Shown: positions 1 to 64,000 of the stretch, in pieces
How positions within the stretch are numbered: the first letter of the stretch is position 1
Layout of the letters: each line of letters starts with the position of its first letter
Assembly: GCA_022784465.1 (NCBI GenBank)
Contig: JALFUR010000010.1
Location: 186,001 to 250,000 of the forward strand
Source: Christensenella sp.
Lineage (GTDB): Bacteria > Bacillota > Clostridia > Christensenellales > UBA3700
Length of the DNA stretch: 64,000 bases
Direction of reading: 5' to 3'
The notes under the pieces: model-generated
What the model was told of the DNA's origin: nothing
What the model saw: only the letters and a program-made list of their open reading frames with translations
The model's database searches: none
Program-made: the position numbers and the translations under genes

Positions 1-1
1 A

Positions 2-1171
2 ATTACAGATTTATTATATTCTTGCTATTACGATATAGAAATTAAAGGCGAGTGTACAGATTCCTTTAATAAAATAAGAGAAAGATTTATAAAAATCGTT
101 GAAGATTTAAAATTAGATTACGATATAGTTCCAGAATTAGACAAAGTTGAAAGAGAAATGAAACAATATCATAGCCCTGCATTTTGTGCTTCAAGAGGGG
201 AATATTTATCTGCTGTGATTATGTCTCATTTATTGGGCTTTAAATTCGTAGACGCAAAAGAGTTAATGATTTTCTCTGAAGAAGGAGATTTTCTTGCTGA
301 AGAAACAAATGAGAATATAAAAAATAAATTTAAGAATTTAAAATGTGTAGTTGTTCCAGGTTTCTATGGAGCAGATCCTCTTGGAAATATTCATACATTC
401 TCACGTGGTGGATCAGATGTTTCAGGAGCAGTTATTGCAAGAGCTGTAAAAGCTACAATTTATGAAAACTGGACAGACGTAAATGGCTTTATGGTTACAG
501 ATCCAAGAATCGTAGATAAGCCTGAAAAGATAGACGTTTTATCTTATCAAGAATTAAGAGAATTATCATACATGGGAGCAAACGTGCTTCACCCAGATTC
601 TATTTTCCCTGTAAGAGTATCTGGAATTCCTATAAATATTAGAAATACTTTTGAACCAACAAACTCAGGTACTATGATTGTTCCTGTTGTTGATGATGTT
701 GAAGCTAAAAAGAGAGTAGTAACAGGTATTGCTGGAAAGAAAGGATATAGTACTGTATTTATTGAAAAATCAATGATGAATGGAGAATTGGGATTTGCAA
801 GAAAGGTTCTATCATGCTTTGAGTATTACAATATGTCTATAGAACATATGCCTAGTGGTATAGATACAATGAGTATTATTGTTGCCGATTCTGAACTTGC
901 TGGTAAGGAAGATGTTCTATTGGAAAAGATTCGTCAAACTGTTAATCCTGATCACATTGAAATTAAAACAGGAATTGCGTTAATAGCAACCGTTGGACAT
1001 GGAATGTGCTTTAATCCAGGAACATCAGCAAAATTGTGTTTAGCACTTGCAAATGCAAATATAAATATTAGAATGCTTGATCAAGGCTCTAGTGAATTGA
1101 ATATCATAGTTGGTGTTACAGACAAAGATTATGAATCAGCAATCAAAGCAATCTATCATGCATTTTATTAA
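2..1171 (+). CDS. lysC: aspartate kinase, 5' end outside the window
   Basis: Aspartate kinase phosphorylates L-aspartate in the first step of the lysine/threonine/methionine and diaminopimelate pathway in the cytosol. The reading frame is open from base 2, so the gene starts before the window; the ATG at 158 is internal. Visible are the kinase signature FSRGGSDVSGA, the segment TDPRIV, the motif GANVLHPD, then two C-terminal ACT domains (roughly the last 160 residues) that bind the allosteric amino acid in this family. About 390 codons are present, so some 50-60 residues with the N-terminal KFGG motif are missing. It ends in front of a bidirectional hairpin. Identity is clear; which end-product inhibits it cannot be read here. 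Confidence 0.95.
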   Translation: MTDLLYSCYYDIEIKGECTDSFNKIRERFIKIVEDLKLDYDIVPELDKVEREMKQYHSPAFCASRGEYLSAVIMSHLLGFKFVDAKELMIFSEEGDFLAEETNENIKNKFKNLKCVVVPGFYGADPLGNIHTFSRGGSDVSGAVIARAVKATIYENWTDVNGFMVTDPRIVDKPEKIDVLSYQELRELSYMGANVLHPDSIFPVRVSGIPINIRNTFEPTNSGTMIVPVVDDVEAKKRVVTGIAGKKGYSTVFIEKSMMNGELGFARKVLSCFEYYNMSIEHMPSGIDTMSIIVADSELAGKEDVLLEKIRQTVNPDHIEIKTGIALIATVGHGMCFNPGTSAKLCLALANANINIRMLDQGSSELNIIVGVTDKDYESAIKAIYHAFY

Positions 1172-1195
1172 TAATTAGATAGATAATCTTGATAT

Positions 1196-1240
1196 AAAAA
1201 ATGGTGTAATTTACAAAAGCAATTACACCATTTTTAAATA
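1196..1240. terminator. bidirectional rho-independent terminator
   Basis: An 11-bp perfect stem (1201-1211 with 1221-1231) has a 9-base loop, an A-tract before it and a T-tract after it. It can end both the aspartate kinase and the convergent alpha-mannosidase transcripts. Confidence 0.9.
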
Positions 1241-1250
1241 GCGTAAATTA

Positions 1251-4193
1251 TTATTTACTTAAGAAAATAGTTTTAATTTCAAATGGCTTAAATGTTAGTT
1301 TATTTAAGTCAATTTTATTTAAAATATTTTCAAGCATATCTGTCTCATATGATTCAGCAAAATCTATACTTGTATTTAATTTTGTATTAATTGTATTGCC
1401 GTATGGTTCATATGCTCTTACGATAATTCCGTTATTATTTTCACTGATTTTGATTGTTTCAATAACAATGCTGCTATCTTCAAATTCTACCATTGTAGGA
1501 ATATTTATTTCTTTCTTTGTTACCTCTAGTTCATTGTTTAAACAATATCCTAATTTCATTGTGTCGCTATCTTCAAATTTGCAATTATGTGGATATATTG
1601 CATAAACAAAATGGTGAGCGCCTCTATCACAAGTAGGGTCAGGGAACTTTGGAGCTCTAAGCAAAGCTAAAGATAAGAAACCGTTTTTAACTCTGTGTCC
1701 ATATTTGCAATTATTCAATAATGCAAAACCATAGCCATCTTGATCAAGGTTAACAAACTTATGCGCGCAGATTTCAAATTGAGCTTTTTGAACAGAATCA
1801 TCTTCTCTTGTTGTTCTATCATAGTTACCAAATTGAATATTGCATTTTACGTTGTCGTTATATACTGTTGGCACAAAATCAGCACGCAACATTTTTAATT
1901 CTTCATGCCAATCTACAATAGTGTCAAATTTAATTAATGATTCATTTAACGTCAATATAACTTTTTGAATAATATGCGATTTGTTATATTTATATTTAGA
2001 CTCTCTAATAACAGTAGGACCATCTATATAGCATTTTGTTCCTTCTAGTTCAAGATCCCACTTTTCCATATTTGGATAATCCATGTTAATATCCCATGCA
2101 TTATAAAACATGAAAGGATCAGAATAAATAGTAAACTTATTAAAGTAGTCTTTTACAAGTTCTTTGCTTGCTGCTTTATCAACAATACTTGTTATAACTC
2201 CTGTTTTGTTGTCAAAAGTTACTTTAACACAAGAGTTTTGAATTGAATTGTCGTCAAAAGATAAAGATGAAACATCTTCATTTAGAGGAATCAATTCAGC
2301 AGTTGAGTATTTTTTAACTGAAGTTTTATACCAAGTAGAATCTTCCTTAATATATTCACATCTATCATAGTTTATTGGATTTATTGCATATAAACTATTA
2401 GATTTAGAGATAGCATTGATTAAATTATTTTCCATCTCTACTAATTCTTGGTACATAGTTTTGTATCTAGCAATAGATTCATCATATACTCTTTTTATTG
2501 AAGAGCCTGGCAAGATATCATGGAATTGATACAATAATACTTCTTTCCATATATCATCTAATTTATTTTTGTCATAACTTATTCCTTTAAGGAAAGCGTA
2601 TGCTCCAATCCATTCAACTTTATGAAGTTGCTCTTCAATCCTACGATTCCATTTTTTACTATTAGCTTGTGATGTGTAGCAACCTTGATGGCGTTCATAA
2701 TACAATTCACCCTTATGAGTTGGAAGAATATCTTTAATAGGATTAACATCATTAAAGAAATCAATAGCCTTACTCATTTTGCAGACATTGCCATGACGTT
2801 TTGTAAACTCAATATGGCCTTCTCCTGGACCGCCACCGCCATCTCCATCGCCATAAATTAATAAAGCTTTATCTAATATATCTCTTTCTGTATTTCTTTT
2901 ATCTGATCTATGAAGTGCAAAAACAGTTGAACCAGAATTATAGTCTCCTTGTGGTTCCATGTGTGCAAGCACTTGAGTTCCATCTAATCCTTCCCAATTG
3001 AAAGATTTATAAGGGAATTGGTTAACAGTATTTGAAATTAATTTGATTGTCATAAAATAATCCATGCCACACTTTTTCAATACTTGAGGAAGGGTAGCAG
3101 GGAAACCAAATACGTCAGGCAACCAACACATATTTGATTTGAAATCAAATTCTTCTTTCCAGAATTTGCTTCCATATAAGGATTGTCTTATCCAAGATTC
3201 ACCACCAGTTAAGTTGCAATCTCCTTCAACCCAGTTAGCGCCTTGTAATTCTATTCTGTTTTCCTTAACTTTTTCTTTTACTCTATTATATAAATCTGGA
3301 TATTCTTCTTTTAACCATTTAAACATTTGTGGTTGCGATTCAGCAAAGATGTATCCATCATAAATATCTATATTTCTTAATTGATTTGCAAAAGTACGAG
3401 CAATCTTTCTTTTGGTTTCTCTAATAGGCCATAGCCAAGCTAGGTCAATGTGTCCGTGACCAATAGAATACAATGTAGTATCTGGATAGTCGCCTTTCTT
3501 ATAATAATTAGGCTTTAGAAAATCTCTAGCTGCTTGAGCCCCTTGCTTTTTATAGATTCTAAAACTTTGCTTAAGCATTTTGCTTATTTCTTTATATCTT
3601 TCACTCTTGTAATCAAGTTTCATCATAACGAAGAATAAATCTTCATAATCGTAATAGTATTGAATTACATCGTCATGCTCTATACAAATATCAAAACGAC
3701 GCAAATGCGCTTTTAAATGCTCAAATCTTAGCTTTCCGTTAAATCCAGCATCTACATAAAAATCAATATCCTCGTTGCCTGTTGAATTATGAGATATATC
3801 AATTACTTGCTTTGCTATTAATGAATGGAATACGTCTCCTTTTGACATAACTTGAGTTACACCTTGAACAATAAATCCATCAGGATTAAATACTAATCCC
3901 TCACCTTGCAACTTAAGTCTTACAACTACGTGTTTTCCTTTAGCTTTTTCTTTAACTTTTCCAGTAAAATGAAACCATGCACAGCCATATTTTTTTGCCC
4001 AAGTGCTCCATTTGGAAATGTGTTCAAACTTGTTAAAGTCTAAGTTTTCAAATTTAATTGGTTCATCAGATTTAATGCAAGTTGCTTTTAAATCACCAAT
4101 CTTAGTATGACATGCACAACGTATCGCTATGATGTTGTTTACATGTTCTATTTCTTTAATTCCTTGTTTTAAAACTTTTTTATCAATGCCCAT
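1251..4193 (-). CDS. GH38 alpha-mannosidase
   Basis: Cytosolic glycoside hydrolase family 38 alpha-mannosidase, expected to remove alpha-mannose from imported glycan fragments. The 980 residues are the usual length for bacterial GH38. There is an N-terminal non-catalytic region, then the catalytic domain opening at about residue 243 with GHGHIDLAWLWP (metal-binding His and Asp). The motif WLPDVFGF near residue 360 carries the nucleophile Asp. The helical-bundle segment with FHDILPGSS and the C-terminal beta-sandwich follow. No signal peptide is visible. It is divergent from phenylacetate-CoA ligase and convergent with aspartate kinase, so it is probably a single-gene transcript. Linkage specificity is not evident. 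Confidence 0.93.
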   Translation of the reverse strand: MGIDKKVLKQGIKEIEHVNNIIAIRCACHTKIGDLKATCIKSDEPIKFENLDFNKFEHISKWSTWAKKYGCAWFHFTGKVKEKAKGKHVVVRLKLQGEGLVFNPDGFIVQGVTQVMSKGDVFHSLIAKQVIDISHNSTGNEDIDFYVDAGFNGKLRFEHLKAHLRRFDICIEHDDVIQYYYDYEDLFFVMMKLDYKSERYKEISKMLKQSFRIYKKQGAQAARDFLKPNYYKKGDYPDTTLYSIGHGHIDLAWLWPIRETKRKIARTFANQLRNIDIYDGYIFAESQPQMFKWLKEEYPDLYNRVKEKVKENRIELQGANWVEGDCNLTGGESWIRQSLYGSKFWKEEFDFKSNMCWLPDVFGFPATLPQVLKKCGMDYFMTIKLISNTVNQFPYKSFNWEGLDGTQVLAHMEPQGDYNSGSTVFALHRSDKRNTERDILDKALLIYGDGDGGGGPGEGHIEFTKRHGNVCKMSKAIDFFNDVNPIKDILPTHKGELYYERHQGCYTSQANSKKWNRRIEEQLHKVEWIGAYAFLKGISYDKNKLDDIWKEVLLYQFHDILPGSSIKRVYDESIARYKTMYQELVEMENNLINAISKSNSLYAINPINYDRCEYIKEDSTWYKTSVKKYSTAELIPLNEDVSSLSFDDNSIQNSCVKVTFDNKTGVITSIVDKAASKELVKDYFNKFTIYSDPFMFYNAWDINMDYPNMEKWDLELEGTKCYIDGPTVIRESKYKYNKSHIIQKVILTLNESLIKFDTIVDWHEELKMLRADFVPTVYNDNVKCNIQFGNYDRTTREDDSVQKAQFEICAHKFVNLDQDGYGFALLNNCKYGHRVKNGFLSLALLRAPKFPDPTCDRGAHHFVYAIYPHNCKFEDSDTMKLGYCLNNELEVTKKEINIPTMVEFEDSSIVIETIKISENNNGIIVRAYEPYGNTINTKLNTSIDFAESYETDMLENILNKIDLNKLTFKPFEIKTIFLSK

Positions 4194-4260
4194 AAATCCT
4201 CACTAATATTTATATTAGCATAAATATTAAGGGCAATAAAATAAAAAAGTCTAAACTATG

Positions 4261-4290
4261 TTGTTTGCATATGTAATAATATGGTAAAAT
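4261..4290 (+). promoter_or_regulatory. sigma-A promoter for phenylacetate-CoA ligase
   Basis: TTGTTT (4261-4266), an 18-bp spacer and TAAAAT (4285-4290) with a TGG just before it. A strong AGAGGAG ribosome site follows at 4309-4315, six bases before the start codon. Confidence 0.6.
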
Positions 4291-4321
4291 TGTTTAGGAA
4301 AAACGTTTAGAGGAGATATAT

Positions 4322-5629
4322 ATGAATAATTATTTTCAAGAATCAATAGAATGTGCATCAAGAGAGGAAATTGAGAGAATCCAATTAGAAAGATTGCAAA
4401 AACAAGTTAAACATGTTTATGCAAATGTTCCTTACTATAGAAATCTAATGGATCAAAAAAATGTAAAACCGGAAGATATTAAAACTCTTAAAGATTTGGC
4501 AAAACTTCCTTTCTTATCTAAGGCAGATTTAAGAGATAATTATCCAGATGGATTACTTGCTGTTCCAAAAAGTGAAGTAAGACGTATTCAATCGACAAGT
4601 GGAACAACAGGAAAAAGAGTAATAGCTTTTTACACGGCACATGACCTTGATGTATGGGCAGAATGTTGTGCTAGAGCCATTGTTGCTGCAGGTGGAACAA
4701 AAGACGACGTAGTACACGTTTCATATGGATATGGTTTGTTTACTGGCGGAATGGGATTACATGATGGTTCATATAAGGTTGGATCTATGACACTTCCAAT
4801 GTCTTCAGGAAATACAGAAAGACAAATTCAATTTATGAGAGACTTAGGTTCAACTATTTTATGTTGTACACCTTCGTATGCTGCATATATTGGAGAAACA
4901 ATAAAAGAAATGGGATTAACTCCTGATGATATTAAGTTAAAAGCAGGTATCTTTGGTGCTGAACCATGGACAGAAAATATGAGAAGAGATATAGAAAAAT
5001 CTCTTGGAATTAAAGCTTATGATATCTATGGATTAACTGAACTATGTGGACCTGGAGTTTCATTTGAGTGCTCAGATCAACATGGTATGCATATAAATGA
5101 AGATCACTTTATAGCTGAAATTATTGATCCGGATACAGGCGAGGTTCTTCCTTATGGAGAAAAGGGCGAATTGGTTTTAACAAGTATAGATAAAGAAGCA
5201 TTCCCATTAATTAGATATAGAACAAGAGATATTTGTATTTTAAAACCAGAAAAATGTCCATGTGGAAGAACACATGTAAGAATGTCTAAGCCTATGGGAA
5301 GAAGCGATGACATGTTAATCATTAGAGGTGTTAATGTATTCCCATCACAAATTGAAACAGTTCTTCTTCAAAACGGATATGCACCAAACTATTTAATTGA
5401 AGTAGATAGAGTGAACAATACAGATACTTTAGATATAAATGTAGAATTGTCTAATGAACAATCTAAAGATTCACTATTTAACATTTCAAATGCTGAAAAA
5501 GAACTTGCTAATGCTATAAAAACAATGCTTGGTATTAATCCAAAAGTGCATTTAGTTCAACCAAAAACCATTACAAGAAGTGAGGGAAAGGCTGTAAGAG
5601 TAATAGACAAGAGACATTTGTTAGATTAA
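4322..5629 (+). CDS. paaK: phenylacetate-CoA ligase (AMP-forming)
   Basis: ANL-superfamily enzyme that activates phenylacetate or related aryl acids to the CoA thioester using ATP. It shows the P-loop-like motif STSGTTGKR, the adenylate motif YGLTELCGPG, the RYRTRD motif and the C-terminal GRSDDMLIIRGVNVFPSQ hinge typical of PaaK. The 435 residues match the family. In gut Clostridia such genes often salvage aromatic acids produced by indolepyruvate:ferredoxin oxidoreductase; that enzyme is not in this window, so the in vivo substrate is inferred. Transcribed from its own promoter and followed by a strong hairpin. Confidence 0.93.
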   Translation: MNNYFQESIECASREEIERIQLERLQKQVKHVYANVPYYRNLMDQKNVKPEDIKTLKDLAKLPFLSKADLRDNYPDGLLAVPKSEVRRIQSTSGTTGKRVIAFYTAHDLDVWAECCARAIVAAGGTKDDVVHVSYGYGLFTGGMGLHDGSYKVGSMTLPMSSGNTERQIQFMRDLGSTILCCTPSYAAYIGETIKEMGLTPDDIKLKAGIFGAEPWTENMRRDIEKSLGIKAYDIYGLTELCGPGVSFECSDQHGMHINEDHFIAEIIDPDTGEVLPYGEKGELVLTSIDKEAFPLIRYRTRDICILKPEKCPCGRTHVRMSKPMGRSDDMLIIRGVNVFPSQIETVLLQNGYAPNYLIEVDRVNNTDTLDINVELSNEQSKDSLFNISNAEKELANAIKTMLGINPKVHLVQPKTITRSEGKAVRVIDKRHLLD

Positions 5630-5656
5630 TATAATAAAAAAATACAATAAAAATAT

Positions 5657-5690
5657 AGCACCTCCTTAATGCTTGTTCATTAGGAGGTGT
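5657..5690 (+). promoter_or_regulatory. strong hairpin burying an AGGAGGTG sequence
   Basis: CACCTCCTTAATG (5659-5671) pairs with CATTAGGAGGTG (5678-5689) with one bulged T and a 6-base loop. The tail is only weakly T-rich, so termination may be inefficient. The 3' arm is a near-perfect Shine-Dalgarno sequence 24 bases before the MATE start codon, fully paired in the hairpin. It may be a weak terminator or an RNA element. Confidence 0.55.
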
Positions 5691-5713
5691 GTTATTAGGA
5701 AAATAAAATAGAT

Positions 5714-7066
5714 ATGATAAAAGACTTAACAGTAGGCGATTCTAAAAAAACTTTATGGTTATATTGTCTTCCTCTTTTAGGAAGTGTGTTTTTTCAACAA
5801 CTATATAACTTGGCAGATACAGTTGTTGCCGGTAAGTTTATTGGCGAATTTGCATTAGCTTCTGTTGGTAACGCGTCAGAAATAACCTTAATTTATTTGG
5901 CTTTTGCAATGGGATGCAATATAGGATGTTCAGTTATTACTTCTCAATTGTTTGGAGCTAAAAACTATTTAGGAGTAAAGAGCGCAGTATCTACAGCAAT
6001 TATTTCATTTACTGTTTTATGTCTTTTATTAATGACTTTTGGATTTACTTGTTCAAGGCCTATATTAAAGTTAATAAACACTCCAGATTCTATTTTAGAA
6101 AGTTCAATGTTATATTTGAATATCTATACTGCAGGATTGATTTTTGTATTCTTATATAATATCTCTACTGGTATATATTCAGCTTTAGGGGATACACTAA
6201 CTCCATTTATATTCCTTGTATTTTCTTCGTTATCTAATATTGTTGTCGATGTTATATTTGTATCTAAATTGAATATGGGAGTTGCTGGTGTTGCTTGGGC
6301 AACATTCTTATGCCAAGGATTAAGCTGTGTTTTATCTTTAATCGTTTTATTTTTTAGACTAAAGAGTATAAAAGTAGAAGGGAAGGTAAAGATATTTTCT
6401 TTTAAAATATTCAAAAAATTATGTATTGTTGCTATTCCAAGTATTTTGCAACAATCATGTATATCTATTGGAAACATAATAATTCAAGCAGTAATTAATA
6501 TATTTGGAGAGTTTGTCATTGCAGCATATACTGCAGGAATAAAACTTGTAAGCATAGCCACAAACACATTTATGGCAATGGCTTCAGGAGTATCTTCTTT
6601 TGTAGCTCAAAACATTGGTGCAAAAAAACTAGAAAGAGTAAAAGATGGATTCAAATATGGAAATATTTTAAACTTTATAATAGCTTTGGTACTTTTCTTA
6701 ATTTACACAATATTTGCAAAATTCTTTATAGGCATTTTCCTAGATTCTACTGCAAATTCATACACATTAGAAACAGGAGTAAAGATGCTTAGAATTATAT
6801 CTCCGTTCTTTTTAATTGTTTGCATAAAGATTACTACAGATGGCGTATTAAGAGGATCTGGAGCTATGAAATTGTTTATGGTAACAACTTTTACAGACTT
6901 GTTGATTAGAGTAATTTTCGTTTATATATTTGCTTATAAAGTAGGTTTAGATGCAATATGGTTTTCTTGGGCAATAGGATGGGGCCTTGGTGCAGTAGCA
7001 GGTCTTGCATTCTACTTCACAGGCTTGTGGAGAAAAAATTTAATAAATATGGATAATGTTAATTAA
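5714..7066 (+). CDS. MATE family efflux transporter
   Basis: Inner-membrane multidrug/toxin exporter of the MATE family, normally driven by Na+ or H+ antiport. The 450 residues contain about 12 hydrophobic segments in two homologous halves. The N-terminal stretch LPLLGSVFFQQLYNLADT is characteristic of the family (membrane position plus the LADT segment), and ASGVSSFVAQNIGA is the repeated motif in the second half. The nearest ribosome site is a weak TTAGGA about 12 bases upstream, because the stronger AGGAGGTG lies inside the preceding hairpin. The 3' end overlaps the convergent AEC carrier by 8 bases. Substrate unknown. Confidence 0.93.
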   Translation: MIKDLTVGDSKKTLWLYCLPLLGSVFFQQLYNLADTVVAGKFIGEFALASVGNASEITLIYLAFAMGCNIGCSVITSQLFGAKNYLGVKSAVSTAIISFTVLCLLLMTFGFTCSRPILKLINTPDSILESSMLYLNIYTAGLIFVFLYNISTGIYSALGDTLTPFIFLVFSSLSNIVVDVIFVSKLNMGVAGVAWATFLCQGLSCVLSLIVLFFRLKSIKVEGKVKIFSFKIFKKLCIVAIPSILQQSCISIGNIIIQAVINIFGEFVIAAYTAGIKLVSIATNTFMAMASGVSSFVAQNIGAKKLERVKDGFKYGNILNFIIALVLFLIYTIFAKFFIGIFLDSTANSYTLETGVKMLRIISPFFLIVCIKITTDGVLRGSGAMKLFMVTTFTDLLIRVIFVYIFAYKVGLDAIWFSWAIGWGLGAVAGLAFYFTGLWRKNLINMDNVN

Positions 7067-8006
7067 ATATAGGGATAAGCATCATAAGTGGCATTGTTAT
7101 AATGCAAGATATGGTGCTAAGTAAAACAGTATTTACAGCTTCTTTTTGGCAATGGCCAAGCATTTCAGCATATGTTTGAATAATAATTGCAACAGGGCAA
7201 CATGACATTATATAAATTGCTTGTTTTACAGGTATAGATAAAACGTCTGTTGGGATAAACCACATGCATAGAAGCATAAACAAAGGGAATATACATTGTT
7301 TAATAATGCAAATTATATATTGGGTCAAATTTGCAAAAATAGGTTTAATTTCTGTAGTAGCAAGTCTCATTCCCATAATTAGCATACATAAAGGTGTAGT
7401 CATCTTTGCAAATGTAGTAAAGAAAGTATTGATTTTCCCATCTCCAAGTTTAATTTTAAAGATAAATAAAGGTATAGCTACAAGTAAAGATAGTACAGCA
7501 GGATTTAAAACTATTTTCTTAACTTTCATATATTTTTTATCGCCAGTAATTACATAGCAACCAATAGTCCAACCTATAATGTTCATAACGACAAAATATA
7601 CAGTTGAAAATGCGATTACTTCTGGATGGTCAGGCAATAATGATTCAAGTATTGGTATTCCAAAAAATGCACAGTTTGGAAAGGCTGCGGCCATTGTGAA
7701 AATTCTATATTTATTATCTAAAGTTGCTTTTTTTTTGAATAAGAAAAAGAAAATAAAAATAAAAGTAGTTATAACTGCAAAGATAACAGCAAAAGCTATT
7801 ATCATTTCAATACATACACTTTTAGAAAAATCTACTTGGTTAAAAGAATATATTACAAGGCAAGGTTGACAAATATACATTAATACAAAAGCAAAAGCGG
7901 AGATTGATTCTTCTTTAACAAGTTTTGTTTTAACAACTAAAAAACCTGGAGCCGCGTAAGCAAGCATTAAAGCTACAGTAGTTAATGTAATTAAAAAATT
8001 GTCCAT
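7059..8006 (-). CDS. AEC family transporter (auxin efflux carrier type)
   Basis: Membrane carrier of the AEC family; bacterial members include malate and other organic-acid permeases. The 315 residues have ten predicted membrane segments, with the conserved NCAFFGIPI motif at the end of the first half and NPAVLSLL in the middle. It overlaps the MATE gene tail by 8 bases and lies 56 bases downstream of the alkaline phosphatase gene on the same strand. The malic enzyme about 10 kb away fits organic-acid use, but no direct link is visible. Substrate inferred only from the family. Confidence 0.88.
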   Translation of the reverse strand: MDNFLITLTTVALMLAYAAPGFLVVKTKLVKEESISAFAFVLMYICQPCLVIYSFNQVDFSKSVCIEMIIAFAVIFAVITTFIFIFFFLFKKKATLDNKYRIFTMAAAFPNCAFFGIPILESLLPDHPEVIAFSTVYFVVMNIIGWTIGCYVITGDKKYMKVKKIVLNPAVLSLLVAIPLFIFKIKLGDGKINTFFTTFAKMTTPLCMLIMGMRLATTEIKPIFANLTQYIICIIKQCIFPLFMLLCMWFIPTDVLSIPVKQAIYIMSCCPVAIIIQTYAEMLGHCQKEAVNTVLLSTISCIITMPLMMLIPIFN

Positions 8007-8062
8007 ATAATAACCTCGTGCTTTATTATACTTGAGAAAAGATAAAAATCAAACAAAATAAA

Positions 8063-9199
8063 CTATTTAAGTATTGCCCAGTTACACATATGGAATATAT
8101 CTGTGTTTTTATATGACAATTTTTCAATATTTAATCCGTAAACATACAAAGGAACATTTACGCTGCTATGTCCTGTTGTGGTATAAACAAAGTTGTTTTT
8201 CTGAATCTCTAAGCCACCTGATTCATGATCTGCTGTTACTATTACAATAGTGTTTTTGTGTTGCTTTGCCCAAGAAACACAGTACTCAACAGTCTCATCA
8301 AAATCAATTAATTCACTAACCATTCCATCTAAATTGTTTTTATGATTGTATTTGTCTATTCTTGCGCCTTCAATCATAAGGAAGAATCCATTTTCATTAT
8401 CTAAATATTCAATGGCATTTTGTGCTACATCTTTTAATTCGACATAGCTTTCTGTTTCATAATTTGAATGCAATGTAGGTATTATTCCATAATACTTGTT
8501 TGACTTATCTATATTTAATAAATCTTCATAATTATCTACATACGTATAGCCTTTTTGTGCGATTTTGTCACTTTTTGCACTTGTTAAATCTTTGCTTACA
8601 ACGCTAGCTATTAAATAATCTATATTAGAATCTAATTGAGAAGATATTATTTGATTATATAGATTTCTTCTAAGTGCATGGCCTGAAAAACTCGCTGGTG
8701 TTGCCCCATAAATATCGTCAGTTGTTACAATACCTGTTTTCATGTTATTCTCTTGAGCAATATCCATGGAAGTTTTAAGGTTGCTAAATACTACTTTGCC
8801 TACCTGTCCATTTATTGTCTTTACTCCAGATGCAAGCGCTGTAGCGGCAGCTGCGGAGTCTGTAGTTTTATTGCTAAGTGACCTTGTTAATTGCTGTGAT
8901 TGAAAAGGTAATGATTCCATAAATAGAGAATCTTGTCCTGAAAGTGCCTTTGTAGCTTCAATTTGATTAAAGCCCATTCCGTCTCCAATTAATAAAATAA
9001 TATTATCTATTTTAGTTATTGAGGAATTAGCATTTTCTAAATCGGCAAAAATTGTTTCTTGATCTTTAGAAAAATCATTTTGAAGAATTGCGCTACCTGT
9101 AGCATACGCAGTGAAAAACAATAGTATAAGAACAATTATTACTATTGATGCAATAAATAAAATGCGCTTTAGTAAAGCTTTGTTAATAGTGCCTTTCAT
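8063..9199 (-). CDS. membrane-anchored alkaline phosphatase
   Basis: PhoA-family phosphomonoesterase, expected outside the membrane to release phosphate from organic esters. Residues 12-33 form one hydrophobic N-terminal anchor with no cleavage motif. The metal-site motif IGDGMG (Asp73), the nucleophile motif TDSAAAATALASG (Ser115), EGARID and VTADHESGG, and a C-terminal TTGHS histidine are all present, so the active site looks complete. At 378 residues it is slightly shorter than E. coli PhoA. No Pho box was recognised upstream. The start is supported by the basic-hydrophobic N-terminus. It probably shares a transcript with the downstream AEC gene. Confidence 0.9.
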   Translation of the reverse strand: MKGTINKALLKRILFIASIVIIVLILLFFTAYATGSAILQNDFSKDQETIFADLENANSSITKIDNIILLIGDGMGFNQIEATKALSGQDSLFMESLPFQSQQLTRSLSNKTTDSAAAATALASGVKTINGQVGKVVFSNLKTSMDIAQENNMKTGIVTTDDIYGATPASFSGHALRRNLYNQIISSQLDSNIDYLIASVVSKDLTSAKSDKIAQKGYTYVDNYEDLLNIDKSNKYYGIIPTLHSNYETESYVELKDVAQNAIEYLDNENGFFLMIEGARIDKYNHKNNLDGMVSELIDFDETVEYCVSWAKQHKNTIVIVTADHESGGLEIQKNNFVYTTTGHSSVNVPLYVYGLNIEKLSYKNTDIFHMCNWAILK

Positions 9200-9297
9200 A
9201 TATTCATTATAGCATATTCTAAAAAGAAGGTCACAATTAATTGCTTTTTGTATAAATTGTACAATATATGGTCACAATAATGAATGGAGGTAATTAT

Positions 9298-9738
9298 ATG
9301 AACGAAGACACAATAAATTTGTTAAGAGAAGCTATTGTTGGCTGCAAAATGGGCATAAATACACTCGATGCAGTTTTGCCAAAGGTTGATAACGATAAAT
9401 TGAGAGAATTTTTAGAAACTATGCTTAGAAAAAACACTGAGATCATGGTAGATATGAGTATTTGTTTATACAGAAAAAATGAAGAGAGCAAAGAGCCGAT
9501 GAAGATGGCACGTGAAATGGCAAAATTTACAATAGATATGAAAACGCGCTGCGAAGACGCAGATAAAAAAATAATTTCTATAGTAGTAGATGGCTGTAAT
9601 ATGGGTATTAAAAAACTTGAAGAGAATATTTTAGAATGCGAAACAGCCGAAAAGTGTGCAAGCGATAATGTAAGAAAATTAATTGCACTACTACAAGAGT
9701 GCAAGGATAGATTGAATAATAGAGAATATTTGAACTAA
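9298..9738 (+). CDS. hypothetical all-helical protein (possible ferritin-like four-helix bundle)
   Basis: 146 residues starting at the ATG at 9298, which has a good GGAGG seven bases upstream; an in-frame start at 9268 has none. The protein is almost entirely amphipathic helix, with two internally similar halves: CKMGINTLDAVL near the N-terminus and CNMGIKKLEENI in the second half. This suggests a duplicated helical hairpin, as in DUF2383/ferritin-like bundles. No metal-binding EXXH pair is evident, and there is no signal peptide or membrane segment. It stands alone between a divergent phosphatase and a convergent lipoprotein. Function not recognised. Confidence 0.7.
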   Translation: MNEDTINLLREAIVGCKMGINTLDAVLPKVDNDKLREFLETMLRKNTEIMVDMSICLYRKNEESKEPMKMAREMAKFTIDMKTRCEDADKKIISIVVDGCNMGIKKLEENILECETAEKCASDNVRKLIALLQECKDRLNNREYLN

Positions 9739-9762
9739 TCTAAAAGCAATTAAGAGTAAATG

Positions 9763-9800
9763 AAAAAAGGGCAATAGAATTCCTGTTGCCCTTAATGCTT
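9763..9800. terminator. bidirectional rho-independent terminator
   Basis: AAGGGCAA (9767-9774) pairs with TTGCCCTT (9786-9793). The A-run just before the stem gives a U6 tail for the minus-strand lipoprotein transcript. The plus-strand tail is weaker. Confidence 0.8.
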
Positions 9801-9821
9801 TTATATTAATATTATCTTAAT

Positions 9822-10409
9822 TTATCCTCTTTCAGATCGATTATCTTGTTGCTTTTTTATAGCTTTTTCTATTTTTCTATTTGATGTTGAGCTATATATT
9901 TTTTTGAATGTTATTTTAGTAGTAACAAAATGTGGTGATGAGTTCTCAATTTTGAAATCTGTATCCTTATATGTTAAAGTCTCTAATTTAGGCGAAAAAG
10001 ATAATTCAGTCTCACCTTCCCCAATATTATAATAAGATTCTCCTGAGGAGTATTCAATTACGCTTATATATGCCATTTTTGATAGGGAAATAGTTTTAAC
10101 TTTCTCTGTTTCTGTATCATCAAAGGTAGGCGTATATTGCGCAGTGTAAGAAACCTCGTCTTTATCTACTAATTTATATCTTATTGTAACGCTTTTATCT
10201 GAATTTATAATTATTAGATAGTATTCAAAGTCTGCGCCATATCCGTAATTATGTGTGTATATTCCGGAGAATGAAACATCAGAAATACCCCATATTCCTT
10301 CAAGTTCATCTTCCGATCCATCGTTAAAAAGTAGAGCGCAACCAGAAAAAGTGAAGAGCATTGATACAACAACTACTAATATGGTTATATAAAAAATCTT
10401 CTTTTTCAT
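9822..10409 (-). CDS. putative lipoprotein, unknown function
   Basis: 195 residues. A lysine-rich start, a hydrophobic stretch and the lipobox FSGC at about residues 25-28 indicate a lipoprotein anchored by its cysteine after signal peptidase II cleavage. The mature part is rich in beta-type sequence with many Ser/Tyr/Thr, and ends in a basic, glutamine-rich tail. No known domain was recognised. Monocistronic, with its own terminator. A role as a small surface or substrate-binding lipoprotein is only a guess. Confidence 0.8.
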   Translation of the reverse strand: MKKKIFYITILVVVVSMLFTFSGCALLFNDGSEDELEGIWGISDVSFSGIYTHNYGYGADFEYYLIIINSDKSVTIRYKLVDKDEVSYTAQYTPTFDDTETEKVKTISLSKMAYISVIEYSSGESYYNIGEGETELSFSPKLETLTYKDTDFKIENSSPHFVTTKITFKKIYSSTSNRKIEKAIKKQQDNRSERG

Positions 10410-10460
10410 ATTTTTCTCTCCTTTAGTTCTTATATATATAATTATACACCTTTTTATTCT

Positions 10461-10489
10461 TTGTTAAAAAAAAGAGTTTTTTGTATAAT
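10461..10489 (+). promoter_or_regulatory. sigma-A promoter for the TSCPD gene
   Basis: TTGTTA (10461-10466), a 17-bp spacer and a perfect TATAAT (10484-10489), about 30 bases before the start codon. Confidence 0.75.
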
Positions 10490-10519
10490 ATAGGCGAAAA
10501 TAAAATTGGAGAAAAAAAT

Positions 10520-10777
10520 ATGAGATACAATTATAGACCAAAATTTGTTTGTGCACAGTTAATTAGTTTTGATTTAAATGACGATATTGTTACAAATATT
10601 TCCTTTACGGGTGGCTGCAATGGTAATTTAAAAGCAATTTCAAAATTACTAGAAGGCCAAAGCGTAGAATATATTGAGAAAAAATTATCTGGAAATACTT
10701 GTGGAATGCGCGACACTTCTTGCGCTGACCAATTGGCAAAAGCAGTTAGAGAAGCATACGATTCAAGTCATAAATAA
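10520..10777 (+). CDS. TSCPD domain protein (TIGR03905-like)
   Basis: 85 residues from the ATG at 10520, chosen because TTGGAGA lies seven bases upstream. The fold matches the small TSCPD family: FTGGCNGNL, then a C-terminal cysteine pair NTCG and DTSCADQLA, the latter standing for the eponymous T-S-C-P-D motif with Ala in place of Pro. The same domain occurs at the end of class II ribonucleotide reductases and as a stand-alone protein. Its biochemical role is unsettled; thiol or metal chemistry is plausible from the three to four cysteines. Stops one base before the convergent XRE regulator ends. Confidence 0.85.
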   Translation: MRYNYRPKFVCAQLISFDLNDDIVTNISFTGGCNGNLKAISKLLEGQSVEYIEKKLSGNTCGMRDTSCADQLAKAVREAYDSSHK

Positions 10778-11368
10778 TTATCTATTTAATTTATAGCTAT
10801 ATAGCCCATCTTTATTGCAATAGGCAACAATATATTTAACTCCACTTATTGAGAATCTGGAGTTTATTTCGTATTCAGGATATAATTTTTGAAATTGTAT
10901 TTTATCTATAGATATAGCTGCGATAAAAGAAATATAATGAGATTTTTCCATGCAATGAGATGATGTAACATAAATATCTCCATCGTTAATTTCAATATTT
11001 AACTCATGCTTCATGTCTTTTTCTTTTGCTGTAAGTGGCTTTAGTTTATTTCCATGACAAGAAATTTGAGCATCTCCTAAAGCGTATAGTATATTTCCGC
11101 ATATAGGGCAGGAGTAAAAGTTTGTTTTCAAGACATTTCCGCATATATTTTTATTAGACACAGTTTCACCTGTCATAAGCTCAGATATGGAGATGTTTAA
11201 TGTTTTAGCAATAGATTCAATAAGCGCAATATCTGGCAATCCTTTGCCAGTTTCCCATTTAGATATGGTTTTATCGCTGACATTTAATTTTTCTGCCAAT
11301 TGAGATTGTGTTAATTTCATTTGCTTTCTTAAGTTTTTTATTGTTAATCCTGTTATATTTTGATTCAT
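10778..11368 (-). CDS. XRE regulator fused to a desulfoferrodoxin/superoxide reductase-like domain
   Basis: 196 residues. Residues 8-62 form a Cro/CI-type helix-turn-helix (LTQSQLAEKLNVSDKTISKW). Residues 84-194 resemble desulfoferrodoxin. An N-terminal metal knuckle has Cys87, Cys90, Cys104 and His105 where the family has four Cys. The second part has KHELNIEI (His121), HCMEKSHYI (His138, His144) and CNKDG (Cys184). These match four of the five iron ligands of the superoxide-reductase centre; the fifth, His in CNxHG, is Asp187 here. The protein is probably a redox- or iron-responsive regulator rather than an enzyme. It is divergent from the GPH-GH42 operon. Confidence 0.85.
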   Translation of the reverse strand: MNQNITGLTIKNLRKQMKLTQSQLAEKLNVSDKTISKWETGKGLPDIALIESIAKTLNISISELMTGETVSNKNICGNVLKTNFYSCPICGNILYALGDAQISCHGNKLKPLTAKEKDMKHELNIEINDGDIYVTSSHCMEKSHYISFIAAISIDKIQFQKLYPEYEINSRFSISGVKYIVAYCNKDGLYSYKLNR

Positions 11369-11485
11369 ATATGCCTTCCAAGATTATTGTAATATATATT
11401 TTTCAAGAAAAAAACCTATGCAAAGTAGAGTTTAGAAAGCTTATGTTTCAAATTTGAGAAGTATATTAAATTTTTAAATTGCTAA

Positions 11486-11499
11486 TAATACTAGTATTA
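11486..11499. promoter_or_regulatory. 14-bp perfect palindrome, candidate operator
   Basis: TAATACTAGTATTA is a perfect dyad 18 bases before the GPH transporter start, in the 149-bp region shared with the divergent XRE regulator gene. The position suits a repressor site. Confidence 0.45.
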
Positions 11500-11517
11500 A
11501 ATTTAATAGGCGGAACA

Positions 11518-12933
11518 ATGGGAGAGAAAAAACTTAGTTTATTAACCAAAATATGTTTTGGCATAGGGGCATTTGGTAAGGATGCTATGTATGCAATAGT
11601 TGGTACATTTTTAATGTTGTACTTAACAGATTTCAGAAGTGTCGCTCCAACGTTTGTTGGAACACTTTTTATGATTGCAAGATTATGGGATGCGTTTAAT
11701 GATCCATTTATGGGTATGATTGTAGATAATACAAAAACTAGATGGGGAAAATTTAGACCTTGGATTATAGTAGGAACGCTATTAAATGCTTTAATACTTA
11801 TTTTCTTATTTTCAGATATTAGTTTGTCTCAAAACAAATATCTAATTTGGTGTAGCGTCTTTTATATTCTATGGGGAATGACATATACCATTATGGATAT
11901 TCCTTATTGGTCGCTAGTTCCAGCGCTTACAGATAATGAAAATGAAAGAAGTCAAATTTCTGCAATTCCAAGAATATTTGCTTCGGCTGCATGGCTTATT
12001 GTCAACACTTTTGGACTAGCACTTGTTGGAAGCCTTGGAGGCGGCAATAATTTAAAAGGATTTTCAATTTTAGCGATATGTATTTCACTTATTTTTATTT
12101 TAACGGAAATTATATGTTGCTTAAAATGCAAAGAAAACATAGTAATTCCTAGACAAGAAAAAACAAAAGTAAAAGATATGCTAAAGTTACTTTTTAAAAA
12201 CGATCAAGTTATAGTTGTTTTATTAATAGCTTTATTTTTCAATATTGCTTATCAGTTATCTAATGCATTTGCTCTATATTATTTTAAATATGTTGCCGAG
12301 AAAAGTTACGATACTACAAATGGTGTTTTATATCCAATCTACGCTTCTGTTGCTGGCATTGCTCAAATGGCATCAATGGCAATACTTCCATTTTTCTCTA
12401 AAAAGATAGGCAAGAAAAGTTCCTTCTTTATAGCGTGCTTTTTACCTGTAATAGGGTTTGGTTTATTGTGGCTATTTGGATATATTGCCCCTACAAACTA
12501 TATCTTGGTAGGAGTATGTTCTGCGCTTATTAACTTTGGAGTTGGATTTACCCTTGTATTTATAACAGTATTTTTATCTGAAGTTGTAGATTATGGAGAG
12601 TATAAGTTTGGAACAAGAAATGAATCTATATTGTTTTCCATGCAAACTTTTGTTGTAAAACTTGCAGGAGCGTTTTCAGCTTTTATAAGCGGAATAGGAC
12701 TAGCTCTAATAGGATATGTAGCAAACCAAGCACAAGCACCATCTACTCAAATGGGAATGAGAATAATTATGTTTTTAATTCCGGCCATATTATCTATTTT
12801 ATGTTTTGTTATATATATTGTAGGGTATAAACTACATCCAAAATTTTATTCGCAAATATTAGAAGAAATAAATTTAAAAAGAATAGATAAAAATATTGAA
12901 CATTTAAACAATTCGGAGATTATAGATGCATAA
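11518..12933 (+). CDS. GPH family sugar:cation symporter
   Basis: MelB-like glycoside-pentoside-hexuronide symporter in the cell membrane. It starts at the ATG at 11518; upstream in-frame codons only give a TTG with no ribosome site. Residues at the N-terminus (FGIGAFGKDAMYAIVGTF) and the RLWDAFNDPFMGMIVDNT motif are diagnostic of the family, and about 12 membrane helices are visible in 471 residues. The stop codon overlaps the GH42 start by 8 bases, indicating translational coupling, so the substrate is probably a beta-galactoside hydrolysed by that enzyme. Confidence 0.92.
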   Translation: MGEKKLSLLTKICFGIGAFGKDAMYAIVGTFLMLYLTDFRSVAPTFVGTLFMIARLWDAFNDPFMGMIVDNTKTRWGKFRPWIIVGTLLNALILIFLFSDISLSQNKYLIWCSVFYILWGMTYTIMDIPYWSLVPALTDNENERSQISAIPRIFASAAWLIVNTFGLALVGSLGGGNNLKGFSILAICISLIFILTEIICCLKCKENIVIPRQEKTKVKDMLKLLFKNDQVIVVLLIALFFNIAYQLSNAFALYYFKYVAEKSYDTTNGVLYPIYASVAGIAQMASMAILPFFSKKIGKKSSFFIACFLPVIGFGLLWLFGYIAPTNYILVGVCSALINFGVGFTLVFITVFLSEVVDYGEYKFGTRNESILFSMQTFVVKLAGAFSAFISGIGLALIGYVANQAQAPSTQMGMRIIMFLIPAILSILCFVIYIVGYKLHPKFYSQILEEINLKRIDKNIEHLNNSEIIDA

Positions 12934-14881
12934 AGATAGTTTTTCTAATATGCTGCTTGGAGTAGATTACTATCCAGAGCAGTGGGATTATTCACTACTA
13001 AATGAAGATTTAGATAACATAAAAGAATTAGGCTGCAATGTAATTAGAATAGGGGAGTTTTCCTGGCATTTATTAGAGCCAAAAGAGGGAAAGTACGACT
13101 TTAGCTTTTTCGACGAGGTTATATTTAATGCAAAAAAGCGTGACTTAAAAATAATAATGGGCACACCTACAGCTACAATTCCTGCATGGCTTGCTAAAAA
13201 ACATGTAAGTATATTATCTGAATATGACAAAGGTCACAAAATAAGTTTCGGCGGAAGACATGTTTATTGCTTTAATTCTCATATTTTATATGAATATAGC
13301 GAAAAAATAATTAGAAAATTAGTCGATCACTATAAAGACGAGAAAAGTATTATTGCTTGGCAAGTAGATAATGAAATAGGACATGAAGGAAGCGATGAAT
13401 GCTTTTGCGATAATTGTCAAAAGCAGTTTAGATTATTTTTAAAAAACAAGTTTAATAGTAATATAGAAAAACTAAATTATGTGTATGGGACGGCATTTTG
13501 GTCTCAACAATATAACGATTTTGATGAAATACCAATGCCGCTTAAGACAATAACTACTCATAATCCTTCGCTTAGACTTGATTGGGAACGATTTAGAAGT
13601 GAGAGTATAGAAAAATACATTGCTTTTCAAGCAAAGCTTATAAAAGAGATTTGCCCAAATGCAATTGTTATGCACGATTTTTCTGGAGGTGGACTGACTA
13701 AACATGTAGACTTTAGTAAAGTTGCAAGGCATATAGATGTAGTTGCATATAATAATTATCCTGTATGGGGCGGGCAAAAAGAGCCAATAAAGCCATATGA
13801 AATTGCCTTTAATTTGGATTATATGAGAGGTTTAAAGGGAAAATTGTTTTGGATTAGCGAAGCAATTATGGGTGCACAAGGCCATGATATAACAGGATTT
13901 TTGCCAAGACCAAATCAAGCAAAGATGTGGTCCTATCAAGCGTTTGCTCATGGGTGCAATGGACTAATGTTTTTTAGATATAGAGGTGCAATTAAGGGTG
14001 CAGAACAGTTTTGTTATGGAATAATTGATGCAGATAATTGCAAAGGAAGAAAATTTGATGAAGTGAAAAGTTTTTTTGAAGATATAAGAAAATATGGCAA
14101 GGATTTAAATCAAGATATAGACAATAAAGTTGCCATTTTATACGATTATGATTCTCTTGCTTCCTTTAGAATACAAAGACAAAGTAAATTGCTCAATGTC
14201 GAAGAAGAAATGAAAAGTTATTATAAAGTTTTTTATGAACAAAATATTGGCGTAGATGTAATTTCAATAGATAAAGATATTTCAAAATATAAAATAGTTA
14301 TTATGCCCCATTTAATAATTACAAAAGATGAAATTGAAAAGAAGATAAATGCTTTTGTAAAAAGTGGTGGCACTTTAATTATGACGTATAGATGCGCAGT
14401 TAAAGATAAGGATAACAATTTAGTTTTTCAAAAAACTTTGCCAATTAACTACTCAGATTTAACAGGTATAAATGTTGTTGAGGTTGAGAGCTTGCAGGAA
14501 AAGGAAATAGTGCCCATTAAAGGAAAGGGAAAATATTCAAAAATTATGGGCACATGTGGAGTATTTAGAGAACTAATAAAGACAATTGATGCTCAAGTTT
14601 TGTTTAAATACGAAGATGTGTTTTATAGTTCATTTGCTGCAGTAACGATGAAAAAGCATGATAAAGGAATCGTGTATTATATAGGAAGTAGTTTGCAAGA
14701 AGATATTTTAGATAAATTGCTAAAAGATATTATTAAAGATTGCAAAATTAAAACAATAAAATCTCCAAAAGGCGTTGAAATTGTAAAAAGAGGTACAAAG
14801 ACAATGTATATAAATCATAATCAAGAGGAAAAAGAGGTAGAGAATATCTTGCTTGCCCCATTTGAGTGTAAAATATTGTAA
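12926..14881 (+). CDS. GH42 beta-galactosidase
   Basis: Cytosolic glycoside hydrolase family 42 enzyme that cleaves terminal beta-galactose from oligosaccharides. LLGVDYYPEQW opens the barrel. Glu150 in WQVDNEIGH is the general acid/base and Glu312 in LFWISEAIMG the nucleophile. Cys115, Cys159, Cys161 and Cys164 match the structural zinc site of the family. The trimerisation and C-terminal beta domains follow; 651 residues is normal. It overlaps the transporter gene by 8 bases and is followed by a promoter and the IS110 element. Confidence 0.93.
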   Translation: MHKDSFSNMLLGVDYYPEQWDYSLLNEDLDNIKELGCNVIRIGEFSWHLLEPKEGKYDFSFFDEVIFNAKKRDLKIIMGTPTATIPAWLAKKHVSILSEYDKGHKISFGGRHVYCFNSHILYEYSEKIIRKLVDHYKDEKSIIAWQVDNEIGHEGSDECFCDNCQKQFRLFLKNKFNSNIEKLNYVYGTAFWSQQYNDFDEIPMPLKTITTHNPSLRLDWERFRSESIEKYIAFQAKLIKEICPNAIVMHDFSGGGLTKHVDFSKVARHIDVVAYNNYPVWGGQKEPIKPYEIAFNLDYMRGLKGKLFWISEAIMGAQGHDITGFLPRPNQAKMWSYQAFAHGCNGLMFFRYRGAIKGAEQFCYGIIDADNCKGRKFDEVKSFFEDIRKYGKDLNQDIDNKVAILYDYDSLASFRIQRQSKLLNVEEEMKSYYKVFYEQNIGVDVISIDKDISKYKIVIMPHLIITKDEIEKKINAFVKSGGTLIMTYRCAVKDKDNNLVFQKTLPINYSDLTGINVVEVESLQEKEIVPIKGKGKYSKIMGTCGVFRELIKTIDAQVLFKYEDVFYSSFAAVTMKKHDKGIVYYIGSSLQEDILDKLLKDIIKDCKIKTIKSPKGVEIVKRGTKTMYINHNQEEKEVENILLAPFECKIL

Positions 14882-14917
14882 AATTATCTTAAATATATAA
14901 AACTTTTAATAATATAG

Positions 14918-14946
14918 TTTGTGCAAATAACTTCTTCTTGGTATAA
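14918..14946 (+). promoter_or_regulatory. strong promoter stranded upstream of the IS element
   Basis: TTGTGC (14918-14923), a 17-bp spacer ending in TGG, and TATAAT (14941-14946). It points toward the DUF2804 gene, but the IS110 element lies between them. It probably drove that gene before insertion. Confidence 0.65.
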
Positions 14947-15029
14947 TCGAGAAGACCGATTTATTTAGGAGCTAACTATATAAGAGTCAAGTAGAATTAC
15001 AAAGAAATTTAAAAGTTAGCGAGAAAAAT

Positions 15030-15068
15030 AAAAAAGAGCGTGCAAACGCATAGAAGCAGGATGCTTCT
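15030..15068 (-). terminator. possible transposase terminator region
   Basis: In minus orientation a 7-bp hairpin (AGAAGCA/TGCTTCT, 15052-15068) is followed by a short GCGT/ACGC hairpin and a T-rich run. The second stem has only four pairs, so this is a weak call. Confidence 0.4.
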
Positions 15069-15094
15069 AAAAAGCACATTGAAAGTTGAATAAG

Positions 15095-16267
15095 TTAGAT
15101 AATAGGTTCTACGAAGTTAGAGTTCTTTTTTAGAACAGCGAAAATAATACGAACCATTTTCTTCATACCATGGGACACTGCAGTGTAGAAGTGTTTATCT
15201 TGGGCTCTTTTTCTATCAACATAGGAACGCATAAAGTTGGAAGTAACATAAGCAGATTTTGTTACTTGGTAAAGAGCATTTCTAAGATAAACAGAGCCCT
15301 TTTTGTCCATAGGAGTAATAGTAGCTTTGAATTTACCTGACTCATAGATTTGAGGAGCAAGCCCCGCAAAAGCTTGCAATTTTTCAGGATAATCGAAATT
15401 GTTAATGTCACCTATTTCCGCTAAGATAGTGGCACCCATAGTAACTCCAATACCTGGTATAGAAGTAATAGGAGAGTTAATTAGAGACATAATTTCTTTT
15501 AATTTAGATTCAATATCTTCTAATTCTTTAGATAAGAAGATAATTTGAGAACAGATATGTTTTAATTCGAAAATATCTCCATCTAAATTAGACCCAATAG
15601 AATGTTTAGCTGCATCGATCAAAGAATCTAATTTACGAACAAGTCTTCCATGAGAAATATTTTTTAAATGTTTTTCTAAAGAAGATCTTCTAGCTCCGCA
15701 AATACTAGAAGGTCCAGGAAACTTTTCTAAAAGTTCATAAGAGCTTAATAAAGAAACATTAAAGATTTTCTCAAACTCAGGGAATACAAGGTGTAGAATA
15801 CGTCTAAATCTATTCTTTAGAGGTTGAACAATTTTAATTAAACGGTAACGGTATCTTGTTAAAGACTTTAAAGACTGAATGTGGTAAGATATATCTAGGT
15901 AGGATGAAGAATCTTCTGTAATCATCTTCTCTGCAATATATCTTGCATCAGATTTATCAGTTTTAGTAGCTCGTAGTGTTAGAGACTTTCGAAATCTGTT
16001 CACACTCAACGGGTTTAACGCAAAAACCGGAAGGTTTTGTCGTTTTAAGTAATTAACAAGATTAGTAGAGTAATGACCAGTGGACTCTAGTCCTACTTTT
16101 ACATTAATTAGGTTTTCACCTACAGTTTGAGTTAACAAATCCATTAGAGAATTAAAGCCATCTAAAGAATTTTGGAACTGGAAATTGTCGCACAAGATTT
16201 CACCATTAGATGAAATAATGTGGCAATCATGTTTGTCTTTTGCGACATCAATACCAACATAGATCAT
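15095..16267 (-). CDS. IS110 family transposase (DEDD-Ser recombinase)
   Basis: 390-residue RNA-guided recombinase that catalyses excision to a circle and re-insertion. The start is the ATG at 16265-16267, with AAAGGAGG eight bases upstream; 15 extra in-frame codons before it lack a ribosome site. The RuvC-like domain has Asp7, Glu61, Asp104 and Asp107, the DEDD set, in GIDVAKDK, GLESTGHY and TDKSDARYIAE. The C-terminal Transposase_20 domain has SIPGIG and the catalytic Ser at about residue 325 in KKGSVYLRNAL. No stop or frameshift interrupts it, so it may be active. The non-coding region ahead of it carries the bridge RNA, as in the IS110 subgroup. Confidence 0.95.
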   Translation of the reverse strand: MIYVGIDVAKDKHDCHIISSNGEILCDNFQFQNSLDGFNSLMDLLTQTVGENLINVKVGLESTGHYSTNLVNYLKRQNLPVFALNPLSVNRFRKSLTLRATKTDKSDARYIAEKMITEDSSSYLDISYHIQSLKSLTRYRYRLIKIVQPLKNRFRRILHLVFPEFEKIFNVSLLSSYELLEKFPGPSSICGARRSSLEKHLKNISHGRLVRKLDSLIDAAKHSIGSNLDGDIFELKHICSQIIFLSKELEDIESKLKEIMSLINSPITSIPGIGVTMGATILAEIGDINNFDYPEKLQAFAGLAPQIYESGKFKATITPMDKKGSVYLRNALYQVTKSAYVTSNFMRSYVDRKRAQDKHFYTAVSHGMKKMVRIIFAVLKKNSNFVEPII

Positions 16268-16308
16268 ATGAAGGTCCTCCTTTAAAAATATTTGTTCTGT
16301 ATTTTGAA

Positions 16309-16539
16309 CCACAAGATCTATGCAATGTAACCTCGTTCTAAATAAAACGACAAAGCGTTATCTAACTAATCAACAAAGAAACATAGATTTGTGGCTATAT
16401 CCTCCTAAGAAACGACAAAGCGTTAAAAGCTAATGAACTAGACCACAGAACCTATGTTAATTATATATCTTTAGTTTTACACTTAGGGAACTCGCTTTTG
16501 AAAAAGCTATCCCTAAAACCTAAGCAAAACTAGATATAT
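16309..16539 (-). ncRNA. candidate IS110 bridge RNA
   Basis: Read on the minus strand, the region upstream of the transposase begins with a long stem-loop (16539-16463) with two internal loops. Two similar modules follow, each topped by the same hairpin AACG-CTTTGT-CGTT (16425-16411 and 16360-16346). This is the order 5' stem-loop, target-binding loop, donor-binding loop known for IS621-type bridge RNAs. Flanks of the second hairpin include TAGTTAG, identical to the last seven bases of the right end. Flanks of the first include TTAGGAG, complementary to the core plus right flank. Function is inferred from the family. Confidence 0.7.
16346..16425. repeat. two 15-bp direct repeats, each a hairpin, 65 bp apart
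   Basis: AACGACAAAGCGTTA occurs at 16346-16360 and 16411-16425. AACG and CGTT within each copy pair around a 6-base loop. They cap the two loops of the candidate bridge RNA. Confidence 0.9.
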
Positions 16540-16616
16540 CTAAAAAATTATAAATAATACATCTAACTTAGATTTTATGATCTAGTTAAATCCCAAATGT
16601 ATTATACGAGGAATCT

Positions 16617-17651
16617 ATGCAACACGAAGTAACCCAAAAACAAAAATTGCTTGATGAAAATGGAAACATCAAAGAACCAGGCTATGCTAAAACTCAAGTG
16701 TGGCAATATTCAAGAGAAGATATTAAAGCTCCAAAATGGAGAATTAAAGAATGGGATTATTATTATATAGGAAACCAAGAATATGGTTTATGTCTTACCA
16801 TATCTGACGCAGGATATGTTTCTTGTATTAGCGCATCGCTACTAGATTTTAAAAATAAAACTCAAATTAACAAAACTGGACTTGGGCTTTTCCCTCTTGG
16901 AAAAATGAAACTTCCTTCTACCCCAGAAATTGGAGATGTCTATGGAAAAGCTGGTAAAGTAGATTTCGCTTTTGAGTGCGACGGAAAGACAAAACATTTA
17001 ACAGGAGTTTTTCCTAAATTCTACGACAACAATGATCCTCTTGTTTTTGATATAACATTAGACAATATACCACAAGAACATATGGTAATTGCTACACCTT
17101 TTGAAAAGGATAAGCATTTTTATTATAATCAAAAAACAAATTGCATGAGAGCTAGTGGATATTTCACTATTAAAGGCGAGGAGTACAGATTAGAAAATAA
17201 AAATACTTTAGGAACTTTAGATTGGGGCCGTGGTGTTTGGACATACGACAACACTTGGTATTGGGGGTCTTTCCAAGGTGTTCTTGAAGATGGAAACATT
17301 TTAGGATGGAACATAGGTTATGGATTTGGAGACACCTCAGCTGCCTCTGAGAATATGTTGTTCTATAATGGCAAAGCGCATAAACTTGATGAAATATATT
17401 TTAATATTCCAAGAAAAAATGGCAAAGATGACTATCTTTCTCCTTGGACATTTACATCAAATGACAATAGATTCTATATGGATTTTACTCCGCTTATAGA
17501 TAGACAAGCGCCTCTAGATTTAGGATTTTTATGTATGATTCCTCATCAAGTCTTTGGATTATTTAATGGATATGTAATTCTTGACGATAACACAAAAGTG
17601 GAAGTTAAAAATCTAATGGGATTTGCTGAAAAAGTTCACAATAAATGGTAA
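16617..17651 (+). CDS. DUF2804 family protein
   Basis: 344-residue cytosolic protein of the uncharacterised DUF2804 family. It is recognised from the N-terminal LLDENGNIKEPGYAKT segment, the RIKEWDYYYIG stretch, the central TLDWGRGVWTYDNTWYWG motif and the C-terminal MIPHQVFGLFNGYVILDD motif. The sequence is beta-rich and aromatic-rich, compatible with the lipocalin-like/AttH-type fold proposed for such families, but no reaction is known. The start has GAGG five bases upstream. The IS110 element lies directly upstream and separates the gene from a strong promoter at 14918-14946. Confidence 0.85.
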   Translation: MQHEVTQKQKLLDENGNIKEPGYAKTQVWQYSREDIKAPKWRIKEWDYYYIGNQEYGLCLTISDAGYVSCISASLLDFKNKTQINKTGLGLFPLGKMKLPSTPEIGDVYGKAGKVDFAFECDGKTKHLTGVFPKFYDNNDPLVFDITLDNIPQEHMVIATPFEKDKHFYYNQKTNCMRASGYFTIKGEEYRLENKNTLGTLDWGRGVWTYDNTWYWGSFQGVLEDGNILGWNIGYGFGDTSAASENMLFYNGKAHKLDEIYFNIPRKNGKDDYLSPWTFTSNDNRFYMDFTPLIDRQAPLDLGFLCMIPHQVFGLFNGYVILDDNTKVEVKNLMGFAEKVHNKW

Positions 17652-17660
17652 TTTAAATAA

Positions 17661-17700
17661 AATGAGGTATTGAAAAACTCAATACCTCATTCTTTTTTTT
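17661..17700. terminator. strong rho-independent terminator
   Basis: A perfect 13-bp stem (17661-17673 with 17679-17691), a 5-base loop and a T8 tail. A-rich sequence before the stem allows use from the minus strand as well. Confidence 0.95.
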
Positions 17701-17709
17701 GGATTTTTT

Positions 17710-18882
17710 TTATATTCTAGCCACGCCAGAATCTCTTGCTGCTTGAGCAACTGCAGCTGCAACAGTTTTTCCAACTCTTTCATCAAAAGCATATGGTAAA
17801 ATATAATCCGGATTTAATTCTTCATCAGAAACTAAACCAGCAATTGCTTTAGCTGCTGCAATTTTCATTTCCTCATTTATATCGCTTGCTCTAACATCTA
17901 ATGCTCCTCTGAAAATACCAGGGAAAGCTAAAACGTTATTTATTTGATTTGGGAAATCGCTTCTTCCTGTTCCAACAACTCTAGCTCCTGCTGCTTTTGC
18001 CTCTTCTGGCATAATTTCAGGAACTGGATTTGCCATTGCCATAATAATTGGATCTTTAGCCATTGTTTTTATCATGTCTTGAGAAAGTAATCCTGCTTTA
18101 GAAACGCCTACAAATATATCTGCGCCCTTAATTGCATCAGCAAGTTTTCCTGTTACTTTATCTTTATTTGACCAACTAGCAATTTCTTGTTTATCTACAG
18201 ATAATCTTGGGTCTCCTTGACAAATTACTCCTTTACTATCACACATGATGACATTCTTCATGCCTGAAGATAGGAATAATTTAGCAATTGCAACACCAGC
18301 AGCACCTGCGCCAGAGAAAACGGCTGTACAATCTTCAATCTTTTTGCCTACAATTTTTAATCCGTTTATGATAGCTGCTAAACAAATAACTGCAGTTCCA
18401 TGTTGATCGTCGTGGAAAATAGGAATGTCGCAACATTCTTTTAATCTCTTTTCTATTTCAAAACATCTTGGAGCTGAAATATCTTCTAGGTTTACCCCTC
18501 CGAAACTTCCTGCAAGCAAAGATACTGTCTTTACAATATCATCAACATTTTTGCTTCTAATACATAAAGGAATAGCATCAACATCGCCGAATGATTTAAA
18601 TAGAACACATTTTCCTTCCATAACAGGCATTCCAGCTTCTGGTCCGATATCTCCTAATCCTAGAACTGCTGTTCCATCAGTAACAACAGCAACTGTATTC
18701 CAACGTCTTGTTAATTCGTAAGATTTATTTACATCCTTTTGAATCTCAAGACATGGTTGTGCTACACCTGGAGTATAAGCCAAAGATAAATCTTCTTTAT
18801 TTTTAACTGGTACTCTAGAATTGTATTCTAATTTACCTTTCCACTTATAGTGCAATTTTAATGATTCTTCTGCGTAATTCAT
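17710..18882 (-). CDS. malic enzyme (oxaloacetate-decarboxylating)
   Basis: Converts malate to pyruvate and CO2 with reduction of NAD(P)+. The 390 residues are the short bacterial type. Diagnostic segments are SLAYTPGVA, TDGTAVLGLGDIGP, the metal-site IFHDDQHGTAV and the Rossmann motif VFSGAGAAGVAIAKL. SDFPNQINNVLAFPGIFRGALD near the C-terminus is typical in composition and position. It sits nine bases after the malate/lactate dehydrogenase family gene and shares its transcript, forming a malate/lactate-using pair. Cofactor preference cannot be decided by eye. Confidence 0.95.
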   Translation of the reverse strand: MNYAEESLKLHYKWKGKLEYNSRVPVKNKEDLSLAYTPGVAQPCLEIQKDVNKSYELTRRWNTVAVVTDGTAVLGLGDIGPEAGMPVMEGKCVLFKSFGDVDAIPLCIRSKNVDDIVKTVSLLAGSFGGVNLEDISAPRCFEIEKRLKECCDIPIFHDDQHGTAVICLAAIINGLKIVGKKIEDCTAVFSGAGAAGVAIAKLFLSSGMKNVIMCDSKGVICQGDPRLSVDKQEIASWSNKDKVTGKLADAIKGADIFVGVSKAGLLSQDMIKTMAKDPIIMAMANPVPEIMPEEAKAAGARVVGTGRSDFPNQINNVLAFPGIFRGALDVRASDINEEMKIAAAKAIAGLVSDEELNPDYILPYAFDERVGKTVAAAVAQAARDSGVARI

Positions 18883-18891
18883 TTTATCTCC

Positions 18892-20001
18892 TTATTTTTC
18901 CCATGGGAAAACGTAATTTAATTTATATTCATCTCTTACTTTGCTCATTTCTTTTTGTACAGCTTCATTTATAGGAACTCCACTGTCTTTTCTTTGTTGC
19001 CATACATTGTATTCTTTTTCACCTGCTGTATAAATATGATCACAACCAGGAGCTTTTCTTGATGCTCTTACAGCACGAATAATATCGCCAGTCTTTTTTC
19101 TACATACATCTTCGCCCAAGAAATGATCAGTATCAATTGCGATAAAGAAATGTCCAAGATGATATGGAACTTTTTCGCCATTTGGTCCTTTTCCATTTAA
19201 GTCCTTTCCGTAATTTCCATCTTGTAAAACAGCAGATAGTAGTTCAACGATCATTGCATATCCGTATCCCTTATATCCACCAAGAGCTTCTCCTATTCCA
19301 CCTAAAGCTGTTAATGCTGCTGTTCCATTTCTAATTTGCTTTAATGCAGCGCCAGCATCGCCTACGACTTCATTTCCGTTTATATCAATTACTGTTCCTG
19401 GATGAACATCTTCTCCAATTCTTTCATAGTATTCAATTTTACCATTTTGAGTAATTGAAGTTGCACAATCTAAAACAAAATCAAATGGTTCATCTGATGG
19501 AATACCAACTGTTAGTGGGTTTGTACCAAACATTCCTTCTGTTCCAAATGTAGGAGCAACAGATGGACGAGCATTTGTTCCTGTTATACCAATACAACCA
19601 GCTTTTGTAGCCATTGTTGCGTAGTATCCTGCAATACCATAATGGCAAGAATTACGACATACTACCATTCCAAGTCCATATTCTTTTGCCTTTTTAATAG
19701 CAAGTTCCATAGATTTGTATCCAATAACTTGTCCCATTCCGTCATGGCCATCAACAACTGCTGTTGTTGGAGTTTCTTTAATGATGTCAAAATTTGTTAC
19801 AGGATTTTGAATTCCATCGTTAATTCTATCTATATAAATAGGTTTAAAACGATTGCATCCGTGAGATTCAATACCTCTTTTATCTGACTCAAGCAAAACA
19901 TCTGTACAGATTTTTGCATCTTCGCGTGGTACTCCTGCGCAAGTAAAAGCATCCGTGATAAAATCGTATGCTGTTTTCCAGTCTAAAATAACTTTTCCCA
20001 T
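18892..20001 (-). CDS. malate/L-lactate dehydrogenase (LDH2) family oxidoreductase
   Basis: NAD(P)-dependent oxidoreductase of the LDH2/MDG2 family, which oxidises malate, lactate, ureidoglycolate or related 2-hydroxyacids. The start is the ATG at 19999-20001, because the upstream in-frame ATG overlaps the ribosome site GGAGG itself. Family motifs are ESDKRGIESHGCNRF, NSCHYGIAGYYA and FGTNPLTVGIP. 369 residues is normal length. It heads a two-gene operon with malic enzyme, which suggests malate as the physiological substrate. Confidence 0.9.
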   Translation of the reverse strand: MGKVILDWKTAYDFITDAFTCAGVPREDAKICTDVLLESDKRGIESHGCNRFKPIYIDRINDGIQNPVTNFDIIKETPTTAVVDGHDGMGQVIGYKSMELAIKKAKEYGLGMVVCRNSCHYGIAGYYATMATKAGCIGITGTNARPSVAPTFGTEGMFGTNPLTVGIPSDEPFDFVLDCATSITQNGKIEYYERIGEDVHPGTVIDINGNEVVGDAGAALKQIRNGTAALTALGGIGEALGGYKGYGYAMIVELLSAVLQDGNYGKDLNGKGPNGEKVPYHLGHFFIAIDTDHFLGEDVCRKKTGDIIRAVRASRKAPGCDHIYTAGEKEYNVWQQRKDSGVPINEAVQKEMSKVRDEYKLNYVFPWEK

Positions 20002-20032
20002 TATTATTTCCTCCAAAAATTTATTCTTTAAT

Positions 20033-20061
20033 ATTATATATTAAATATATGTAATAGTCAA
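20033..20061 (-). promoter_or_regulatory. sigma-A promoter of the malate operon
   Basis: On the minus strand: TTGACT (20061-20056), a 17-bp spacer and TATAAT (20038-20033), followed by an approximately 30-base leader with TGGAGG. Confidence 0.8.
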
Positions 20062-20145
20062 TTTAGGTTCACTCTTGCATATGCTTATATAAGAAAATAT
20101 TCTTCGAGTTTGTTTACTATCGTATATTTTTTCTAACAACAAATT

Positions 20146-21594
20146 CTATTTATCCTCTTTTGCTGTTTCTTCGATTTTTGATTGTTTTCTTTTATTCAAT
20201 TCTTCTATTATCATATTAAATCTATCTCTTCCTAAATTAGCTCTATATGAAGTAATTGCAGAAATTAAGAAAATGACACTAGGAAGAAGTGCTAGTACTA
20301 ATCTTATGGCAAGCAAAGCGCCATCTGGTTGAACAATTTCTTTTCCAGCATTTATAAATTCGTAGTATTTTTCAGAATTTGCCTCAATATATCCTGTTAG
20401 TCCTAATATTAAAGATACTAAAGCGCATCCAATTCCTGATGCTAGTTTATAACAAAACTGTGTAACCCCATAATAAGCTCCTTCTCTTCTTTGCCCATTA
20501 ACATATTCGTCAACATCTACAACATCTGGAAGTGCTGCCCATGGAATAATCTGTATTGCACTCATACCAAAACCGCATAAAGCAACATGGACAATTGTCA
20601 ATGCAACATTATTTTGAGGCATTATTATTGCAAATAATAATACAACTGTCATATACACACATGAAATTGAATATATAACATGTTTTTGAAATTTTTTGCA
20701 TAGCATATCCCAAACAGGAGCTGATATTATTGCACATACTAAAGGAATAGCAATAAATACCATTGATAACTCTGCATTAGAACCAAATCCAAGCGAATCG
20801 TTTATATAGAAAACAAACACTGTCATAATAATGTCAAATCCCATCATAGACAACAAGAATGTCATCATTATGTTTCTAAATTCCTTTAACTTAAAGAATT
20901 CTTTTAGTGTTTGAAAGAAACCTTTTTTATTTTCTTCAGACTCATCATAGCGTTCTTTTACATTAAAGCCACACAATAGCCATACTATTAATGAAATAAC
21001 AGCAAATACTGCAGCTGCTGCTACATATGCTTTCCTTTCATCTTTAAATAATTCATAAAAAATACTAGTCTTGCCGTCAGCAAGCAAGGCAAATACGGCC
21101 GCACCAAGTATTAATCCTACATTTGCTAAAATGATTCTAATGCTATTTAACGATGTTCTTTCATCGTAATCTTTAGTCATATTTGGAGCTAAAGTGTTAT
21201 ATGGTATGTATACTATGGTCCAGAACGTACAATATAGCATATACATCAATGTATAAAATATAAACTTCAATGCTTGAGAAGAAGAAGCAGGCACAAGCCA
21301 CATTAATACAAACGAAATGACATATGGAACTGAACAAAACAATATATAAACTCTTCGTTTTCCATATTTTGAATGAGTTTTATCTACAATAGTTCCCATT
21401 AAGTAGTCTGTTATTGCATCCCAAGCCTTAGCTACTAAAAATACAGCTGAGGCAAGAGCTGGCTTTAATCCCCCAACATTAATCATAAAATACAATAAGT
21501 AAAATGAAACTGCTGCAAATAAAATATTTGAACCCATATCTCCAAGTCCAAACGATATTTTCTCTTTCAATGTCAATTTGTTTGAATTATTCAT
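20146..21594 (-). CDS. GPH family sugar:cation symporter
   Basis: 482-residue MelB-like symporter with about 12 membrane helices. The N-terminal SFGLGDMGSNILFAAVSF and the motif AKAWDAITDYLMGTIVD identify the family; a charged cytosolic C-terminus ends in a Lys/Glu tail. It lies 51 bases downstream of a small XRE repressor gene on the same strand, probably in one transcript, so its expression may be under that regulator. No glycosidase is adjacent, so the substrate is unknown. It is clearly paralogous to the other two GPH genes in the window but not recently duplicated. Confidence 0.9.
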   Translation of the reverse strand: MNNSNKLTLKEKISFGLGDMGSNILFAAVSFYLLYFMINVGGLKPALASAVFLVAKAWDAITDYLMGTIVDKTHSKYGKRRVYILFCSVPYVISFVLMWLVPASSSQALKFIFYTLMYMLYCTFWTIVYIPYNTLAPNMTKDYDERTSLNSIRIILANVGLILGAAVFALLADGKTSIFYELFKDERKAYVAAAAVFAVISLIVWLLCGFNVKERYDESEENKKGFFQTLKEFFKLKEFRNIMMTFLLSMMGFDIIMTVFVFYINDSLGFGSNAELSMVFIAIPLVCAIISAPVWDMLCKKFQKHVIYSISCVYMTVVLLFAIIMPQNNVALTIVHVALCGFGMSAIQIIPWAALPDVVDVDEYVNGQRREGAYYGVTQFCYKLASGIGCALVSLILGLTGYIEANSEKYYEFINAGKEIVQPDGALLAIRLVLALLPSVIFLISAITSYRANLGRDRFNMIIEELNKRKQSKIEETAKEDK

Positions 21595-21645
21595 ATAATT
21601 TCCTCTTTTTTTTATTATATAAATAATATAACCTTTTTTTCAATA

Positions 21646-21846
21646 TTAATCTTCTACACCAAGCATATAATCCGTAGATTTATTAAACAATTTGCTAAGC
21701 CCGATTAATTCTTCAAAGTCTGGCTCTTTTATTCCTCTTTCCCAATAACTAATTGACACTTGTGATACTTGCATATATTTTGCAAGATCACTTTGAGAAT
21801 ACTTATGTTTTTTTCGCTCTTTTTTTAATCTTTCAGAAAATCTCAT
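21646..21846 (-). CDS. small XRE-type DNA-binding protein
   Basis: 66 residues that are essentially one Cro/CI helix-turn-helix: ERLKKERKKHKYSQSDLAKYMQVSQVSISYWERG carries both helices (residues 5-38), followed by a short helical C-terminus. No effector domain is present. It is probably a repressor of its own operon with the GPH transporter that begins 51 bases downstream. The ribosome site is weak, and the upstream region is the long AT-rich spacer described separately. Confidence 0.88.
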   Translation of the reverse strand: MRFSERLKKERKKHKYSQSDLAKYMQVSQVSISYWERGIKEPDFEELIGLSKLFNKSTDYMLGVED

Positions 21847-22414
21847 AAATAAACTATATCAATTCTTCTTTCTCTTTTTTTGTCTTTTTATTGAAAATTA
21901 TGATTGTTGAATTATTTAAAAGCTGAGTGCCATTAGCGTTTTTTAATACTCTGTTTTAGTTAAATATGTATCAAGTTTTATCAACATATAAAATACCTCC
22001 AATTACTATTTTTGCGTATGGACGCATTTTTAGATAATCGAATTATATAAAAATGATGATAAGGATCGTTTGAAACATTGATTTTTAGTTTATGTTTTAT
22101 TTAAAATCCCTTTTTGATCTGGATTTTGTTGCTGTTTATCCCTTGCTCACCATATGGAGATTTAGAGGCGGTTTTGACCACCCTGTTATTTGAAAAAAAA
22201 TCCTGAAAATTTTCTAAGGTATAAAAAAAGACCACCAGCATTATTGCAAACGGCCATTAAATAAGGATAATAGTATATTCGTGCTTTTTGTTAGTCATAT
22301 CGAGTTTTTCGTGCTTCTCACAAATAGGAAGTCGATAAAATGAGTAAATAAAAAAGGGCTAATTCACCTGAATTTATGCAAAATAAGCCTAAAACAAGCA
22401 AAATAGCCCTTAAA
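21847..22414. other. 568-bp intergenic region without a recognised gene
   Basis: No conserved protein is readable on either strand. Visible items are a 14-codon ORF with a good ribosome site (21943-21987, minus), and a small TGCGT/ACGCA hairpin followed by T5 around 22012-22031. A pair of distant complementary segments, AAGGGCTA (22354-22361) and TAGCCCTT (22404-22411), is also present. The rest looks like decayed sequence. Confidence 0.6.
21943..21987 (-). other. 14-codon ORF with a strong ribosome site
   Basis: GGAGGT lies seven bases before an ATG encoding MLIKLDTYLTKTEY. It could be a leader peptide for the downstream XRE gene or the start of a decayed gene. No attenuator hairpin was found after it. 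Confidence 0.25.
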
Positions 22415-22450
22415 AATAAAAAAAGAACTGATATTTTTGGTATCAATTCT
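22415..22450 (-). terminator. terminator after the tRNA-fMet/tRNA-Met pair
   Basis: GAATTGATA (22449-22441) pairs with TATCAGTTC (22433-22425) with one mismatch. On the minus strand the stem is followed by a T7 run. Confidence 0.85.
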
Positions 22451-22462
22451 ATTGTTTCAATA

Positions 22463-22539
22463 TGGTAGCGGCGGTCAGATTCGAACCAACGATCCCCCGG
22501 GTATGAACCGGGTGCTCTAACCAGCTAAGCTACGCCGCC
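22463..22539 (-). tRNA. tRNA-Met(CAT), elongator
   Basis: A 77-base cloverleaf with encoded CCA. The anticodon arm CCCGG-TTCATAC-CCGGG gives CAT. The acceptor stem begins with a G1-U72 pair, as in the B. subtilis elongator tRNA-Met, and lacks the initiator C1-A72 mismatch. A tRNA-Ile with a lysidine-modified CAT anticodon is unlikely given the body sequence, but not formally excluded. Confidence 0.9.
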
Positions 22540-22546
22540 ACACTAA

Positions 22547-22621
<75 letters not shown>

Positions 22622-22637
22622 ATATTTGTGCTTGTTT

Positions 22638-22667
22638 ATAATATGAAACCTTTCAACCTCTTGTCAA
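22638..22667 (-). promoter_or_regulatory. sigma-A promoter of the tRNA pair
   Basis: On the minus strand: a perfect TTGACA (22667-22662), an 18-bp spacer and TATTAT (22643-22638), 16 bases before the tRNA-fMet 5' end. Confidence 0.85.
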
Positions 22668-22693
22668 GCAAAAAAATATTTTTTATATACTAA

Positions 22694-22889
22694 GTTAATT
22701 GTAAATGTAAATTTCAGTCCTAAGTTCTAGTATAAAAAAATGTGTTATTTGCCATTCAAATTTTTTCTTTTTTATCTGTTTTTAATACTAAATCCAATCT
22801 TTTTTTACACATTTTACTGGAATTAACTCTTGAACTGAACGTTACTTCCGATTATGCCATTAGGAGTGGAATTTACTTTTACAATTAAC
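22694..22889. mobile_element. 196-bp MITE-like element with 30-bp terminal inverted repeats
   Basis: The ends 22694-22723 and 22860-22889 are inverted repeats identical at 27 of 30 positions, starting GTTAATTGTAAA. The interior is AT-rich and has no gene. Parts of the same end sequence recur at 25150-25164 and 33369-33382. No clear target duplication was seen. Confidence 0.6.
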
Positions 22890-22900
22890 CATCTTTTTAT

Positions 22901-23623
22901 TTAATCCTCCAACACAATCACATTCGCTTTATGTGAATAGGTAGTGCAAGCATCTATAGCTATCATATTTTTTGTTATGAAAGGTTCAAAATTGGCTTTA
23001 TTTCCAAATTCTTCATATTTGTCTGGGTTTTGTTCGTGCCACAGTGCAGAACAATGCCAATGTCCACAAACTATTGATTTGTTTGGTTCGTAGATTTCAT
23101 ATCTATACATCTCTATGGGGTTTGTCCAACGAGCCTTTTCCCAACGTTCTTTTCTTGCTTTTCGCCAATCGCTATCATACAAGTAACAATTTTCAATGAT
23201 TGGTATCCAACCATGAACGAATATATAATGTTTTGTTTCATAGTAATCAATGCACATGTCTAAAATTTCTTGAAGCCTCGTTTCTTTTGCTATCTTTTTA
23301 AGGTCAAATTTACTTATTTGCCATTCCGGATATAAGTCAACAATTGTTTGTGCGGTGCCATTACATAGGTCGCCATAATCACTTGAATTTCTTTCAATCA
23401 TTTGTTCCATTAAGTCTTCATGGTTGCCACGAATAAGAATTACTTTATCTTTGTGTTTTAATATAAACTCTATAATTTCTTTTGGCTGACTTCCTCTATC
23501 GAACAAATCGCCACAAAGAATTATTTTGTGTTCAGGGTTATTTAAGTCAAAGCCTTTCTCGTTCAAAGCAGTTTGCCACTCGTCAAAGAATCCGTGTATA
23601 TCGCTTGAAACAAAATATTTCAA
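22901..23623 (-). CDS. PPP-family metallophosphoesterase linked to AbiE
   Basis: 240-residue calcineurin-like phosphatase of the serine/threonine PPP/Ap4A-hydrolase type. Metal-binding motifs are SDIHG (Asp8, His10), GDLFDRG (38-44), GNHE (66-69) and the C-terminal GHWHC. The start is a TTG at 23621-23623 with TAGGAG five bases before it. It begins eight bases after the AbiEii stop and on the same strand, so it is probably the third gene of that operon. The substrate could be phosphoprotein or a dinucleoside polyphosphate. Whether it takes part in the toxin-antitoxin system is unknown. Confidence 0.88.
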   Translation of the reverse strand: MKYFVSSDIHGFFDEWQTALNEKGFDLNNPEHKIILCGDLFDRGSQPKEIIEFILKHKDKVILIRGNHEDLMEQMIERNSSDYGDLCNGTAQTIVDLYPEWQISKFDLKKIAKETRLQEILDMCIDYYETKHYIFVHGWIPIIENCYLYDSDWRKARKERWEKARWTNPIEMYRYEIYEPNKSIVCGHWHCSALWHEQNPDKYEEFGNKANFEPFITKNMIAIDACTTYSHKANVIVLED

Positions 23624-23631
23624 TTTTTCTC

Positions 23632-24474
23632 CTAAATTAACTTTATGAATTTTAAAAACAATTTTAGTTGCTCAATTACATTTTCAAAAGTTATATCTTT
23701 GGCATAACCAAACTGTGAAGAGTATGCTTGCCATAAAAAGTTTAGATTGTCATCATTTGAAATCAAATTAATTGTTTCTTTTATGTCATTAAAGATAAAT
23801 TCGGTTTTACGGACTTTGGTTGTATTTTTTAAAGCCAAAATTAAATTGTTTTTGTTTAAATCTTTCAAATACAATTTACCAAGCATATAACAATCATAAA
23901 AATCTTTCATTCTTGTGGTTGTTATGTTTTTAGATAAAATGCTCTCAATCTTTTCAGCAAGAATTGTTTCTATTGGATAGCAAGTAATATCAATTTTTCG
24001 TTTTTCAATTAACAAGTCATAGGAATATACAACTTCGCTTGGAGTAATGACATCGCCAGTCGTTATATCAATTTGAATAATATTTCGAGTTCTATCTAGT
24101 TGACATTTTAATCTTGCTCTAAATCCGCTATATTCAAATTCTTCACGAATTGGTAAAACATCTAAAATTTCAAAAATAGTTCCATCATCAATTTTAATTT
24201 TAGAAATTTCTTCTAACGCATTTTTAATAAATATTTCGTTAAGTGGGAGATTTTTTATTGTTAAGTCCATATCTTTGGTCATTCTAAAATCAACACCAAT
24301 CATAGATGAAATTAAAATTCCGCCTTTTAAAACGAAGTTGTTTTTATATTTACTTAATGAAATTCTCTCTAAAAATCTCTCCATAAAAAATCTAGTTAAA
24401 AGAATTTGCGGGTTAAGATCATATTGTTTTGCTTTATTGTTAATTAAATCTTTCAATTGTTTTGATGTGTTCAT
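23632..24474 (-). CDS. abiEii: AbiEii/AbiGii-type nucleotidyltransferase toxin
   Basis: 280-residue toxin of the type IV AbiE system, a DNA-polymerase-beta-like nucleotidyltransferase. Members of this family stop growth, and related MenT toxins transfer nucleotides to tRNA. The motif LKGGILIS (Gly51-Gly52), followed by RMTKDMDL (Asp68, Asp70), is the NTase active site. The later segment TILAEKIESILS is the conserved lysine-bearing part. Its start overlaps the AbiEi stop by one base, showing coupling. The active site looks complete. Confidence 0.9.
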   Translation of the reverse strand: MNTSKQLKDLINNKAKQYDLNPQILLTRFFMERFLERISLSKYKNNFVLKGGILISSMIGVDFRMTKDMDLTIKNLPLNEIFIKNALEEISKIKIDDGTIFEILDVLPIREEFEYSGFRARLKCQLDRTRNIIQIDITTGDVITPSEVVYSYDLLIEKRKIDITCYPIETILAEKIESILSKNITTTRMKDFYDCYMLGKLYLKDLNKNNLILALKNTTKVRKTEFIFNDIKETINLISNDDNLNFLWQAYSSQFGYAKDITFENVIEQLKLFLKFIKLI

Positions 24475-25064
24475 TATAGTAGCACCTCCAACTTTTCTCT
24501 TAATTGTTTATCAACACCAAGAACCTTTGCATATTTCATTAGTTTAACAGTATCTTTGTTTGGTAGTTTTAAATATTTTTTCAATGCTTCTACTTGAATA
24601 AATTTATCTCCAACATACTTATCACTAAACAAATCACAAATCGTTCTGTGAATATCATGGCATTTTACAATATTACCAAACATTGTTTTAATTGTTGTAA
24701 TACCTAAATTATAGATATCATCATTTTCTCGAACCAAAACCGTATTGTTGCGTGAACCCTTTGCAAAGTAATTTAATGGTGTTGCTCCATAAACAATTTC
24801 AATATCTCTTGTGGTAAGATTCCACAAATAAGCCGATGTGAAAGATGAAAACACAGCCTTGGAGTAATTCATTTGATAAACATACAACAAATCCACAAAC
24901 TTATCACTTTCAATATATATTCCACGAGCAACTTTCTCAAGAATTCCATCTTCAACCGCAAACTTTAAATAATCTTTTGCAATTTTATTCTGACTTAAAT
25001 CTTTTGTAAACACATATCCATTATTTTGTTTTGCAAGTTCTAATAATTTAGTATAGTTTCTCAT
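24474..25064 (-). CDS. abiEi: AbiEi-type antitoxin and autorepressor
   Basis: 196 residues. The N-terminal winged helix-turn-helix (YVFTKDLSQNKIAKDYLKFA, then GILEKVARGIYI) and the C-terminal AbiEi domain with VVKCHDIHRTICDLF-like sequence match the family that binds its own promoter and neutralises AbiEii. The start has GAGGTG seven bases upstream. Directly upstream is an inverted repeat over the -35 element, as known for characterised AbiEi operators. A partial second copy of its 5' end lies at 25191-25274. Confidence 0.9.
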   Translation of the reverse strand: MRNYTKLLELAKQNNGYVFTKDLSQNKIAKDYLKFAVEDGILEKVARGIYIESDKFVDLLYVYQMNYSKAVFSSFTSAYLWNLTTRDIEIVYGATPLNYFAKGSRNNTVLVRENDDIYNLGITTIKTMFGNIVKCHDIHRTICDLFSDKYVGDKFIQVEALKKYLKLPNKDTVKLMKYAKVLGVDKQLREKLEVLL

Positions 25065-25074
25065 TTCACACCTC

Positions 25075-25122
25075 GTTGACTTTTACAACAATAATTTATC
25101 ATATTTTGTTGCGAAAGTCAAT
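25075..25122 (-). promoter_or_regulatory. abiE promoter with overlapping inverted-repeat operator
   Basis: On the minus strand: TTGACT (25121-25116), 17 bp, TAAATT (25098-25093). Two 15-base arms, 25108-25122 and 25075-25089, are inverted repeats identical at 12 of 15 positions, 18 bases apart. They cover the -35 and the start region. Confidence 0.65.
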
Positions 25123-25367
25123 AAATGTATAATTTTTTTTGTAAAGAGCTAATTGTAAAAGTAACCTTTTTTATTTAGTCAAATGCTAAACTAAAATGCG
25201 TTAATGACCATTTTTGTCCTGATAATTCTATTATTTTCTTTTGCAAGTTTTAATAGCTTACTATAATCTCTCATATCAAATCCTTATGCACTTTTTTTCT
25301 AAAGTTATAAGTGTTTATAGAAAAAAAATCAATAAATATATAAATTTTTTGTAAAGAGCTAATTGTA
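25114..25367. repeat. 210-bp-period partial duplication of the abiEi 5' region
   Basis: Segments 25114-25157 and 25324-25367 are about 44-bp direct repeats, both ending GTAAAGAGCTAATTGTA. Each lies the same distance upstream of an ATG (25064 and 25274) that starts an AbiEi-like peptide. Confidence 0.75.
25191..25274 (-). pseudogene. decayed 5' fragment of a second abiEi copy
   Basis: A 27-codon frame beginning MRDYSKLLKLAKENN, 11 of 15 residues identical to the AbiEi start, then diverging to a stop. It has no recognisable ribosome site and is a remnant of the tandem duplication described above. Confidence 0.7.
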
Positions 25368-25369
25368 TA

Positions 25370-26239
25370 CTATATGTCTATTTTACCTAATTTGTACATT
25401 AAATATCCTTCTTGATTATCGCTCTCTCTGACAATTAAATAATCTTTATTTAGATATTTCATTATTGACATTAATAATAATCCTCCCCCGACTATAACAT
25501 CTCTTCTTTTTAATGACAAACCAACAATCGAGCCTCTCTCATCAAAAGGAACAGAGTGAATGTTTTTAACCATTTTTTCAATGTCTTCATATGTTAATTT
25601 ATAAAAATCTACTTTTTTTGTATCGTATTTTGCCATTTTCATTTTAATTGAAGCAAATGATGATGCTGTTCCTCCTATTGCCAAAATCTCTTCGAACTGA
25701 GGAACATCTCCATAACCTTGTATAACTTTTTCAATATAGGATATCGCTTCAGTTAAATTTTCTCCACACTGGTCTTTTATTCTTACAATTCCAATCGGCA
25801 AACTTTTTGAATAATATATGCCTTTCTCGTCGCCTATTGCAAGTTCTGTACTTGCCCCTCCAATATCCATTACACAAACTTTTCCTTTTGTATATGCGCC
25901 GTAAAAACCTATTTTAGCTTCATATTGAGAAGGGATAATATCTACATCTATATTTTTTTGCTTTAATAATAAAATAAATTCTTCCTTATTTGATGCACTT
26001 CTTACTGCTTCGGTTGCAAAAACATATACTTGATTCGCTCCATCATTAATTGCTTGTTTATACAATTTTTCTATTGCTTGAATAGATCTATTCATTGCTT
26101 CTTTATTTAAATAACCTGTCAACTGCAACCCTTGAGACAACTGCGTTGTTTCTAGAGTTTTATAAATAGTGGCTACACCATCGCTAACCATTAATCTAAT
26201 AGAATTTGAACCTATATCTATAACGCCGTATTTATTCAT
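25370..26239 (-). CDS. ppx: Ppx/GppA phosphatase family protein
   Basis: 289-residue member of the exopolyphosphatase/pppGpp phosphohydrolase family with the ASKHA fold. The N-terminal IDIGSNSIRLMV is phosphate-binding loop 1, CVMDIGGASTELAI is loop 2, and IGGTASSFA precedes the C-terminal DVIVGGG motif. It is about the length of the short single-domain form without the C-terminal HD domain. Which substrate it prefers, polyphosphate or pppGpp, cannot be told. Its stop codon abuts the right copy of the 44-bp repeat from the abiEi duplication. Confidence 0.9.
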   Translation of the reverse strand: MNKYGVIDIGSNSIRLMVSDGVATIYKTLETTQLSQGLQLTGYLNKEAMNRSIQAIEKLYKQAINDGANQVYVFATEAVRSASNKEEFILLLKQKNIDVDIIPSQYEAKIGFYGAYTKGKVCVMDIGGASTELAIGDEKGIYYSKSLPIGIVRIKDQCGENLTEAISYIEKVIQGYGDVPQFEEILAIGGTASSFASIKMKMAKYDTKKVDFYKLTYEDIEKMVKNIHSVPFDERGSIVGLSLKRRDVIVGGGLLLMSIMKYLNKDYLIVRESDNQEGYLMYKLGKIDI

Positions 26240-26296
26240 AATTTTATTATACTCGTTTGATATTATTTAAAATACTATTTCTTTTATTCTTTTTGC

Positions 26297-26326
26297 TTGA
26301 CAATGTTATTTTTCTTATATTATATT
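26297..26326 (+). promoter_or_regulatory. promoter of tRNA-Glu
   Basis: A perfect TTGACA (26297-26302), an 18-bp spacer and TATATT (26321-26326), 16 bases before the tRNA. Confidence 0.75.
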
Positions 26327-26342
26327 AAAAAAGCATTCAAAC

Positions 26343-26417
26343 GGCCCCTTGGTCAAGTGGTTAAGACATCGCCCTTTCACGGCGGCAACATGGGTTCAAG
26401 TCCCGTAGGGGTCACCA
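26343..26417 (+). tRNA. tRNA-Glu(TTC)
   Basis: A 75-base cloverleaf with encoded CCA. The anticodon arm CGCC-CTTTCAC-GGCG gives TTC. The T-arm GGGTTCAAGTCCC is perfect. Monocistronic, with its own promoter and terminator. Confidence 0.95.
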
Positions 26418-26426
26418 GGAAATTAA

Positions 26427-26460
26427 AAAATCCGTTTCTATTATGAGACGGATTTTTTTG
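26427..26460 (+). terminator. tRNA-Glu terminator
   Basis: ATCCGTTTC pairs with GAGACGGAT around a 6-base loop, followed by a T7 tail. An A-run before it makes it usable from the minus strand too. Confidence 0.9.
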
Positions 26461-26507
26461 TGCAGTGTACGTCGTTACGCAAAAATTGTCGAAATATAGA
26501 TCAGCGT

Positions 26508-27704
26508 CTATGCAAACATAGATGATACTATTTCCTCTCTTGTTTTTTCTATATTATTTGAACTTGTTTCTCTTTTAACATCTTCAACATTTTGTTTCCA
26601 AATATCTTTTTCTAATTCGTATACAGACTTTCCAGCTACAGTTTCTTCTTTTAATGCTGCAGATAGTTTATAATCCTTTAAAATATATCTAACTGTTTGT
26701 ACTCCTAAAAGCGATGTCAAAATAGCATTGGTTGAGCCTTGAACTAACGGATCAACTATTGTTTTGATTACTGACCCTAAAACAGGAACTGATTCTGTAT
26801 ATTTTGATACAACATTTCCGACCATATTTCCTGCAGGAATTGAAGCGACACCTAACGCAACAAAGGCATTTTTTATAACGCCGCCATAAATCTTTGTCAT
26901 CTCTATTTCATCCGGTCTAAATCCATATAAGTAAACAATATCTTTTATCATTTTCATGTTTAAAGAAGCTACTATTACTGCATCTAATGTGTTGGATTGC
27001 GATACTGCAGAATAAAAGCCAGATCTAATAGATGTTTTATTTACAATCTTTTTGGCAGTTTTTTTGATTGGACCTCTATATAGAGCATCTAAGCACACCT
27101 GAACTAATTCGTCGTTTTTTTCATTTAATGCTTTTGTTAATCCTTCAATGATATCGTCATTTTTTTCTTGATTATTTTCATCTTCATAGTACCATCTAGC
27201 ATTGTATATTTCTTCCGAATTATTTAGATTAACAATTGCAGTTGCCAAATCGTTTCTAAGTTTTTTGTTATGCTTTTCAGCTCGTCTTTTATTTTCCTTT
27301 GACCCTTCTGGTTTTGTTATAAAATGAGGGGCTTTAAGCACCTTTACAACAGGAACAATGAATAGCCCAATGTAAGCTCCTAATAGTAATGCACTAACAA
27401 CATATGTAATAATGTGATATTGTGTCGTATCGATAGTAAAAACTTTATACGCAACATCAAACATGCATACAAATATTATTAAGCCAATAAATAAAGCACA
27501 AAATGTTAATAACTTTTTATATTTTTTTGTTTTTCCTACCACAATATATTTAGAATCGATTGAAGATAAGTCAACGTCGCTATCTTTTTTTTGAAGAATA
27601 CTTTTGTTACTATTGCTTGGCAAAATAGCATTTAATCCTAATTTTTCTCTAAATTTATTTCTCTGTTTTATTCTTCTTTCTTTCATTTTGTCAAAAAGTG
27701 CCAT
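26508..27704 (-). CDS. DUF697-like membrane protein
   Basis: 398 residues from the ATG at 27704, chosen because CGGAGG lies six bases upstream; the earlier in-frame ATG precedes that ribosome site. A basic N-terminal tail is followed by two membrane helices (about residues 65-85 and 100-120), a charged cytosolic helical segment, then a C-terminal domain. That domain, with IRSGFYSAVSQSNTLDAVIV and MKMIKDIVYLYGFRPDEIEM, looks like DUF697, a membrane domain also linked to small GTPases. No GTPase motif is present here. Function unknown. Confidence 0.7.
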   Translation of the reverse strand: MALFDKMKERRIKQRNKFREKLGLNAILPSNSNKSILQKKDSDVDLSSIDSKYIVVGKTKKYKKLLTFCALFIGLIIFVCMFDVAYKVFTIDTTQYHIITYVVSALLLGAYIGLFIVPVVKVLKAPHFITKPEGSKENKRRAEKHNKKLRNDLATAIVNLNNSEEIYNARWYYEDENNQEKNDDIIEGLTKALNEKNDELVQVCLDALYRGPIKKTAKKIVNKTSIRSGFYSAVSQSNTLDAVIVASLNMKMIKDIVYLYGFRPDEIEMTKIYGGVIKNAFVALGVASIPAGNMVGNVVSKYTESVPVLGSVIKTIVDPLVQGSTNAILTSLLGVQTVRYILKDYKLSAALKEETVAGKSVYELEKDIWKQNVEDVKRETSSNNIEKTREEIVSSMFA

Positions 27705-27845
27705 AATTCCTCCGCCAATCACATTATATCAAAAAAACGCTTAGTAAAAACTTAATAATATATTTATTCTTTCATAAATAAACACGAGTTGTATCAAAAA
27801 CAATTATTATGGTATCATTTAATCAGTAAAATTTTTGGAGCTAAT

Positions 27846-29402
27846 ATGGAAAATTCACAAGAAAATCAATCTTTGATATCAGATAAAATCCCATTGAAAG
27901 AAAAGATATTTTATGGAATAGGCGCATTTATGGATGGCGGCGGTGTAGCTATGATGTCATGCGTAATGCTAAAATATATGACTACAATGGGCATTGCGAT
28001 GGCCATTGCCTCTACAATCATGATGGTAGCTAAAATCTGGGATGCTATAACAGATCCTTTAATGGGTTTTATTAGTGATAACACTAGAGGAAAATTTGGA
28101 CGTAGAAAACCTTATATGTTCTTTGGTGGAATTTCATTAATCATTGCAATTTTCTTAGTGTTTATGCCAGTAAGAAGCATGGGAATGAGCATTCCTGCTT
28201 TTACAGCTTATATCTTGATTATGTATCTAATTTGGAATACATGTTCAACAATTACTCAAGTTCCATATTGCTCTATGGCAAGCGATATATCCCCATCGTT
28301 TAAAGAACGTAATAACGCAAACACTGTTAAACTAGTTTTTAATGCTATTGCTTCTGGTCTTGCATACGTTCTTCCTTTATTGTTCGTTGAAGCATTAATT
28401 AGTGAAGATGGCTATCTATTTATGCCAAATATTTCTTCAACACAATTTTGGCTTTTAATGAGCCTTATTTTTGGAACAATGTTTGGTGGCGGATTAATTT
28501 TATGTGGTATCTTTGTTAAAGAAAGAATTAAACCAACTTCTCCTAAAAAGAAATTTAATCTAAAGCAATTTATTAATAATTATGCTGAACCTTATAAGAA
28601 TAAATCATATAGATGGCACATAGTTATGTATGTTTCTGCTTTCATTTGTATGGATATGATTTCTGCTTTAGCAGTTTATTACGCAACAGACGTTTGGCAT
28701 GGATACAAATTATTTGGCATGAATATGTCTTCTTTATTTATAATTGCTCCAATGATGGTTGCTGCTGTTGTGATGTTCCCTCTTGCAAGATATGCGATGG
28801 ATAAAAAGACAAAGCAATTTGCCTTTAGGATGGGACTTCCTTTCTATATATTAGCAGGCATAATGTTAGCTATTATGGACCCAAGTTGGACTCCACCTAT
28901 TTTAGTGCCTATAATTGCAGCGGTAATGGGACTTGGATTTGGTGGCGCACAAATGATGCCTTGGATTATTTTCCCAGACACATTAGATGTTGCACAAATG
29001 GCAACAGGAGATAGACCAACAGGAACATATAGCGGAATGATGACGCTTGCAAGAAAACTTGCAGGAGCCTTTGGCGTAGGTCTTGTAGGATGGATTGTAG
29101 ATGGATTTGGATATATAGAAAATACGACAGGAGATCCTACGGCTTATATTCCACAATCTGATGCCGTGTTATTATCTATAAAGTTAGTTCTAGGACTATC
29201 TATTGTTATATTCATATCTATCGCAATGTTTGCATCTTTTAAATATAAAATTAACAATAAAAAGCTTGAAAGAATCAGATATTTTATAAACGCAAGAGAA
29301 AATAACATTACTCTTACAGATGAAGAAGAACAAGAAAAAGCTTCATTAATTAATGAATTGTACGGAAAGAATAAAACAATAGAAAATACAAGCAATAAAT
29401 AA
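27846..29402 (+). CDS. GPH family sugar:cation symporter
   Basis: 518-residue MelB-like symporter and the third such gene in the window. It starts at the ATG at 27846 with TTGGAG eight bases upstream; a 19-codon extension has no ribosome site. Family motifs are FYGIGAFMDGGGVAM and AKIWDAITDPLMGFISDNT, with KFGRRKPYMFFGG after helix 2. The charged C-terminal tail, with a TDEEEQEKASLINELYG helix, is cytosolic. No adjacent glycosidase, so the substrate is unknown. Confidence 0.92.
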   Translation: MENSQENQSLISDKIPLKEKIFYGIGAFMDGGGVAMMSCVMLKYMTTMGIAMAIASTIMMVAKIWDAITDPLMGFISDNTRGKFGRRKPYMFFGGISLIIAIFLVFMPVRSMGMSIPAFTAYILIMYLIWNTCSTITQVPYCSMASDISPSFKERNNANTVKLVFNAIASGLAYVLPLLFVEALISEDGYLFMPNISSTQFWLLMSLIFGTMFGGGLILCGIFVKERIKPTSPKKKFNLKQFINNYAEPYKNKSYRWHIVMYVSAFICMDMISALAVYYATDVWHGYKLFGMNMSSLFIIAPMMVAAVVMFPLARYAMDKKTKQFAFRMGLPFYILAGIMLAIMDPSWTPPILVPIIAAVMGLGFGGAQMMPWIIFPDTLDVAQMATGDRPTGTYSGMMTLARKLAGAFGVGLVGWIVDGFGYIENTTGDPTAYIPQSDAVLLSIKLVLGLSIVIFISIAMFASFKYKINNKKLERIRYFINARENNITLTDEEEQEKASLINELYGKNKTIENTSNK

Positions 29403-29432
29403 TTGTATATTAATCTTAATGCAATAGGGATA

Positions 29433-29726
29433 TTAATCAAAGATCTTTGATGGCTTGGCTTCTTTTGGTTCATGATTGCCACTTTTTATTATCCATAGTA
29501 GCACATCCCAAATTTTCCAATTTTCCATTCCTAAACTTCTAAATGTGTCTTGTTGCTCGTATTTGTCATCAAACTGACTTAATAGCCCTTCTCTATCAGC
29601 AAGGCCTGCTTGTTCAATTGTATATATTTTTGATAATACAAAGCCTAAAATTAAGGCAATTATAACGATAATTGCAATAATTCCAAATACACATCCGAAA
29701 CAACTACTTGTAACACTATTTGCCAT
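29433..29726 (-). CDS. small membrane protein, unknown
   Basis: 97 residues with a single long hydrophobic helix (residues 11-33) and a polar C-terminal part that ends in a Lys-rich tail. The short extracellular or luminal N-terminus has two cysteines (SSCFGC). No convincing ribosome site precedes the ATG, so the start or even expression is uncertain. It is convergent with the GPH transporter gene and upstream of tRNA-Val on the other strand. No family recognised. Confidence 0.55.
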   Translation of the reverse strand: MANSVTSSCFGCVFGIIAIIVIIALILGFVLSKIYTIEQAGLADREGLLSQFDDKYEQQDTFRSLGMENWKIWDVLLWIIKSGNHEPKEAKPSKIFD

Positions 29727-29768
29727 ATTTTTAGTATAAAGTACGAAAAATACTTATGTCAAATATTG

Positions 29769-29798
29769 TTGACAGTTAAAAAATCGCTATGATAGAAT
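29769..29798 (+). promoter_or_regulatory. promoter of tRNA-Val
   Basis: TTGACA (29769-29774), an 18-bp spacer and TAGAAT (29793-29798), 10 bases before the tRNA 5' end. Confidence 0.7.
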
Positions 29799-29808
29799 TA
29801 CAAAGTGT

Positions 29809-29884
29809 GGAAGCATAGCTCAGCTGGGAGAGCATCTGCCTTACAAGCAGAGGGTCATAGGTTCGAGCCCTATTGTTTCCACCA
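29809..29884 (+). tRNA. tRNA-Val(TAC)
   Basis: A 76-base cloverleaf with encoded CCA. The anticodon arm TCTGC-CTTACAA-GCAGA gives TAC. The acceptor GGAAGCA pairs with TGTTTCC with one G-U pair. Confidence 0.95.
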
Positions 29885-29890
29885 AATCAA

Positions 29891-29940
29891 AAAGGGCTGT
29901 TGCAAAATTATAAATTTTCGCAATAGCCTCATTTTTTTTT
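29891..29940. terminator. tRNA-Val terminator
   Basis: A long stem: AGGGCTGTTGC with GCAATAGCCT, continuing AAAATT with AATTTT, followed by a T10 tail. Confidence 0.85.
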
Positions 29941-29976
29941 GATCATTTCCACTGTTTTTTTGATTAAAGCTCTTTT

Positions 29977-31272
29977 TTACAAAAACATTGCCATATAGTG
30001 TGGTATTGTTATTTTTGTATTGACTTGTCCTATATTTGTATTTGTCAATTTATAAGCATATGGGGGGTTCCATTCTTTTAAGAACTCGTTTAAAGAATGC
30101 GTCTCACCTTTTTTGCTCTTAACTTCTATTGGAATAATAGCGCATTGTTGTTCAATCAAAAATTCAATTTCTTGAGTATTGTTTTCCTTCTTAACATAAT
30201 GCAGCGTATATCCTTTCTTGTTAAGAATGTCAAAAATTAGGTTTTCATAAATTCCACCTTTTGCCGGTCCTTTTAATACATCTCTTACAAGAGCAGTTTG
30301 TGTATCAAATCCGTATAACGCAGTAGTCAAACCAATATCAGTTGCATAAATTTTAAATTCGTTTGGTTTTTCATATGCTTTTAATGGAAGTTGTAGTGTT
30401 GAAACATTATAAACCAATTTAATCATTCCTGCATCATTTAACCAATCAAGCGCGTTTTCATATTTCTTATAAGAACCACGTGGCGATACAGTTGTATATT
30501 GAAACTTAGTATATTCCTTTGCTAATTGTCGAGGAATAGAATAATAACAATCTTTTATTTTTTGACGATCCGTTATTTTAGCATACTTTTTAATATCTTC
30601 TTCGTATTCATTTAATAAATCTAATTGCTTTTGATAAACTTCTTGAAAATTATTAGTTTCAAAAAACGTATTAACGGCATCAGGCATACCGCCGACAACA
30701 AGATATTCCCTTATGATTTGACTAAACTTTTCATGTATTGAATCTGGAATTCTTTCCTTTGAATAGAAATATGATTTTAACATCGCGATAGCATTTTCAT
30801 CGTATCCATAAGCCCAAAGAAACTCTTCAAAATCCAATGCATACATTTCTATTTGCGTTTCATATCCTACAGGAATAGAAACAATATCTTTATAATTTAA
30901 TCCTAAAAGCGAACCAGAAGATATAATATCATAACGATTATCTAAAGCAAGAAACTTGATCGCAGTTCGAGCATTTGGGCAATGTTGAATTTCATCTAGA
31001 AAGATTAAAGTCTTCCCTTCTATAAATTTAACATTAGGATATTGCAAAGAAATACGCTTGTAAATTTCCGCTGGTGTTAAATCCCCATCAAAAATTTTTT
31101 TGCTTTCTGGATTTTCATAAAAATTTATCTCAATAAAACTTTCATAGCTTTTACCAAAATCTCTAATAATGTACGTTTTACCTACTTGTCTTGCACCTTT
31201 AACTAATAGGCACTTATTCTTCTTTGTTTGTCTCCATTCCAAAAGTTTTTGGTAAATTTTTCTTTTTAACAT
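29977..31272 (-). CDS. AAA ATPase with DUF4143 domain
   Basis: 431-residue ATPase of the AAA_14/DUF4143 type. Walker A is KGARQVGKT near residue 25, Walker B TLIFLDEIQHCP near 90, and the sensor SSGSLLG near 118. The C-terminal half has the DUF4143 signature with IYATDIGL and EIEFLI, followed by PIEVKSKKG, which resembles a PD-(D/E)XK nuclease core. The physiological role of this widespread family is not settled. A promoter and three 33-bp tandem repeats lie upstream. A fragment resembling its last 15 codons is found at 43046-43107. Confidence 0.9.
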   Translation of the reverse strand: MLKRKIYQKLLEWRQTKKNKCLLVKGARQVGKTYIIRDFGKSYESFIEINFYENPESKKIFDGDLTPAEIYKRISLQYPNVKFIEGKTLIFLDEIQHCPNARTAIKFLALDNRYDIISSGSLLGLNYKDIVSIPVGYETQIEMYALDFEEFLWAYGYDENAIAMLKSYFYSKERIPDSIHEKFSQIIREYLVVGGMPDAVNTFFETNNFQEVYQKQLDLLNEYEEDIKKYAKITDRQKIKDCYYSIPRQLAKEYTKFQYTTVSPRGSYKKYENALDWLNDAGMIKLVYNVSTLQLPLKAYEKPNEFKIYATDIGLTTALYGFDTQTALVRDVLKGPAKGGIYENLIFDILNKKGYTLHYVKKENNTQEIEFLIEQQCAIIPIEVKSKKGETHSLNEFLKEWNPPYAYKLTNTNIGQVNTKITIPHYMAMFL

Positions 31273-31295
31273 AATACTGCCTCTCTATTTTTTAT

Positions 31296-31324
31296 ATTAT
31301 AGCAAGAACAAAGAGTAATGCCAA
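31296..31324 (-). promoter_or_regulatory. sigma-A promoter of the DUF4143 ATPase
   Basis: On the minus strand: TTGGCA (31324-31319), a 17-bp spacer and a perfect TATAAT (31301-31296), 24 bases before the ATG. Confidence 0.8.
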
Positions 31325-31333
31325 TATATTTGT

Positions 31334-31432
31334 GAGTTTTTTGACAATACTTTATACAAAAAGTTTGAGTTTTTTGACAATGCTTTTTGCAATTTTGTTG
31401 AATATTTTGACAATACTATTACTTCTTTTATG
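31334..31432. repeat. three contiguous 33-bp direct repeats
   Basis: Units at 31334-31366, 31367-31399 and 31400-31432 each contain TTTTGACAATRCT at the same offset; the GACA starts at 31343, 31376 and 31409. They begin 10 bp upstream of the -35 element of the ATPase promoter. No spacers, so not CRISPR. Confidence 0.85.
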
Positions 31433-31487
31433 CATTTAGGTACATTTTACAGCAAAAGTTTTTTAAAAATCAACGAGCAGATCTTGT

Positions 31488-31532
31488 TAAAAAACTGTTG
31501 CCAAATATTAGTTTTTGCAACAGTCTTTTTTC
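31488..31532. terminator. bidirectional terminator after the small ORF
   Basis: ACTGTTGC (31494-31501) pairs with GCAACAGT (31517-31524), with an A-run on one side and a T-run on the other. Confidence 0.85.
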
Positions 31533-31552
31533 CTTTTTTATAACTGTAAGTT

Positions 31553-31639
31553 TTATTGAATTTTGAAACTAATTTTAACGCTTGTTCCAATACTACAAAC
31601 TAAAATTATAGCGATAATTGAAATAAGCAATTTTTTCAT
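31553..31639 (-). CDS. 28-residue hydrophobic peptide
   Basis: MKKLLISIIAIILVCSIGTS is the start of a 28-residue peptide with a basic N-terminus, one membrane helix and a short basic tail. GGAGAC lies seven bases before the ATG, and a good terminator lies after the stop, so it looks like an independent transcription unit. The VCS tripeptide is close to, but not, a consensus lipobox. It could be a type I toxin-like or signalling peptide; no antisense RNA was identified. Confidence 0.5.
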   Translation of the reverse strand: MKKLLISIIAIILVCSIGTSVKISFKIQ

Positions 31640-31740
31640 TTTTTTGTCTCCTATATTTTTTTGTTCAATTTAATCATAGAATAACAAAAAAATTCTTACT
31701 CACACGCTAAAGTAAGGCTTTTGTAAACCCTAAAAAGTAA

Positions 31741-31772
31741 AAAACTATTCCTAGATTGACACCTAGGAATAG
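31741..31772 (-). terminator. terminator of the beta-helix protein gene
   Basis: A 10-bp perfect stem CTATTCCTAG/CTAGGAATAG (31745-31754 with 31763-31772). On the minus strand it is followed by a T-run. Confidence 0.9.
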
Positions 31773-31796
31773 CTTTATTTAACAAATTGTATTATC

Positions 31797-33272
31797 TTAT
31801 ATTGTTGCTTTTGGTCCGATTGGGGCTGGACTATCTACATAACCAATAATTCTTGGATTATGTACAATTGCTTTTGCCATAGGAGGCATTGGCAATTTTC
31901 TTTCTTTAAATCCAATCTTATCTAAACCAACAAATGTTGGAACATTATCACTTAATGAACCTGTGCTGATTATAACAATTGCGCAATGTATATACTTTTC
32001 TCCATCTTCCACATACGCAAAACTAGCATTTGCTTCATCGTTAATTGCATCTTTAATCATATTGTTAACCATTTTATGAGTAGATTCAGTTTCAGGCATG
32101 ATTGCTGCATCAGATGTAGTCTTCCAGTTATATATATCTAAATAGCCTTCAATTGTTACTTCTGGATAATTTGTAGCGTCTCCGCCTGTATATCCCCAGA
32201 ACAACATACCAGCAACTTTTGCATTACAAATAATATTGTTCTTAAAATATAACTTTGGCTTGCATCCAGCTTTAGTTTCTACTGATATTGTTGCATCTGC
32301 ACAATTTCTAACAATGCTATCTTTCATATTAACATCGGCACCAGATATATATACGCCTCTATGTCCATTCTCCAAGAAGCAATGATCTAATGTTAATTTT
32401 GTCTTACCTTCACCATAAGCTGTAAGGATCATTCCATGTCTAGATAGATTAATATCTAGATTTAAAGCTTCCCCTTCTGCGATTTTGTATCCTGTTACAT
32501 GCAAATCCTTGATTGTAATATCGATCTCTCCTCCAACATATACAATAGAGTTCCAATATTGTTCTCCGCTACCATATAGATTTGTAGCATCAAGTAAAAA
32601 CGCATTACCATACATATTAGAATTTAGAACAATTCCTGAATCGTCAAGTTCTATATCCTTTTGCATAACAACAACACTTTTTTCTTCAACGGCTTTAAGT
32701 AATTCTTCTTCTGTTGAAACATTTACGCCATCAACAATTGTTAAAACACAGTCTTTTGTTCCAGTTGAATCTGTTATTGTAATAACATATTCTCCCTCAC
32801 CGGTAATTGTAATATTATTACCACTTAAAGAAGCAATAGTTGAAGATTCCTTTTCAGCAACACTAGCGCCGGCTTCTAAATTTAAAGCTTCTACTAAATT
32901 GTATGTATTTGTTGTTGATGATGCAGTATATACATTCTTTGCAAGAACACGAGTGCCTTCATCCATTTTAAAATCAATCTCTGTTACTCTTACAGATGAT
33001 GGATCATTTGTGCCACCGAAGAACATGTTGTATACAAACACACCGCCAACGGCCAAAGCTGCAACTAAAACAACAACTATTACTGCTGTAATAATTTTCT
33101 TCTTAGTTGTCATTGGCTTTTTAGTTTTTTTCTTTTTTTGGGTTTTTGGCAAGTCTTCTACTTCCTCATATTCATCCTCTAAATCCTCAAAATCATCAAT
33201 AACATCATCGATTTCTTCATCAAAAAATTCGTCGATTTCTTCATCGATGAATTCATCTTTCTTCTTTTTCAT
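31797..33272 (-). CDS. membrane-anchored right-handed beta-helix protein with acidic cytosolic head
   Basis: 491 residues in three parts. Residues 1-45 are extremely acidic. A lysine-rich stretch (KKKKTKKP) is followed by one membrane helix at about 60-83. The extracellular part begins with an Ig-like beta segment and continues with repeats such as LTLDHCFLENGHRGVYISGA and MKDSIVRNCADATISV, typical of pectate-lyase-like parallel beta-helices. Topology is N-in, C-out. No lyase active site was recognised, so it may bind or process a polysaccharide. The acidic head, lysine cluster and helix recur as two separate genes at 43440-44889. Confidence 0.75.
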   Translation of the reverse strand: MKKKKDEFIDEEIDEFFDEEIDDVIDDFEDLEDEYEEVEDLPKTQKKKKTKKPMTTKKKIITAVIVVVLVAALAVGGVFVYNMFFGGTNDPSSVRVTEIDFKMDEGTRVLAKNVYTASSTTNTYNLVEALNLEAGASVAEKESSTIASLSGNNITITGEGEYVITITDSTGTKDCVLTIVDGVNVSTEEELLKAVEEKSVVVMQKDIELDDSGIVLNSNMYGNAFLLDATNLYGSGEQYWNSIVYVGGEIDITIKDLHVTGYKIAEGEALNLDINLSRHGMILTAYGEGKTKLTLDHCFLENGHRGVYISGADVNMKDSIVRNCADATISVETKAGCKPKLYFKNNIICNAKVAGMLFWGYTGGDATNYPEVTIEGYLDIYNWKTTSDAAIMPETESTHKMVNNMIKDAINDEANASFAYVEDGEKYIHCAIVIISTGSLSDNVPTFVGLDKIGFKERKLPMPPMAKAIVHNPRIIGYVDSPAPIGPKATI

Positions 33273-33437
33273 AATTTCACCTCAAACATTTCAATACAAA
33301 GTAATTATATCACACCTATGCTACACAAATAAAGGCTCTGTTTTATATATATTTATATAGTTATTTTTAAAAGTAAATTCCAGTTATATCAATATTGATT
33401 TTGAAAATTATAAATGCTATTTTGCATATTATAATAT
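33273..33437. other. intergenic region between beta-helix gene and spmA
   Basis: It contains AAAAGTAAATTCCA (33369-33382), identical to part of the right MITE-like end near 22.87 kb. No convincing ribosome site precedes spmA, only an AT-rich TATAAT-like sequence immediately before its ATG. Confidence 0.5.
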
Positions 33438-34001
33438 ATGAACATTGTATTTATAATCTTAATAATCTCATCTATTATAGGCCTTACAATTATTAATCCG
33501 GAGTCGGTCTTAACAACCCTTATAAGTGGCACGACGAGTGCAATTAACTTATCTTTTACTCTAGTTGCTATTTATGCTATATGGCTAAGTGTAATTAAGA
33601 TAATGAGTGAGATAGGTTTAAATAGAATTATTTACAAACTTTTCAAGCCAATAGTAAAGAGATTGTTTAAAGGCGAAAACGAATTGACCTATGAATATAT
33701 TACACTAAATTTTTCTGCAAACATTCTTGGAATGGGCGGAGCAGCAACACCACTTGGAATAAAAGCAATTGAATCAATGAATAAGAATGATGCCTCTATC
33801 TCGGATAACATGATACTCTTTGCGGTAATTAATGCTTCCTCAATTCAACTGCTACCAACAACAATTATTTCGTTGCGCTCCACTTTTAATTCTCAAAATG
33901 CATCTAATATAATTTTGCCAAGTATACTCTCTACTTGTATAACCACAATAGTCGGGATAGCTTTATGCTATATTTTTAGAAGATTTAAGAAGAAAACATG
34001 A
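33438..34001 (+). CDS. spmA: spore maturation protein A
   Basis: 187-residue membrane protein of the nucleoside-recognition (Gate) family. In Bacillus subtilis SpmA, with SpmB, is needed for spore core dehydration and heat resistance. The motif LNFSANILGMGGAATPLGIKA matches the SpmA core LMANFFGLGNAATPLGIKA, and INASSIQLLPTTIISLR matches the second half. About four to five membrane helices. It overlaps spmB by four bases (ATGA). No strong Shine-Dalgarno precedes the ATG, and a sigma-E promoter was not recognised with confidence. Confidence 0.92.
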   Translation: MNIVFIILIISSIIGLTIINPESVLTTLISGTTSAINLSFTLVAIYAIWLSVIKIMSEIGLNRIIYKLFKPIVKRLFKGENELTYEYITLNFSANILGMGGAATPLGIKAIESMNKNDASISDNMILFAVINASSIQLLPTTIISLRSTFNSQNASNIILPSILSTCITTIVGIALCYIFRRFKKKT

Positions 34002-34504
34002 GCAAGTACATAGTTCCCGTTTTTATTGTTTCTATTATCATTTTAGGATTTTACAAAAAAGTAAATATTTACGATTCATTTGTAGAGGGCGCAAAAGAAA
34101 GTTTAAAACTTGTATTTTCCATTTTTCCATATATAGCCACAATAATGATTGCTGTAGAAGTGTTTGCTCTCTCCGGAATAGCAGATAAATTATCTGAACT
34201 TTTAAAACCGATTTTTAATATTTTTGGTATTCCTAGTGAACTTTGTCATTTGCTGGTTATAAGACCATTGAGTGGAAACGGTTCTATTGCAATGCTTGAA
34301 AATATTTTTGAAACATATGGTGTTGATTCATATATTTCCAAATGCGCTAGTGTTATTGTCGGTTCAAATGAAACTATATTTTATGTTGTAAGTCTATATT
34401 TTTCCTCACTAAAAACAAAGAAACTGCGTTATACAATACCAGTTTCTTTAATAACTATGTTTATTGGGGTTGTAATTTCTTGCTTTATTTGCAGATTTAT
34501 TTAA
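33998..34504 (+). CDS. spmB: spore maturation protein B
   Basis: 168-residue membrane partner of SpmA, close to the 178 residues of the Bacillus protein. Diagnostic segments are YDSFVEGAKESLKLVFSIFP, RPLSGNGSIAML and SVIVGSNETIFYVVSLYF. Translationally coupled to spmA by a four-base overlap, and its tail overlaps convergent rsmI by four bases. Its presence indicates a spore-forming organism or one with recent sporulating ancestry. Confidence 0.93.
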   Translation: MSKYIVPVFIVSIIILGFYKKVNIYDSFVEGAKESLKLVFSIFPYIATIMIAVEVFALSGIADKLSELLKPIFNIFGIPSELCHLLVIRPLSGNGSIAMLENIFETYGVDSYISKCASVIVGSNETIFYVVSLYFSSLKTKKLRYTIPVSLITMFIGVVISCFICRFI

Positions 34505-35313
34505 TCTAACTGCAACGCCTCTTTATACACAACATCCTTTGGCAAATTATTTTCCTTTGCTACTTGTTTAATTGCTTCTTTTTTATCAAGTCCTTGATCT
34601 AATTTTTGCATCAATTGCTCTTTTATAGATAGGCTATTTTCTTCTTTTTCCTGCTGATCATTAGGCTCAATGATAATAACATACTCGCCTTTTGCCTCTT
34701 CTATTTCTGCGCTAGACAATTGACATCTAATTGCTTTTTCGTGAATCTTGGTGATTTCTTTAACAATATTGATATATCTATCTCCTAATGTTTTCAATAG
34801 ATAATCTATATTCTTATTTAAATCATATGGAGAAGAATAAATAACAAGATTTGTGTTTATATTCTTATATGGCACAATCAATGCATCTTTATCTTTCTTT
34901 TTTTCGGGTAAAAACCCTAAAAAAGTAAATACAGGGTTTAAAAGTCCTGCTAAAGCTATTGCACTAGTTAGTGCTGTTGGACCAGGGATAACGCTTACAG
35001 AATAACCTTTATTTTTTAGTTCATTTACTAGTATTGCACCTGGATCCGATATAGCTGGCATTCCAGCATCTGTAATTAAAGCAACGTCTTTATCTTCGTC
35101 TAAATACTTTGCTATTTTTTCTACGCTTTCTTTTTCGTTAAACTTATGACATGTTATTAATGGTTTTTTTATCTCAAAATAGTTTAATAATCCTAAGGAA
35201 TGCCTTGTGTCTTCGCAAGCAATTAAATCCACACTTTTTAGAGTTTCTATTGCTCGCAAAGTCATGTCTTGCAAATTTCCAATAGGAGTACCAACTAAAT
35301 ATAATGTTGCCAT
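34501..35313 (-). CDS. rsmI: 16S rRNA (cytidine-1402-2'-O)-methyltransferase
   Basis: SAM-dependent methyltransferase of the tetrapyrrole methylase fold that 2'-O-methylates C1402 in the decoding centre of 16S rRNA. The N-terminal LVGTPIGNLQDMTLRA, ACEDTRHS and the ALITDAGMPAISDPG motif are diagnostic. 270 residues is typical. It overlaps cysS by one base and is likely the last gene of the T-box controlled cysE-cysS-rsmI transcript, an unusual place for a ribosome modification gene. Confidence 0.95.
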   Translation of the reverse strand: MATLYLVGTPIGNLQDMTLRAIETLKSVDLIACEDTRHSLGLLNYFEIKKPLITCHKFNEKESVEKIAKYLDEDKDVALITDAGMPAISDPGAILVNELKNKGYSVSVIPGPTALTSAIALAGLLNPVFTFLGFLPEKKKDKDALIVPYKNINTNLVIYSSPYDLNKNIDYLLKTLGDRYINIVKEITKIHEKAIRCQLSSAEIEEAKGEYVIIIEPNDQQEKEENSLSIKEQLMQKLDQGLDKKEAIKQVAKENNLPKDVVYKEALQLD

Positions 35314-36704
35314 TAGTCCTTTACGATGGTGTATCCATCTTTGCTATCTAATATGCTGTATCCTTTAGCTTTAATTTCATTTCTTAATGAATCGGCAGTT
35401 GCCCAATCTTTGTTCTTTTTAGCATTTAATCTTTCTTCTGCCATTTTCTTTATATCCTCAGGAATATCTTCTTGAGCATCTAATACATCTAATTTAGCAT
35501 CTTTTAGATTTAATCCAAAAACCTTATCCATTTCTAAGGCAAGTTCAAATATATCTTTGCTCTTTTTTTCCTTTGTCATAGTCCATAAGACACCTAGTGC
35601 TAAAGGAATATTTAAATCATCATTAATTGCGTCTTCAAAATCTTTCTTATATTTTGCCAAAACTTCTTCACTTGTTTTTTCTTGAGACATTTTATGTTGA
35701 TATAGCGCAGATAACAATCTAGAGTAAGAAACTTTAGCGGCATCCATACCTTCAAATGTAAAGTTTAATTTCTTTCTATAATGAGCATTTAGACAGAAAT
35801 ATCTAAACACTACTGCAGGATAACCCATATCTTCTAATTGAGATACTGTATAAGTATTTCTCAAGCTCTTTGACATTTTTCCGTTATTGACTAACATGAA
35901 CTCGCCATGAACCCAGTAATTTACAGTTTTTTTGCCCTCTAAAGCTTCGCTCTGAGCAATCTCATTTTCGTGGTGTACAGGAATATGATCTACTCCACCT
36001 GTATGGATATCAAAAGTTGAACCTAAATATTTTTTACTCATTGTAGAACACTCAATGTGCCATCCAGGATAACCCATACCCCAAGGGCTTGGCCATTGCA
36101 TTATATGTTCTGGTTCTGCTTTTTTCCATAACGCAAAATCATATGGATTATGTTTTTGGTTATTTACTTCTACTCTCGCTCCTGCTTGTTGATCTTCTAA
36201 GGACAATCTAGATAATTTTCCGTATGATGGGAATTTTGCAATATCAAAATATATTCCATCGTCTATTTCATATCCATATCCCTTTTCTTCTAATGCTTGA
36301 ACATATTTAATCATATCGTCAATATGATCTGTTGCTTTTGCAATAATTTCTGGACGAGATATATTTAGTTTCTTAAGGTCTTCAAAGAAAATATTTGTAT
36401 AAAATTCTGCTATTTCCCATGGAGTTTTTTGTTGTTCACGAGAAGCTTTTTCCATCTTATCTTCTCCGCTATCTGAATCTGAAAGCAAATGACCAACATC
36501 AGTTATATTCATTACTCCTTTTATCTTATATCCATCATATTTAAGAACTCTTCTAAATATATCCATAAATATATAAGTTCTCATATTTCCTATATGAGCA
36601 AAGCTATATACTGTTGGACCGCAACTATACATTCTAACGGCTTTTTCATCTATAGGCTTAAAATCTTCTTTTTGTCTAGATAATGTATTATAAATCCTTA
36701 ACAT
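35313..36704 (-). CDS. cysS: cysteinyl-tRNA synthetase
   Basis: Class I synthetase charging tRNA-Cys. The zinc-site Cys in YSCGPTVYSFAHIGNMR also precedes the HIGH-type motif HIGN. HIECSTMS carries further zinc ligands and GKMSKSLRN the KMSKS loop. 463 residues is normal. It is three bases after cysE and overlaps rsmI by one base. Co-transcription with cysE under a cysteine T-box couples cysteine supply to charging. Confidence 0.97.
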   Translation of the reverse strand: MLRIYNTLSRQKEDFKPIDEKAVRMYSCGPTVYSFAHIGNMRTYIFMDIFRRVLKYDGYKIKGVMNITDVGHLLSDSDSGEDKMEKASREQQKTPWEIAEFYTNIFFEDLKKLNISRPEIIAKATDHIDDMIKYVQALEEKGYGYEIDDGIYFDIAKFPSYGKLSRLSLEDQQAGARVEVNNQKHNPYDFALWKKAEPEHIMQWPSPWGMGYPGWHIECSTMSKKYLGSTFDIHTGGVDHIPVHHENEIAQSEALEGKKTVNYWVHGEFMLVNNGKMSKSLRNTYTVSQLEDMGYPAVVFRYFCLNAHYRKKLNFTFEGMDAAKVSYSRLLSALYQHKMSQEKTSEEVLAKYKKDFEDAINDDLNIPLALGVLWTMTKEKKSKDIFELALEMDKVFGLNLKDAKLDVLDAQEDIPEDIKKMAEERLNAKKNKDWATADSLRNEIKAKGYSILDSKDGYTIVKD

Positions 36705-36707
36705 ATT

Positions 36708-37370
36708 CTATTTCTCCTCCTCATTATCCATAGTTATAGAATAATGACATGCTTTTATATTTAATGCATTTTCAAGTGTTTCTATTCTTCTATTTAATCT
36801 AGCAAACTCTTCTAAAATTGGATCTGGCAAATGTTGATCTAAATCATTTACTCTTACATTGTTATGCTTTATGACTCTCCCTGGCACTCCAACAACAGTT
36901 GCATAAGGAGGCACATCTTTAATTACAACACTTCCTGCACCAATTTTTGAGTCATGACCTATTGTAATATTACCAAGTACTGTAGAACCTGCAGACAACA
37001 TAACATTATCTTGAATAGTAGGATGTCTTTTTCCTGTTTCTTTGCCTGTTCCACCAAGTGTTACTCCTTGATAAATAAGCACATTTGTACCAACTACAGC
37101 AGTCTCACCAATAACAACGCCAACTGCGTGGTCAATAAATACACCCCCTGCAATTTGAGCGGCAGGATGAATATCTACTCCATATTTTCTTCTTGCACCT
37201 GCAGAAATAATTGTCGCAATTATTTTCATTTTATGATTATAAAACCAATGCGCAATTCTATATCTAAACAATGCCTTGAACCCTCCATAAGTAAAAAACA
37301 CTTCAGCTTTACTTCTTGCTGCTGGGTCCTTTTCCATTGCTACATTTAAATCCATTTTTATCTTATTCAT
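36708..37370 (-). CDS. cysE: serine O-acetyltransferase
   Basis: Makes O-acetylserine from serine and acetyl-CoA, the committed step to cysteine. 220 residues starting at the ATG at 37370, with TTGGAGAG just upstream; an in-frame extension upstream runs through the T-box terminator and is not real. The left-handed beta-helix hexapeptide repeats include IDHAVGVVIGETAVVG (catalytic His), LIYQGVTLGGTG and KIGAGSVVIKDVP. It heads the operon behind the T-box leader. Confidence 0.95.
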   Translation of the reverse strand: MNKIKMDLNVAMEKDPAARSKAEVFFTYGGFKALFRYRIAHWFYNHKMKIIATIISAGARRKYGVDIHPAAQIAGGVFIDHAVGVVIGETAVVGTNVLIYQGVTLGGTGKETGKRHPTIQDNVMLSAGSTVLGNITIGHDSKIGAGSVVIKDVPPYATVVGVPGRVIKHNNVRVNDLDQHLPDPILEEFARLNRRIETLENALNIKACHYSITMDNEEEK

Positions 37371-37384
37371 TTTCTCTCCAAATA

Positions 37385-37610
37385 AAAAAGATGCCATCAT
37401 CAAAGACGAGCATCTCGTGGTTCCACTTTGTTTTAGATAATAAATATCTCTTATTAAACTTTAACGCAGTCATACGCATAGCATTTCCTCTATGAGCAAC
37501 CAAATCGCACTTCACTATTTTTCTTCGAGAAAGCTTTCAGCCGATGACTTTCTTTTCTGCACCTGATTTTATAGTTACTCTTATTTGGTTATTGCCGTAA
37601 CTTATATGTG
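37385..37610 (-). promoter_or_regulatory. cysteine-specific T-box riboswitch
   Basis: On the minus strand the leader folds into Stem I: AACCAAAT (37590-37583) with ATTTGGTT (37505-37498), then ACTAT/ATAGT. These frame a specifier loop with AGAGTA on one side and GAAG-TGC-GA on the other. The specifier is TGC (37509-37507), a Cys codon. Downstream, AAAGTGGAACCACGAG is the conserved T-box, whose TGGA bulge pairs with the UCCA end of tRNA-Cys. A terminator GATGC/GCATC with T6 follows at 37385-37413. Confidence 0.92.
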
Positions 37611-37615
37611 TATAT

Positions 37616-37645
37616 ATTATATTGTCAGCAATTATTTTTTGTCAA
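37616..37645 (-). promoter_or_regulatory. sigma-A promoter of the T-box operon
   Basis: On the minus strand: a perfect TTGACA (37645-37640), an 18-bp spacer and a perfect TATAAT (37621-37616). Confidence 0.85.
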
Positions 37646-37674
37646 CAAATTGTGACACTCATGTTCTACTCAAG

Positions 37675-39432
37675 CTACTTGTCTCCCGCTTTATTGACAT
37701 CGCCTGCTATCTCTTCAGGCCTAGACTCTTTTTTGATTTCATCCTTTATTGAATCTTTTTCTTGTTGAGCCTTTTCTATTTCTTCTTTTGTAATGCCAAG
37801 ATTTTTTATCATTTCCTCTAAAGCTTTATTTTTTAACTCTTCTTGATTAATAGTTTTGGAATCAACAATTTCTTTGTCAAAGCTTAAATCTAAAGTCCAT
37901 TCGTTTATTATTGTTCCCTTTTCACGAGCTGTTAATACGGCTTTATATGCTTCGCTACCCTCTTGATATGATTGAAGAGTTAGATATTCTCCAGCATAGC
38001 ATTGCATATTTGCTCTTTGACTGTATTTTGGTGCCGCCATAGCAAGGATCATAATAAAGAATGGATATGTATATGTGAATGTATTTCCAAAGAATGCAGA
38101 AACACAATATGCAAATGCGCTATTTAATAAAACAAGTTGTAATCCTGTTAATGTTTTTCTGCATCTTAAAGCTCTAATGTAAATTATTAGTATTGCTGCT
38201 AAATATAACAAAAGAGGAATAATTCCGACATTTGCGCCTATTTGCAAATACTCATTATGAGGCATATCGCACCATTCTGGTTTTATATTCAATACAAAAA
38301 CTGAGTTTCCATAATCGTTATAACAATCAAGACCTCTACCCCATAATGGAGATTTGCCAATAATTTTGCAAGCTGTTATCCATAAAACTAATCTTCCTGA
38401 ACCAAGAGAACCATCTTCAACCGAATTGTTTTCTTCCCCTGATAGGAAAGCTATAATAGATCCAATCCAACTTTTCATTTGTCTTAAGAATGTAGATAAT
38501 CCACTTACTTCACATATAAACAACATAGTTGCAAATATAATTAAGATAATTACAATTTTTCCAAAATATAAATTGGTAGCATCTTTCATTTTTCTACAAG
38601 AAGCAGAATATGTAATTATTGTAAAAATAATACCAAAAATAATGGCAAGCATTGAACCTTCAGATAGCGATTGAAAGGCCCCAAATAAAGACATCGTATA
38701 TAATATGCCATAAATTATTGACCATTTAAGATTCTTTGCGTATAAGAAACATCCCATAGCCATAACAGTAGATATTGCATAAAAATATCCCAAATGGTTG
38801 GAATTATTGAAAACCATTCTTGTTTGATCAAATCCTAAATCTTTATTAAAAATTACTTCAATTGAGCCAATAAAACTAATCAATGCAGCAGAAGCTAAAA
38901 ATACTAGCATTGCTGCTTCCTTGGATTTTTGACGCTTTACAGAATACGCTAAGATAAAAATAAAGACATATAATATTACCGTCAAAAAGCCTTCGTTGTT
39001 ATATTCATTACCATTCCATGCCATTTGAGAATAATAAGCATGCATGGTAGAGAAAAAAGTCCAAATAAATGCACCTGCAAGACATATAAGTTCCGGATAT
39101 TCTTTAATTACTTTTAGACAAATATCTTTAAAAGATCCTTGAAGTTTTACGCCTTTTAAAATTGTTGATAAAACCCACGCTACAATTCCAATAATTGATA
39201 AGACTTTTATATATAGCAACGATTGATCTAGTCTATAAAAGAACTTATTCATGTTGTCAACATTTTCTATTGACTCATGACTAAACAAAAGGAAAAAAGC
39301 TTGTCCCATAAGAGCAATTACAGATAAAAGAACAATGAAATCTAAAACGAAAATAGCCGCTTTTTTGTATTTTTCTTTTTTAAAGATTGATAATAACATC
39401 TCTCCGTTTTCAATTCTTTCTTCCATAACCAT
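37675..39432 (-). CDS. O-antigen ligase/polymerase-like membrane protein (Wzy_C family)
   Basis: 585 residues with about 12 membrane helices and a long extracytoplasmic loop containing GRGLDCYNDYG and MPHNEYLQIGANVGI. The latter is the conserved H-N-E-x-L motif of O-antigen ligases and polymerases. The C-terminal 110 residues are soluble and predicted helical, with a charged coiled-coil-like tail. It probably joins or polymerises lipid-linked cell-surface glycans. An alternative ATG six bases in is equally near the AAAGGG ribosome site. The gene is 24 bases after argS and may be co-transcribed. Confidence 0.85.
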   Translation of the reverse strand: MVMEERIENGEMLLSIFKKEKYKKAAIFVLDFIVLLSVIALMGQAFFLLFSHESIENVDNMNKFFYRLDQSLLYIKVLSIIGIVAWVLSTILKGVKLQGSFKDICLKVIKEYPELICLAGAFIWTFFSTMHAYYSQMAWNGNEYNNEGFLTVILYVFIFILAYSVKRQKSKEAAMLVFLASAALISFIGSIEVIFNKDLGFDQTRMVFNNSNHLGYFYAISTVMAMGCFLYAKNLKWSIIYGILYTMSLFGAFQSLSEGSMLAIIFGIIFTIITYSASCRKMKDATNLYFGKIVIILIIFATMLFICEVSGLSTFLRQMKSWIGSIIAFLSGEENNSVEDGSLGSGRLVLWITACKIIGKSPLWGRGLDCYNDYGNSVFVLNIKPEWCDMPHNEYLQIGANVGIIPLLLYLAAILIIYIRALRCRKTLTGLQLVLLNSAFAYCVSAFFGNTFTYTYPFFIMILAMAAPKYSQRANMQCYAGEYLTLQSYQEGSEAYKAVLTAREKGTIINEWTLDLSFDKEIVDSKTINQEELKNKALEEMIKNLGITKEEIEKAQQEKDSIKDEIKKESRPEEIAGDVNKAGDK

Positions 39433-39456
39433 CCCTTTTCCTTTGTCTTAAATATA

Positions 39457-41148
39457 CTACATTTTATTTGGAGTAGCAATTCCAATCAAATTTAGAGCAT
39501 TCTTTAATACTTGCTTAACAGCATTTGTTAGCAATAAACGTGAATTTTTAATGCCCTGTTCTTCATTTGCAATATTGCAATTAAAATAGAATTTATTAAA
39601 TGCTTGAGCTAATTCTATTGCATATCTAGAAATAATATATGGCTCATTCTTATTTGCCGCATCAAGTAAAGTGTCTTTAAATCTATCAAGTACTATAATG
39701 ACATCTGCTGCATCTTCATTGTCTATTCCCTTATAATCAATTTCTCCTTGAACCAATCCACATTTTTCAATCAAGGAATTACATCTTGCATAGGTGTATT
39801 GAACGTATGGACCTGTTTCTCCCTCAAAGCTTAAAACTTTATCATAAGAGAAAGTTATGTCTTTTATTCTGCTGTTATATAGCATGCCAAACATTACCGC
39901 GCCAACACCTACTTGTTCAGCAACCTCTTCTTTATTAGGCAAATTTGGATTTTTCTCTTCTATTACTTTTAATGCTTTTTCTTTAGAAGTATTTAATACA
40001 TCCTCTAAAAATACAACGTGACCTTCCCTTGTTGATAGTGCTCCATCCTCAAGAGAAACCATACCATGAGCTACATGATATAAATCTTTATACCAATCAT
40101 AACCCATCATTTCTACAACTTTAAACCATTGTTTAAAATGTAAGTTTTGTTGATAAGCTACAACATATAGACACTTATCAAAATTGTATGTCTTTTTTCT
40201 ATAAAAAGCAGCAGCTAAATCTCTTGTAGCATACAAAGTAGCACCATCACTTCTTACAAGTAAGCATGGTGGCATTTTATCTTCATCTTTAAATTTGACA
40301 ATTTGAGCTCCCTCAGATTCTACAAGTAATCCCTTTTGTCTTAATTCATCAAGAACACTCTCCATTTTGTCATTATAAAAACTTTCACCATTATAACTAT
40401 CAAATGTAACGTTCAATCTTTTATAAACTTTATCTACTTCTTTCAAAGTGATTTCTTTAAACCATTGCCATAGATTTATAGCTTCTTCATTATTATCCTC
40501 GATTTTTTTAAACCAAGCTCTTGCCTCATCATCAAGTGTAGGATCTGATTCTGCTTCTTTGTGAAATCTTACATAGATGTCTAATAAGCCTTTAACTCCT
40601 CTTTTTTCTATGTCTTCTTTATTTCCCCATTTCTTATACGCAACAATTAATTTTCCAAATTGAGTTCCCCAATCACCTAAATGATTAATGCCAACAACAT
40701 TGTATCCTAAGTATTTATATAACTTATATAAAGCACTTCCAATTGCTGTATTTAGCATATGGCCCATATGGAAAGGTTTAGCTATATTTACTGAAGAAAA
40801 ATCAATGCATACAGTTTTTCCTTCTCCTATTTTTGAGGAACCATACATTTCTTTTTCATTATCTATGTCTTGTAAAACTTGCTTTGCAAGTTCAACTTTA
40901 TTTAATTTAAAATTAACGTATCCGCTTACAGCTTCTACGCTCTCAATAACTCCACCTACAGAAATTGTCGCCTGTATATCTTGAGCAATTTGTATAGGAG
41001 ATTTTCTAAGCGTCTTAGCAAATTTAAAACAAGGCAAGCAATAATCTCCCATTGATGAATCTTTTGGAAAAGAAAGCAAAGAATATATTTCTTCTTTAGA
41101 AGTTCCTTCAATATTTATTAAATCGCTAATAATTTGTTTATAGTCCAT
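39457..41148 (-). CDS. argS: arginyl-tRNA synthetase
   Basis: Class I synthetase charging tRNA-Arg. 563 residues from the ATG at 41148, which lies one base after the ychF stop (TAATATG) and gives the usual MDYKQ-type start; a TTG eight codons earlier lies inside ychF. The N-terminal Arg-tRNA-synthetase additional domain is followed by VNIAKPFHMGHMLN (HIGH motif), HLGDWGTQFGKL, and the DALR anticodon domain with QYTYARCNSLI. No independent ribosome site, so translation probably depends on termination of ychF. Confidence 0.96.
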   Translation of the reverse strand: MDYKQIISDLINIEGTSKEEIYSLLSFPKDSSMGDYCLPCFKFAKTLRKSPIQIAQDIQATISVGGVIESVEAVSGYVNFKLNKVELAKQVLQDIDNEKEMYGSSKIGEGKTVCIDFSSVNIAKPFHMGHMLNTAIGSALYKLYKYLGYNVVGINHLGDWGTQFGKLIVAYKKWGNKEDIEKRGVKGLLDIYVRFHKEAESDPTLDDEARAWFKKIEDNNEEAINLWQWFKEITLKEVDKVYKRLNVTFDSYNGESFYNDKMESVLDELRQKGLLVESEGAQIVKFKDEDKMPPCLLVRSDGATLYATRDLAAAFYRKKTYNFDKCLYVVAYQQNLHFKQWFKVVEMMGYDWYKDLYHVAHGMVSLEDGALSTREGHVVFLEDVLNTSKEKALKVIEEKNPNLPNKEEVAEQVGVGAVMFGMLYNSRIKDITFSYDKVLSFEGETGPYVQYTYARCNSLIEKCGLVQGEIDYKGIDNEDAADVIIVLDRFKDTLLDAANKNEPYIISRYAIELAQAFNKFYFNCNIANEEQGIKNSRLLLTNAVKQVLKNALNLIGIATPNKM

Positions 41149-41149
41149 A

Positions 41150-42241
41150 TTATACGTTAAATAGGAATTCAATTACGTCGCCATCTTTAACAACATAATT
41201 TTTTCCTTCACTCCTTATTTTTCCTTGTTCTTTTGCAACTTTTTCAGAACCGCATGCAAGAAGCGTTTCTACATCTATTACCTCTGCTCTTATAAATCCT
41301 TTTTCAAAATCTGAGTGGATTTTGCCAGCCGCTTGAGGTGCTTTTGTTCCATTCACAATTGTCCAAGCTCTCGTTTCTTTTTCTCCTCCAGTTAAAAAGC
41401 TGATTAAGCCAAGTAAAGAATAACAAGCAGATACTAAAACATCTAATCCACTCTTATCTATTCCAAGCTCTTCTCTAAACATGATTTTTTCTTCTTCATC
41501 AAGTGAGGCTAATTCTTCTTCTATTTTTGCACAAAGAACAATAGCTTTTGCCTCGTGATTAGAAGCATATTCTTTTACTGCTTTTACATATTTATTGTCT
41601 TCACTACCAATGTCTGAATCTGCAATATTTGCAGCATATATAACAGGCTTTTGTGTTAACAAACACAAATCCTTAACTAGCAATTTCTCGTCATCGCTTA
41701 ATCCCATTAATCTAACAGGAATTCCTTTTTCTAAGTTAGCTTGTATTTTCTCTACAACTTCAGCAGAGGCAATATATTTTTTATCTCCGCCTTTTGCCGC
41801 ATTACGCAAACTTGCTGCTCTTTTTTGAACAGATTCAATATCTGCAAAAATAAGTTCAAGTTCAATTGTCTCTATATCTCTTAATGGATCAACACTACCA
41901 TCTACGTGAGTTATATTTTCATTTTCAAAACATCTAACTACATGCACTATTGCGTCTACTTCTCTTATGTGAGATAGGAACTTATTTCCCAATCCTTCAC
42001 CATGAGAAGCTCCTTTTACTAAACCAGCTATATCTACAAACTCCAAAACAGTAGGGGTCACTTTCTTTGCATTATACATTGCAGCTAATCTATCCAATCT
42101 ATCGTCTGGAACAGCAACAACTCCTATATTTGGTTCAATTGTGCAGAATGGATAATTTGCGCATTCTGCTCCCGCTTGCGTAATTGCATTAAACAATGTA
42201 CTCTTTCCTACATTTGGTAATCCAACAACACCTAATTTCAT
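41150..42241 (-). CDS. ychF: redox-regulated ATPase YchF
   Basis: Obg-related P-loop protein that binds ribosomes and hydrolyses ATP in preference to GTP. 363 residues with GLPNVGKST (G1), DIAGLVKGASHGEGLGNKFL (G3 region) and the C-terminal TGS domain ending AEVIDVETLLACGS and KDGDVIEFLFNV. It overlaps plsY by four bases and is followed immediately by argS, forming a compact housekeeping operon. Confidence 0.96.
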   Translation of the reverse strand: MKLGVVGLPNVGKSTLFNAITQAGAECANYPFCTIEPNIGVVAVPDDRLDRLAAMYNAKKVTPTVLEFVDIAGLVKGASHGEGLGNKFLSHIREVDAIVHVVRCFENENITHVDGSVDPLRDIETIELELIFADIESVQKRAASLRNAAKGGDKKYIASAEVVEKIQANLEKGIPVRLMGLSDDEKLLVKDLCLLTQKPVIYAANIADSDIGSEDNKYVKAVKEYASNHEAKAIVLCAKIEEELASLDEEEKIMFREELGIDKSGLDVLVSACYSLLGLISFLTGGEKETRAWTIVNGTKAPQAAGKIHSDFEKGFIRAEVIDVETLLACGSEKVAKEQGKIRSEGKNYVVKDGDVIEFLFNV

Positions 42242-42894
42242 TGTTTATCCTCACTATCTTTATCTTCTATTTCTTTTACTTCGTTTTTTCCAATAATATT
42301 TAAAGTGTTTTCCTCGCCTTTAATCATTCTCTTTATATTTGCTCTATGAGCAAAGATAATTAATGCCCACCATACACATATTATTATAATTCCAAAAATT
42401 GAATCTTTACATAAATAAATTGCAAATGAAGCAAAGGCTGTAACTGCTAAAAAAGATCCTATGAATCCATACTTAATGACAAACAAAAACAAGATAAGCA
42501 CAACTAGAGTAATTGAACCTGCTATTGGAGAGATAGATATAAATACTCCAATTGTAGAAGCAACACCCTTTCCGCCTTTAAATCCAGAATATACAGGGAA
42601 AATATGACCTAGAATAACAAAAAATCCTAGCAATATTGCCATGAAATAATTATCTGAACCATTAATTAAAAATCTTCCAATTAAAGCAAACGATGCGCCC
42701 TTTAAAGAATCAAGAACAAAAGTCAAAACACCCCATACTTTTCCTACTGAACGTAGAACATTCATTGTTCCTGGATTTCCACTACCAATCTTTTTTATAT
42801 CCTTGTCTTTTATGCTTGATATTAATGTTGCGAAATTAACAGAGCCAACGGCATAAGCAACAACGCATAATAAAACAATATATTTAATGTCCAT
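42238..42894 (-). CDS. plsY: glycerol-3-phosphate acyltransferase PlsY
   Basis: Membrane acyltransferase that moves acyl groups from acyl-phosphate to glycerol-3-phosphate, the first step of phospholipid synthesis. Conserved loops are GSGNPGTMNVLR, the phosphate-binding FKGGKGVAST and the C-terminal HRANIKR. 218 residues from the ATG at 42894; the GTG two codons earlier is part of the AGGTG ribosome site. First gene of the plsY-ychF-argS operon. The charged C-terminal tail beyond the last helix is longer than usual. Confidence 0.95.
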   Translation of the reverse strand: MDIKYIVLLCVVAYAVGSVNFATLISSIKDKDIKKIGSGNPGTMNVLRSVGKVWGVLTFVLDSLKGASFALIGRFLINGSDNYFMAILLGFFVILGHIFPVYSGFKGGKGVASTIGVFISISPIAGSITLVVLILFLFVIKYGFIGSFLAVTAFASFAIYLCKDSIFGIIIICVWWALIIFAHRANIKRMIKGEENTLNIIGKNEVKEIEDKDSEDKQ

Positions 42895-43045
42895 AAACAC
42901 CTACTAAAATATTATCGCCTCAATTTTAACACATTATATGCGTGCGCGCAATTAATTATCTATGGGCAAATGACGCTGTCAATTGTTAACGCTAAAAAGA
43001 CAAATTAATCTAAAATGCGTTAAGATATATAAATGCAAATTAGTT

Positions 43046-43107
43046 TTACAAACACATTGCCATATATGAAGGAATACAAAGAACATCTCCCTTCATACAA
43101 AAATATA
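43046..43107 (-). pseudogene. remnant of a DUF4143 ATPase gene 3' end
   Basis: On the minus strand the last codons read CIPSYMAMCL and stop, against TIPHYMAMFL and stop in the intact gene at 29977. At the DNA level 21-22 of the last 24 bases agree. The frame is closed by a stop just upstream. Confidence 0.6.
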
Positions 43108-43175
43108 TTTATTTTTAAAATCAGCATCACATCGCCACTTCCGACAAAACGCAGGATAAATATAGTGCAATTTCC

Positions 43176-43227
43176 GGATAATACGCACTTTTAATTTTGT
43201 CAAATTTTGGGATAATACGCACTTTTA
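43176..43227. repeat. two 18-bp direct repeats, 34 bp apart
   Basis: GGATAATACGCACTTTTA occurs at 43176-43193 and 43210-43227. They resemble the multiple end repeats of some insertion sequences, but no transposase is adjacent. Confidence 0.85.
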
Positions 43228-43374
43228 TTCTCGCCCCTATATATTATACCTTTCGTTTGTCTGTTGCCGATTATTTTATACTTGCATTATTTGTTTTGAT
43301 AAATTCACGCTTTTGATCTTTTTGTAGTTTATATGCTAGGCAAAGATAAATTATTACATATAAAAATTCCTCTA

Positions 43375-43403
43375 TTGATTTTTTTTATCTTTATTAGTAA
43401 GAT
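43375..43403 (+). promoter_or_regulatory. putative promoter of the acidic protein gene
   Basis: TTGATT (43375-43380), a 17-bp spacer and TAAGAT (43398-43403), followed by a leader with AAGGGGG at 43426-43432. Confidence 0.5.
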
Positions 43404-43439
43404 TTAATTAGAAAAAGAGTTATACAAGGGGGCTTGGTT

Positions 43440-43739
43440 ATGGAAGAAAAAGATATGGAATTAGAAGAGTTAGAACTTGTTGAAATCGACGATGTTGACG
43501 ATGAGGAATTAGAAGACATCGAAGAAGAAACTTCTGAAGACAATGATGAAGAGTCTCTAGAAGTGGAATCAGATACTTCCGAAGAAACTAACGAAGAGAA
43601 TTCTTCATGCGAGGAAGAAATTTTAAGTGAAGATGATTCTTCAAATGAAGAGGAAATCCCAAGCGAAGAGGAAGAAGATTTTGAAGAAGATGACGAGGAA
43701 GTTTTAGAGGAAGAAGAGGAAATCTTAGAAGATGAATAA
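43440..43739 (+). CDS. highly acidic protein, unknown
   Basis: 99 residues starting at the ATG at 43440, with AAGGGGG seven bases upstream. More than half of the residues are Glu or Asp, the rest mostly Ser, Leu and Val; there is one Cys and no basic residue after Lys4. It is expected to be disordered and cytosolic. Its stop overlaps the start of the next gene by eight bases, so the two are translationally coupled. A shorter acidic head of the same character is fused to the beta-helix protein at 31797-33272. Function unknown. Confidence 0.75.
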   Translation: MEEKDMELEELELVEIDDVDDEELEDIEEETSEDNDEESLEVESDTSEETNEENSSCEEEILSEDDSSNEEEIPSEEEEDFEEDDEEVLEEEEEILEDE

Positions 43740-44889
43740 CGAGCAAACAAAAACAAATAATTCGAAAAGGATTGCAAAAAAGGCAATCCTTATTTGTATT
43801 GTAGCAATTTTAATAATTGCTTTAGTCTTTGGTAGCCTTATTATATTAGGGCTTAATGGCTTTGTTGATATGTCTTGGCTTTTTGGTAAAGTTGAACCAG
43901 CTGTGTCTACAGATTATGACATTAATTATGATGATTTAGCAGTAAAGCCAAATCTTGAAAACTTAAGCAATGTAACAGTAGTTGATGCTTCTAATTTATC
44001 CTTTAGCGAAGATATGACAGATAGTGAAGAAGTTTTAAAAAGTGTTTCTTATTTATATAACTTGGCAAATCAAAATCTTATTGATATGAACTATTACGCG
44101 TGTGTCGCATATGGCCTATCTGATGTTACAGCGGGTGATAGTATAATTGGAAACTCTGAATCTAGAGAATACATAGTAAAAGATGAAGATGAATGGTTCT
44201 TTCAAAACTATATAAAGGCAAATGTATCTGGAATGGTTGGTAATACAATAAAAAACCTTGTCGAATCAAGTGAAGAGCGCTATACAAATAATCACGGCGA
44301 AACAATCTATAAGCGACATGGAGGATCTGATTCTTTATCTAGCACTTGTATAGCCGACTTTTTATCTACAGAAAAACAACCTATTATATATTCTGAAATG
44401 GCGCAACCAGGAGCTTCAAAACATGCGCCAAAAATCTATACTAGTGCTGAATACAATGATTTTAGAAATGTTAGAATTTCTTATGATGAGATAGACAATG
44501 CCTTAATTTATGCAGGAGAAAAGGATGACTCGTTTTACACTACATTAGAACAAGCTTCTTTAACTTATGATTCGTCAAAAGATTTATATACAATCGTCTT
44601 TGATGTTAATATTTCAAATGATAGCGAAGCATTAGAAAAAGGAAGAAACAACCTTTCTAAAGCAAATGGCTCATCAGTGTGGTACGAAAAACAACATCAA
44701 ACAATAACGATTTGGGGTAGTGGTTTATTCTGCTCATATCATACAGAAAATCGTTGGGCAACAAAAATTTATGGATCAAATAATAATTACCAAAAGTTTT
44801 TTACATACAATAAAAATAATGTAAAAAAGATTGTCATTCCTACTGACACATCTTGGATAAATACTTGCTCTTATGGTGTTGCCGATTAA
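43732..44889 (+). CDS. membrane-anchored extracytoplasmic protein, unknown
   Basis: 385 residues. A polar N-terminus with a lysine-containing stretch (SKRIAKKAILI) leads into one membrane helix at about 17-40. A roughly 340-residue extracellular domain of mixed alpha/beta type follows, with two Cys near the C-terminus. No catalytic motif was recognised. It overlaps the acidic protein gene by eight bases and the convergent radical SAM gene by four. The topology N-in, C-out is the same as in the beta-helix protein. Probably a surface protein whose cytosolic acidic partner is encoded separately. Confidence 0.75.
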   Translation: MNNEQTKTNNSKRIAKKAILICIVAILIIALVFGSLIILGLNGFVDMSWLFGKVEPAVSTDYDINYDDLAVKPNLENLSNVTVVDASNLSFSEDMTDSEEVLKSVSYLYNLANQNLIDMNYYACVAYGLSDVTAGDSIIGNSESREYIVKDEDEWFFQNYIKANVSGMVGNTIKNLVESSEERYTNNHGETIYKRHGGSDSLSSTCIADFLSTEKQPIIYSEMAQPGASKHAPKIYTSAEYNDFRNVRISYDEIDNALIYAGEKDDSFYTTLEQASLTYDSSKDLYTIVFDVNISNDSEALEKGRNNLSKANGSSVWYEKQHQTITIWGSGLFCSYHTENRWATKIYGSNNNYQKFFTYNKNNVKKIVIPTDTSWINTCSYGVAD

Positions 44890-45749
44890 ACGCCGTCTAA
44901 ATTAAACTCAGGAATAAATGTCGTTTGTGCAGAATCTAAATCCTGTACAAACGAATTTAAAAATCCGTAATTATAAAGCCTATTGATAGCAATCTTGTAC
45001 TCAATAGGTTTTATTTTTCTTTTTAGTTCCTCAAACTTAAAACTATCGCCATATGGAATATATTGACCCATCAAAGAAATGTATGTATCTTTGCTAAAAT
45101 TCTCGTTAATCCAATCAATCACTCCTAGCGTATTATCTATTGCATTTGGAAGCATTAAATGTCTAATGATTAATCCTGATTTCATTAATCCATCAACTAC
45201 GACATCTTTAGTTTGTCTTCTCATTTCTAAAATTGCATTCTTCGCCGTTTCAACATAGTTTGGACATTTAGAATATTTTTGCGCAAGCATATTATCTGAA
45301 TATTTAAAATCTGGCAAATAAATATCGACAATCCCCTCTAGTCGTTTTAATGATTCTACTTTTTCATATCCAGAAGAATTGTAGACAATAGGTATTTGTG
45401 GTTTATATAATTCAAAAGCTTGAAGTATTTGATCTATAAAATGTGTTGGAGTAACTAAATTTATATTATTAGCTCCTAAATCCTCTAACTCTTTAAAAAT
45501 TTCGCTTAGTCTTTTAATGGAGATTTCTTTTCCAAATCCTCTAGAAACTTTATAATTTTGACAATATACACAACGAAGATTACATCCCGAAAAAAAAATC
45601 GCCCCGCTGCCCTTTCCACTGCTAAGAATAGGTTCCTCTCCCCAATGTAGCGTAGCTTTTGCTAGAGTTAGGTTTTTGCCTACTCCGCAAAAGCCACTTA
45701 CATTCTCCCTATCTATTTTACAGTTTCTTGGACAAGAAGAACAATTCAT
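44886..45749 (-). CDS. radical SAM protein, PflA-like family
   Basis: 287-residue radical SAM enzyme of the uncharacterised pyruvate-formate-lyase-activase-like group. An N-terminal four-cysteine cluster (CSSCPRNCK, then GFCGVG) precedes the [4Fe-4S] motif CNLRCVYCQN at about residues 55-64. The GANNINLVTPTHF and LPDFKY motifs belong to the same group. The substrate is unknown; no glycyl-radical enzyme lies nearby. It overlaps the upstream gene by four bases, making it the last gene of the nfeD-floA transcript. Confidence 0.88.
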   Translation of the reverse strand: MNCSSCPRNCKIDRENVSGFCGVGKNLTLAKATLHWGEEPILSSGKGSGAIFFSGCNLRCVYCQNYKVSRGFGKEISIKRLSEIFKELEDLGANNINLVTPTHFIDQILQAFELYKPQIPIVYNSSGYEKVESLKRLEGIVDIYLPDFKYSDNMLAQKYSKCPNYVETAKNAILEMRRQTKDVVVDGLMKSGLIIRHLMLPNAIDNTLGVIDWINENFSKDTYISLMGQYIPYGDSFKFEELKRKIKPIEYKIAINRLYNYGFLNSFVQDLDSAQTTFIPEFNLDGV

Positions 45750-46186
45750 CTTCTTTTCCTCTTATATGCCGGATTATTTATTGCTTCTCCTATAACGATT
45801 AGCTTCTCTAAATCTTCCTCATCTACTATTATAGAACATTTTATATCACTTTGTGTAGTAAAATTTTCATTTTTATTTAAAAAATGATTTTTTTTACAAT
45901 TTTCTATGCTTGTTTGCGTTGTTGTTCCATGTAAATGATCTCTCAATGATGGCTGAATTATTGCGTGTTTTCCACTTGTTTGTTGGTTATTTTGCAAGTT
46001 TTGATTTTTTTTCACAGCATATTGAGCTGGGGCTGCTAAATTCCCCATTTTTTTACTAGATTCTAATTGCTGAGTATTTTTTTGTTTCTCATTTACTTTA
46101 TTTCCACTTTTTAAAACATATATAAAAACTGCAGCAATAAAGAATATAACAACAAATGTAAAAAATATTCCAAATACTTCTATCAT
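45746..46186 (-). CDS. single-pass membrane protein of the floA operon, unknown
   Basis: 146 residues with one N-terminal membrane helix (about 3-25) followed by a polar, Gln/Asn/Lys-rich cytosolic or external linker. A short conserved-looking C-terminal segment ([21 protein letters not shown] minus its last residues) follows the linker. Four-base overlaps on both sides couple it to floA and to the radical SAM gene. No domain recognised. Its position suggests an accessory to the flotillin-like protein. Confidence 0.7.
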
Positions 46187-47157
46187 TTATTCTTCTTTGT
46201 GTTTGGTCCACCAATTGAATTTCTCATTGATGTATCAGCTATTACATTTTGCATATTGTAATAATCCATTACACCCAATCTACCTTCTTCAAATGCTTTT
46301 GCCATTGCTTTTGGAACTAAACTTTCAGCTTCAACAACTTTTGCTTTCATTTCTTGTTCTAGGGCAACAGCCATTGCTCTTCTTTCTTCCGCTTTTGCTT
46401 CAGCAATTCGCTTATCTGCTTCAGCTTGATCCATTTGAAGTTGAGCACCTACGTTTCTTCCTACATCAATATCCGCAATATCTATAGACAAAATCTCATA
46501 AGCTGTTCCAGAATCTAGACCTTTATCTAAAACTGTTTTTGAAATTATATCTGGATTCTCCAAAACGGCCTTATGTGTTTCTGCAGAACCAACAGTGGTA
46601 ACAATTCCTTCTCCTATTCTTGCAATAATTGTATCTTCGCCAGCACCACCAATTAATCTTGTAATGTTAGCTCTAACAGTTACTCTTGCTTTAACTCTTA
46701 ACTCAATACCATCTTTTGCAATTGCAGAGATTGGAGGAGTTTCAATTACTTTTGGATTAACTGATACTTTAACAGCATTTAATACATCTCTTCCTGCAAG
46801 GTCGATTGCGCGTGCTGTTGCTGGTTCTAAAACAATGTTTGCTGAGTGAGCACTAATTAAAGCATTAACAACTTTAATAACATCACCTTTAGCAAGCACG
46901 TGACTTTCAAGTTCATCTATCGATAAATCTAGACCTGCCTTTTTTGCAGCTATATACGCATCAACTATTGGAGTAATTTTAATTCCTCTCCATTTCATAC
47001 CTATTAGTCTTGCCATAGATATTTTTACTCCAGAAACTAATGCTCTAAACCATATTTTAACTGGAAGTATTGCAAATACAAGTGCAATTAAAACTAAAAG
47101 AACAGCAACAAGAATAATTGCCACAGTTCCACTTGCTGATGCTAACAAAAACATCAT
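46183..47157 (-). CDS. floA: flotillin-like protein FloA
   Basis: 324-residue SPFH-type protein that organises functional membrane microdomains. A hydrophobic N-terminal hairpin (residues 1-32) anchors it. The segment [20 protein letters not shown], the SPFH domain with [17 protein letters not shown] and the [19 protein letters not shown] coiled coil match FloA/YqfA of Bacillus closely. It lies three bases after the NfeD gene, as in other Firmicutes. The ribosome site GAGGAGG is strong. Confidence 0.95.
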
Positions 47158-47160
47158 ATA

Positions 47161-47709
47161 CTATTCCTCCTCGAACATCTTATGTTCTTTTACAATTATT
47201 TTTACTCCTTCTACAGATTCAACAACGATTTCTTTGTCCTTATCTATAAAAGCATTACTTGATATTACAGTATATATTTTTCCATCAATTTGCGCATTTC
47301 CACCTGGACGCAAAATAGATGTTGTCTTGCCATGTTTTCCAATTAAAGATGTATAATCTTCTGTTCCTTTTGACAATTCAACATCAACTGCCCTACTTTT
47401 TTGCACAAATGCAGTCCTTGATAGTAGCCCTTTTTTCATAGATAAAACCATAATACCAAGGGACAACAGAATAACAACTGCGGATATACCTATTAATACT
47501 ATTATTTGTATTATAGGATTTCCTGCTCCAGAATGATAAGCTCTAACTGCAATACCTACAACAAGAAGTATTGTTCCTGTTATTCCAAAAACACCAAATC
47601 CAGGTTGAAATATTTCAATTATTATGCATATTAATCCTAAGATTATGCACACAGCAGGAATCCAACCAATTTCAGTAAATACTAAAGCTATTTCATCCCA
47701 AATTGTCAT
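47161..47709 (-). CDS. NfeD family membrane protein
   Basis: 182 residues. Three membrane helices (within residues 1-90) with the conserved FQPGFGVFGITGTILLVVGI stretch are followed by a C-terminal OB-fold domain with LIGKHGKTTSILRPGGNAQIDG. It is the usual partner of FloA and equivalent to YqeZ without the N-terminal ClpP-like protease domain. AAAGGAGG precedes the start. First gene of the nfeD-floA-unknown-radical SAM transcript. Confidence 0.93.
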   Translation of the reverse strand: MTIWDEIALVFTEIGWIPAVCIILGLICIIIEIFQPGFGVFGITGTILLVVGIAVRAYHSGAGNPIIQIIVLIGISAVVILLSLGIMVLSMKKGLLSRTAFVQKSRAVDVELSKGTEDYTSLIGKHGKTTSILRPGGNAQIDGKIYTVISSNAFIDKDKEIVVESVEGVKIIVKEHKMFEEE

Positions 47710-47863
47710 ATTGAAATAATCCTCCTTTGCTTTATCATATTATATGATAATTGTTTTGCTATATCAATAATAATTCCAGACTCAATGAATTTATGAAACT
47801 AAAAAAATAGCATAACGCAGCATGTTATAGATTATGTAGATTTAAGAAAAAGGACGCTCTTTG

Positions 47864-48484
47864 TTATTCGTTTTTATAAGTTAACAAAGTATCTAACAAA
47901 TCTGATACTTCCGTATACGGATTTTTATCTAAAATACTTTGGTCTTTGTCATACATTTGATTTTTTAATTTCGAGTTGTTGATAGCTTCTTCAAATTTAG
48001 CTTGCAGACCACATTCTTTGACAACATCAAAGTTTTCAGTATATCCTGGAACATATTTTTTTAATTGTTCTTTAACTTTTTGAGATGATATTTCTGGTTT
48101 TGGATGTTTTGTAAAATAATATAATAGCCAAACTTCAAAACAAGGATTTGATAAAACATATTCTACTTGACACTTCTTGTTCGTTTTTCTTTTTTCTTCT
48201 TCTACTTTTTGATATTGAGAGAGAGATAAATCTAAATCTACCAAACAAAAAACTTTATCGCCTAATTTGTTATCTAATTGCATTTCTTCAATAATATGTC
48301 TAGCTTTCTTGGCCATATTTTTGGGGTCAGTTGCCTCAGATGGTATAATTTTAAGATTATATGGGTTCTCTCTTTTTACAAAATGATTAAAGTACTTTGA
48401 TTCTGTTTTATTTCTTCCTTCGCATATTAGAACGATAATTGGTTTTCTAGTCTTTGTAAAGTTGGCTTTTGTTAGTTTTGACAT
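47864..48484 (-). CDS. RloB-family protein (AbiLii-like), putative phage defence effector
   Basis: 206 residues of the RloB family (PF13707). ICEGRNKTESKYF (Glu22) with LVDLDLSL (Asp83, Asp85) look like the acidic residues of a Toprim-type nuclease core. The SNPCFEVWLLYYF segment (Glu117) is the family signature. It follows the ATPase gene with a one-base overlap. RloA/RloB pairs occur within restriction loci, and the pair resembles AbiLi/AbiLii abortive infection proteins. Nuclease activity is inferred, not shown. Confidence 0.85.
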   Translation of the reverse strand: MSKLTKANFTKTRKPIIVLICEGRNKTESKYFNHFVKRENPYNLKIIPSEATDPKNMAKKARHIIEEMQLDNKLGDKVFCLVDLDLSLSQYQKVEEEKRKTNKKCQVEYVLSNPCFEVWLLYYFTKHPKPEISSQKVKEQLKKYVPGYTENFDVVKECGLQAKFEEAINNSKLKNQMYDKDQSILDKNPYTEVSDLLDTLLTYKNE

Positions 48485-49755
48485 TATTCCTCCTTAATAA
48501 AAGGGATGCCACCATATCTGCCAAGCAAATATGCCTTTTCTATATTCTCATCTTTTCTTGGAGAAAAGTCTGAAAGCGCATACATTTCTGTAGAAGCAGA
48601 AGCATTATTTCTTTCCGTAAACCATATTTCATCTCTTCTAAACAAATCGAGATTAAGCAAGTTTGTATCGTGCGTATTACAAATCAACTGTGCATTATTT
48701 TTGTTTATTTCTGTATCATAGAACTTTTTAATAATATATTCTACAAGTAAAGGGTGTAAACTTCTATCAATTTCATCAATCAACAATACTTTTCCTTCTT
48801 TAAATGCATAAAACAATGCTGGCGCAAAGTGAAATAACTGTCGCGTTCCATCAGATTCTTCTGTTAATTCTAAAGGATACGAAAAAGAATTATTGTCGCC
48901 TTTAATATTGTGAATTGTTTTAATGTTAAATATGTCTGAATTAGCGATCTTTTTAATTTGTTCTGGATCGTTATCAACAATAACATTCATAAGCTTATTC
49001 ATTAATTCTGCTTTTTTTCCTAATTCTTTCATTTTATGAGTGTTAATTTCAAAATCACTAATACTTATATCAGCATTATTTAGAAAGTCTAAACAAAATT
49101 TCTTGTATTCTTCTAAATCGTTATTTTCTATTATATAACTAATATTATATTTTGTTGGTTGAGTTATATCATGCAATACAATTATGTCATTTAAGATATA
49201 GTCAACAACAGGTTTTACCTTTTCATAATTCCAGGTTGCAGCTGTTAATAAGAATAATTTATTCTTAGTGTTTTTTGTTTTAATTTCATTTAACAATCTA
49301 ACATCAGTATTAAACTTATATTCATCTGAATTTGTTCTTGTAAAAATATTTGTTGGCTTTGCAGAATTATAAACATCAAGCTTTTCATCAATAACTTTTT
49401 CACAAGTACAACTAAAACTATAACAATATTTAACTTTGTTTTTTATAAAAGTCAACGAAAACTCCGATGGAGCTTTATAAGAGTTCTCTCTAAATTTGTA
49501 AGGAATAATTCCTATCCTATTATTCTCTACTAAATTATTAGAAATTATTGAAAAAATTTTTATAAATTCCAATGCATCTATAAAAGAAGTTTTACCTGAA
49601 GCATTAGCTCCATAAATGATTCTTGCTTTCGAAATTCTCTCTTTTCCAATAGAAATCAAATTGTCATCGTGCGATTTATCTTTGTTTGCTATCATTGAAA
49701 AACTACAAGTATTTGCATAAGACTTATAATTTTTAAATGTAAAATTTAATAACAT
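48484..49755 (-). CDS. RloA-like AAA ATPase (AbiLi-like)
   Basis: 423 residues from the ATG at 49755, with AGAGGTGG six bases upstream; a GTG three codons earlier lies inside that ribosome site. An ABC/SMC-type ATPase of the AAA_15/AAA_21 group: MLLNFTFKNYKSY start, Walker A YGANASGKTS (48-57), Walker B VLLIDEIDRSLHP near 325, and the H-loop CNTHDTNLL near 360. Such ATPases act as sensors that control a nuclease partner in PARIS, Septu, Gabija and AbiL. The partner here is RloB, coupled by one base. Confidence 0.88.
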   Translation of the reverse strand: MLLNFTFKNYKSYANTCSFSMIANKDKSHDDNLISIGKERISKARIIYGANASGKTSFIDALEFIKIFSIISNNLVENNRIGIIPYKFRENSYKAPSEFSLTFIKNKVKYCYSFSCTCEKVIDEKLDVYNSAKPTNIFTRTNSDEYKFNTDVRLLNEIKTKNTKNKLFLLTAATWNYEKVKPVVDYILNDIIVLHDITQPTKYNISYIIENNDLEEYKKFCLDFLNNADISISDFEINTHKMKELGKKAELMNKLMNVIVDNDPEQIKKIANSDIFNIKTIHNIKGDNNSFSYPLELTEESDGTRQLFHFAPALFYAFKEGKVLLIDEIDRSLHPLLVEYIIKKFYDTEINKNNAQLICNTHDTNLLNLDLFRRDEIWFTERNNASASTEMYALSDFSPRKDENIEKAYLLGRYGGIPFIKEE

Positions 49756-50003
49756 AATAACCACCTCTTACTACCAATATATTCAAATAAAATAAAAAAG
49801 TCAACGTTTTTAAGAATATTATTAGCAATTTTGTGAAATTTATGCAAAAATCAAAATAATATTTGTTGTAAATGACAATATTTTTTATATTGAATTGCTT
49901 TTTTAGATTATTTAAAGCCTAAGCAACCTATATTCTTGAAATTTATTATTACATATAAAATCTTGCTATAACAATGATAATTGTGTTGTTCTTGTGTTTG
50001 TGC
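49756..50003. other. AT-rich intergenic region between divergent rloA-like and mrp genes
   Basis: No gene or RNA was recognised in about 250 bases, apart from the mrp promoter at its right edge. No clear promoter for the rloA-like gene was seen. Confidence 0.5.
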
Positions 50004-50032
50004 TTGACTGCATTAGGATAAAATATTATTAT
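50004..50032 (+). promoter_or_regulatory. sigma-A promoter of mrp
   Basis: TTGACT (50004-50009), a 17-bp spacer and TATTAT (50027-50032); TTGGAGG at 50043-50049 precedes the start codon. Confidence 0.7.
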
Positions 50033-50059
50033 TATTTTTGATTTTGGAGGTAAAGAAAA

Positions 50060-50872
50060 ATGAGTGAATGTACACACGATTGTTCTTCTTGTGGAGAAAA
50101 TTGCTCTTCAAGAGAAATTCAAAAGCTTAAACCAAATGAACACTCCTCAATAAAGAAAATCTACGCTGTTGTTTCAGGAAAAGGTGGCGTTGGAAAAAGC
50201 ATGGTTACATCTATGCTATCTGTTTTAACAAATAGGAAGGGCTATAAAGTAGGCGTAATGGATGCGGATATAACAGGCCCATCTATGTGTAACGAGTTTG
50301 GGTTAACTGGCAAAACTTCTGGCTGTGATTTTGGAATAATGCCTATGACAACACCAACGGGAATTGAAGTAATTAGTATGAATATGTTTTTAAATAATCC
50401 TTCAGATCCTGTAGTATGGAGAGGCTCTATGCTAAATGGTGTTATAAATCAGTTTTTCCAAGATGTATTTTGGGGAGATTTAGACTATTTATATATTGAT
50501 ATGCCTCCAGGAACAGGAGATATCCCATTAACAGTTTTTCAATCTCTACCAATTGATGGAATAATAGTTGTTACCTCTCCTCAAGATTTAGTTTCTATGA
50601 TAGTAGAAAAAGCTGTTAAAATGGCAAAATTAATGAATGTGCCAATTGTTGGACTTGTTCAAAACTTATCTTATTTTGAATGTCCAAATTGTAAAAATAA
50701 ACATTTTATATTTGGAGAAGGAAAAATTGAGGAAGTAGCAAGAAACTATGAAATAGATTCTATTTCATATCTACCAATTGATCCTAAACTTGCAGAATCT
50801 AGTGATAATGGCATGATGGAATGGTTCCAAGGAGATTATTTAGATTCTCTTATCGAAAAAATTACAAAATAA
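50060..50872 (+). CDS. mrp: Mrp/NBP35-type Fe-S carrier ATPase
   Basis: 270-residue P-loop ATPase that carries and delivers iron-sulphur clusters. An N-terminal cysteine set (Cys4, 8, 11, 15) resembles NBP35. The deviant Walker A is SGKGGVGKS (39-47), followed by DADITGPSM, the DMPPGTGD motif and a C-terminal CPNC pair that bridges the dimer cluster. Monocistronic, with its own promoter and strong terminator. In strict anaerobes it serves many Fe-S enzymes, such as the radical SAM protein nearby. Confidence 0.93.
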   Translation: MSECTHDCSSCGENCSSREIQKLKPNEHSSIKKIYAVVSGKGGVGKSMVTSMLSVLTNRKGYKVGVMDADITGPSMCNEFGLTGKTSGCDFGIMPMTTPTGIEVISMNMFLNNPSDPVVWRGSMLNGVINQFFQDVFWGDLDYLYIDMPPGTGDIPLTVFQSLPIDGIIVVTSPQDLVSMIVEKAVKMAKLMNVPIVGLVQNLSYFECPNCKNKHFIFGEGKIEEVARNYEIDSISYLPIDPKLAESSDNGMMEWFQGDYLDSLIEKITK

Positions 50873-50892
50873 TTATAACCATACAATTTATT

Positions 50893-50944
50893 AAAAAAAT
50901 ACACATTGCGCTTTTTGTAGAAATACAAAGCGCAATGTGCTTTT
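50893..50944. terminator. strong bidirectional terminator
   Basis: A 13-bp perfect stem (50902-50914 with 50927-50939), with an A7 run before and T-rich sequence after it. Confidence 0.95.
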
Positions 50945-50957
50945 ATATTTAATCTAT

Positions 50958-51827
50958 TTATATCTGTATAGTATACGAATATGTTTTTTCTTGATTTACA
51001 TCTAGCGATTGAATTGTTGGTTTATCCTTTAATTCTCTATTTGGGTAATTCATATCTGGAATAGACGTCCATGGCTCAATGCAAATATATGCTCCAAGTT
51101 TAGGCTTTGTCCATAGCGCAAGTATTGGGAAATCGCTTACATCCATTTTAATTGAAACACCGTCTTTTCTAACTAGTTTTAAACTTGAGAACTTTGCTCC
51201 TGTTAGCATAATTGTATTATATTTTTCAAATAGTGCTTTATTTAATTCTATTTTACTAACTTCGCCAAAATTTTCTTTTCCCACAATAAAGCAGCCCGTT
51301 TCTTCTAACATATAATTTGCCAAGTTCAATGGTTTTTCAAATTCTATATAATTTCCGTCAATTTCGTCGATTCCGTTTTTTCTTTCACATGGAAGAGAAA
51401 ATGCTGGATGTCCACCAAGTCCAAAATAAATGGTTTTATCATCTACATTTTTTACTTTATACTCTACTTTTAATGTCTCGTTATTTATTGAATATTTTAA
51501 ATAGAATTCAAATTTATATGGATATCTTTTTAACGTCTCTTCATTCCATTTTAGAGACATTGTTACAAAAGAAGGTCCTTTTTCTAATATGTCTAATTTT
51601 GTATATCTACATAATCCGTGAGTTAATAATTCATATTTTTTGTCTTCATACAAATAAAACCCGTCTTTTAATCTTGCCACAAAAGGGAATATAACAACAT
51701 CTTGCCCTTCCCAGCTTTCTTTTGATCCTTGCCATTGGTATTCGATGCCATTTTCCATAATAGAGCACATTGAGCCGCCGTTTTCGTTTATAGATACTTT
51801 TAATTTATCATTGAATATTGTTATCAT
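50958..51827 (-). CDS. aldose 1-epimerase family protein
   Basis: 289 residues from the ATG at 51827, with TTGGAG seven bases upstream; four extra in-frame codons overlap that site. The galactose-mutarotase fold is shown by FPFVARLKDG, THGLCRYTKLD, the GLGGHPAFSLP histidine motif and the C-terminal CIEPWTSIPDM with the catalytic Glu region. It interconverts alpha- and beta-anomers of sugars in the cytosol and would complement GH42 and GH38. The start overlaps the end of the subtilase gene by 20 bases. Confidence 0.9.
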   Translation of the reverse strand: MITIFNDKLKVSINENGGSMCSIMENGIEYQWQGSKESWEGQDVVIFPFVARLKDGFYLYEDKKYELLTHGLCRYTKLDILEKGPSFVTMSLKWNEETLKRYPYKFEFYLKYSINNETLKVEYKVKNVDDKTIYFGLGGHPAFSLPCERKNGIDEIDGNYIEFEKPLNLANYMLEETGCFIVGKENFGEVSKIELNKALFEKYNTIMLTGAKFSSLKLVRKDGVSIKMDVSDFPILALWTKPKLGAYICIEPWTSIPDMNYPNRELKDKPTIQSLDVNQEKTYSYTIQI

Positions 51828-54800
51828 TTTTTTCTCCAAAAATTTCTTTTATTGTCTTTTTTGTTTCTGTTTTACCTTCTTTTATTGTCTTTTTTTCTAG
51901 GACTTTTTTAGATAGATATAAAGTTACTAATACCACAATCGCCAATATAGCTATAGCTATAACAATAAATAATACAACAGCGACTCCTGTAGGCAAATTA
52001 AGAAGAGAGTTTGTTGTGTCAAATATCGCATTAAGGCTATTATCTTTTGCCGAATTTGCATTATATAAACGATTTGCTTGATTATATAGTAGTTTTATAT
52101 TTGCTAAAGTTAAAGAATTTTCAAGTAATTCTTTTTCTTTTTCCGACATACTAGAATATAAACTAATTATTTTTTCAAGTTCCTCGTTTGTCATATTGTT
52201 TATATTTGCATTATTTAAACTCATTACCAATTCGCTTAATATAGAATAATCTACGCTGTCTGAAGTTTCAATAATGCAGTAAAAAGATGTTGAATACATA
52301 TATGAGGAATTCATATCTGATATAACATCGGATGAAGCATATACAATTATTGGCAATTGTTCACTCATAATTGATGTAAAGTTATAATAAATGCCATCTT
52401 CTTCAAGGGCAGAGGTATCTGTTACCAATGTTGGAACAATTCCAAATATAGATACAGAATTTAAATTTTCACATTGATAAAAAGCACCAGAACCAATATA
52501 TGATACATTTGACATACTTATGGATTTTATATATGAATTTCCAACAAATGCATATGCGCCTATATATGATGTACCATCTAATACTTCATAGAAAGAATCT
52601 TTAGCATTTCTAGGATAATATATAAGCATTAAAGTATCGTCGTATAGTCTATTGTATAAAACGATATCCCCATTGCTTGTTTTATCTATTACAATAGATG
52701 AGGTGTTTTCGTCGCTTATCGAAATAGATAAATTTTCTACATTTGCAAATACAGCTTGACCTATATGTTTTATTGAATCAGGAATAGTGATTAATGATAA
52801 TTTTGTTTCCGCAAAAGCGTAATCTTTGATTGTTTCTGCGCTAGATATATCAACGCTATATAGATTTGTACAACCTGCAAAAGCATATTTGCCTATATTT
52901 AACGCGCTAGCAACATTTACTTTTTCAAGCTTTTCGCAATTAGCAAAAGCATAATCCTTAATATCTGTTACATTGCTTAGATTGATATTTTGCAAACTAT
53001 CACATGCATAGAATGCACCCATCTGTATTTCTACCTTATTATCTCCACTTGGTAAAATAACATTAGTAAGCTCGCCGCATTCATAAAAAGCAAGTTCTCC
53101 AATTATAGCGTTCTTATCGCTTAATGAACTGCCTATTACTATGGTATTAACACTTGATTGAGCAAAAGCTCCATATCCAATTTGACTTAATTTGTTAAAC
53201 CTTATATTTAAGAAAGATTCAACGCCAATAAACGCCTCTTCTTCAACTGTTGTAACATTACTAAAATCTGCATATTTGAAATCAACATTCCTGCAAAAAG
53301 CAAAGCTATACTCAGGTATGCAAGTAATAGAATTTGGCACTATTACATATTTTAGATTGTCATGATAGTAATTCTTATTATTGTAGATACATAGCGCAAA
53401 GGTATATGTTCCAATATCTAATGATCCTTCTTCAAACTCAACCATATATAGAGCTTCATCTAACGCAAATGTGTATTTACCCATAGACATAACTTTTCCC
53501 AAGTTTGCATAAACAAGTTCGCTGCAGCCTATAAATACTTCATCTCCAAGCTCAACTTCAGCATTAGACAAATCAATTGATGCAATCTTTGTATTTGCAA
53601 AAGCGTTATCTTGAATAGTAATAGTTGAGCTATTAAATGTTACTTGACTTAAGTTTGCGCAGCCGCTAAATGCGCTATCGCCAATATAGGTTAAAGTCGA
53701 TGGCAAAACTATCTCACAAAGAGAATCATTGTTTTTAAATGTTTCTTGGCTAATTCTTTCAATTAAGCTGTTAGATAAATCTATTTTGCTTTCCTTTATA
53801 TTAGACATACTGCCCTTGCCAAGTACTTTAATACTTGTGTCAGTTAAAATGCTATTATAATCAAGAGTTAAAACAAGTACCTCATCTATTACGATGCTTT
53901 TAGTTGTTGAATCGCCATTTATTTCATCATGAATAGTAAACTCTTTTAGTAAACTACAATTTGTAAATGCAGATGATGATACATTTAAATTATTTAATTT
54001 TTCTACATCTAAAACAACCTTACTTAAGTTTATACAACCATAAAAAGCATTCTCTCCAACATAATCCACTTTAGATAAATCAATACTCAAAAGCGATGAG
54101 CAGTTTTTAAATGCATTTGCTCCAATGTGCGAAACTGAAGACAATTCTATATTTTGCAAAGAAGTGCAATTTTCAAATGCGTATGCCGAAATTGTATTAC
54201 ATGTATTTGGAAATATTACTTTATTTACACCATTTGAATAAGTAAATGCATTTGCAGCAATTGATGTAAAATTACTTAACGATAAATCAATTTCTTGAGA
54301 ATTATCAAAGCATGCTTTAAGCACAAAATTATCATCTATATAAATTGATGGGCAAACTTTTATTAAATATGTAGCAATTACCTCACCATTTGCTTTTATT
54401 GTAATATTTGTTTCTCCATTAGATATAGCTGTAATAACATTGTTTATTGTTGATACAATTGACACGTTATCTGATTCTATAAGAATTTCTATTGGCGCTT
54501 CAATGTAATTATAGTTATATGGCTTATAAGAAAATTCAAAACTAAACGCCTCATTAGGAGCCATTTCTATTATGCTAGAATCAATATCAACACCAAAGAA
54601 CAATTCCGTGCCATAAACTATGTTTTTATTTATAATAGAAGATATAATAGTGTCTTCATAACTAACGCTGTCTTTAGCTTTTTCGCTTCCTACTTTAATG
54701 ACAATAGATGCTGTTAATCCCTCTTTTGAAGTGACTTGTATTACACTTACTCCACTGCTTAATCCTGTTACTTTGCCATTAGAAATTGCAACAACAGATT

Positions 54801-57800
54801 TGTTTGATGAAGTCCATGTGTAAGTAGAAGAAATGTTTAAACCAGATAAATAGTTATTTGAGAATAAATCTATTTCCTCGTTTATCTTAAGTTCGATTGA
54901 ATCCACTTTAAATTGTAAAGATTGCGTAGAGATATTTGAACTTGCACTTGGCTTATCTGATCCCTCTGTTGAACTATTAATTATATTTCCAATTGATGAT
55001 GAAGATGATGTTTTGTCATAATATATAGCATAATTGAACGCATAATCTACGACATAATAATATATGTAGCCATTTGAAGATTGCGTATCAATATCTGATA
55101 AATCAACTTTAACATTAATTGTTTCACCTTTCTTTGTTTGATTTGTTATAGGTATAATTTTTTGAACATTTAATGATGTAGAACTTGATTGATTATTCCC
55201 TGTGCAAATAAATAGCGCTTGCAAATAGTGATTATCATATAATTGAATAGTTACACTATTATCTATATAAGACATTTTTGCGCCAAGGATTCTTGGTTGT
55301 TCAAAATCTACTGTAAAACCTTGATTATATTCGCTAAAGCTATTATCGCTTTCTTCACTATATGTTCTATATACTCTAACCCTTGTTGTATATTCTCTAT
55401 TGTTTTCTAAAGCTAGTGAATAAGGAGAGATATCTACAAATAAATCGCCGCCATATAACATTGAATAACTTGATAGATACATGGTTTTGCCATTGTAATT
55501 TGACTCATAAGAATACAATATTTCTCCACTTACATTATCTATTAAATCCACTATAATATATTCTGCATTTCTTAAAAGTCCAAGTTGAATATAGCCTAAA
55601 GAATACATTGATGAAGAATATATAGACAAAGCTGCATATTTTTCATTTGCTGTTGGTGCATCTATATCGTCATCAAGCTTATACGCAAACGCCCCCATTG
55701 GAACATAATATGTGCCAGCATATATTCCGTAAGATGTAGAAGGTCTAACATAGGCTTCATTTCCTTGCTCGTCTTCATAATATGTTGAATCAAGCATATT
55801 TGCTTTGTCCCAGTCTCCATAAAATCCAATATATGGTATTGAAGAGACAACAGATTCAAATCCAATTGTTTGAGATTGAATTATTACAAAACCTTCTATG
55901 TACATGCCAGAAGAGAACTGATTTAGGTATTCTATTGAATCTGAACTTAAGTTAATAGTAATAGTTACTTTTTTCTTTTCTTTTTGACCTACATCTATTA
56001 AATAACCTAATTCCTCAGAATATGTGTATGGCGCTTCTGTTTCTATTTTTTCTATAGAAAAAGATAGTTTTTTGTCATTCCCTGTCATTAGATTGTCTTT
56101 TACTAATTCACTTAACACTTCAACGCTAATAGAGTAAGTCAATAGGATATCATTATAGTTTTCAACATAAAACTCAATTGAGAATTTTCCGTCTTTTGCT
56201 ATTTGGTCATTAAGTTCAATTTTAGATTTAAAACTACTTATAGAGGACAAAACTGTTCTACTACTAATAGCGTTTGAAAGATTAATCATTCCGGCGCCTT
56301 GCTGTCTTGGGGAAATATACACGCCTGAAGAATCTTTTAGTATTGTAGTATTAGACATTAGAAGCTTTGTTGCCATTTCTGATATCTTAATATTTGTATT
56401 TTCATCTAAAAATAATGACGAGTTTTCTTTAACGTATTGTTTTAAAGCAATAAATGCCCCTGTTGCATTTGGAGCAGCCATTGAAGTTCCGCTCAAATAA
56501 ATATAGCTTTGATTATTTCCTGTAGAATAAATATTTGTTCCATATGATACAAAATCCACACCAAAGGATAAATCGTTAAGTACGCCTTGGGAAGAAGAAT
56601 TAGACATCATTGTTTGCAAATATGACTCATCTAGTGTTATCTCGCCCAAGCCTGCGCTATCACCATTTGAAACTAAAATATCTCCATCGGATTTTTTCAT
56701 CATAATAAACGGAATAGAATAATCTATGTCTATTCCTGCCGTTATTAAAGAATCTGTTTCATTAACAACAATTATTCCAATTGCGCCTTTAGATTTAGCA
56801 ATAGATATTTTTTCAGAAAAAGATATTTCGCCTCTTTTTACAACAACTATCTTCCCCTCTACATCATATCCTTCATATGAGGATTCATCTCCTATTGCTA
56901 TTTCGTTATTTTGCAAAAGAACTTGATACAAAATTGTCTTATTTGAATTTGCTCCTAATAAATCTTTATAAAAGTTGCCATATTTAGATGTTTTTGTATA
57001 ATATCCATCTAAAGCAAATATTTTATTTTCCCCACATTGAATCCATTTAAACTCTCCAGCATTTCCTACAGACAATGATCCATCATAACTAGCAGGAGAA
57101 GATACTGAGCCATTATCTATATTAACCTCATTAGATAAATCTCCGCTTTCTGCACCATAAGAGCTTGTATACTCGTTTCCTGCTGCACAAATAACCGTAA
57201 TTCCTTTGTCTTTAAGCTTGTTAATTACTTCACACAAGACGTCGTCTTCATTGTAACTAAATCCTGCTAAAGATCCTAAAGACATATTAACAGCATCTAC
57301 ATTCAATGTATCGCAATCTTCAAGAGCCGCTACAATTGTATCTGTATACATAGCCCCATCTTGATCGGAAACTTTCATCATTAATAATTGAGCGTTTTTA
57401 ACCACGCCACCAAAACTTGTATCACCTCCGCCTATAATTCCTGCCACGTGCGTGCCATGATTGTCGCCCTCGGCAAATAAATCTAAATCGGATTCTCCGT
57501 AATCATAAGCATATACGATCTTGTCAGATAAACTCAATTGAACTGCAGAAACATTAGATTGTTTATATGAATTTAAAGAATATAAAACATCTTTTATGCT
57601 ATCTTTTGTCAACGCTAGGCTTGATGAAGATATATTTGAAAAAGCAGAATGAGATACATCAAAGGAACTATCAATGATTGCAACGCTCATCCCTTCTCCG
57701 CTGTATAATGTGTCGTTTTTAAATATGCCTTCGTTTGTATTTGATGCATCAGAATAGTACTCGCCTAATGCAAAATATTCTGAGCATAATGATACGGATT

Positions 57801-58176
57801 CTATATATGACAATTTAGTTAAAGATAGTAAATCTACACTTGATATGGTTATAGAACAGCCATTGAATATACTTGAATATGTATAATTAAGTTCACTCTC
57901 AACATTAAATTTTTTTAAATCTATTGTAATGTCATGGTCTATAGTATCTGCATACTTTACAATTATCCTTAATTGACTTTCTTGAGATAAACTCAAATTG
58001 CTGTTTATATAATCACTTAATTGATTTATTTGTATTTCATTGCCTGAAAGCTGTTGTAAACTATATTCTTTTTGCAACGAATAGTCATACTTTTCTGCAA
58101 AACAAAAAGAAAATGCCAATATAACAATTATTGCAATTAATAATGTGCTAAATAACGATAATTTTTTCTTTAACAT
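51808..58176 (-). CDS. giant cell-surface subtilase with BspA-type leucine-rich repeats
   Basis: 2122 residues from the ATG at 58176, with TGGAGA eight bases upstream. A signal peptide comes first (MLKKKLSLFSTLLIAI and following). The S8 protease triad is Asp near 167 (VAIIDSSFDVSH), His near 240 (DNHGTHVAGI) and Ser near 562 (LSGTSMAAPNATG). A PA domain is inserted between His and Ser, with KIVVVKRGEISFSEK. Fn3-like regions and a Big_2-type Ig domain near 1090-1165 follow, then about 25 BspA/LRR_5 repeats (about 1295-1950) such as IGANAFKNCSSL. A helical stretch, a membrane helix near 2070 and a basic tail end it. No LPXTG. Lactocepin/C5a-peptidase-like protease part; the repeats suggest adhesion. 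Confidence 0.93.
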   Translation of the reverse strand: MLKKKLSLFSTLLIAIIVILAFSFCFAEKYDYSLQKEYSLQQLSGNEIQINQLSDYINSNLSLSQESQLRIIVKYADTIDHDITIDLKKFNVESELNYTYSSIFNGCSITISSVDLLSLTKLSYIESVSLCSEYFALGEYYSDASNTNEGIFKNDTLYSGEGMSVAIIDSSFDVSHSAFSNISSSSLALTKDSIKDVLYSLNSYKQSNVSAVQLSLSDKIVYAYDYGESDLDLFAEGDNHGTHVAGIIGGGDTSFGGVVKNAQLLMMKVSDQDGAMYTDTIVAALEDCDTLNVDAVNMSLGSLAGFSYNEDDVLCEVINKLKDKGITVICAAGNEYTSSYGAESGDLSNEVNIDNGSVSSPASYDGSLSVGNAGEFKWIQCGENKIFALDGYYTKTSKYGNFYKDLLGANSNKTILYQVLLQNNEIAIGDESSYEGYDVEGKIVVVKRGEISFSEKISIAKSKGAIGIIVVNETDSLITAGIDIDYSIPFIMMKKSDGDILVSNGDSAGLGEITLDESYLQTMMSNSSSQGVLNDLSFGVDFVSYGTNIYSTGNNQSYIYLSGTSMAAPNATGAFIALKQYVKENSSLFLDENTNIKISEMATKLLMSNTTILKDSSGVYISPRQQGAGMINLSNAISSRTVLSSISSFKSKIELNDQIAKDGKFSIEFYVENYNDILLTYSISVEVLSELVKDNLMTGNDKKLSFSIEKIETEAPYTYSEELGYLIDVGQKEKKKVTITINLSSDSIEYLNQFSSGMYIEGFVIIQSQTIGFESVVSSIPYIGFYGDWDKANMLDSTYYEDEQGNEAYVRPSTSYGIYAGTYYVPMGAFAYKLDDDIDAPTANEKYAALSIYSSSMYSLGYIQLGLLRNAEYIIVDLIDNVSGEILYSYESNYNGKTMYLSSYSMLYGGDLFVDISPYSLALENNREYTTRVRVYRTYSEESDNSFSEYNQGFTVDFEQPRILGAKMSYIDNSVTIQLYDNHYLQALFICTGNNQSSSTSLNVQKIIPITNQTKKGETINVKVDLSDIDTQSSNGYIYYYVVDYAFNYAIYYDKTSSSSSIGNIINSSTEGSDKPSASSNISTQSLQFKVDSIELKINEEIDLFSNNYLSGLNISSTYTWTSSNKSVVAISNGKVTGLSSGVSVIQVTSKEGLTASIVIKVGSEKAKDSVSYEDTIISSIINKNIVYGTELFFGVDIDSSIIEMAPNEAFSFEFSYKPYNYNYIEAPIEILIESDNVSIVSTINNVITAISNGETNITIKANGEVIATYLIKVCPSIYIDDNFVLKACFDNSQEIDLSLSNFTSIAANAFTYSNGVNKVIFPNTCNTISAYAFENCTSLQNIELSSVSHIGANAFKNCSSLLSIDLSKVDYVGENAFYGCINLSKVVLDVEKLNNLNVSSSAFTNCSLLKEFTIHDEINGDSTTKSIVIDEVLVLTLDYNSILTDTSIKVLGKGSMSNIKESKIDLSNSLIERISQETFKNNDSLCEIVLPSTLTYIGDSAFSGCANLSQVTFNSSTITIQDNAFANTKIASIDLSNAEVELGDEVFIGCSELVYANLGKVMSMGKYTFALDEALYMVEFEEGSLDIGTYTFALCIYNNKNYYHDNLKYVIVPNSITCIPEYSFAFCRNVDFKYADFSNVTTVEEEAFIGVESFLNIRFNKLSQIGYGAFAQSSVNTIVIGSSLSDKNAIIGELAFYECGELTNVILPSGDNKVEIQMGAFYACDSLQNINLSNVTDIKDYAFANCEKLEKVNVASALNIGKYAFAGCTNLYSVDISSAETIKDYAFAETKLSLITIPDSIKHIGQAVFANVENLSISISDENTSSIVIDKTSNGDIVLYNRLYDDTLMLIYYPRNAKDSFYEVLDGTSYIGAYAFVGNSYIKSISMSNVSYIGSGAFYQCENLNSVSIFGIVPTLVTDTSALEEDGIYYNFTSIMSEQLPIIVYASSDVISDMNSSYMYSTSFYCIIETSDSVDYSILSELVMSLNNANINNMTNEELEKIISLYSSMSEKEKELLENSLTLANIKLLYNQANRLYNANSAKDNSLNAIFDTTNSLLNLPTGVAVVLFIVIAIAILAIVVLVTLYLSKKVLEKKTIKEGKTETKKTIKEIFGEKNDNNIQ

Positions 58177-58277
58177 TTTCTTCTCCATTTTTTTAAATAT
58201 ATATAATATTTTACACAATAAACTAAAATTAAAATTAAATATTGCATAATATAATATTCTAAATCATTCCTTTTAAA

Positions 58278-58312
58278 ACAAATAGCCTATAAATTTTGCT
58301 TTATAGACCATT
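58278..58312 (-). terminator. probable terminator after the aminotransferase gene
   Basis: On the minus strand GTCTATAAA (58308-58300) pairs with TTTATAGGC (58293-58285), with one G-U pair, followed by TATTTGTTTT. Confidence 0.65.
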
Positions 58313-58341
58313 AATTTTTATTTATTTTTAAAAACAAATTA

Positions 58342-59532
58342 TTAAATTAAATTATATTTCTTTGCCAATTTTTCAAAAGCAGATAAGCTTCTTTCTATTG
58401 TGGAGTATGCAACACAATATGCAATTCTTACATATCCTGGGCATCCAAAACTTGAAGCAGGAACCATTAAAATATTAAATTCTTTTGCAGCTTGCACAAA
58501 TTCTTTGTCGTCTTCAACAGGAGATTTAACAAACAAATAAAAAGCTCCTTGAGGCTCAACGCATTCAAATCCTAAGTTTTTCAATCCATTATATAATTTA
58601 ACTCTATTTTTGTTATATGCTTCAATATCTGTTTTCTCATCAATGCATTTTTTTATTAATTTTTGTTGTAAAGATGGTGCATTAACAAATCCTAATATTC
58701 TTGTAGCAACAGAACATGCAGAGAACATATCCGCATACGAATCAATTTCACTTGGAAGAACTAAATAACCAATTCTTTCTCCTGGTAGAGATAAAGATTT
58801 AGAATAAGAATATCCAACAATAGTATTTCTATAATATTTTGTTAAATATGGAACCTCCACGTTGCTATATACAAGTTCTCTATATGGCTCATCAGATATT
58901 AAATATATACTTGTTGAAAACTCTTTTTGTTTCTTTTCAAGAATAGCGGCAATTTTTTCAATCCATTCTTTTTTGTAAATAATTCCTGTTGGATTATTTG
59001 GATTATTAATTATAATCGCCTTTGTCTTACTTGTTATTTTAGATTCAAAATCTGCATAGTTTGGTTCAAATGTTGGCGGATTTGGAACAACAGCCTTTAA
59101 CACCCCATCAAAATTTGAAACATAGTTATTGTATTCCCCAAAATATGGCGCAAAAGTAATTACTTCATCCATTGGATCTAATATGGCCTTTAAAACTACG
59201 TTAAGACCACCTGCAGCACCTACTGTCATAATGATATTTTCTTTTGAAAAATCTGTTTTAAATCTCTTATTTAACGATTGAGCTATTATCTCTCTTACAT
59301 CGTCGTATCCTACATTACTCATATATCCGTGAAGAACAACAGGATCTTCTTCGTTAAGTATTTCCACAATGCTTTCTTTAACACTTTTTGGAGCAGGAAC
59401 ATTTGGATTTCCTAAAGAAAAATCAAATACATTTTCTGGTCCATAGATTGCGGCCATCTTTTTTCCCTCTTCAAACATTGCTCTAATAACAGATGAGCCT
59501 TTTACTAAGTTTTCCATCTTTTTTGAAATCAT
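58342..59532 (-). CDS. class I/II pyridoxal-phosphate aminotransferase
   Basis: 396-residue fold-type I aminotransferase, probably using aspartate or an aromatic/branched amino acid with 2-oxoglutarate. DFSLGNPNVPAP, VGAAGGLNV, NNPNNPTGIIY and the Schiff-base lysine motif SYSKSLSLPGERIGY are present, and RIAYC near the C-terminus carries the carboxylate-binding Arg. The ribosome site AAGGAT precedes the ATG. No biosynthetic partner is adjacent, so the substrate is open. Confidence 0.9.
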   Translation of the reverse strand: MISKKMENLVKGSSVIRAMFEEGKKMAAIYGPENVFDFSLGNPNVPAPKSVKESIVEILNEEDPVVLHGYMSNVGYDDVREIIAQSLNKRFKTDFSKENIIMTVGAAGGLNVVLKAILDPMDEVITFAPYFGEYNNYVSNFDGVLKAVVPNPPTFEPNYADFESKITSKTKAIIINNPNNPTGIIYKKEWIEKIAAILEKKQKEFSTSIYLISDEPYRELVYSNVEVPYLTKYYRNTIVGYSYSKSLSLPGERIGYLVLPSEIDSYADMFSACSVATRILGFVNAPSLQQKLIKKCIDEKTDIEAYNKNRVKLYNGLKNLGFECVEPQGAFYLFVKSPVEDDKEFVQAAKEFNILMVPASSFGCPGYVRIAYCVAYSTIERSLSAFEKLAKKYNLI

Positions 59533-59645
59533 AATATCCTTAAATAATACATTTAGATTTAACTTATAGTTAGCTGCATTATTTTTTTCTTTGTCATTAT
59601 ATCATAACGCTTTATTTAGTGTATAATTTGTTGCTGCAAAACAAC

Positions 59646-60914
59646 TTATAATTCTTTTCTTAGTCCCTTTGGATAATGGTTTTTTGCAATATTACCATCT
59701 CCCTTTATCCATCCTAATGGATAATTATCTACACTTACACAAGCCCACCCTTTTACATCGCTATTAATTGATTCTCCAGCGATATATTTTTTTACTTCTA
59801 AAGAGTCTTTGTCTAATAAAACCACATTTTTAAAATCTTTGCTCTCTAAAGCAAGAGCTAGAGAATGAGATGGTTCAAATCTATTTTTCTTTAATTCACC
59901 AAGATGCAATCCTACTCTAAGTGTCTTAATCCCGTTTAAATTTACCTTAGGTGAATAATATAAATTATCACCATAACATAAATTGTATGATAGTGGAATA
60001 TTAAGAGTATCAGATGCAAATTGGACAAAATTCTTATCCATTTTCTTTAAGACTGGATACTCTAATTTTTTATATTCTTTTATGCCATTTCTTTTCAATA
60101 CGGCATAAAAATGGCCTTCTCCTTTTATTTTGTGTGGATAAAGTCTTTCTTGCTTTTCGCATTTAAAGTCTTTGTGCTTTAAAAGGAACTTTTCAACTAC
60201 GCTCTCATTTTCGTATTTTGAAAAAGTACACGTTGAGAAAACTATTGTTCCGTCATCTTGAAGCATTTTCTCGGCAATATCTAGTATCTCTTCTTGTCTT
60301 TTTGCACACATTAAAACATTTTCCATGCTCCATTCTTTTATGGCATCATTGTTTTTCCTAAACATGCCTTCTCCTGAGCATGGAGCGTCTACAAGAATCT
60401 TATTAAAAAAGCCTGCAAAATTATTAACTAGTTTTTTAGGATCTTCATTTGTTACTATTGCATTTTTTATTCCCATTCTCTCAATATTAGAAGAAAGAAC
60501 CTTTGCTCTACTTGGAATAATCTCGTTTGAAACTAGCAATCCTTCTCCTTGAAGTTTACTTGCTATTTGTGTGCTTTTTCCTCCAGGAGCAGCACATAAA
60601 TCTAAAACCATGTCTCCTTTTTGCACATCTAAAGCTTGTACTGCGCTCATTGCAGAAGGTTCTTGAAGATAATACAATCCCATTTCATGATAAACATGTT
60701 TGCCTGGTGTTGAATTGTTATAGTAATATCCTTCCTTGCACCAAGGAATGCTAGTTAAATTAAATTCTTTTAATAAAGATTCATCGCTAATTTTTAACGT
60801 GTTTATTCTTAGACCTTTATATGGAGGATAATTATATGTATCAATAAATAGATCATACTCCTCATTTAAAATTTGCTTCATATTGTTTTTGAATTCTATA
60901 GGCAAATCTATCAT
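59646..60914 (-). CDS. rsmF: RsmF-type RNA (cytosine-C5)-methyltransferase
   Basis: 422-residue NOP2/Sun-family SAM-dependent methyltransferase for 16S rRNA m5C. Motifs: YYLQEPSAMSAV, SAM-binding DLCAAPGGKSTQIA, the DAPCSGEGMF catalytic Cys, and FSTCTFSKYENE with the second Cys. The C-terminal third is the PUA-like domain of the RsmF group, ending with GWIKGDGNIAKNHYPKGLR. It overlaps the SGNH gene by four bases and so may be the last gene of the surface-modification transcript. Confidence 0.92.
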   Translation of the reverse strand: MIDLPIEFKNNMKQILNEEYDLFIDTYNYPPYKGLRINTLKISDESLLKEFNLTSIPWCKEGYYYNNSTPGKHVYHEMGLYYLQEPSAMSAVQALDVQKGDMVLDLCAAPGGKSTQIASKLQGEGLLVSNEIIPSRAKVLSSNIERMGIKNAIVTNEDPKKLVNNFAGFFNKILVDAPCSGEGMFRKNNDAIKEWSMENVLMCAKRQEEILDIAEKMLQDDGTIVFSTCTFSKYENESVVEKFLLKHKDFKCEKQERLYPHKIKGEGHFYAVLKRNGIKEYKKLEYPVLKKMDKNFVQFASDTLNIPLSYNLCYGDNLYYSPKVNLNGIKTLRVGLHLGELKKNRFEPSHSLALALESKDFKNVVLLDKDSLEVKKYIAGESINSDVKGWACVSVDNYPLGWIKGDGNIAKNHYPKGLRKEL

Positions 60915-61909
60915 TTAATGCTCTCAAGCGGATAGCTTGATCCTCCATAAATTGCCGTTTCTAAATTTCTTATAAATATAGAGGTAAAATATCTTGCCCC
61001 TTTGCTGTTTAAATGATATGCCCCATCATAAAATAGCGTAGCATCTAAATAACTGTTTTTTAATTTACTAATAGCCTTGATTTGAATCTTGCTTTCCCAA
61101 ACTTCACTAAATTTATCAATTTGCGAATCGGTAACTAAAGTACCTTTAGAGTTCATAGACAATGGTCCATAGTGAGTATATACAACAGCTTTTTTATCTC
61201 TTTGTTTTTGAGCCCACGTGGCAACCTTATTTGTAAAATCGTCAGAAATCATATCTATCTCTACAAAATTGTCTGATTGAATAGGAGTTGCACTAGAATT
61301 CCATCCATTTCTTTCATAGATCATATAACCTCTCTCATCAAATGATTGTTTGCTATATACTCCTAAACTTCCTGTTTGAATATTTTTTATATTATATTCA
61401 ATATTAGTTTTTATAAACGCAGGAAGCGCAGAAATTGTTTGTTTTTTGTATTCTTTAGATAAACCATTAAACAATTCGACATTTCCATATATAGCCTTTA
61501 GCGCTGTTTCTGGGTCATAGTTTTCAGATAGCGCTTCTTTATATATATCATACAGCCAAATAACTATATCCCCTTCGTGTATATATGGATCTGCCCAATC
61601 TAACATACACATATTTCCAATGGCTCCATATAATCCAAAAATAACAACTTTTTTATTAAATTGATTAGCAATCATGTCCCCATCTATTCCAAAAGCTGCG
61701 CTACTTGTTCCAATAATAATTATTCTATCTTCATTTTTAGTTTCTTTTAAATAGTTATATTGCAAGATTAAGCCCCTTGCATAATCATCTTTATATGCAT
61801 CGGGAACTGAATACACTATACTAATAACCCCAAGTATTGGAATCAGTATTATAATCAATATTATTGTTAAATATATTAAAACTTGCTTAAGAGCGGTTTT
61901 AGAATTCAT
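60911..61909 (-). CDS. DltD/AlgX-like SGNH-type membrane-anchored protein
   Basis: 332 residues from the ATG at 61909, with AGGAGGG ten bases upstream, overlapping the MBOAT gene end by 11 bases. One N-terminal membrane helix (about 10-33) anchors an extracytoplasmic domain. IIIGTSSAAFGIDG near residue 65 is the SGNH block I serine, and YDGAYHLNSKGARYF near the C-terminus carries the Asp/His of block V. Such proteins cooperate with MBOAT acyltransferases to O-acylate or D-alanylate surface polymers. The exact acceptor is unknown. Confidence 0.82.
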   Translation of the reverse strand: MNSKTALKQVLIYLTIILIIILIPILGVISIVYSVPDAYKDDYARGLILQYNYLKETKNEDRIIIIGTSSAAFGIDGDMIANQFNKKVVIFGLYGAIGNMCMLDWADPYIHEGDIVIWLYDIYKEALSENYDPETALKAIYGNVELFNGLSKEYKKQTISALPAFIKTNIEYNIKNIQTGSLGVYSKQSFDERGYMIYERNGWNSSATPIQSDNFVEIDMISDDFTNKVATWAQKQRDKKAVVYTHYGPLSMNSKGTLVTDSQIDKFSEVWESKIQIKAISKLKNSYLDATLFYDGAYHLNSKGARYFTSIFIRNLETAIYGGSSYPLESIK

Positions 61910-63491
61910 AATATATAAACCCTCCTGTAGCGATTCCAAGTGAAGATAAATAAATGTAAGCAGCAAGCGATATAAATATCAATATAGATATTAAAAATAC
62001 ATACTTTATTTTCCACGAAGAAGATATATTTTCCAGTGTATTTATCTTTACAAGCTGATTTGAAACATGAGCTGCCTGGTTCCAAACAACAAATACTATT
62101 CCAAGGTATACAACATATACCCAAGATAGATTCAATAATTGAATTATTTCATTTTCATTATTTATTAATGCTTTTATGCCAGAGTGAGTAAATAGTGCTT
62201 GAACATATTCTCCAAACGCACTAAGTGATGACGAATTAAACAATATATAGCCAAAGCATACAATTGCAAATGTTCTTATTATTTGAACAATTGAGAACCA
62301 CTTTTTATTATCTAATTTTAATTTATTTCGTATTAAGCTGTTGACTGGTTCAAGTAACACTCCTATTGAAATTATTACTCCGTAATATGTTCCATGTAAT
62401 ATATATGTCCAATTTGCTCCATGCCAAAATCCTATTAAAACCCATGTTATTAATAAGCATATAACAGTAGCTATTTTTGAAGTTATTTTTCTATGCTTTC
62501 CTTTCATTAGTTTAGAAATTGCCTTTGTTCTAAATAGCGGATAATATACATAGTCTCTAAACCATGCACCCAAAGTTATGTGCCACCTTCTCCAATATTC
62601 AGAAATAGATTTAGACAGATATGGTTTATTAAAGTTTTCTTGTATTTGTATTCCCAGCATTTTTGAACATCCAATTGTAATATCCATAAATCCTGAAAAA
62701 TCTGCATATAACTGTAAAGCATATAAAACAGCGCCTAATATTCCAATTATTCCATATGCAAAAGTTGGATTATTAAAAATAGGATTAACAACTATTGACA
62801 ACATATCTGCAATAGCGATTTTTTTGAAAAAGCCAAGAACCATTCTTTGAAATCCAATATACATATTGTCTGTATTTAGATAGTGAGGTTCGTATAATTG
62901 CGTAGATAAATCGTTATATCTCCCTATTGGGCCTTGCAATAATTGAGGAAAATACGAAACAAAAAGAGCGTATTTAAAAATGTTTTTTTGAGGCTTTGCC
63001 ATTCCTCTATATACGTCAATTAAATAACCAATGGATTGGAACGTATAAAAAGATAGACCTAGCGGCAAAATTAGATTAAAACTAGTAAATGATATAGATA
63101 GGCTGAACTTGTTTAATAAATCTACAACATTTGAGCATATAAAATTCAAATATTTAACTACTATAAGCACGCATAGATTTAAAATTATTCCTAATGCTAC
63201 TAATGCCTTTTTCTTTTTGCCATATCTTAATTTAATTGCCTTTTTTTGATCCTTATCTACACTTTCGCATTCTTGTTCAACGCGCTCTTCTATTTTTCCG
63301 ACATTTAAAGCAATAAGGTATATGCTTATGATAGAGAACAAAAGGAACAAAACATACCATATACTTGCCCATGCGTAAAAAATAAAACTAGATATTAATA
63401 GTACAATCCATTGATATTTTTTAGGAACAATATAATAGATGACGAGTACTATAAATAAAAAAATTAAAAAGGCTAAAGAAATAAAAGACAA
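61899..63491 (-). CDS. MBOAT family O-acyltransferase
   Basis: 530-residue polytopic membrane protein related to DltB, AlgI and PatA. The middle segment YFPQLLQGPIGRYNDL, then SISEYWRRWHITLGAWFRDYVYYP split by its catalytic-tunnel residues, and the active His in IGFWHGANWTYILHG are diagnostic. It moves acyl groups across the membrane from a cytosolic carrier to the SGNH partner or a polysaccharide. The start is a TTG directly after the upstream stop (TAGTTG), with AGGAGG nine bases before, so it is translationally coupled. Confidence 0.93.
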   Translation of the reverse strand: MSFISLAFLIFLFIVLVIYYIVPKKYQWIVLLISSFIFYAWASIWYVLFLLFSIISIYLIALNVGKIEERVEQECESVDKDQKKAIKLRYGKKKKALVALGIILNLCVLIVVKYLNFICSNVVDLLNKFSLSISFTSFNLILPLGLSFYTFQSIGYLIDVYRGMAKPQKNIFKYALFVSYFPQLLQGPIGRYNDLSTQLYEPHYLNTDNMYIGFQRMVLGFFKKIAIADMLSIVVNPIFNNPTFAYGIIGILGAVLYALQLYADFSGFMDITIGCSKMLGIQIQENFNKPYLSKSISEYWRRWHITLGAWFRDYVYYPLFRTKAISKLMKGKHRKITSKIATVICLLITWVLIGFWHGANWTYILHGTYYGVIISIGVLLEPVNSLIRNKLKLDNKKWFSIVQIIRTFAIVCFGYILFNSSSLSAFGEYVQALFTHSGIKALINNENEIIQLLNLSWVYVVYLGIVFVVWNQAAHVSNQLVKINTLENISSSWKIKYVFLISILIFISLAAYIYLSSLGIATGGFIYYEF

Positions 63492-63782
63492 CTATTCTTC
63501 CTCCTTTTTAATATTTTCCTGTTTTTTTATATCTTTCAATAAAGATGGCATTGTAGCATAAAACATAATGCCTTCAAAAGACCAAACAAGTAACATTTCT
63601 AAAAATGATGACCCTATAGATATTTGCCATATTATTTGTATTAGGAAAATAACACAGGCCATTATTCTAAATATAGAGGAAATATCTTTAAATAATTTGC
63701 CTAAAATCAAAACAAAGATTGTGGCTACAATCAATATAATACATGGCACATTATTTATAAATACAAGGCTATTAAAACTCAC
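63492..63782 (-). CDS. small three-helix membrane protein of the MBOAT cluster
   Basis: 96 residues with three hydrophobic segments (about 11-31, 36-55 and 60-80) and a lysine/glutamate-rich C-terminal tail. It starts with GTG one base after the carrier-protein stop; GAGGAAA precedes it. It abuts the MBOAT start. No family recognised. Its fixed position between carrier protein and MBOAT suggests a structural helper of the acyl-transfer complex. Confidence 0.75.
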   Translation of the reverse strand: MSFNSLVFINNVPCIILIVATIFVLILGKLFKDISSIFRIMACVIFLIQIIWQISIGSSFLEMLLVWSFEGIMFYATMPSLLKDIKKQENIKKEEE

Positions 63783-63783
63783 T

Positions 63784-64000
63784 TTATATTTCCTCTTCTA
63801 TGATAGAGATCATATCTCCTATATTTTGCATTTCAAGAACTTGTTTCATAGTAAAACTTATTTCAAATTCTTCTTCAACCATAGAGATAATAGTGATATG
63901 CGTTAAAGAATCCCAGCCATTTATATCTTTTGCGCTAGTGCTTTCTAAAAGTGTTATTTCTCTATCAAACACTTGATTAAATATATTATTTAATTTATTT
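63784..64000 (-). CDS. acyl carrier protein, 5' end outside the window
   Basis: 72 codons are visible and the frame remains open to the window edge, so a GTG at 63972 is probably internal. The motif TSAKDINGWDSLTHI carries the phosphopantetheine Ser in DSL, and helices II-IV follow (IISMVEEEFEISFTMKQVLEM). It resembles DltC and the stand-alone carriers of O-acylation clusters. It probably loads the acyl group for the MBOAT protein. The activating ligase is not in the window. Confidence 0.88.
   Translation of the reverse strand, partial: NKLNNIFNQVFDREITLLESTSAKDINGWDSLTHITIISMVEEEFEISFTMKQVLEMQNIGDMISIIEEEI

What the first reader, a model, noticed from the sequence alone, without database searches (positions are those of the whole stretch)
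14964..14977. Bridge-RNA guides match the right IS junction and give a CT core
In IS orientation the right junction reads TAGTTAG, CT, CCTAA. The donor-side loop contains TAGTTAG (16368-16362), identical to the end of the element. The target-side loop contains TTAGGAG (16408-16402), complementary to CT plus CCTAA of the flank. Two 7-base matches meeting exactly at a CT dinucleotide agree with the known rule that left guides copy the top strand and right guides pair with it.
Basis: partly seen in the sequence, partly recalled or inferred. Interest (0 to 1): 0.68.

Follow-up and report, generated by a model that had tools for sequence, protein, structure and literature searches.

The report
Bridge RNA aimed at ribosome-binding sites
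A small jumping DNA element in a bacterium carries a guide RNA that appears to steer it into the ribosome-binding site just in front of genes, and many related elements seem to do the same, which would explain at the RNA level an insertion habit known so far from a mycobacterial element.

Summary
The element spans 14972-16608, with CT on both sides. TTAGGAG in the target loop is complementary to CT+CCTAA at all three right ends of recent copies in this genome. Only 7 of 6643 other CT sites in the window match both loops as well.

The main result goes beyond the finding. CTCCTAA is the reverse complement of a Shine-Dalgarno (SD) sequence: the element inserts into the SD of a gene read in the opposite direction. 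This holds across related Bacillota elements: 62 of 70 rejoined sites match the SD (at least 5 nt across the core; control 16.4%), and guides read from the RNA alone spell an SD in 31 of 35 elements. IS900 is already known to target translation initiation signals; the guide-RNA explanation is the new part.

Corrections: the donor loop continues AT, not CT, after TAGTTAG; the left target guide fits this copy poorly; and the window is chimeric at this element, since synteny pairs its left flank with another contig (trmB). The rejoined trmB-DUF2804 spacer is 96 nt, against 95, 94 and 92 in relatives, which supports the boundaries.

The parts
14972..16608 (-). IS110-group insertion sequence, 1637 bp, flanked by CT on both sides (minus-strand reading)
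   Evidence: copies at contig ends C4, C6, C7, C9 diverge at these points; rejoined empty site
14970..14971 (-). CT core at the right end
14965..14969 (-). Right flank CCTAA; with CT the complement of TTAGGAG (Shine-Dalgarno, plus strand TTAGGAG at 14965-14971). By synteny and exclusion this flank belongs with the hydC-like gene on contig C9
14985..14990 (-). TTGACT, -35 half of the promoter predicted at the joined ends
   Evidence: 17 nt from TATAAT when the ends are joined at one CT
15095..16267 (-). IS110 recombinase gene, likely start ATG at 16267
16391..16446 (-). [quoted passage not shown]
16427..16436 (-). Left target guide TCATTAGCTT (contains CAT), followed by TT at the core position (16425-16426)
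   Evidence: register from relatives; weak match to own flank
16402..16411 (-). Right target guide TTCTTAGGAG, of which TTAGGAG (16402-16408) pairs with CT+CCTAA
16362..16369 (-). Left donor guide TTAGTTAG, followed by AT (16360-16361)
16332..16336 (-). Right donor guide ACGAG, complementary to CT+CGT at the left end
   Evidence: changes with the left end in relatives
16601..16606 (-). TATAAT, -10 half of the promoter predicted at the joined ends
16554..16605 (.). Left-end hairpin, also found as solo copies
16609..16610 (-). CT core at the left end
16611..16619 (+). Rest of the target: spacer GAATCT and start codon ATG (16617) of the DUF2804 gene

Best explanation
This is an IS110-group insertion sequence with a bridge RNA in its left end. 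The target loop holds two guides. The right one (TTAGGAG) is itself a Shine-Dalgarno sequence and pairs with the complementary strand of a gene's ribosome-binding site (CT CCTAA). The left one lies over the spacer and start codon and contains CAT. The donor loop pairs with the joined ends of the excised circle (TAGTTAG | CT | CGT). Recombination at CT places the element inside the SD of a gene, in the opposite orientation. Shown here by sequence comparison: both boundaries, guide-end and guide-flank matches, and the SD/start-codon context in this genome and across the clade. Inferred, not shown: expression of the RNA, binding to the recombinase, circle formation by this element, and the catalytic steps, all by analogy with IS621.
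For: IS110 recombinase: PF01548 132.9 bits, PF02371 77.5 bits, NF033542 215.6 bits against a cut-off of 140; the IS621 acidic residues and ESG serine motif align. Right flanks of 3 of 3 recent copies in this genome read CTCCTAA. All 7 left-end copies seen in G000 and G002 have the ATG of an open frame within about 10 nt past the core. Empty site by synteny: trmB-DUF2804 spacer 96 nt when rejoined, against 95, 94 and 92 in G002, G003, G004. Clade: 53 of 81 loci (32 of 53 element groups) have an antisense ATG frame of at least 40 codons starting 3-14 nt from the core, against 564 of 8234 control AG sites. SD match of at least 5 nt across the core in 62 of 70 rejoined sites (37 of 42 groups), against 16.4% of 16112 control sites. 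Guides alone: RTG ends in AG in 35 of 35; SD match of at least 5 nt in 31 of 35, against 16.5% of 2269 control sites. All four guides exceed 500 of 500 permutations. Consensus fold: 542 of 556 cells canonical, 9 of 16 pairs with two-sided changes.
Against: The window LTG matches its own left flank poorly: contiguous match 3; by eye 2, 5 and 2 of 7 positions at the three sites of this genome. The LDG core position is AU, not CU. No exact allelic empty site was found; the support is spacer length plus synteny. 28 of 81 loci show no nearby antisense ATG frame by my test. The Monoglobus circular record has 5 extra bases at the junction, giving 22 rather than 17 nt between the promoter boxes (counted by eye). 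No RNA or protein experiment.
Confidence: 0.88

Rival explanations
1. Insertion is not aimed at the SD: the element lands at many sites, and only insertions between genes, just before start codons, survive selection.
For: Insertions inside genes are harmful, and 28 of 81 loci do not show a nearby antisense ATG frame.
Against: The guide RNAs themselves, read without flanks, spell an SD in 31 of 35 elements; the core falls within the SD in 62 of 70 rejoined sites; orientation relative to the gene is fixed by the construction of the test and still hits 53 of 81.
Confidence: 0.06
2. The recombinase protein, not the RNA, recognises the site, and the loop matches follow from shared ancestry of RNA and ends.
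For: Related elements share right-end and left-end sequence, so part of the donor matches is inherited.
Against: Target flanks are host sequence and differ between elements, yet own RTG and LTG matches exceed all 500 permutations; L108 matches its right flank over 10 nt and L109 over 9. In relatives such as IS621 the RNA role is shown experimentally (PMC11208160, passages).
Confidence: 0.04
3. The two 7-base matches at the window junction are chance in AT-rich sequence.
For: Single 7-nt matches are not rare: 234 of 6643 CT sites on the right side and 324 of 6644 on the left side.
Against: Both together occur at 7 of 6643 CT sites; the right match recurs in 3 of 3 recent copies; relatives show the same arrangement.
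Confidence: 0.02

Closest known systems
IS621 and the IS110-group bridge RNA system (PMC11208160, PMC11208158; passages and one section read)
   Same: Recombinase family, RNA upstream of the gene in the left end, two loops with left and right guides, CT core, promoter predicted at the joined ends, AU after the LDG
   Different: IS621 targets REP elements; here the target guides spell a Shine-Dalgarno, and the LDG does not pair the core
IS900 of Mycobacterium avium subsp. paratuberculosis (PMC8141618, passages; Doran et al. 1997 seen only as a title in its reference list)
   Same: IS110 family; target motif CATGNNNNNNTCTCCTT, i.e. start codon complement, spacer and SD complement, the same layout as CAT-N6-CT-CCTAA here
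   Different: From an actinobacterium; it has an antisense hed frame that uses host signals, while no antisense frame of 80 aa or more lies within this element. Its protein was not compared here, and I found no guide-RNA analysis of IS900 in the searches made
ISEc21 and IS1111-type seekRNA elements (PMC11187229; passages and section 13 read)
   Same: RNA-guided target choice by elements of the same family; in IS110-type members the RNA lies upstream of the gene
   Different: Described targets are an IS3-family transposase gene, REP, attC and other linear sites; the passages read do not describe SD targeting

Membership tests
IS110 family (IS110 group) | DEDD recombinase with Transposase_20 domain | tested here: met
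IS110 family (IS110 group) | Catalytic acidic residues and serine (IS621 D11, E60, D102, D105, S241) | tested here: met
   alignment to IS621 chain 8wt6_A; residue roles from PMC11208158 passages; activity not tested
IS110 family (IS110 group) | Long non-coding end upstream of the gene carrying the guide RNA | tested here: met
IS110 bridge RNA | Two loops whose guides match target and donor on both strands | tested here: met
   across 70 loci; for the window RTG 7, LDG 7, RDG 5, but LTG only 3
IS110 bridge RNA | Core dinucleotide included in all four pairings (as stated for IS621 in PMC11208160) | tested here: inconclusive
   RTG and RDG include it; LTG reads TT (wobble possible); LDG is followed by AU. 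PMC11208158 passages place an A131-U132 linker after the IS621 LDG, so the rule itself is not strict for the LDG
IS110 family (IS110 group) | Circular intermediate with promoter at the joined ends | not testable with these tools
   boxes present with 17-nt spacing when joined; a related 1563-bp circular record exists
IS110 bridge RNA | RNA expressed and bound by the recombinase | not testable with these tools
   no expression data
IS900-like target class | Insertion between SD and start codon, antisense to the gene | tested here: met
IS900-like target class | Protein relationship to IS900 | not tested
   IS900 protein was not compared; likeness of target is claimed, not membership

The most novel reading that the evidence does not exclude
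A large Bacillota clade of IS110 elements has bridge RNAs that act as portable Shine-Dalgarno readers: while other guide positions diverge, the SD-reading part is kept, giving each element many usable gene-adjacent landing sites in almost any bacterium. Many insertions leave an SD of at least 5 nt on the gene side (51 of 70), so the gene could still be translated and the element becomes part of its 5' leader. The solo left-end hairpins before housekeeping genes and the single-copy, one-loop version in a related genus would be later stages of such domestication.
Probability: 0.35. Interest if true: 0.8.

Novelty: new variant of a known kind. Interest (0 to 1): 0.62.

Why it matters
IS900's preference for translation initiation signals has been in print since 1997 without a guide-RNA explanation that I could find. 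Here the answer can be read directly: one guide is the SD and the other overlaps the start codon. If true, a programmable recombinase family contains natural guides for a universal, short, gene-adjacent address. That predicts where such elements land in new hosts and how they alter expression, and offers recombinases that accept short, degenerate targets. It is directly testable by changing the guide.

Tried and rejected
Left-end hairpin as a host riboswitch or promoter: rejected as a general host element, because the model finds it only in G000 and G002, 2 of 59 genomes, the two of the genus that carry this element type, and the orthologous genes found in G001-G004 lack it. Its pairing is supported only weakly by covariation (3 cells with two-sided changes; 19 of 500 shuffles reach that). 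The promoter scan lists one weak plus-strand match (16531-16558) that overlaps its edge, and fewer matches in the region than in shuffles.

Solo hairpins as miniature elements moved by this recombinase: not supported. They keep CT beside the left-end-like sequence, but I saw no right end and no AGGAG on their far side (by eye).

A host promoter just upstream of the window's right flank (TTGTGC/TATAAT) was considered and dropped; one search does not list it.

Taking the window's two flanks as one target site: rejected after synteny. Whether the chimera is misassembly or recombination between copies is open.

Fixed target of the one-loop RNAs in genus g45: the implied pattern, no mismatch allowed, was found in none of 13 genomes.

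Scans with the protein of genome contigs and viral contigs gave 1 distant locus and none.

Unoccupied exact CAT-N6-CTCCTAA sites in this genome: 8 found (2+6), but the reversed control pattern gives 5, so this count says little.

Rows dropped before counts: duplicate views of the window copy and of the C15 copy, and L057; the left ends of L127, L132 and L197 (motif too close to the gene). Of 132 oriented loci 121 entered; 85 have a left end, 89 a right end, 74 both. 81 were used (at least 150 nt of flank), 70 (enough flank on both sides). In one search, 35 element groups had a target loop found by my pattern; groups whose RNA is built differently were not included.

Full report
What was checked. 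On the minus strand the right junction reads ATAGTTAG-CT-CCTAAATAAA. TAGTTAG recurs at 16368-16362 and TTAGGAG, the reverse complement of CT+CCTAA, at 16408-16402. A CT site elsewhere in the window matches the RNA this well on both sides in 7 of 6643 cases.

The element. The minus-strand gene (likely ATG 16267, stop 15095) encodes an IS110-family recombinase. IS621 (8wt6) is the best solved relative, and the acidic residues and the serine motif align. Copies in the same genome end contigs C4, C6, C7 and C9, so the ends can be read from sequence: left ends are identical up to CT at 16609-16610, right ends up to CT CCTAA. The element proper is 14972-16608. A decayed copy lies on C15.

Where it inserts. 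Seen from the neighbouring gene, CTCCTAA is TTAGGAG, a Shine-Dalgarno sequence, and the left end abuts the last few bases before a start codon at all 7 left ends read: DUF2804 (window), a NuoE-like subunit called hydC here (L005) and upp (L006) in this genome; a purM-like gene, an unnamed membrane protein, a permease and a guaB-like gene in G002. Gene names other than DUF2804 are my reading of the translations and come from no family search.

Empty sites and a chimera. In G002, G003 and G004 DUF2804 stands next to, and divergent from, a gene I read as trmB. In this genome that gene lies at the end of contig C7, next to a right end of the element (the name trmB is recalled). Rejoining C7 to the DUF2804 side at one CT gives 96 nt between the two start codons, against 95, 94 and 92 in the relatives, with AGGAGG 6 nt before the ATG. 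upp likewise belongs with the C6 end (the neighbouring genes of upp in G002 are those of the C6 end), which leaves the beta-galactosidase side of the window (14970) for the hydC-like gene on C9. So the assembled window joins flanks of two insertions, by misassembly or by recombination between copies.

Guides across relatives. Protein searches of 396 order-level, 391 class-level and 398 phylum-level genomes, partly overlapping, plus plasmid and phage records, led to 132 oriented loci (this number includes repeated views of some places). Left ends read CT[CT][GA]TA.. and right ends TTGACT-N13-CT; joined, the two boxes lie 17 nt apart in the window element. In 70 loci with both ends, mean match lengths, own against permuted (maximum of 500 permutations), are RTG 4.93 v 3.68 (4.34), LTG 5.29 v 3.52 (4.07), LDG 6.40 v 4.60 (5.23), RDG 4.63 v 3.99 (4.53). 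The window scores 7, 3, 7 and 5, so its left target guide is the weak point.

SD targeting is clade-wide. Of 81 loci, 53 have an antisense ATG frame of at least 40 codons beginning 3-14 nt from the core (32 of 53 element groups), against 564 of 8234 other AG sites in the same flanks. Of 70 rejoined sites, 62 match AGAAAGGAGGTGATC over at least 5 nt across the core and 51 over at least 6, against 16.4% and 4.9% of 16112 control sites. Loci are not independent; by group it is 37 of 42 at 5 nt or more. From the RNA alone, without looking at flanks, 31 of 35 elements spell an SD of at least 5 nt and 25 of 35 of at least 6 (controls 16.5% and 5.5% of 2269). The four that do not reach 5 nt are L118, G1063, L124 and L133; among sites, G1063, L124, L126, L128, L137 and one of two G857 copies stay below 5. 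Two layouts occur. In most relatives the core lies at the 5' side of the SD, so that the left guide copies the anti-SD (for example GATCACCTCC in the G857 element, the sequence recalled for the 3' end of 16S rRNA). In the window, G701, G607, L103 and L135 the right guide is the SD itself and the left guide runs over the spacer, with CAT visible in the window, G701, L103 and L135.

RNA structure. In 35 sequences the closing stem of the target loop and the tip hairpins of both loops fold together: 542 of 556 cells are standard pairs and 9 of 16 pairs show two-sided changes. Alignment and fold were computed on the same sequences, so this is support and not an independent test. The LDG is followed by AU in nearly all rows; IS621 has a linker A131-U132 there, so the AT after TAGTTAG is expected rather than a defect.

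Effect on the gene. After insertion 51 of 70 sites still have an SD match of at least 5 nt on the gene side, because the cut is at the 5' edge of the SD. In the window type the three sites of this genome keep only 4. Whether the genes stay expressed is unknown.

Known and new. Bridge RNAs of IS110 elements are established (PMC11208160, PMC11208158, passages; section 12 of the former read). IS900 has the target motif CATGNNNNNNTCTCCTT (PMC8141618, passages) and was said in 1997 to target translation initiation signals (title only, in that paper's reference list). Searches for IS110 or IS900 with bridge RNA, Shine-Dalgarno, ribosome binding site or translation initiation listed no paper that I could see joining the two; the library holds open-licence papers only, and I read passages of four papers. 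The target class is therefore known from one distant member, while the guide-level explanation and its spread across Bacillota appear new in the material I could search.

Limits. No expression, binding or transposition data. Controls use AG sites in the same loci, which matches composition but not evolutionary history. The window's LTG does not explain its own left flanks well: recent change of the guide, a tolerant left side, or a different reading of the loop are all possible.

Noticed in passing
L048-L057 (genus g45: G160, G184, G195, G206, G216, G226, G244, G254, G264, G274): 10 of 13 genomes carry a single recombinase gene 52-57% identical to this one, preceded by a short RNA gene with one target-type loop only (CAAUACCU ... 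AGGAGG), a covarying stem and a terminator-like hairpin, and no recognisable element ends or donor loop: a possible domesticated half-bridge RNA.
   Followed up: partly
window 59539-59584; L010, L011, L012, L013: Five solo copies of the left-end hairpin, without the element, sit directly before start codons (pfkA-, ilvB-, SIS-, serS- and aminotransferase-like genes; names are my reading). Orthologues of four of these genes found in relatives lack it. Likely relics of old insertions kept as 5' leaders; unexplained.
   Followed up: partly
window 14970 and 16609 (contig C11): The contig appears chimeric at this element; the flanks belong with contigs C9 and C7 by synteny and exclusion.
   Followed up: yes
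L102 (NZ_OY725734.1): A 1563-bp circular 'plasmid' of Monoglobus pectinilyticus is a bare IS110 element, probably a sequenced excision circle; its junction holds 5 bases more than expected.
   Followed up: partly
L111, L169, L170 (G538): A close relative of the Monoglobus element lies three times beside a GGTGGGGTCACA-type repeat rather than before genes.
   Followed up: no
window 16276-16283: The recombinase gene's own SD is AAAGGAGG, itself of the class that such guides target.
   Followed up: no
L020, L022 (G002): Contig ends of G002 carry the same left-end hairpin on a second, different repeated element.
   Followed up: no

What the first reader, a model, noticed from the sequence alone, without database searches (positions are those of the whole stretch)
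16309..16539. IS110 element with a readable bridge RNA: 5' stem-loop plus two loops capped by identical hairpins
Upstream of the transposase, the minus strand shows a long stem-loop with two internal loops (16539-16463). Two modules with the same hairpin AACG-CTTTGT-CGTT follow, 65 bases apart. This is the architecture of IS621-type bridge RNAs (5' stem-loop, target-binding loop, donor-binding loop). Identical caps on both loops would be an informative structural variant for this lineage.
Basis: partly seen in the sequence, partly recalled or inferred. Interest (0 to 1): 0.72.

Follow-up and report, generated by a model that had tools for sequence, protein, structure and literature searches.

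The report
Transposon guide RNA targeting ribosome-binding sites
This is the two-loop guide ("bridge") RNA of an IS110-type jumping gene; its guides can be read, they send the element into the ribosome-binding site just in front of host genes, and this RNA family seems to have a built-in choice between two competing folds.

Summary
On the minus strand there is a stable stem-loop (16463-16539, z -4.3) and two exact copies of AACGCTTTGTCGTT 65 bases apart (0 expected), upstream of an IS110 recombinase (15095-16267) with all catalytic residues. It is a bridge RNA. In 22 homologues the two-loop fold shows 20 of 30 pairs with compensatory changes. Its donor guides match the element's own ends (LDG 37/37, RDG 37/39), and target guides match their own insertion sites far better than other elements' sites (p<5e-5). 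A covariance model finds it in 53 of 391 genomes of the class, 18-31 nt upstream of the recombinase wherever positions were compared.

(1) The target is the Shine-Dalgarno sequence of host genes, entered antisense. Here the right guide UUAGG-AG reads TTAGG-AG. (2) The caps share one architecture in all relatives, unlike IS621; exact identity (2 of 22) is the end of a continuum. (3) One strand (16380-16394) is complementary both to the strand closing the target loop and to the strand closing the donor loop. Both pairings covary, so the RNA may be bistable.

Weak points: the left target guide fits the window site poorly (2/7), and no transcript or activity is shown.

The parts
14970..16610 (-). 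IS110-family element, bounded by a CT core (AG on +) at each end: 16609-16610 (left) and 14970-14971 (right)
   Evidence: Shared ends of the window copy and of the repeat-broken contig ends C4, C9 (left) and C6, C7 (right) of the same genome; same ends in relatives
15095..16267 (-). IS110 recombinase, 390 aa; D7, E61, D104, D107 and S310 correspond to IS621 D11, E60, D102, D105, S241
   Evidence: PF01548 1e-38 and PF02371 9e-22; NF033542 IS110 RNA-guided transposase, above cut-off; alignment to IS621 8wt6
16463..16539 (-). 5' stem-loop
   Evidence: Fold z -4.3; same inner hairpin in order-level relatives with paired changes (AGGGA/UCCCU, CGGGG/CCCCG; read by eye)
16460..16465 (-). Internal -10 box TATAAT, 13 nt before GTGG of the target-loop stem; 20 of 22 relatives have at least 5/6 matches 9-16 nt before it, about half with TGn
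   Evidence: function inferred
16443..16458 (-). Segment 1 (AACAUAGGUUCUGUGG), 5' strand closing the target-binding loop
   Evidence: covariation with segment 2
16425..16434 (-). Left target guide AUUAGCUU plus core-facing UU
   Evidence: position by homology; matches the window's left target at 2 of 7 positions only
16411..16424 (-). Target-loop cap AACG-CUUUGU-CGUU
16402..16408 (-). Right target guide UUAGG-AG
   Evidence: 5/5 match to the right target TTAGG next to the core, against 1.6 for other elements' guides; TTAGG also at the 3' junctions C6 and C7
16380..16394 (-). Segment 2 (CCACAAAUCUAUGUU), shared central strand: pairs with segment 1 or with segment 3
   Evidence: IS621 control
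16362..16368 (-). Left donor guide UAGUUAG
   Evidence: equals right end TAGTTAG-CT of the element; 37/37 relatives match, 19.1 expected
16346..16359 (-). Donor-loop cap AACG-CUUUGU-CGUU
16332..16336 (-). Right donor guide ACGAG
   Evidence: complement of left end CT-CGT; 37/39 relatives match over 4 nt, 11.3 expected
16309..16322 (-). Segment 3 (CAUAGAUCUUGUGG), 3' strand closing the donor-binding loop
   Evidence: covariation with segment 2
14965..14971 (+). Right target plus core, TTAGG-AG: upstream part of the host Shine-Dalgarno sequence; the rest (GAATCTATG) is at 16611-16619
   Evidence: sequence
16617..17651 (+). Host gene entered at its ribosome-binding site (DUF2804 protein), start codon 6 nt after the core
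   Evidence: PF10974 5.7e-134
14985..14990 (-). TTGACT at the right end; with TATAAT of the left end (16601-16606) it would form a promoter with a 17-nt spacer across the joined ends of the circular form
   Evidence: sequence, direct reading; inferred by analogy with IS621
16552..16611 (+). Hairpin leader at the left end, read as new 5' leader by the host gene

Best explanation
Upstream of an IS110 recombinase the minus strand encodes the bridge RNA of the element: 5' stem-loop, target-binding loop (LTG 16425-16434, cap, RTG 16402-16408) and donor-binding loop (LDG 16362-16368, cap, RDG 16332-16336). Shown by sequence: the donor guides read the element's own two ends, and the right target guide UUAGG-AG reads the genomic site TTAGG-AG. 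That site is the Shine-Dalgarno sequence of the neighbouring gene, and the element lies antisense to the gene at a CT/AG core, so part of the SD and the start codon stay with the gene. The same targeting is found across relatives of about 33-46% recombinase identity. Inferred: two recombinase dimers, one on each loop, recombine circular element and target at the core as in IS621; the two similar caps are the common handle by which the same protein holds both loops; the RNA comes from the promoter formed in the circle and probably also from the conserved internal -10 box.
For: Recombinase family and catalytic residues. Covariation of both loops, 20 of 30 pairs with double changes; named structure 82% paired, 69 double-change cells against 33.5 in shuffles, 0 of 500 shuffles as high. 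LDG equals left donor 37/37 against 19.1 expected; RDG complements the left end 37/39 against 11.3. Target guides: LT 5.2/7 own against 2.85 cross, RT 3.5/5 against 1.4, permutation p<5e-5. SD: 61 reconstructed sites pair with the anti-SD at mean -8.9 kcal/mol against -1.9 for random flanking 20-mers, p 1e-34; 36 of 55 insertions have an ORF start 3-15 nt downstream against 13.8% of random positions. Three left junctions in the window's genome lie directly before DUF2804, upp-like and nuoE-like genes, and in a same-genus genome before purM-like and other genes. Covariance model R2 finds the RNA in 53 of 391 genomes; compared by eye with recombinase positions, hits outside the training set (G138, G136, G266, G384, G393, G289, G434, G304, G243, G106, G406, G200, G313) lie 18-31 nt upstream. 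The donor loop of IS621 contacts RuvC and its target loop does not (PMC11208158).
Against: The left target guide of this copy matches its left target at only 2 of 7 positions, below the mean of other elements' guides; the core-facing bases of the LTG are UU, not CU. The target and donor loops do not fold significantly on their own. No transcript, binding or movement has been shown. The permutations do not correct for relatedness. Guide positions for the target test were set by hand on an alignment. Other copies in this genome are seen only as contig ends, with left and right junctions not paired.
Confidence: 0.9

Rival explanations
1. Bistable bridge RNA: segment 2 switches between segment 1 (target loop closed by a long stem) and segment 3 (donor loop closed by a long stem), so that one molecule offers mainly one loop at a time. 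This would fit the finding for IS621 that the two loops of one synaptic complex come from two RNA molecules. An extension of the best explanation, not its opposite.
For: Segment 1:2 own -18.4 against -12.6 kcal/mol cross-element, segment 2:3 own -16.3 against -11.0, shuffled -6.8; p<5e-5 for each; the competing halves 1a:2a and 2a:3a each covary (p<5e-5), whereas 1:3 does not (p 0.12). In this element both are -16.4 as cut. The IS621 control lacks it: -21.0 against -2.4, shuffled mean -4.7. Centroid of 16305-16456 takes the segment 2:3 pairing.
Against: The consensus fold has target stem (1b:2b) and donor stem (2a:3a) together, which are compatible; 1a:2a pairs are formed in only about 59% of aligned cells. 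Relatives fall into few independent classes of segment a. If transcription starts 7 nt after the internal -10 box, segment 1a is mostly absent from that transcript.
Confidence: 0.35
2. Insertion before genes is only what survives selection: the element avoids coding sequence and lands in promoters or leaders, and the SD match is incidental.
For: Insertions in genes are lost; 64% but not all of the sites have a recognised start codon at the right distance.
Against: Base-level position at the SD, very strong anti-SD pairing of the empty sites, and guides that encode the SD-like letters and follow each element's own target.
Confidence: 0.07
3. The stem-loop and repeated hairpins are regulatory structures of the recombinase mRNA or a terminator or attenuator, not a guide RNA.
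For: They lie directly upstream of the start codon; the IS110 ends were earlier thought to regulate the recombinase (PMC11208160).
Against: Guide letters covary with both ends and both target sides; no terminator-like site found on the minus strand here.
Confidence: 0.03

Closest known systems
IS621 bridge RNA and recombinase (IS110 group; PMC11208160, PMC11208158)
   Same: Recombinase family and active site, bridge RNA in the left end, 5' stem-loop, target then donor loop, LTG/RTG and LDG/RDG on either side of a cap, CT core, promoter across the joined ends
   Different: Target is the Shine-Dalgarno sequence, not REP elements. Shared closing strand, absent in IS621. Internal -10 box before the target loop. 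Longer right target guide
IS110 members described with seekRNA, e.g. ISEc21 (PMC11187229)
   Same: IS110-type recombinase with the long non-coding region upstream of tnp that guides target choice
   Different: Different target; no report of Shine-Dalgarno targeting found in the held library
ISCro4 (PDB 9t56)
   Same: Solved IS110-family recombinase, second best sequence match
   Different: Its RNA and target were not compared here

Membership tests
IS110 family (recombinase) | RuvC-like DEDD domain PF01548 plus PF02371 | tested here: met
   1e-38 and 9.4e-22; NF033542, 215.8 bits against cut-off 140
IS110 family (recombinase) | Catalytic D, E, D, D and Ser | tested here: met
   All five positions align with IS621 D11, E60, D102, D105, S241 (residue numbers read from that alignment)
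IS110 family (element) | Short CT core at both ends | tested here: met
   CT at both junctions in all copies read
IS110 group bridge RNA | RNA encoded in the left, 5' end, not the right end (IS1111 group) | tested here: met
   Positions; model R2 hits 18-31 nt upstream of tnp where compared
IS110 group bridge RNA | 5' stem-loop, then two stem-loops with guide loops | tested here: met
IS110 group bridge RNA | Donor loop complementary to the element's own ends | tested here: met
IS110 group bridge RNA | Target loop complementary to both sides of the insertion site | tested here: met
   Met for the lineage. For the window copy: right side 5/5, left side only 2/7
IS110 group bridge RNA | Transcript of about 150-250 nt bound by the recombinase | not testable with these tools
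   No RNA data
Close IS621 type | Short target cap and longer donor cap with RuvC contact | tested here: not met
   Caps of equal size and the same letters; so it works like IS621 but is not of its close type

The most novel reading that the evidence does not exclude
A lineage of RNA-guided transposons that uses the ribosome-binding site as a genome-wide address, with a bridge RNA that switches between a target-reading and a donor-reading fold through one shared strand, and with matching caps that might permit recombination between two targets, which IS621 cannot do.
Probability: 0.25. Interest if true: 0.85.

Novelty: new variant of a known kind. Interest (0 to 1): 0.64.

Why it matters
If correct, here is a natural family of bridge RNAs aimed at the one short motif that stands in front of most genes. 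It spreads into many places without breaking coding sequence and leaves the start codon and part of the ribosome-binding site with the gene. It gives several dozen naturally re-aimed guides with known targets, and a donor side that covaries, to test the rules of bridge RNA programming. The equal caps test the proposal that unequal caps prevent target-target recombination in IS621. The shared strand makes it testable whether one RNA molecule can present both loops at once.

Tried and rejected
Rfam gathering search found only tRNAs in the window. Genome-contig scan with the recombinase gave one distant relative, viral contigs none; whole-genome search worked. First parse of segment 2 hit the donor cap in four elements, corrected; segment 3 is cut too short in two elements (L096, L152) and the 2b:3b line is invalid, so both are not used. 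First RDG count used a window that missed the guide, corrected. Left-end regex misplaced the end in L117-L120; these were dropped from the anti-SD test. DUF2804 leaders in same-genus genomes are too diverged to show the exact empty site, but have an SD there. The generic promoter scan does not report the internal box or a minus-strand terminator. The 1.1-kb-scale idea that the 60-bp left-end repeat was the target (a REP) was dropped: the element's guides do not read it and it lies inside the element.

Full report
Observation. The stated structures are present at the stated places. The 5' stem-loop (16463-16539, minus) is far more stable than shuffles. The 14-base hairpin occurs twice and nowhere else in the window, with none expected. 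The two loops themselves do not stand out in single-sequence folding (z -1.0), so homologues had to decide.

The element. The ORF 15095-16267 (minus, ATG at 16267) is an IS110 recombinase. The same genome holds further copies that broke its assembly: contigs C4 and C9 start inside the left end, C6 and C7 end inside the right end, and C15 carries an internally deleted copy. Comparing them puts the ends at CT cores: left GATTC-CT-CGTATAAT, right GTTAG-CT-CCTAAATAA (element orientation). Right targets are CCTAA at all three right junctions.

Homologues. Recombinase searches of 391 genomes of the class and 398 of the phylum gave about 75 relatives of mostly 33-46% identity, read with their flanks. 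An alignment of 22 non-identical RNAs gives an RNAalifold consensus with a target loop, a donor loop, a cap on each and a closing stem for each; 20 of 30 pairs have compensatory double changes. The named structure exceeds all 500 shuffles and every slid control. A covariance model built from it matches 53 of 391 genomes; the hits I compared with the recombinase positions, many of them outside the training set, lie 18-31 nt upstream of the recombinase.

Guides. The left donor guide repeats the right end exactly in 37 of 37 elements, following its three versions AGTTAG, AGTTGG and AGCTGG. The right donor guide is the complement of the first four bases of the left end in 37 of 39, following CTCG, CTTG, CTTA, CTGG and CTAG. 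For 15 elements with hand-placed target guides, own targets match far better than other elements' targets. In the window copy the right guide UUAGG-AG is perfect, but the left guide is not (2/7). Either the right side suffices here, or the guide has drifted since insertion; this is unexplained.

Target. Read in gene direction, the empty sites are such as TTAGG-AG-GAATCTATG (window), GAA-AG-GAGATTTCTATG (L071), GTTT-AG-GAGGAAATATGG (L090): Shine-Dalgarno sequences. 61 reconstructed sites pair with the anti-SD at mean -8.9 kcal/mol against -1.9 for random flanking sequence, and 56% still do so at -6 or better after insertion. 36 of 55 insertions have a start codon with an open frame 3-15 nt on, against 13.8% of random positions. 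In the window's genome and a same-genus genome the entered genes resemble upp, purM, guaB and a nuoE-type subunit (names from reading the translations, not searched), which suggests that insertion is tolerated. I found no report of this target in the held papers; subscription papers and preprints were not covered.

Caps. In IS621 the donor cap is longer and contacts RuvC while the target cap does not, which is given as the reason why target-target recombination fails (PMC11208158). In this lineage both caps have one design. In the window's clade the loop is CUUUGU or similar, ending in U; in the others C..GA. Two of 22 pairs are exactly identical, and 8 have identical stems where 4.0 are expected (p 0.006).

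Shared strand. Segment 2 (16380-16394) follows the target loop and precedes the donor loop. It is complementary to segment 1 before the target loop and to segment 3 after the donor loop. Over 22 elements both pairings are stronger within than between elements (p<5e-5), whereas segments 1 and 3 do not pair above chance. IS621 lacks this. The consensus keeps the inner part of 1:2 together with the outer part of 2:3, which are compatible, so full exclusion is not proven. I give the switch reading about one in three.

Transcription. The joined ends would give TTGACT-17-TATAAT, as in the IS621 circle (sequence; for IS621). In addition, 20 of 22 elements have a -10 box with at least 5/6 matches 9-16 nt before the GTGG of the target stem. 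Whether the 5' stem-loop is part of the working RNA is therefore open.

Verdict. A genuine IS110-group bridge RNA, well supported, in a lineage with an unreported target and two structural differences from IS621.

Noticed in passing
window 16552-16611 (+); window 59538-59584 (-); G000 C7:3762, C13:368994, C11:290197, C11:298726: A 60-nt leader hairpin with paired changes sits inside the left end of the element and, without the element, directly before the SD of pfkA-like, ilvB-like, serS-like, SIS-domain and one further gene. Model R1 finds it convincingly only in the two same-genus genomes that carry the element.
   Followed up: partly
G002 C3:18-76 and C20:26751-26809: Two further copies of the same hairpin share an upstream sequence different from the IS left end, so a second repeated element may carry it.
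   Followed up: no
L171 1601-1862 (NZ_CP151045.1): An E. coli IS621 copy whose bridge RNA region contains a partial duplication of its own 5' part joined within the target-loop cap, as if the element had used its own guide region.
   Followed up: no
L076-L078 (G210): Three copies lie in nearly identical left targets (TTTGCATCACACCCAC-CT) that their left guide matches at 7/7, with no ORF found downstream: this member seems aimed at a repeat.
   Followed up: no
L027 / G046 C83 957-1061: In this relative the target-loop region is repeated several times before the complete bridge RNA, suggesting duplicated or decayed target loops.
   Followed up: no
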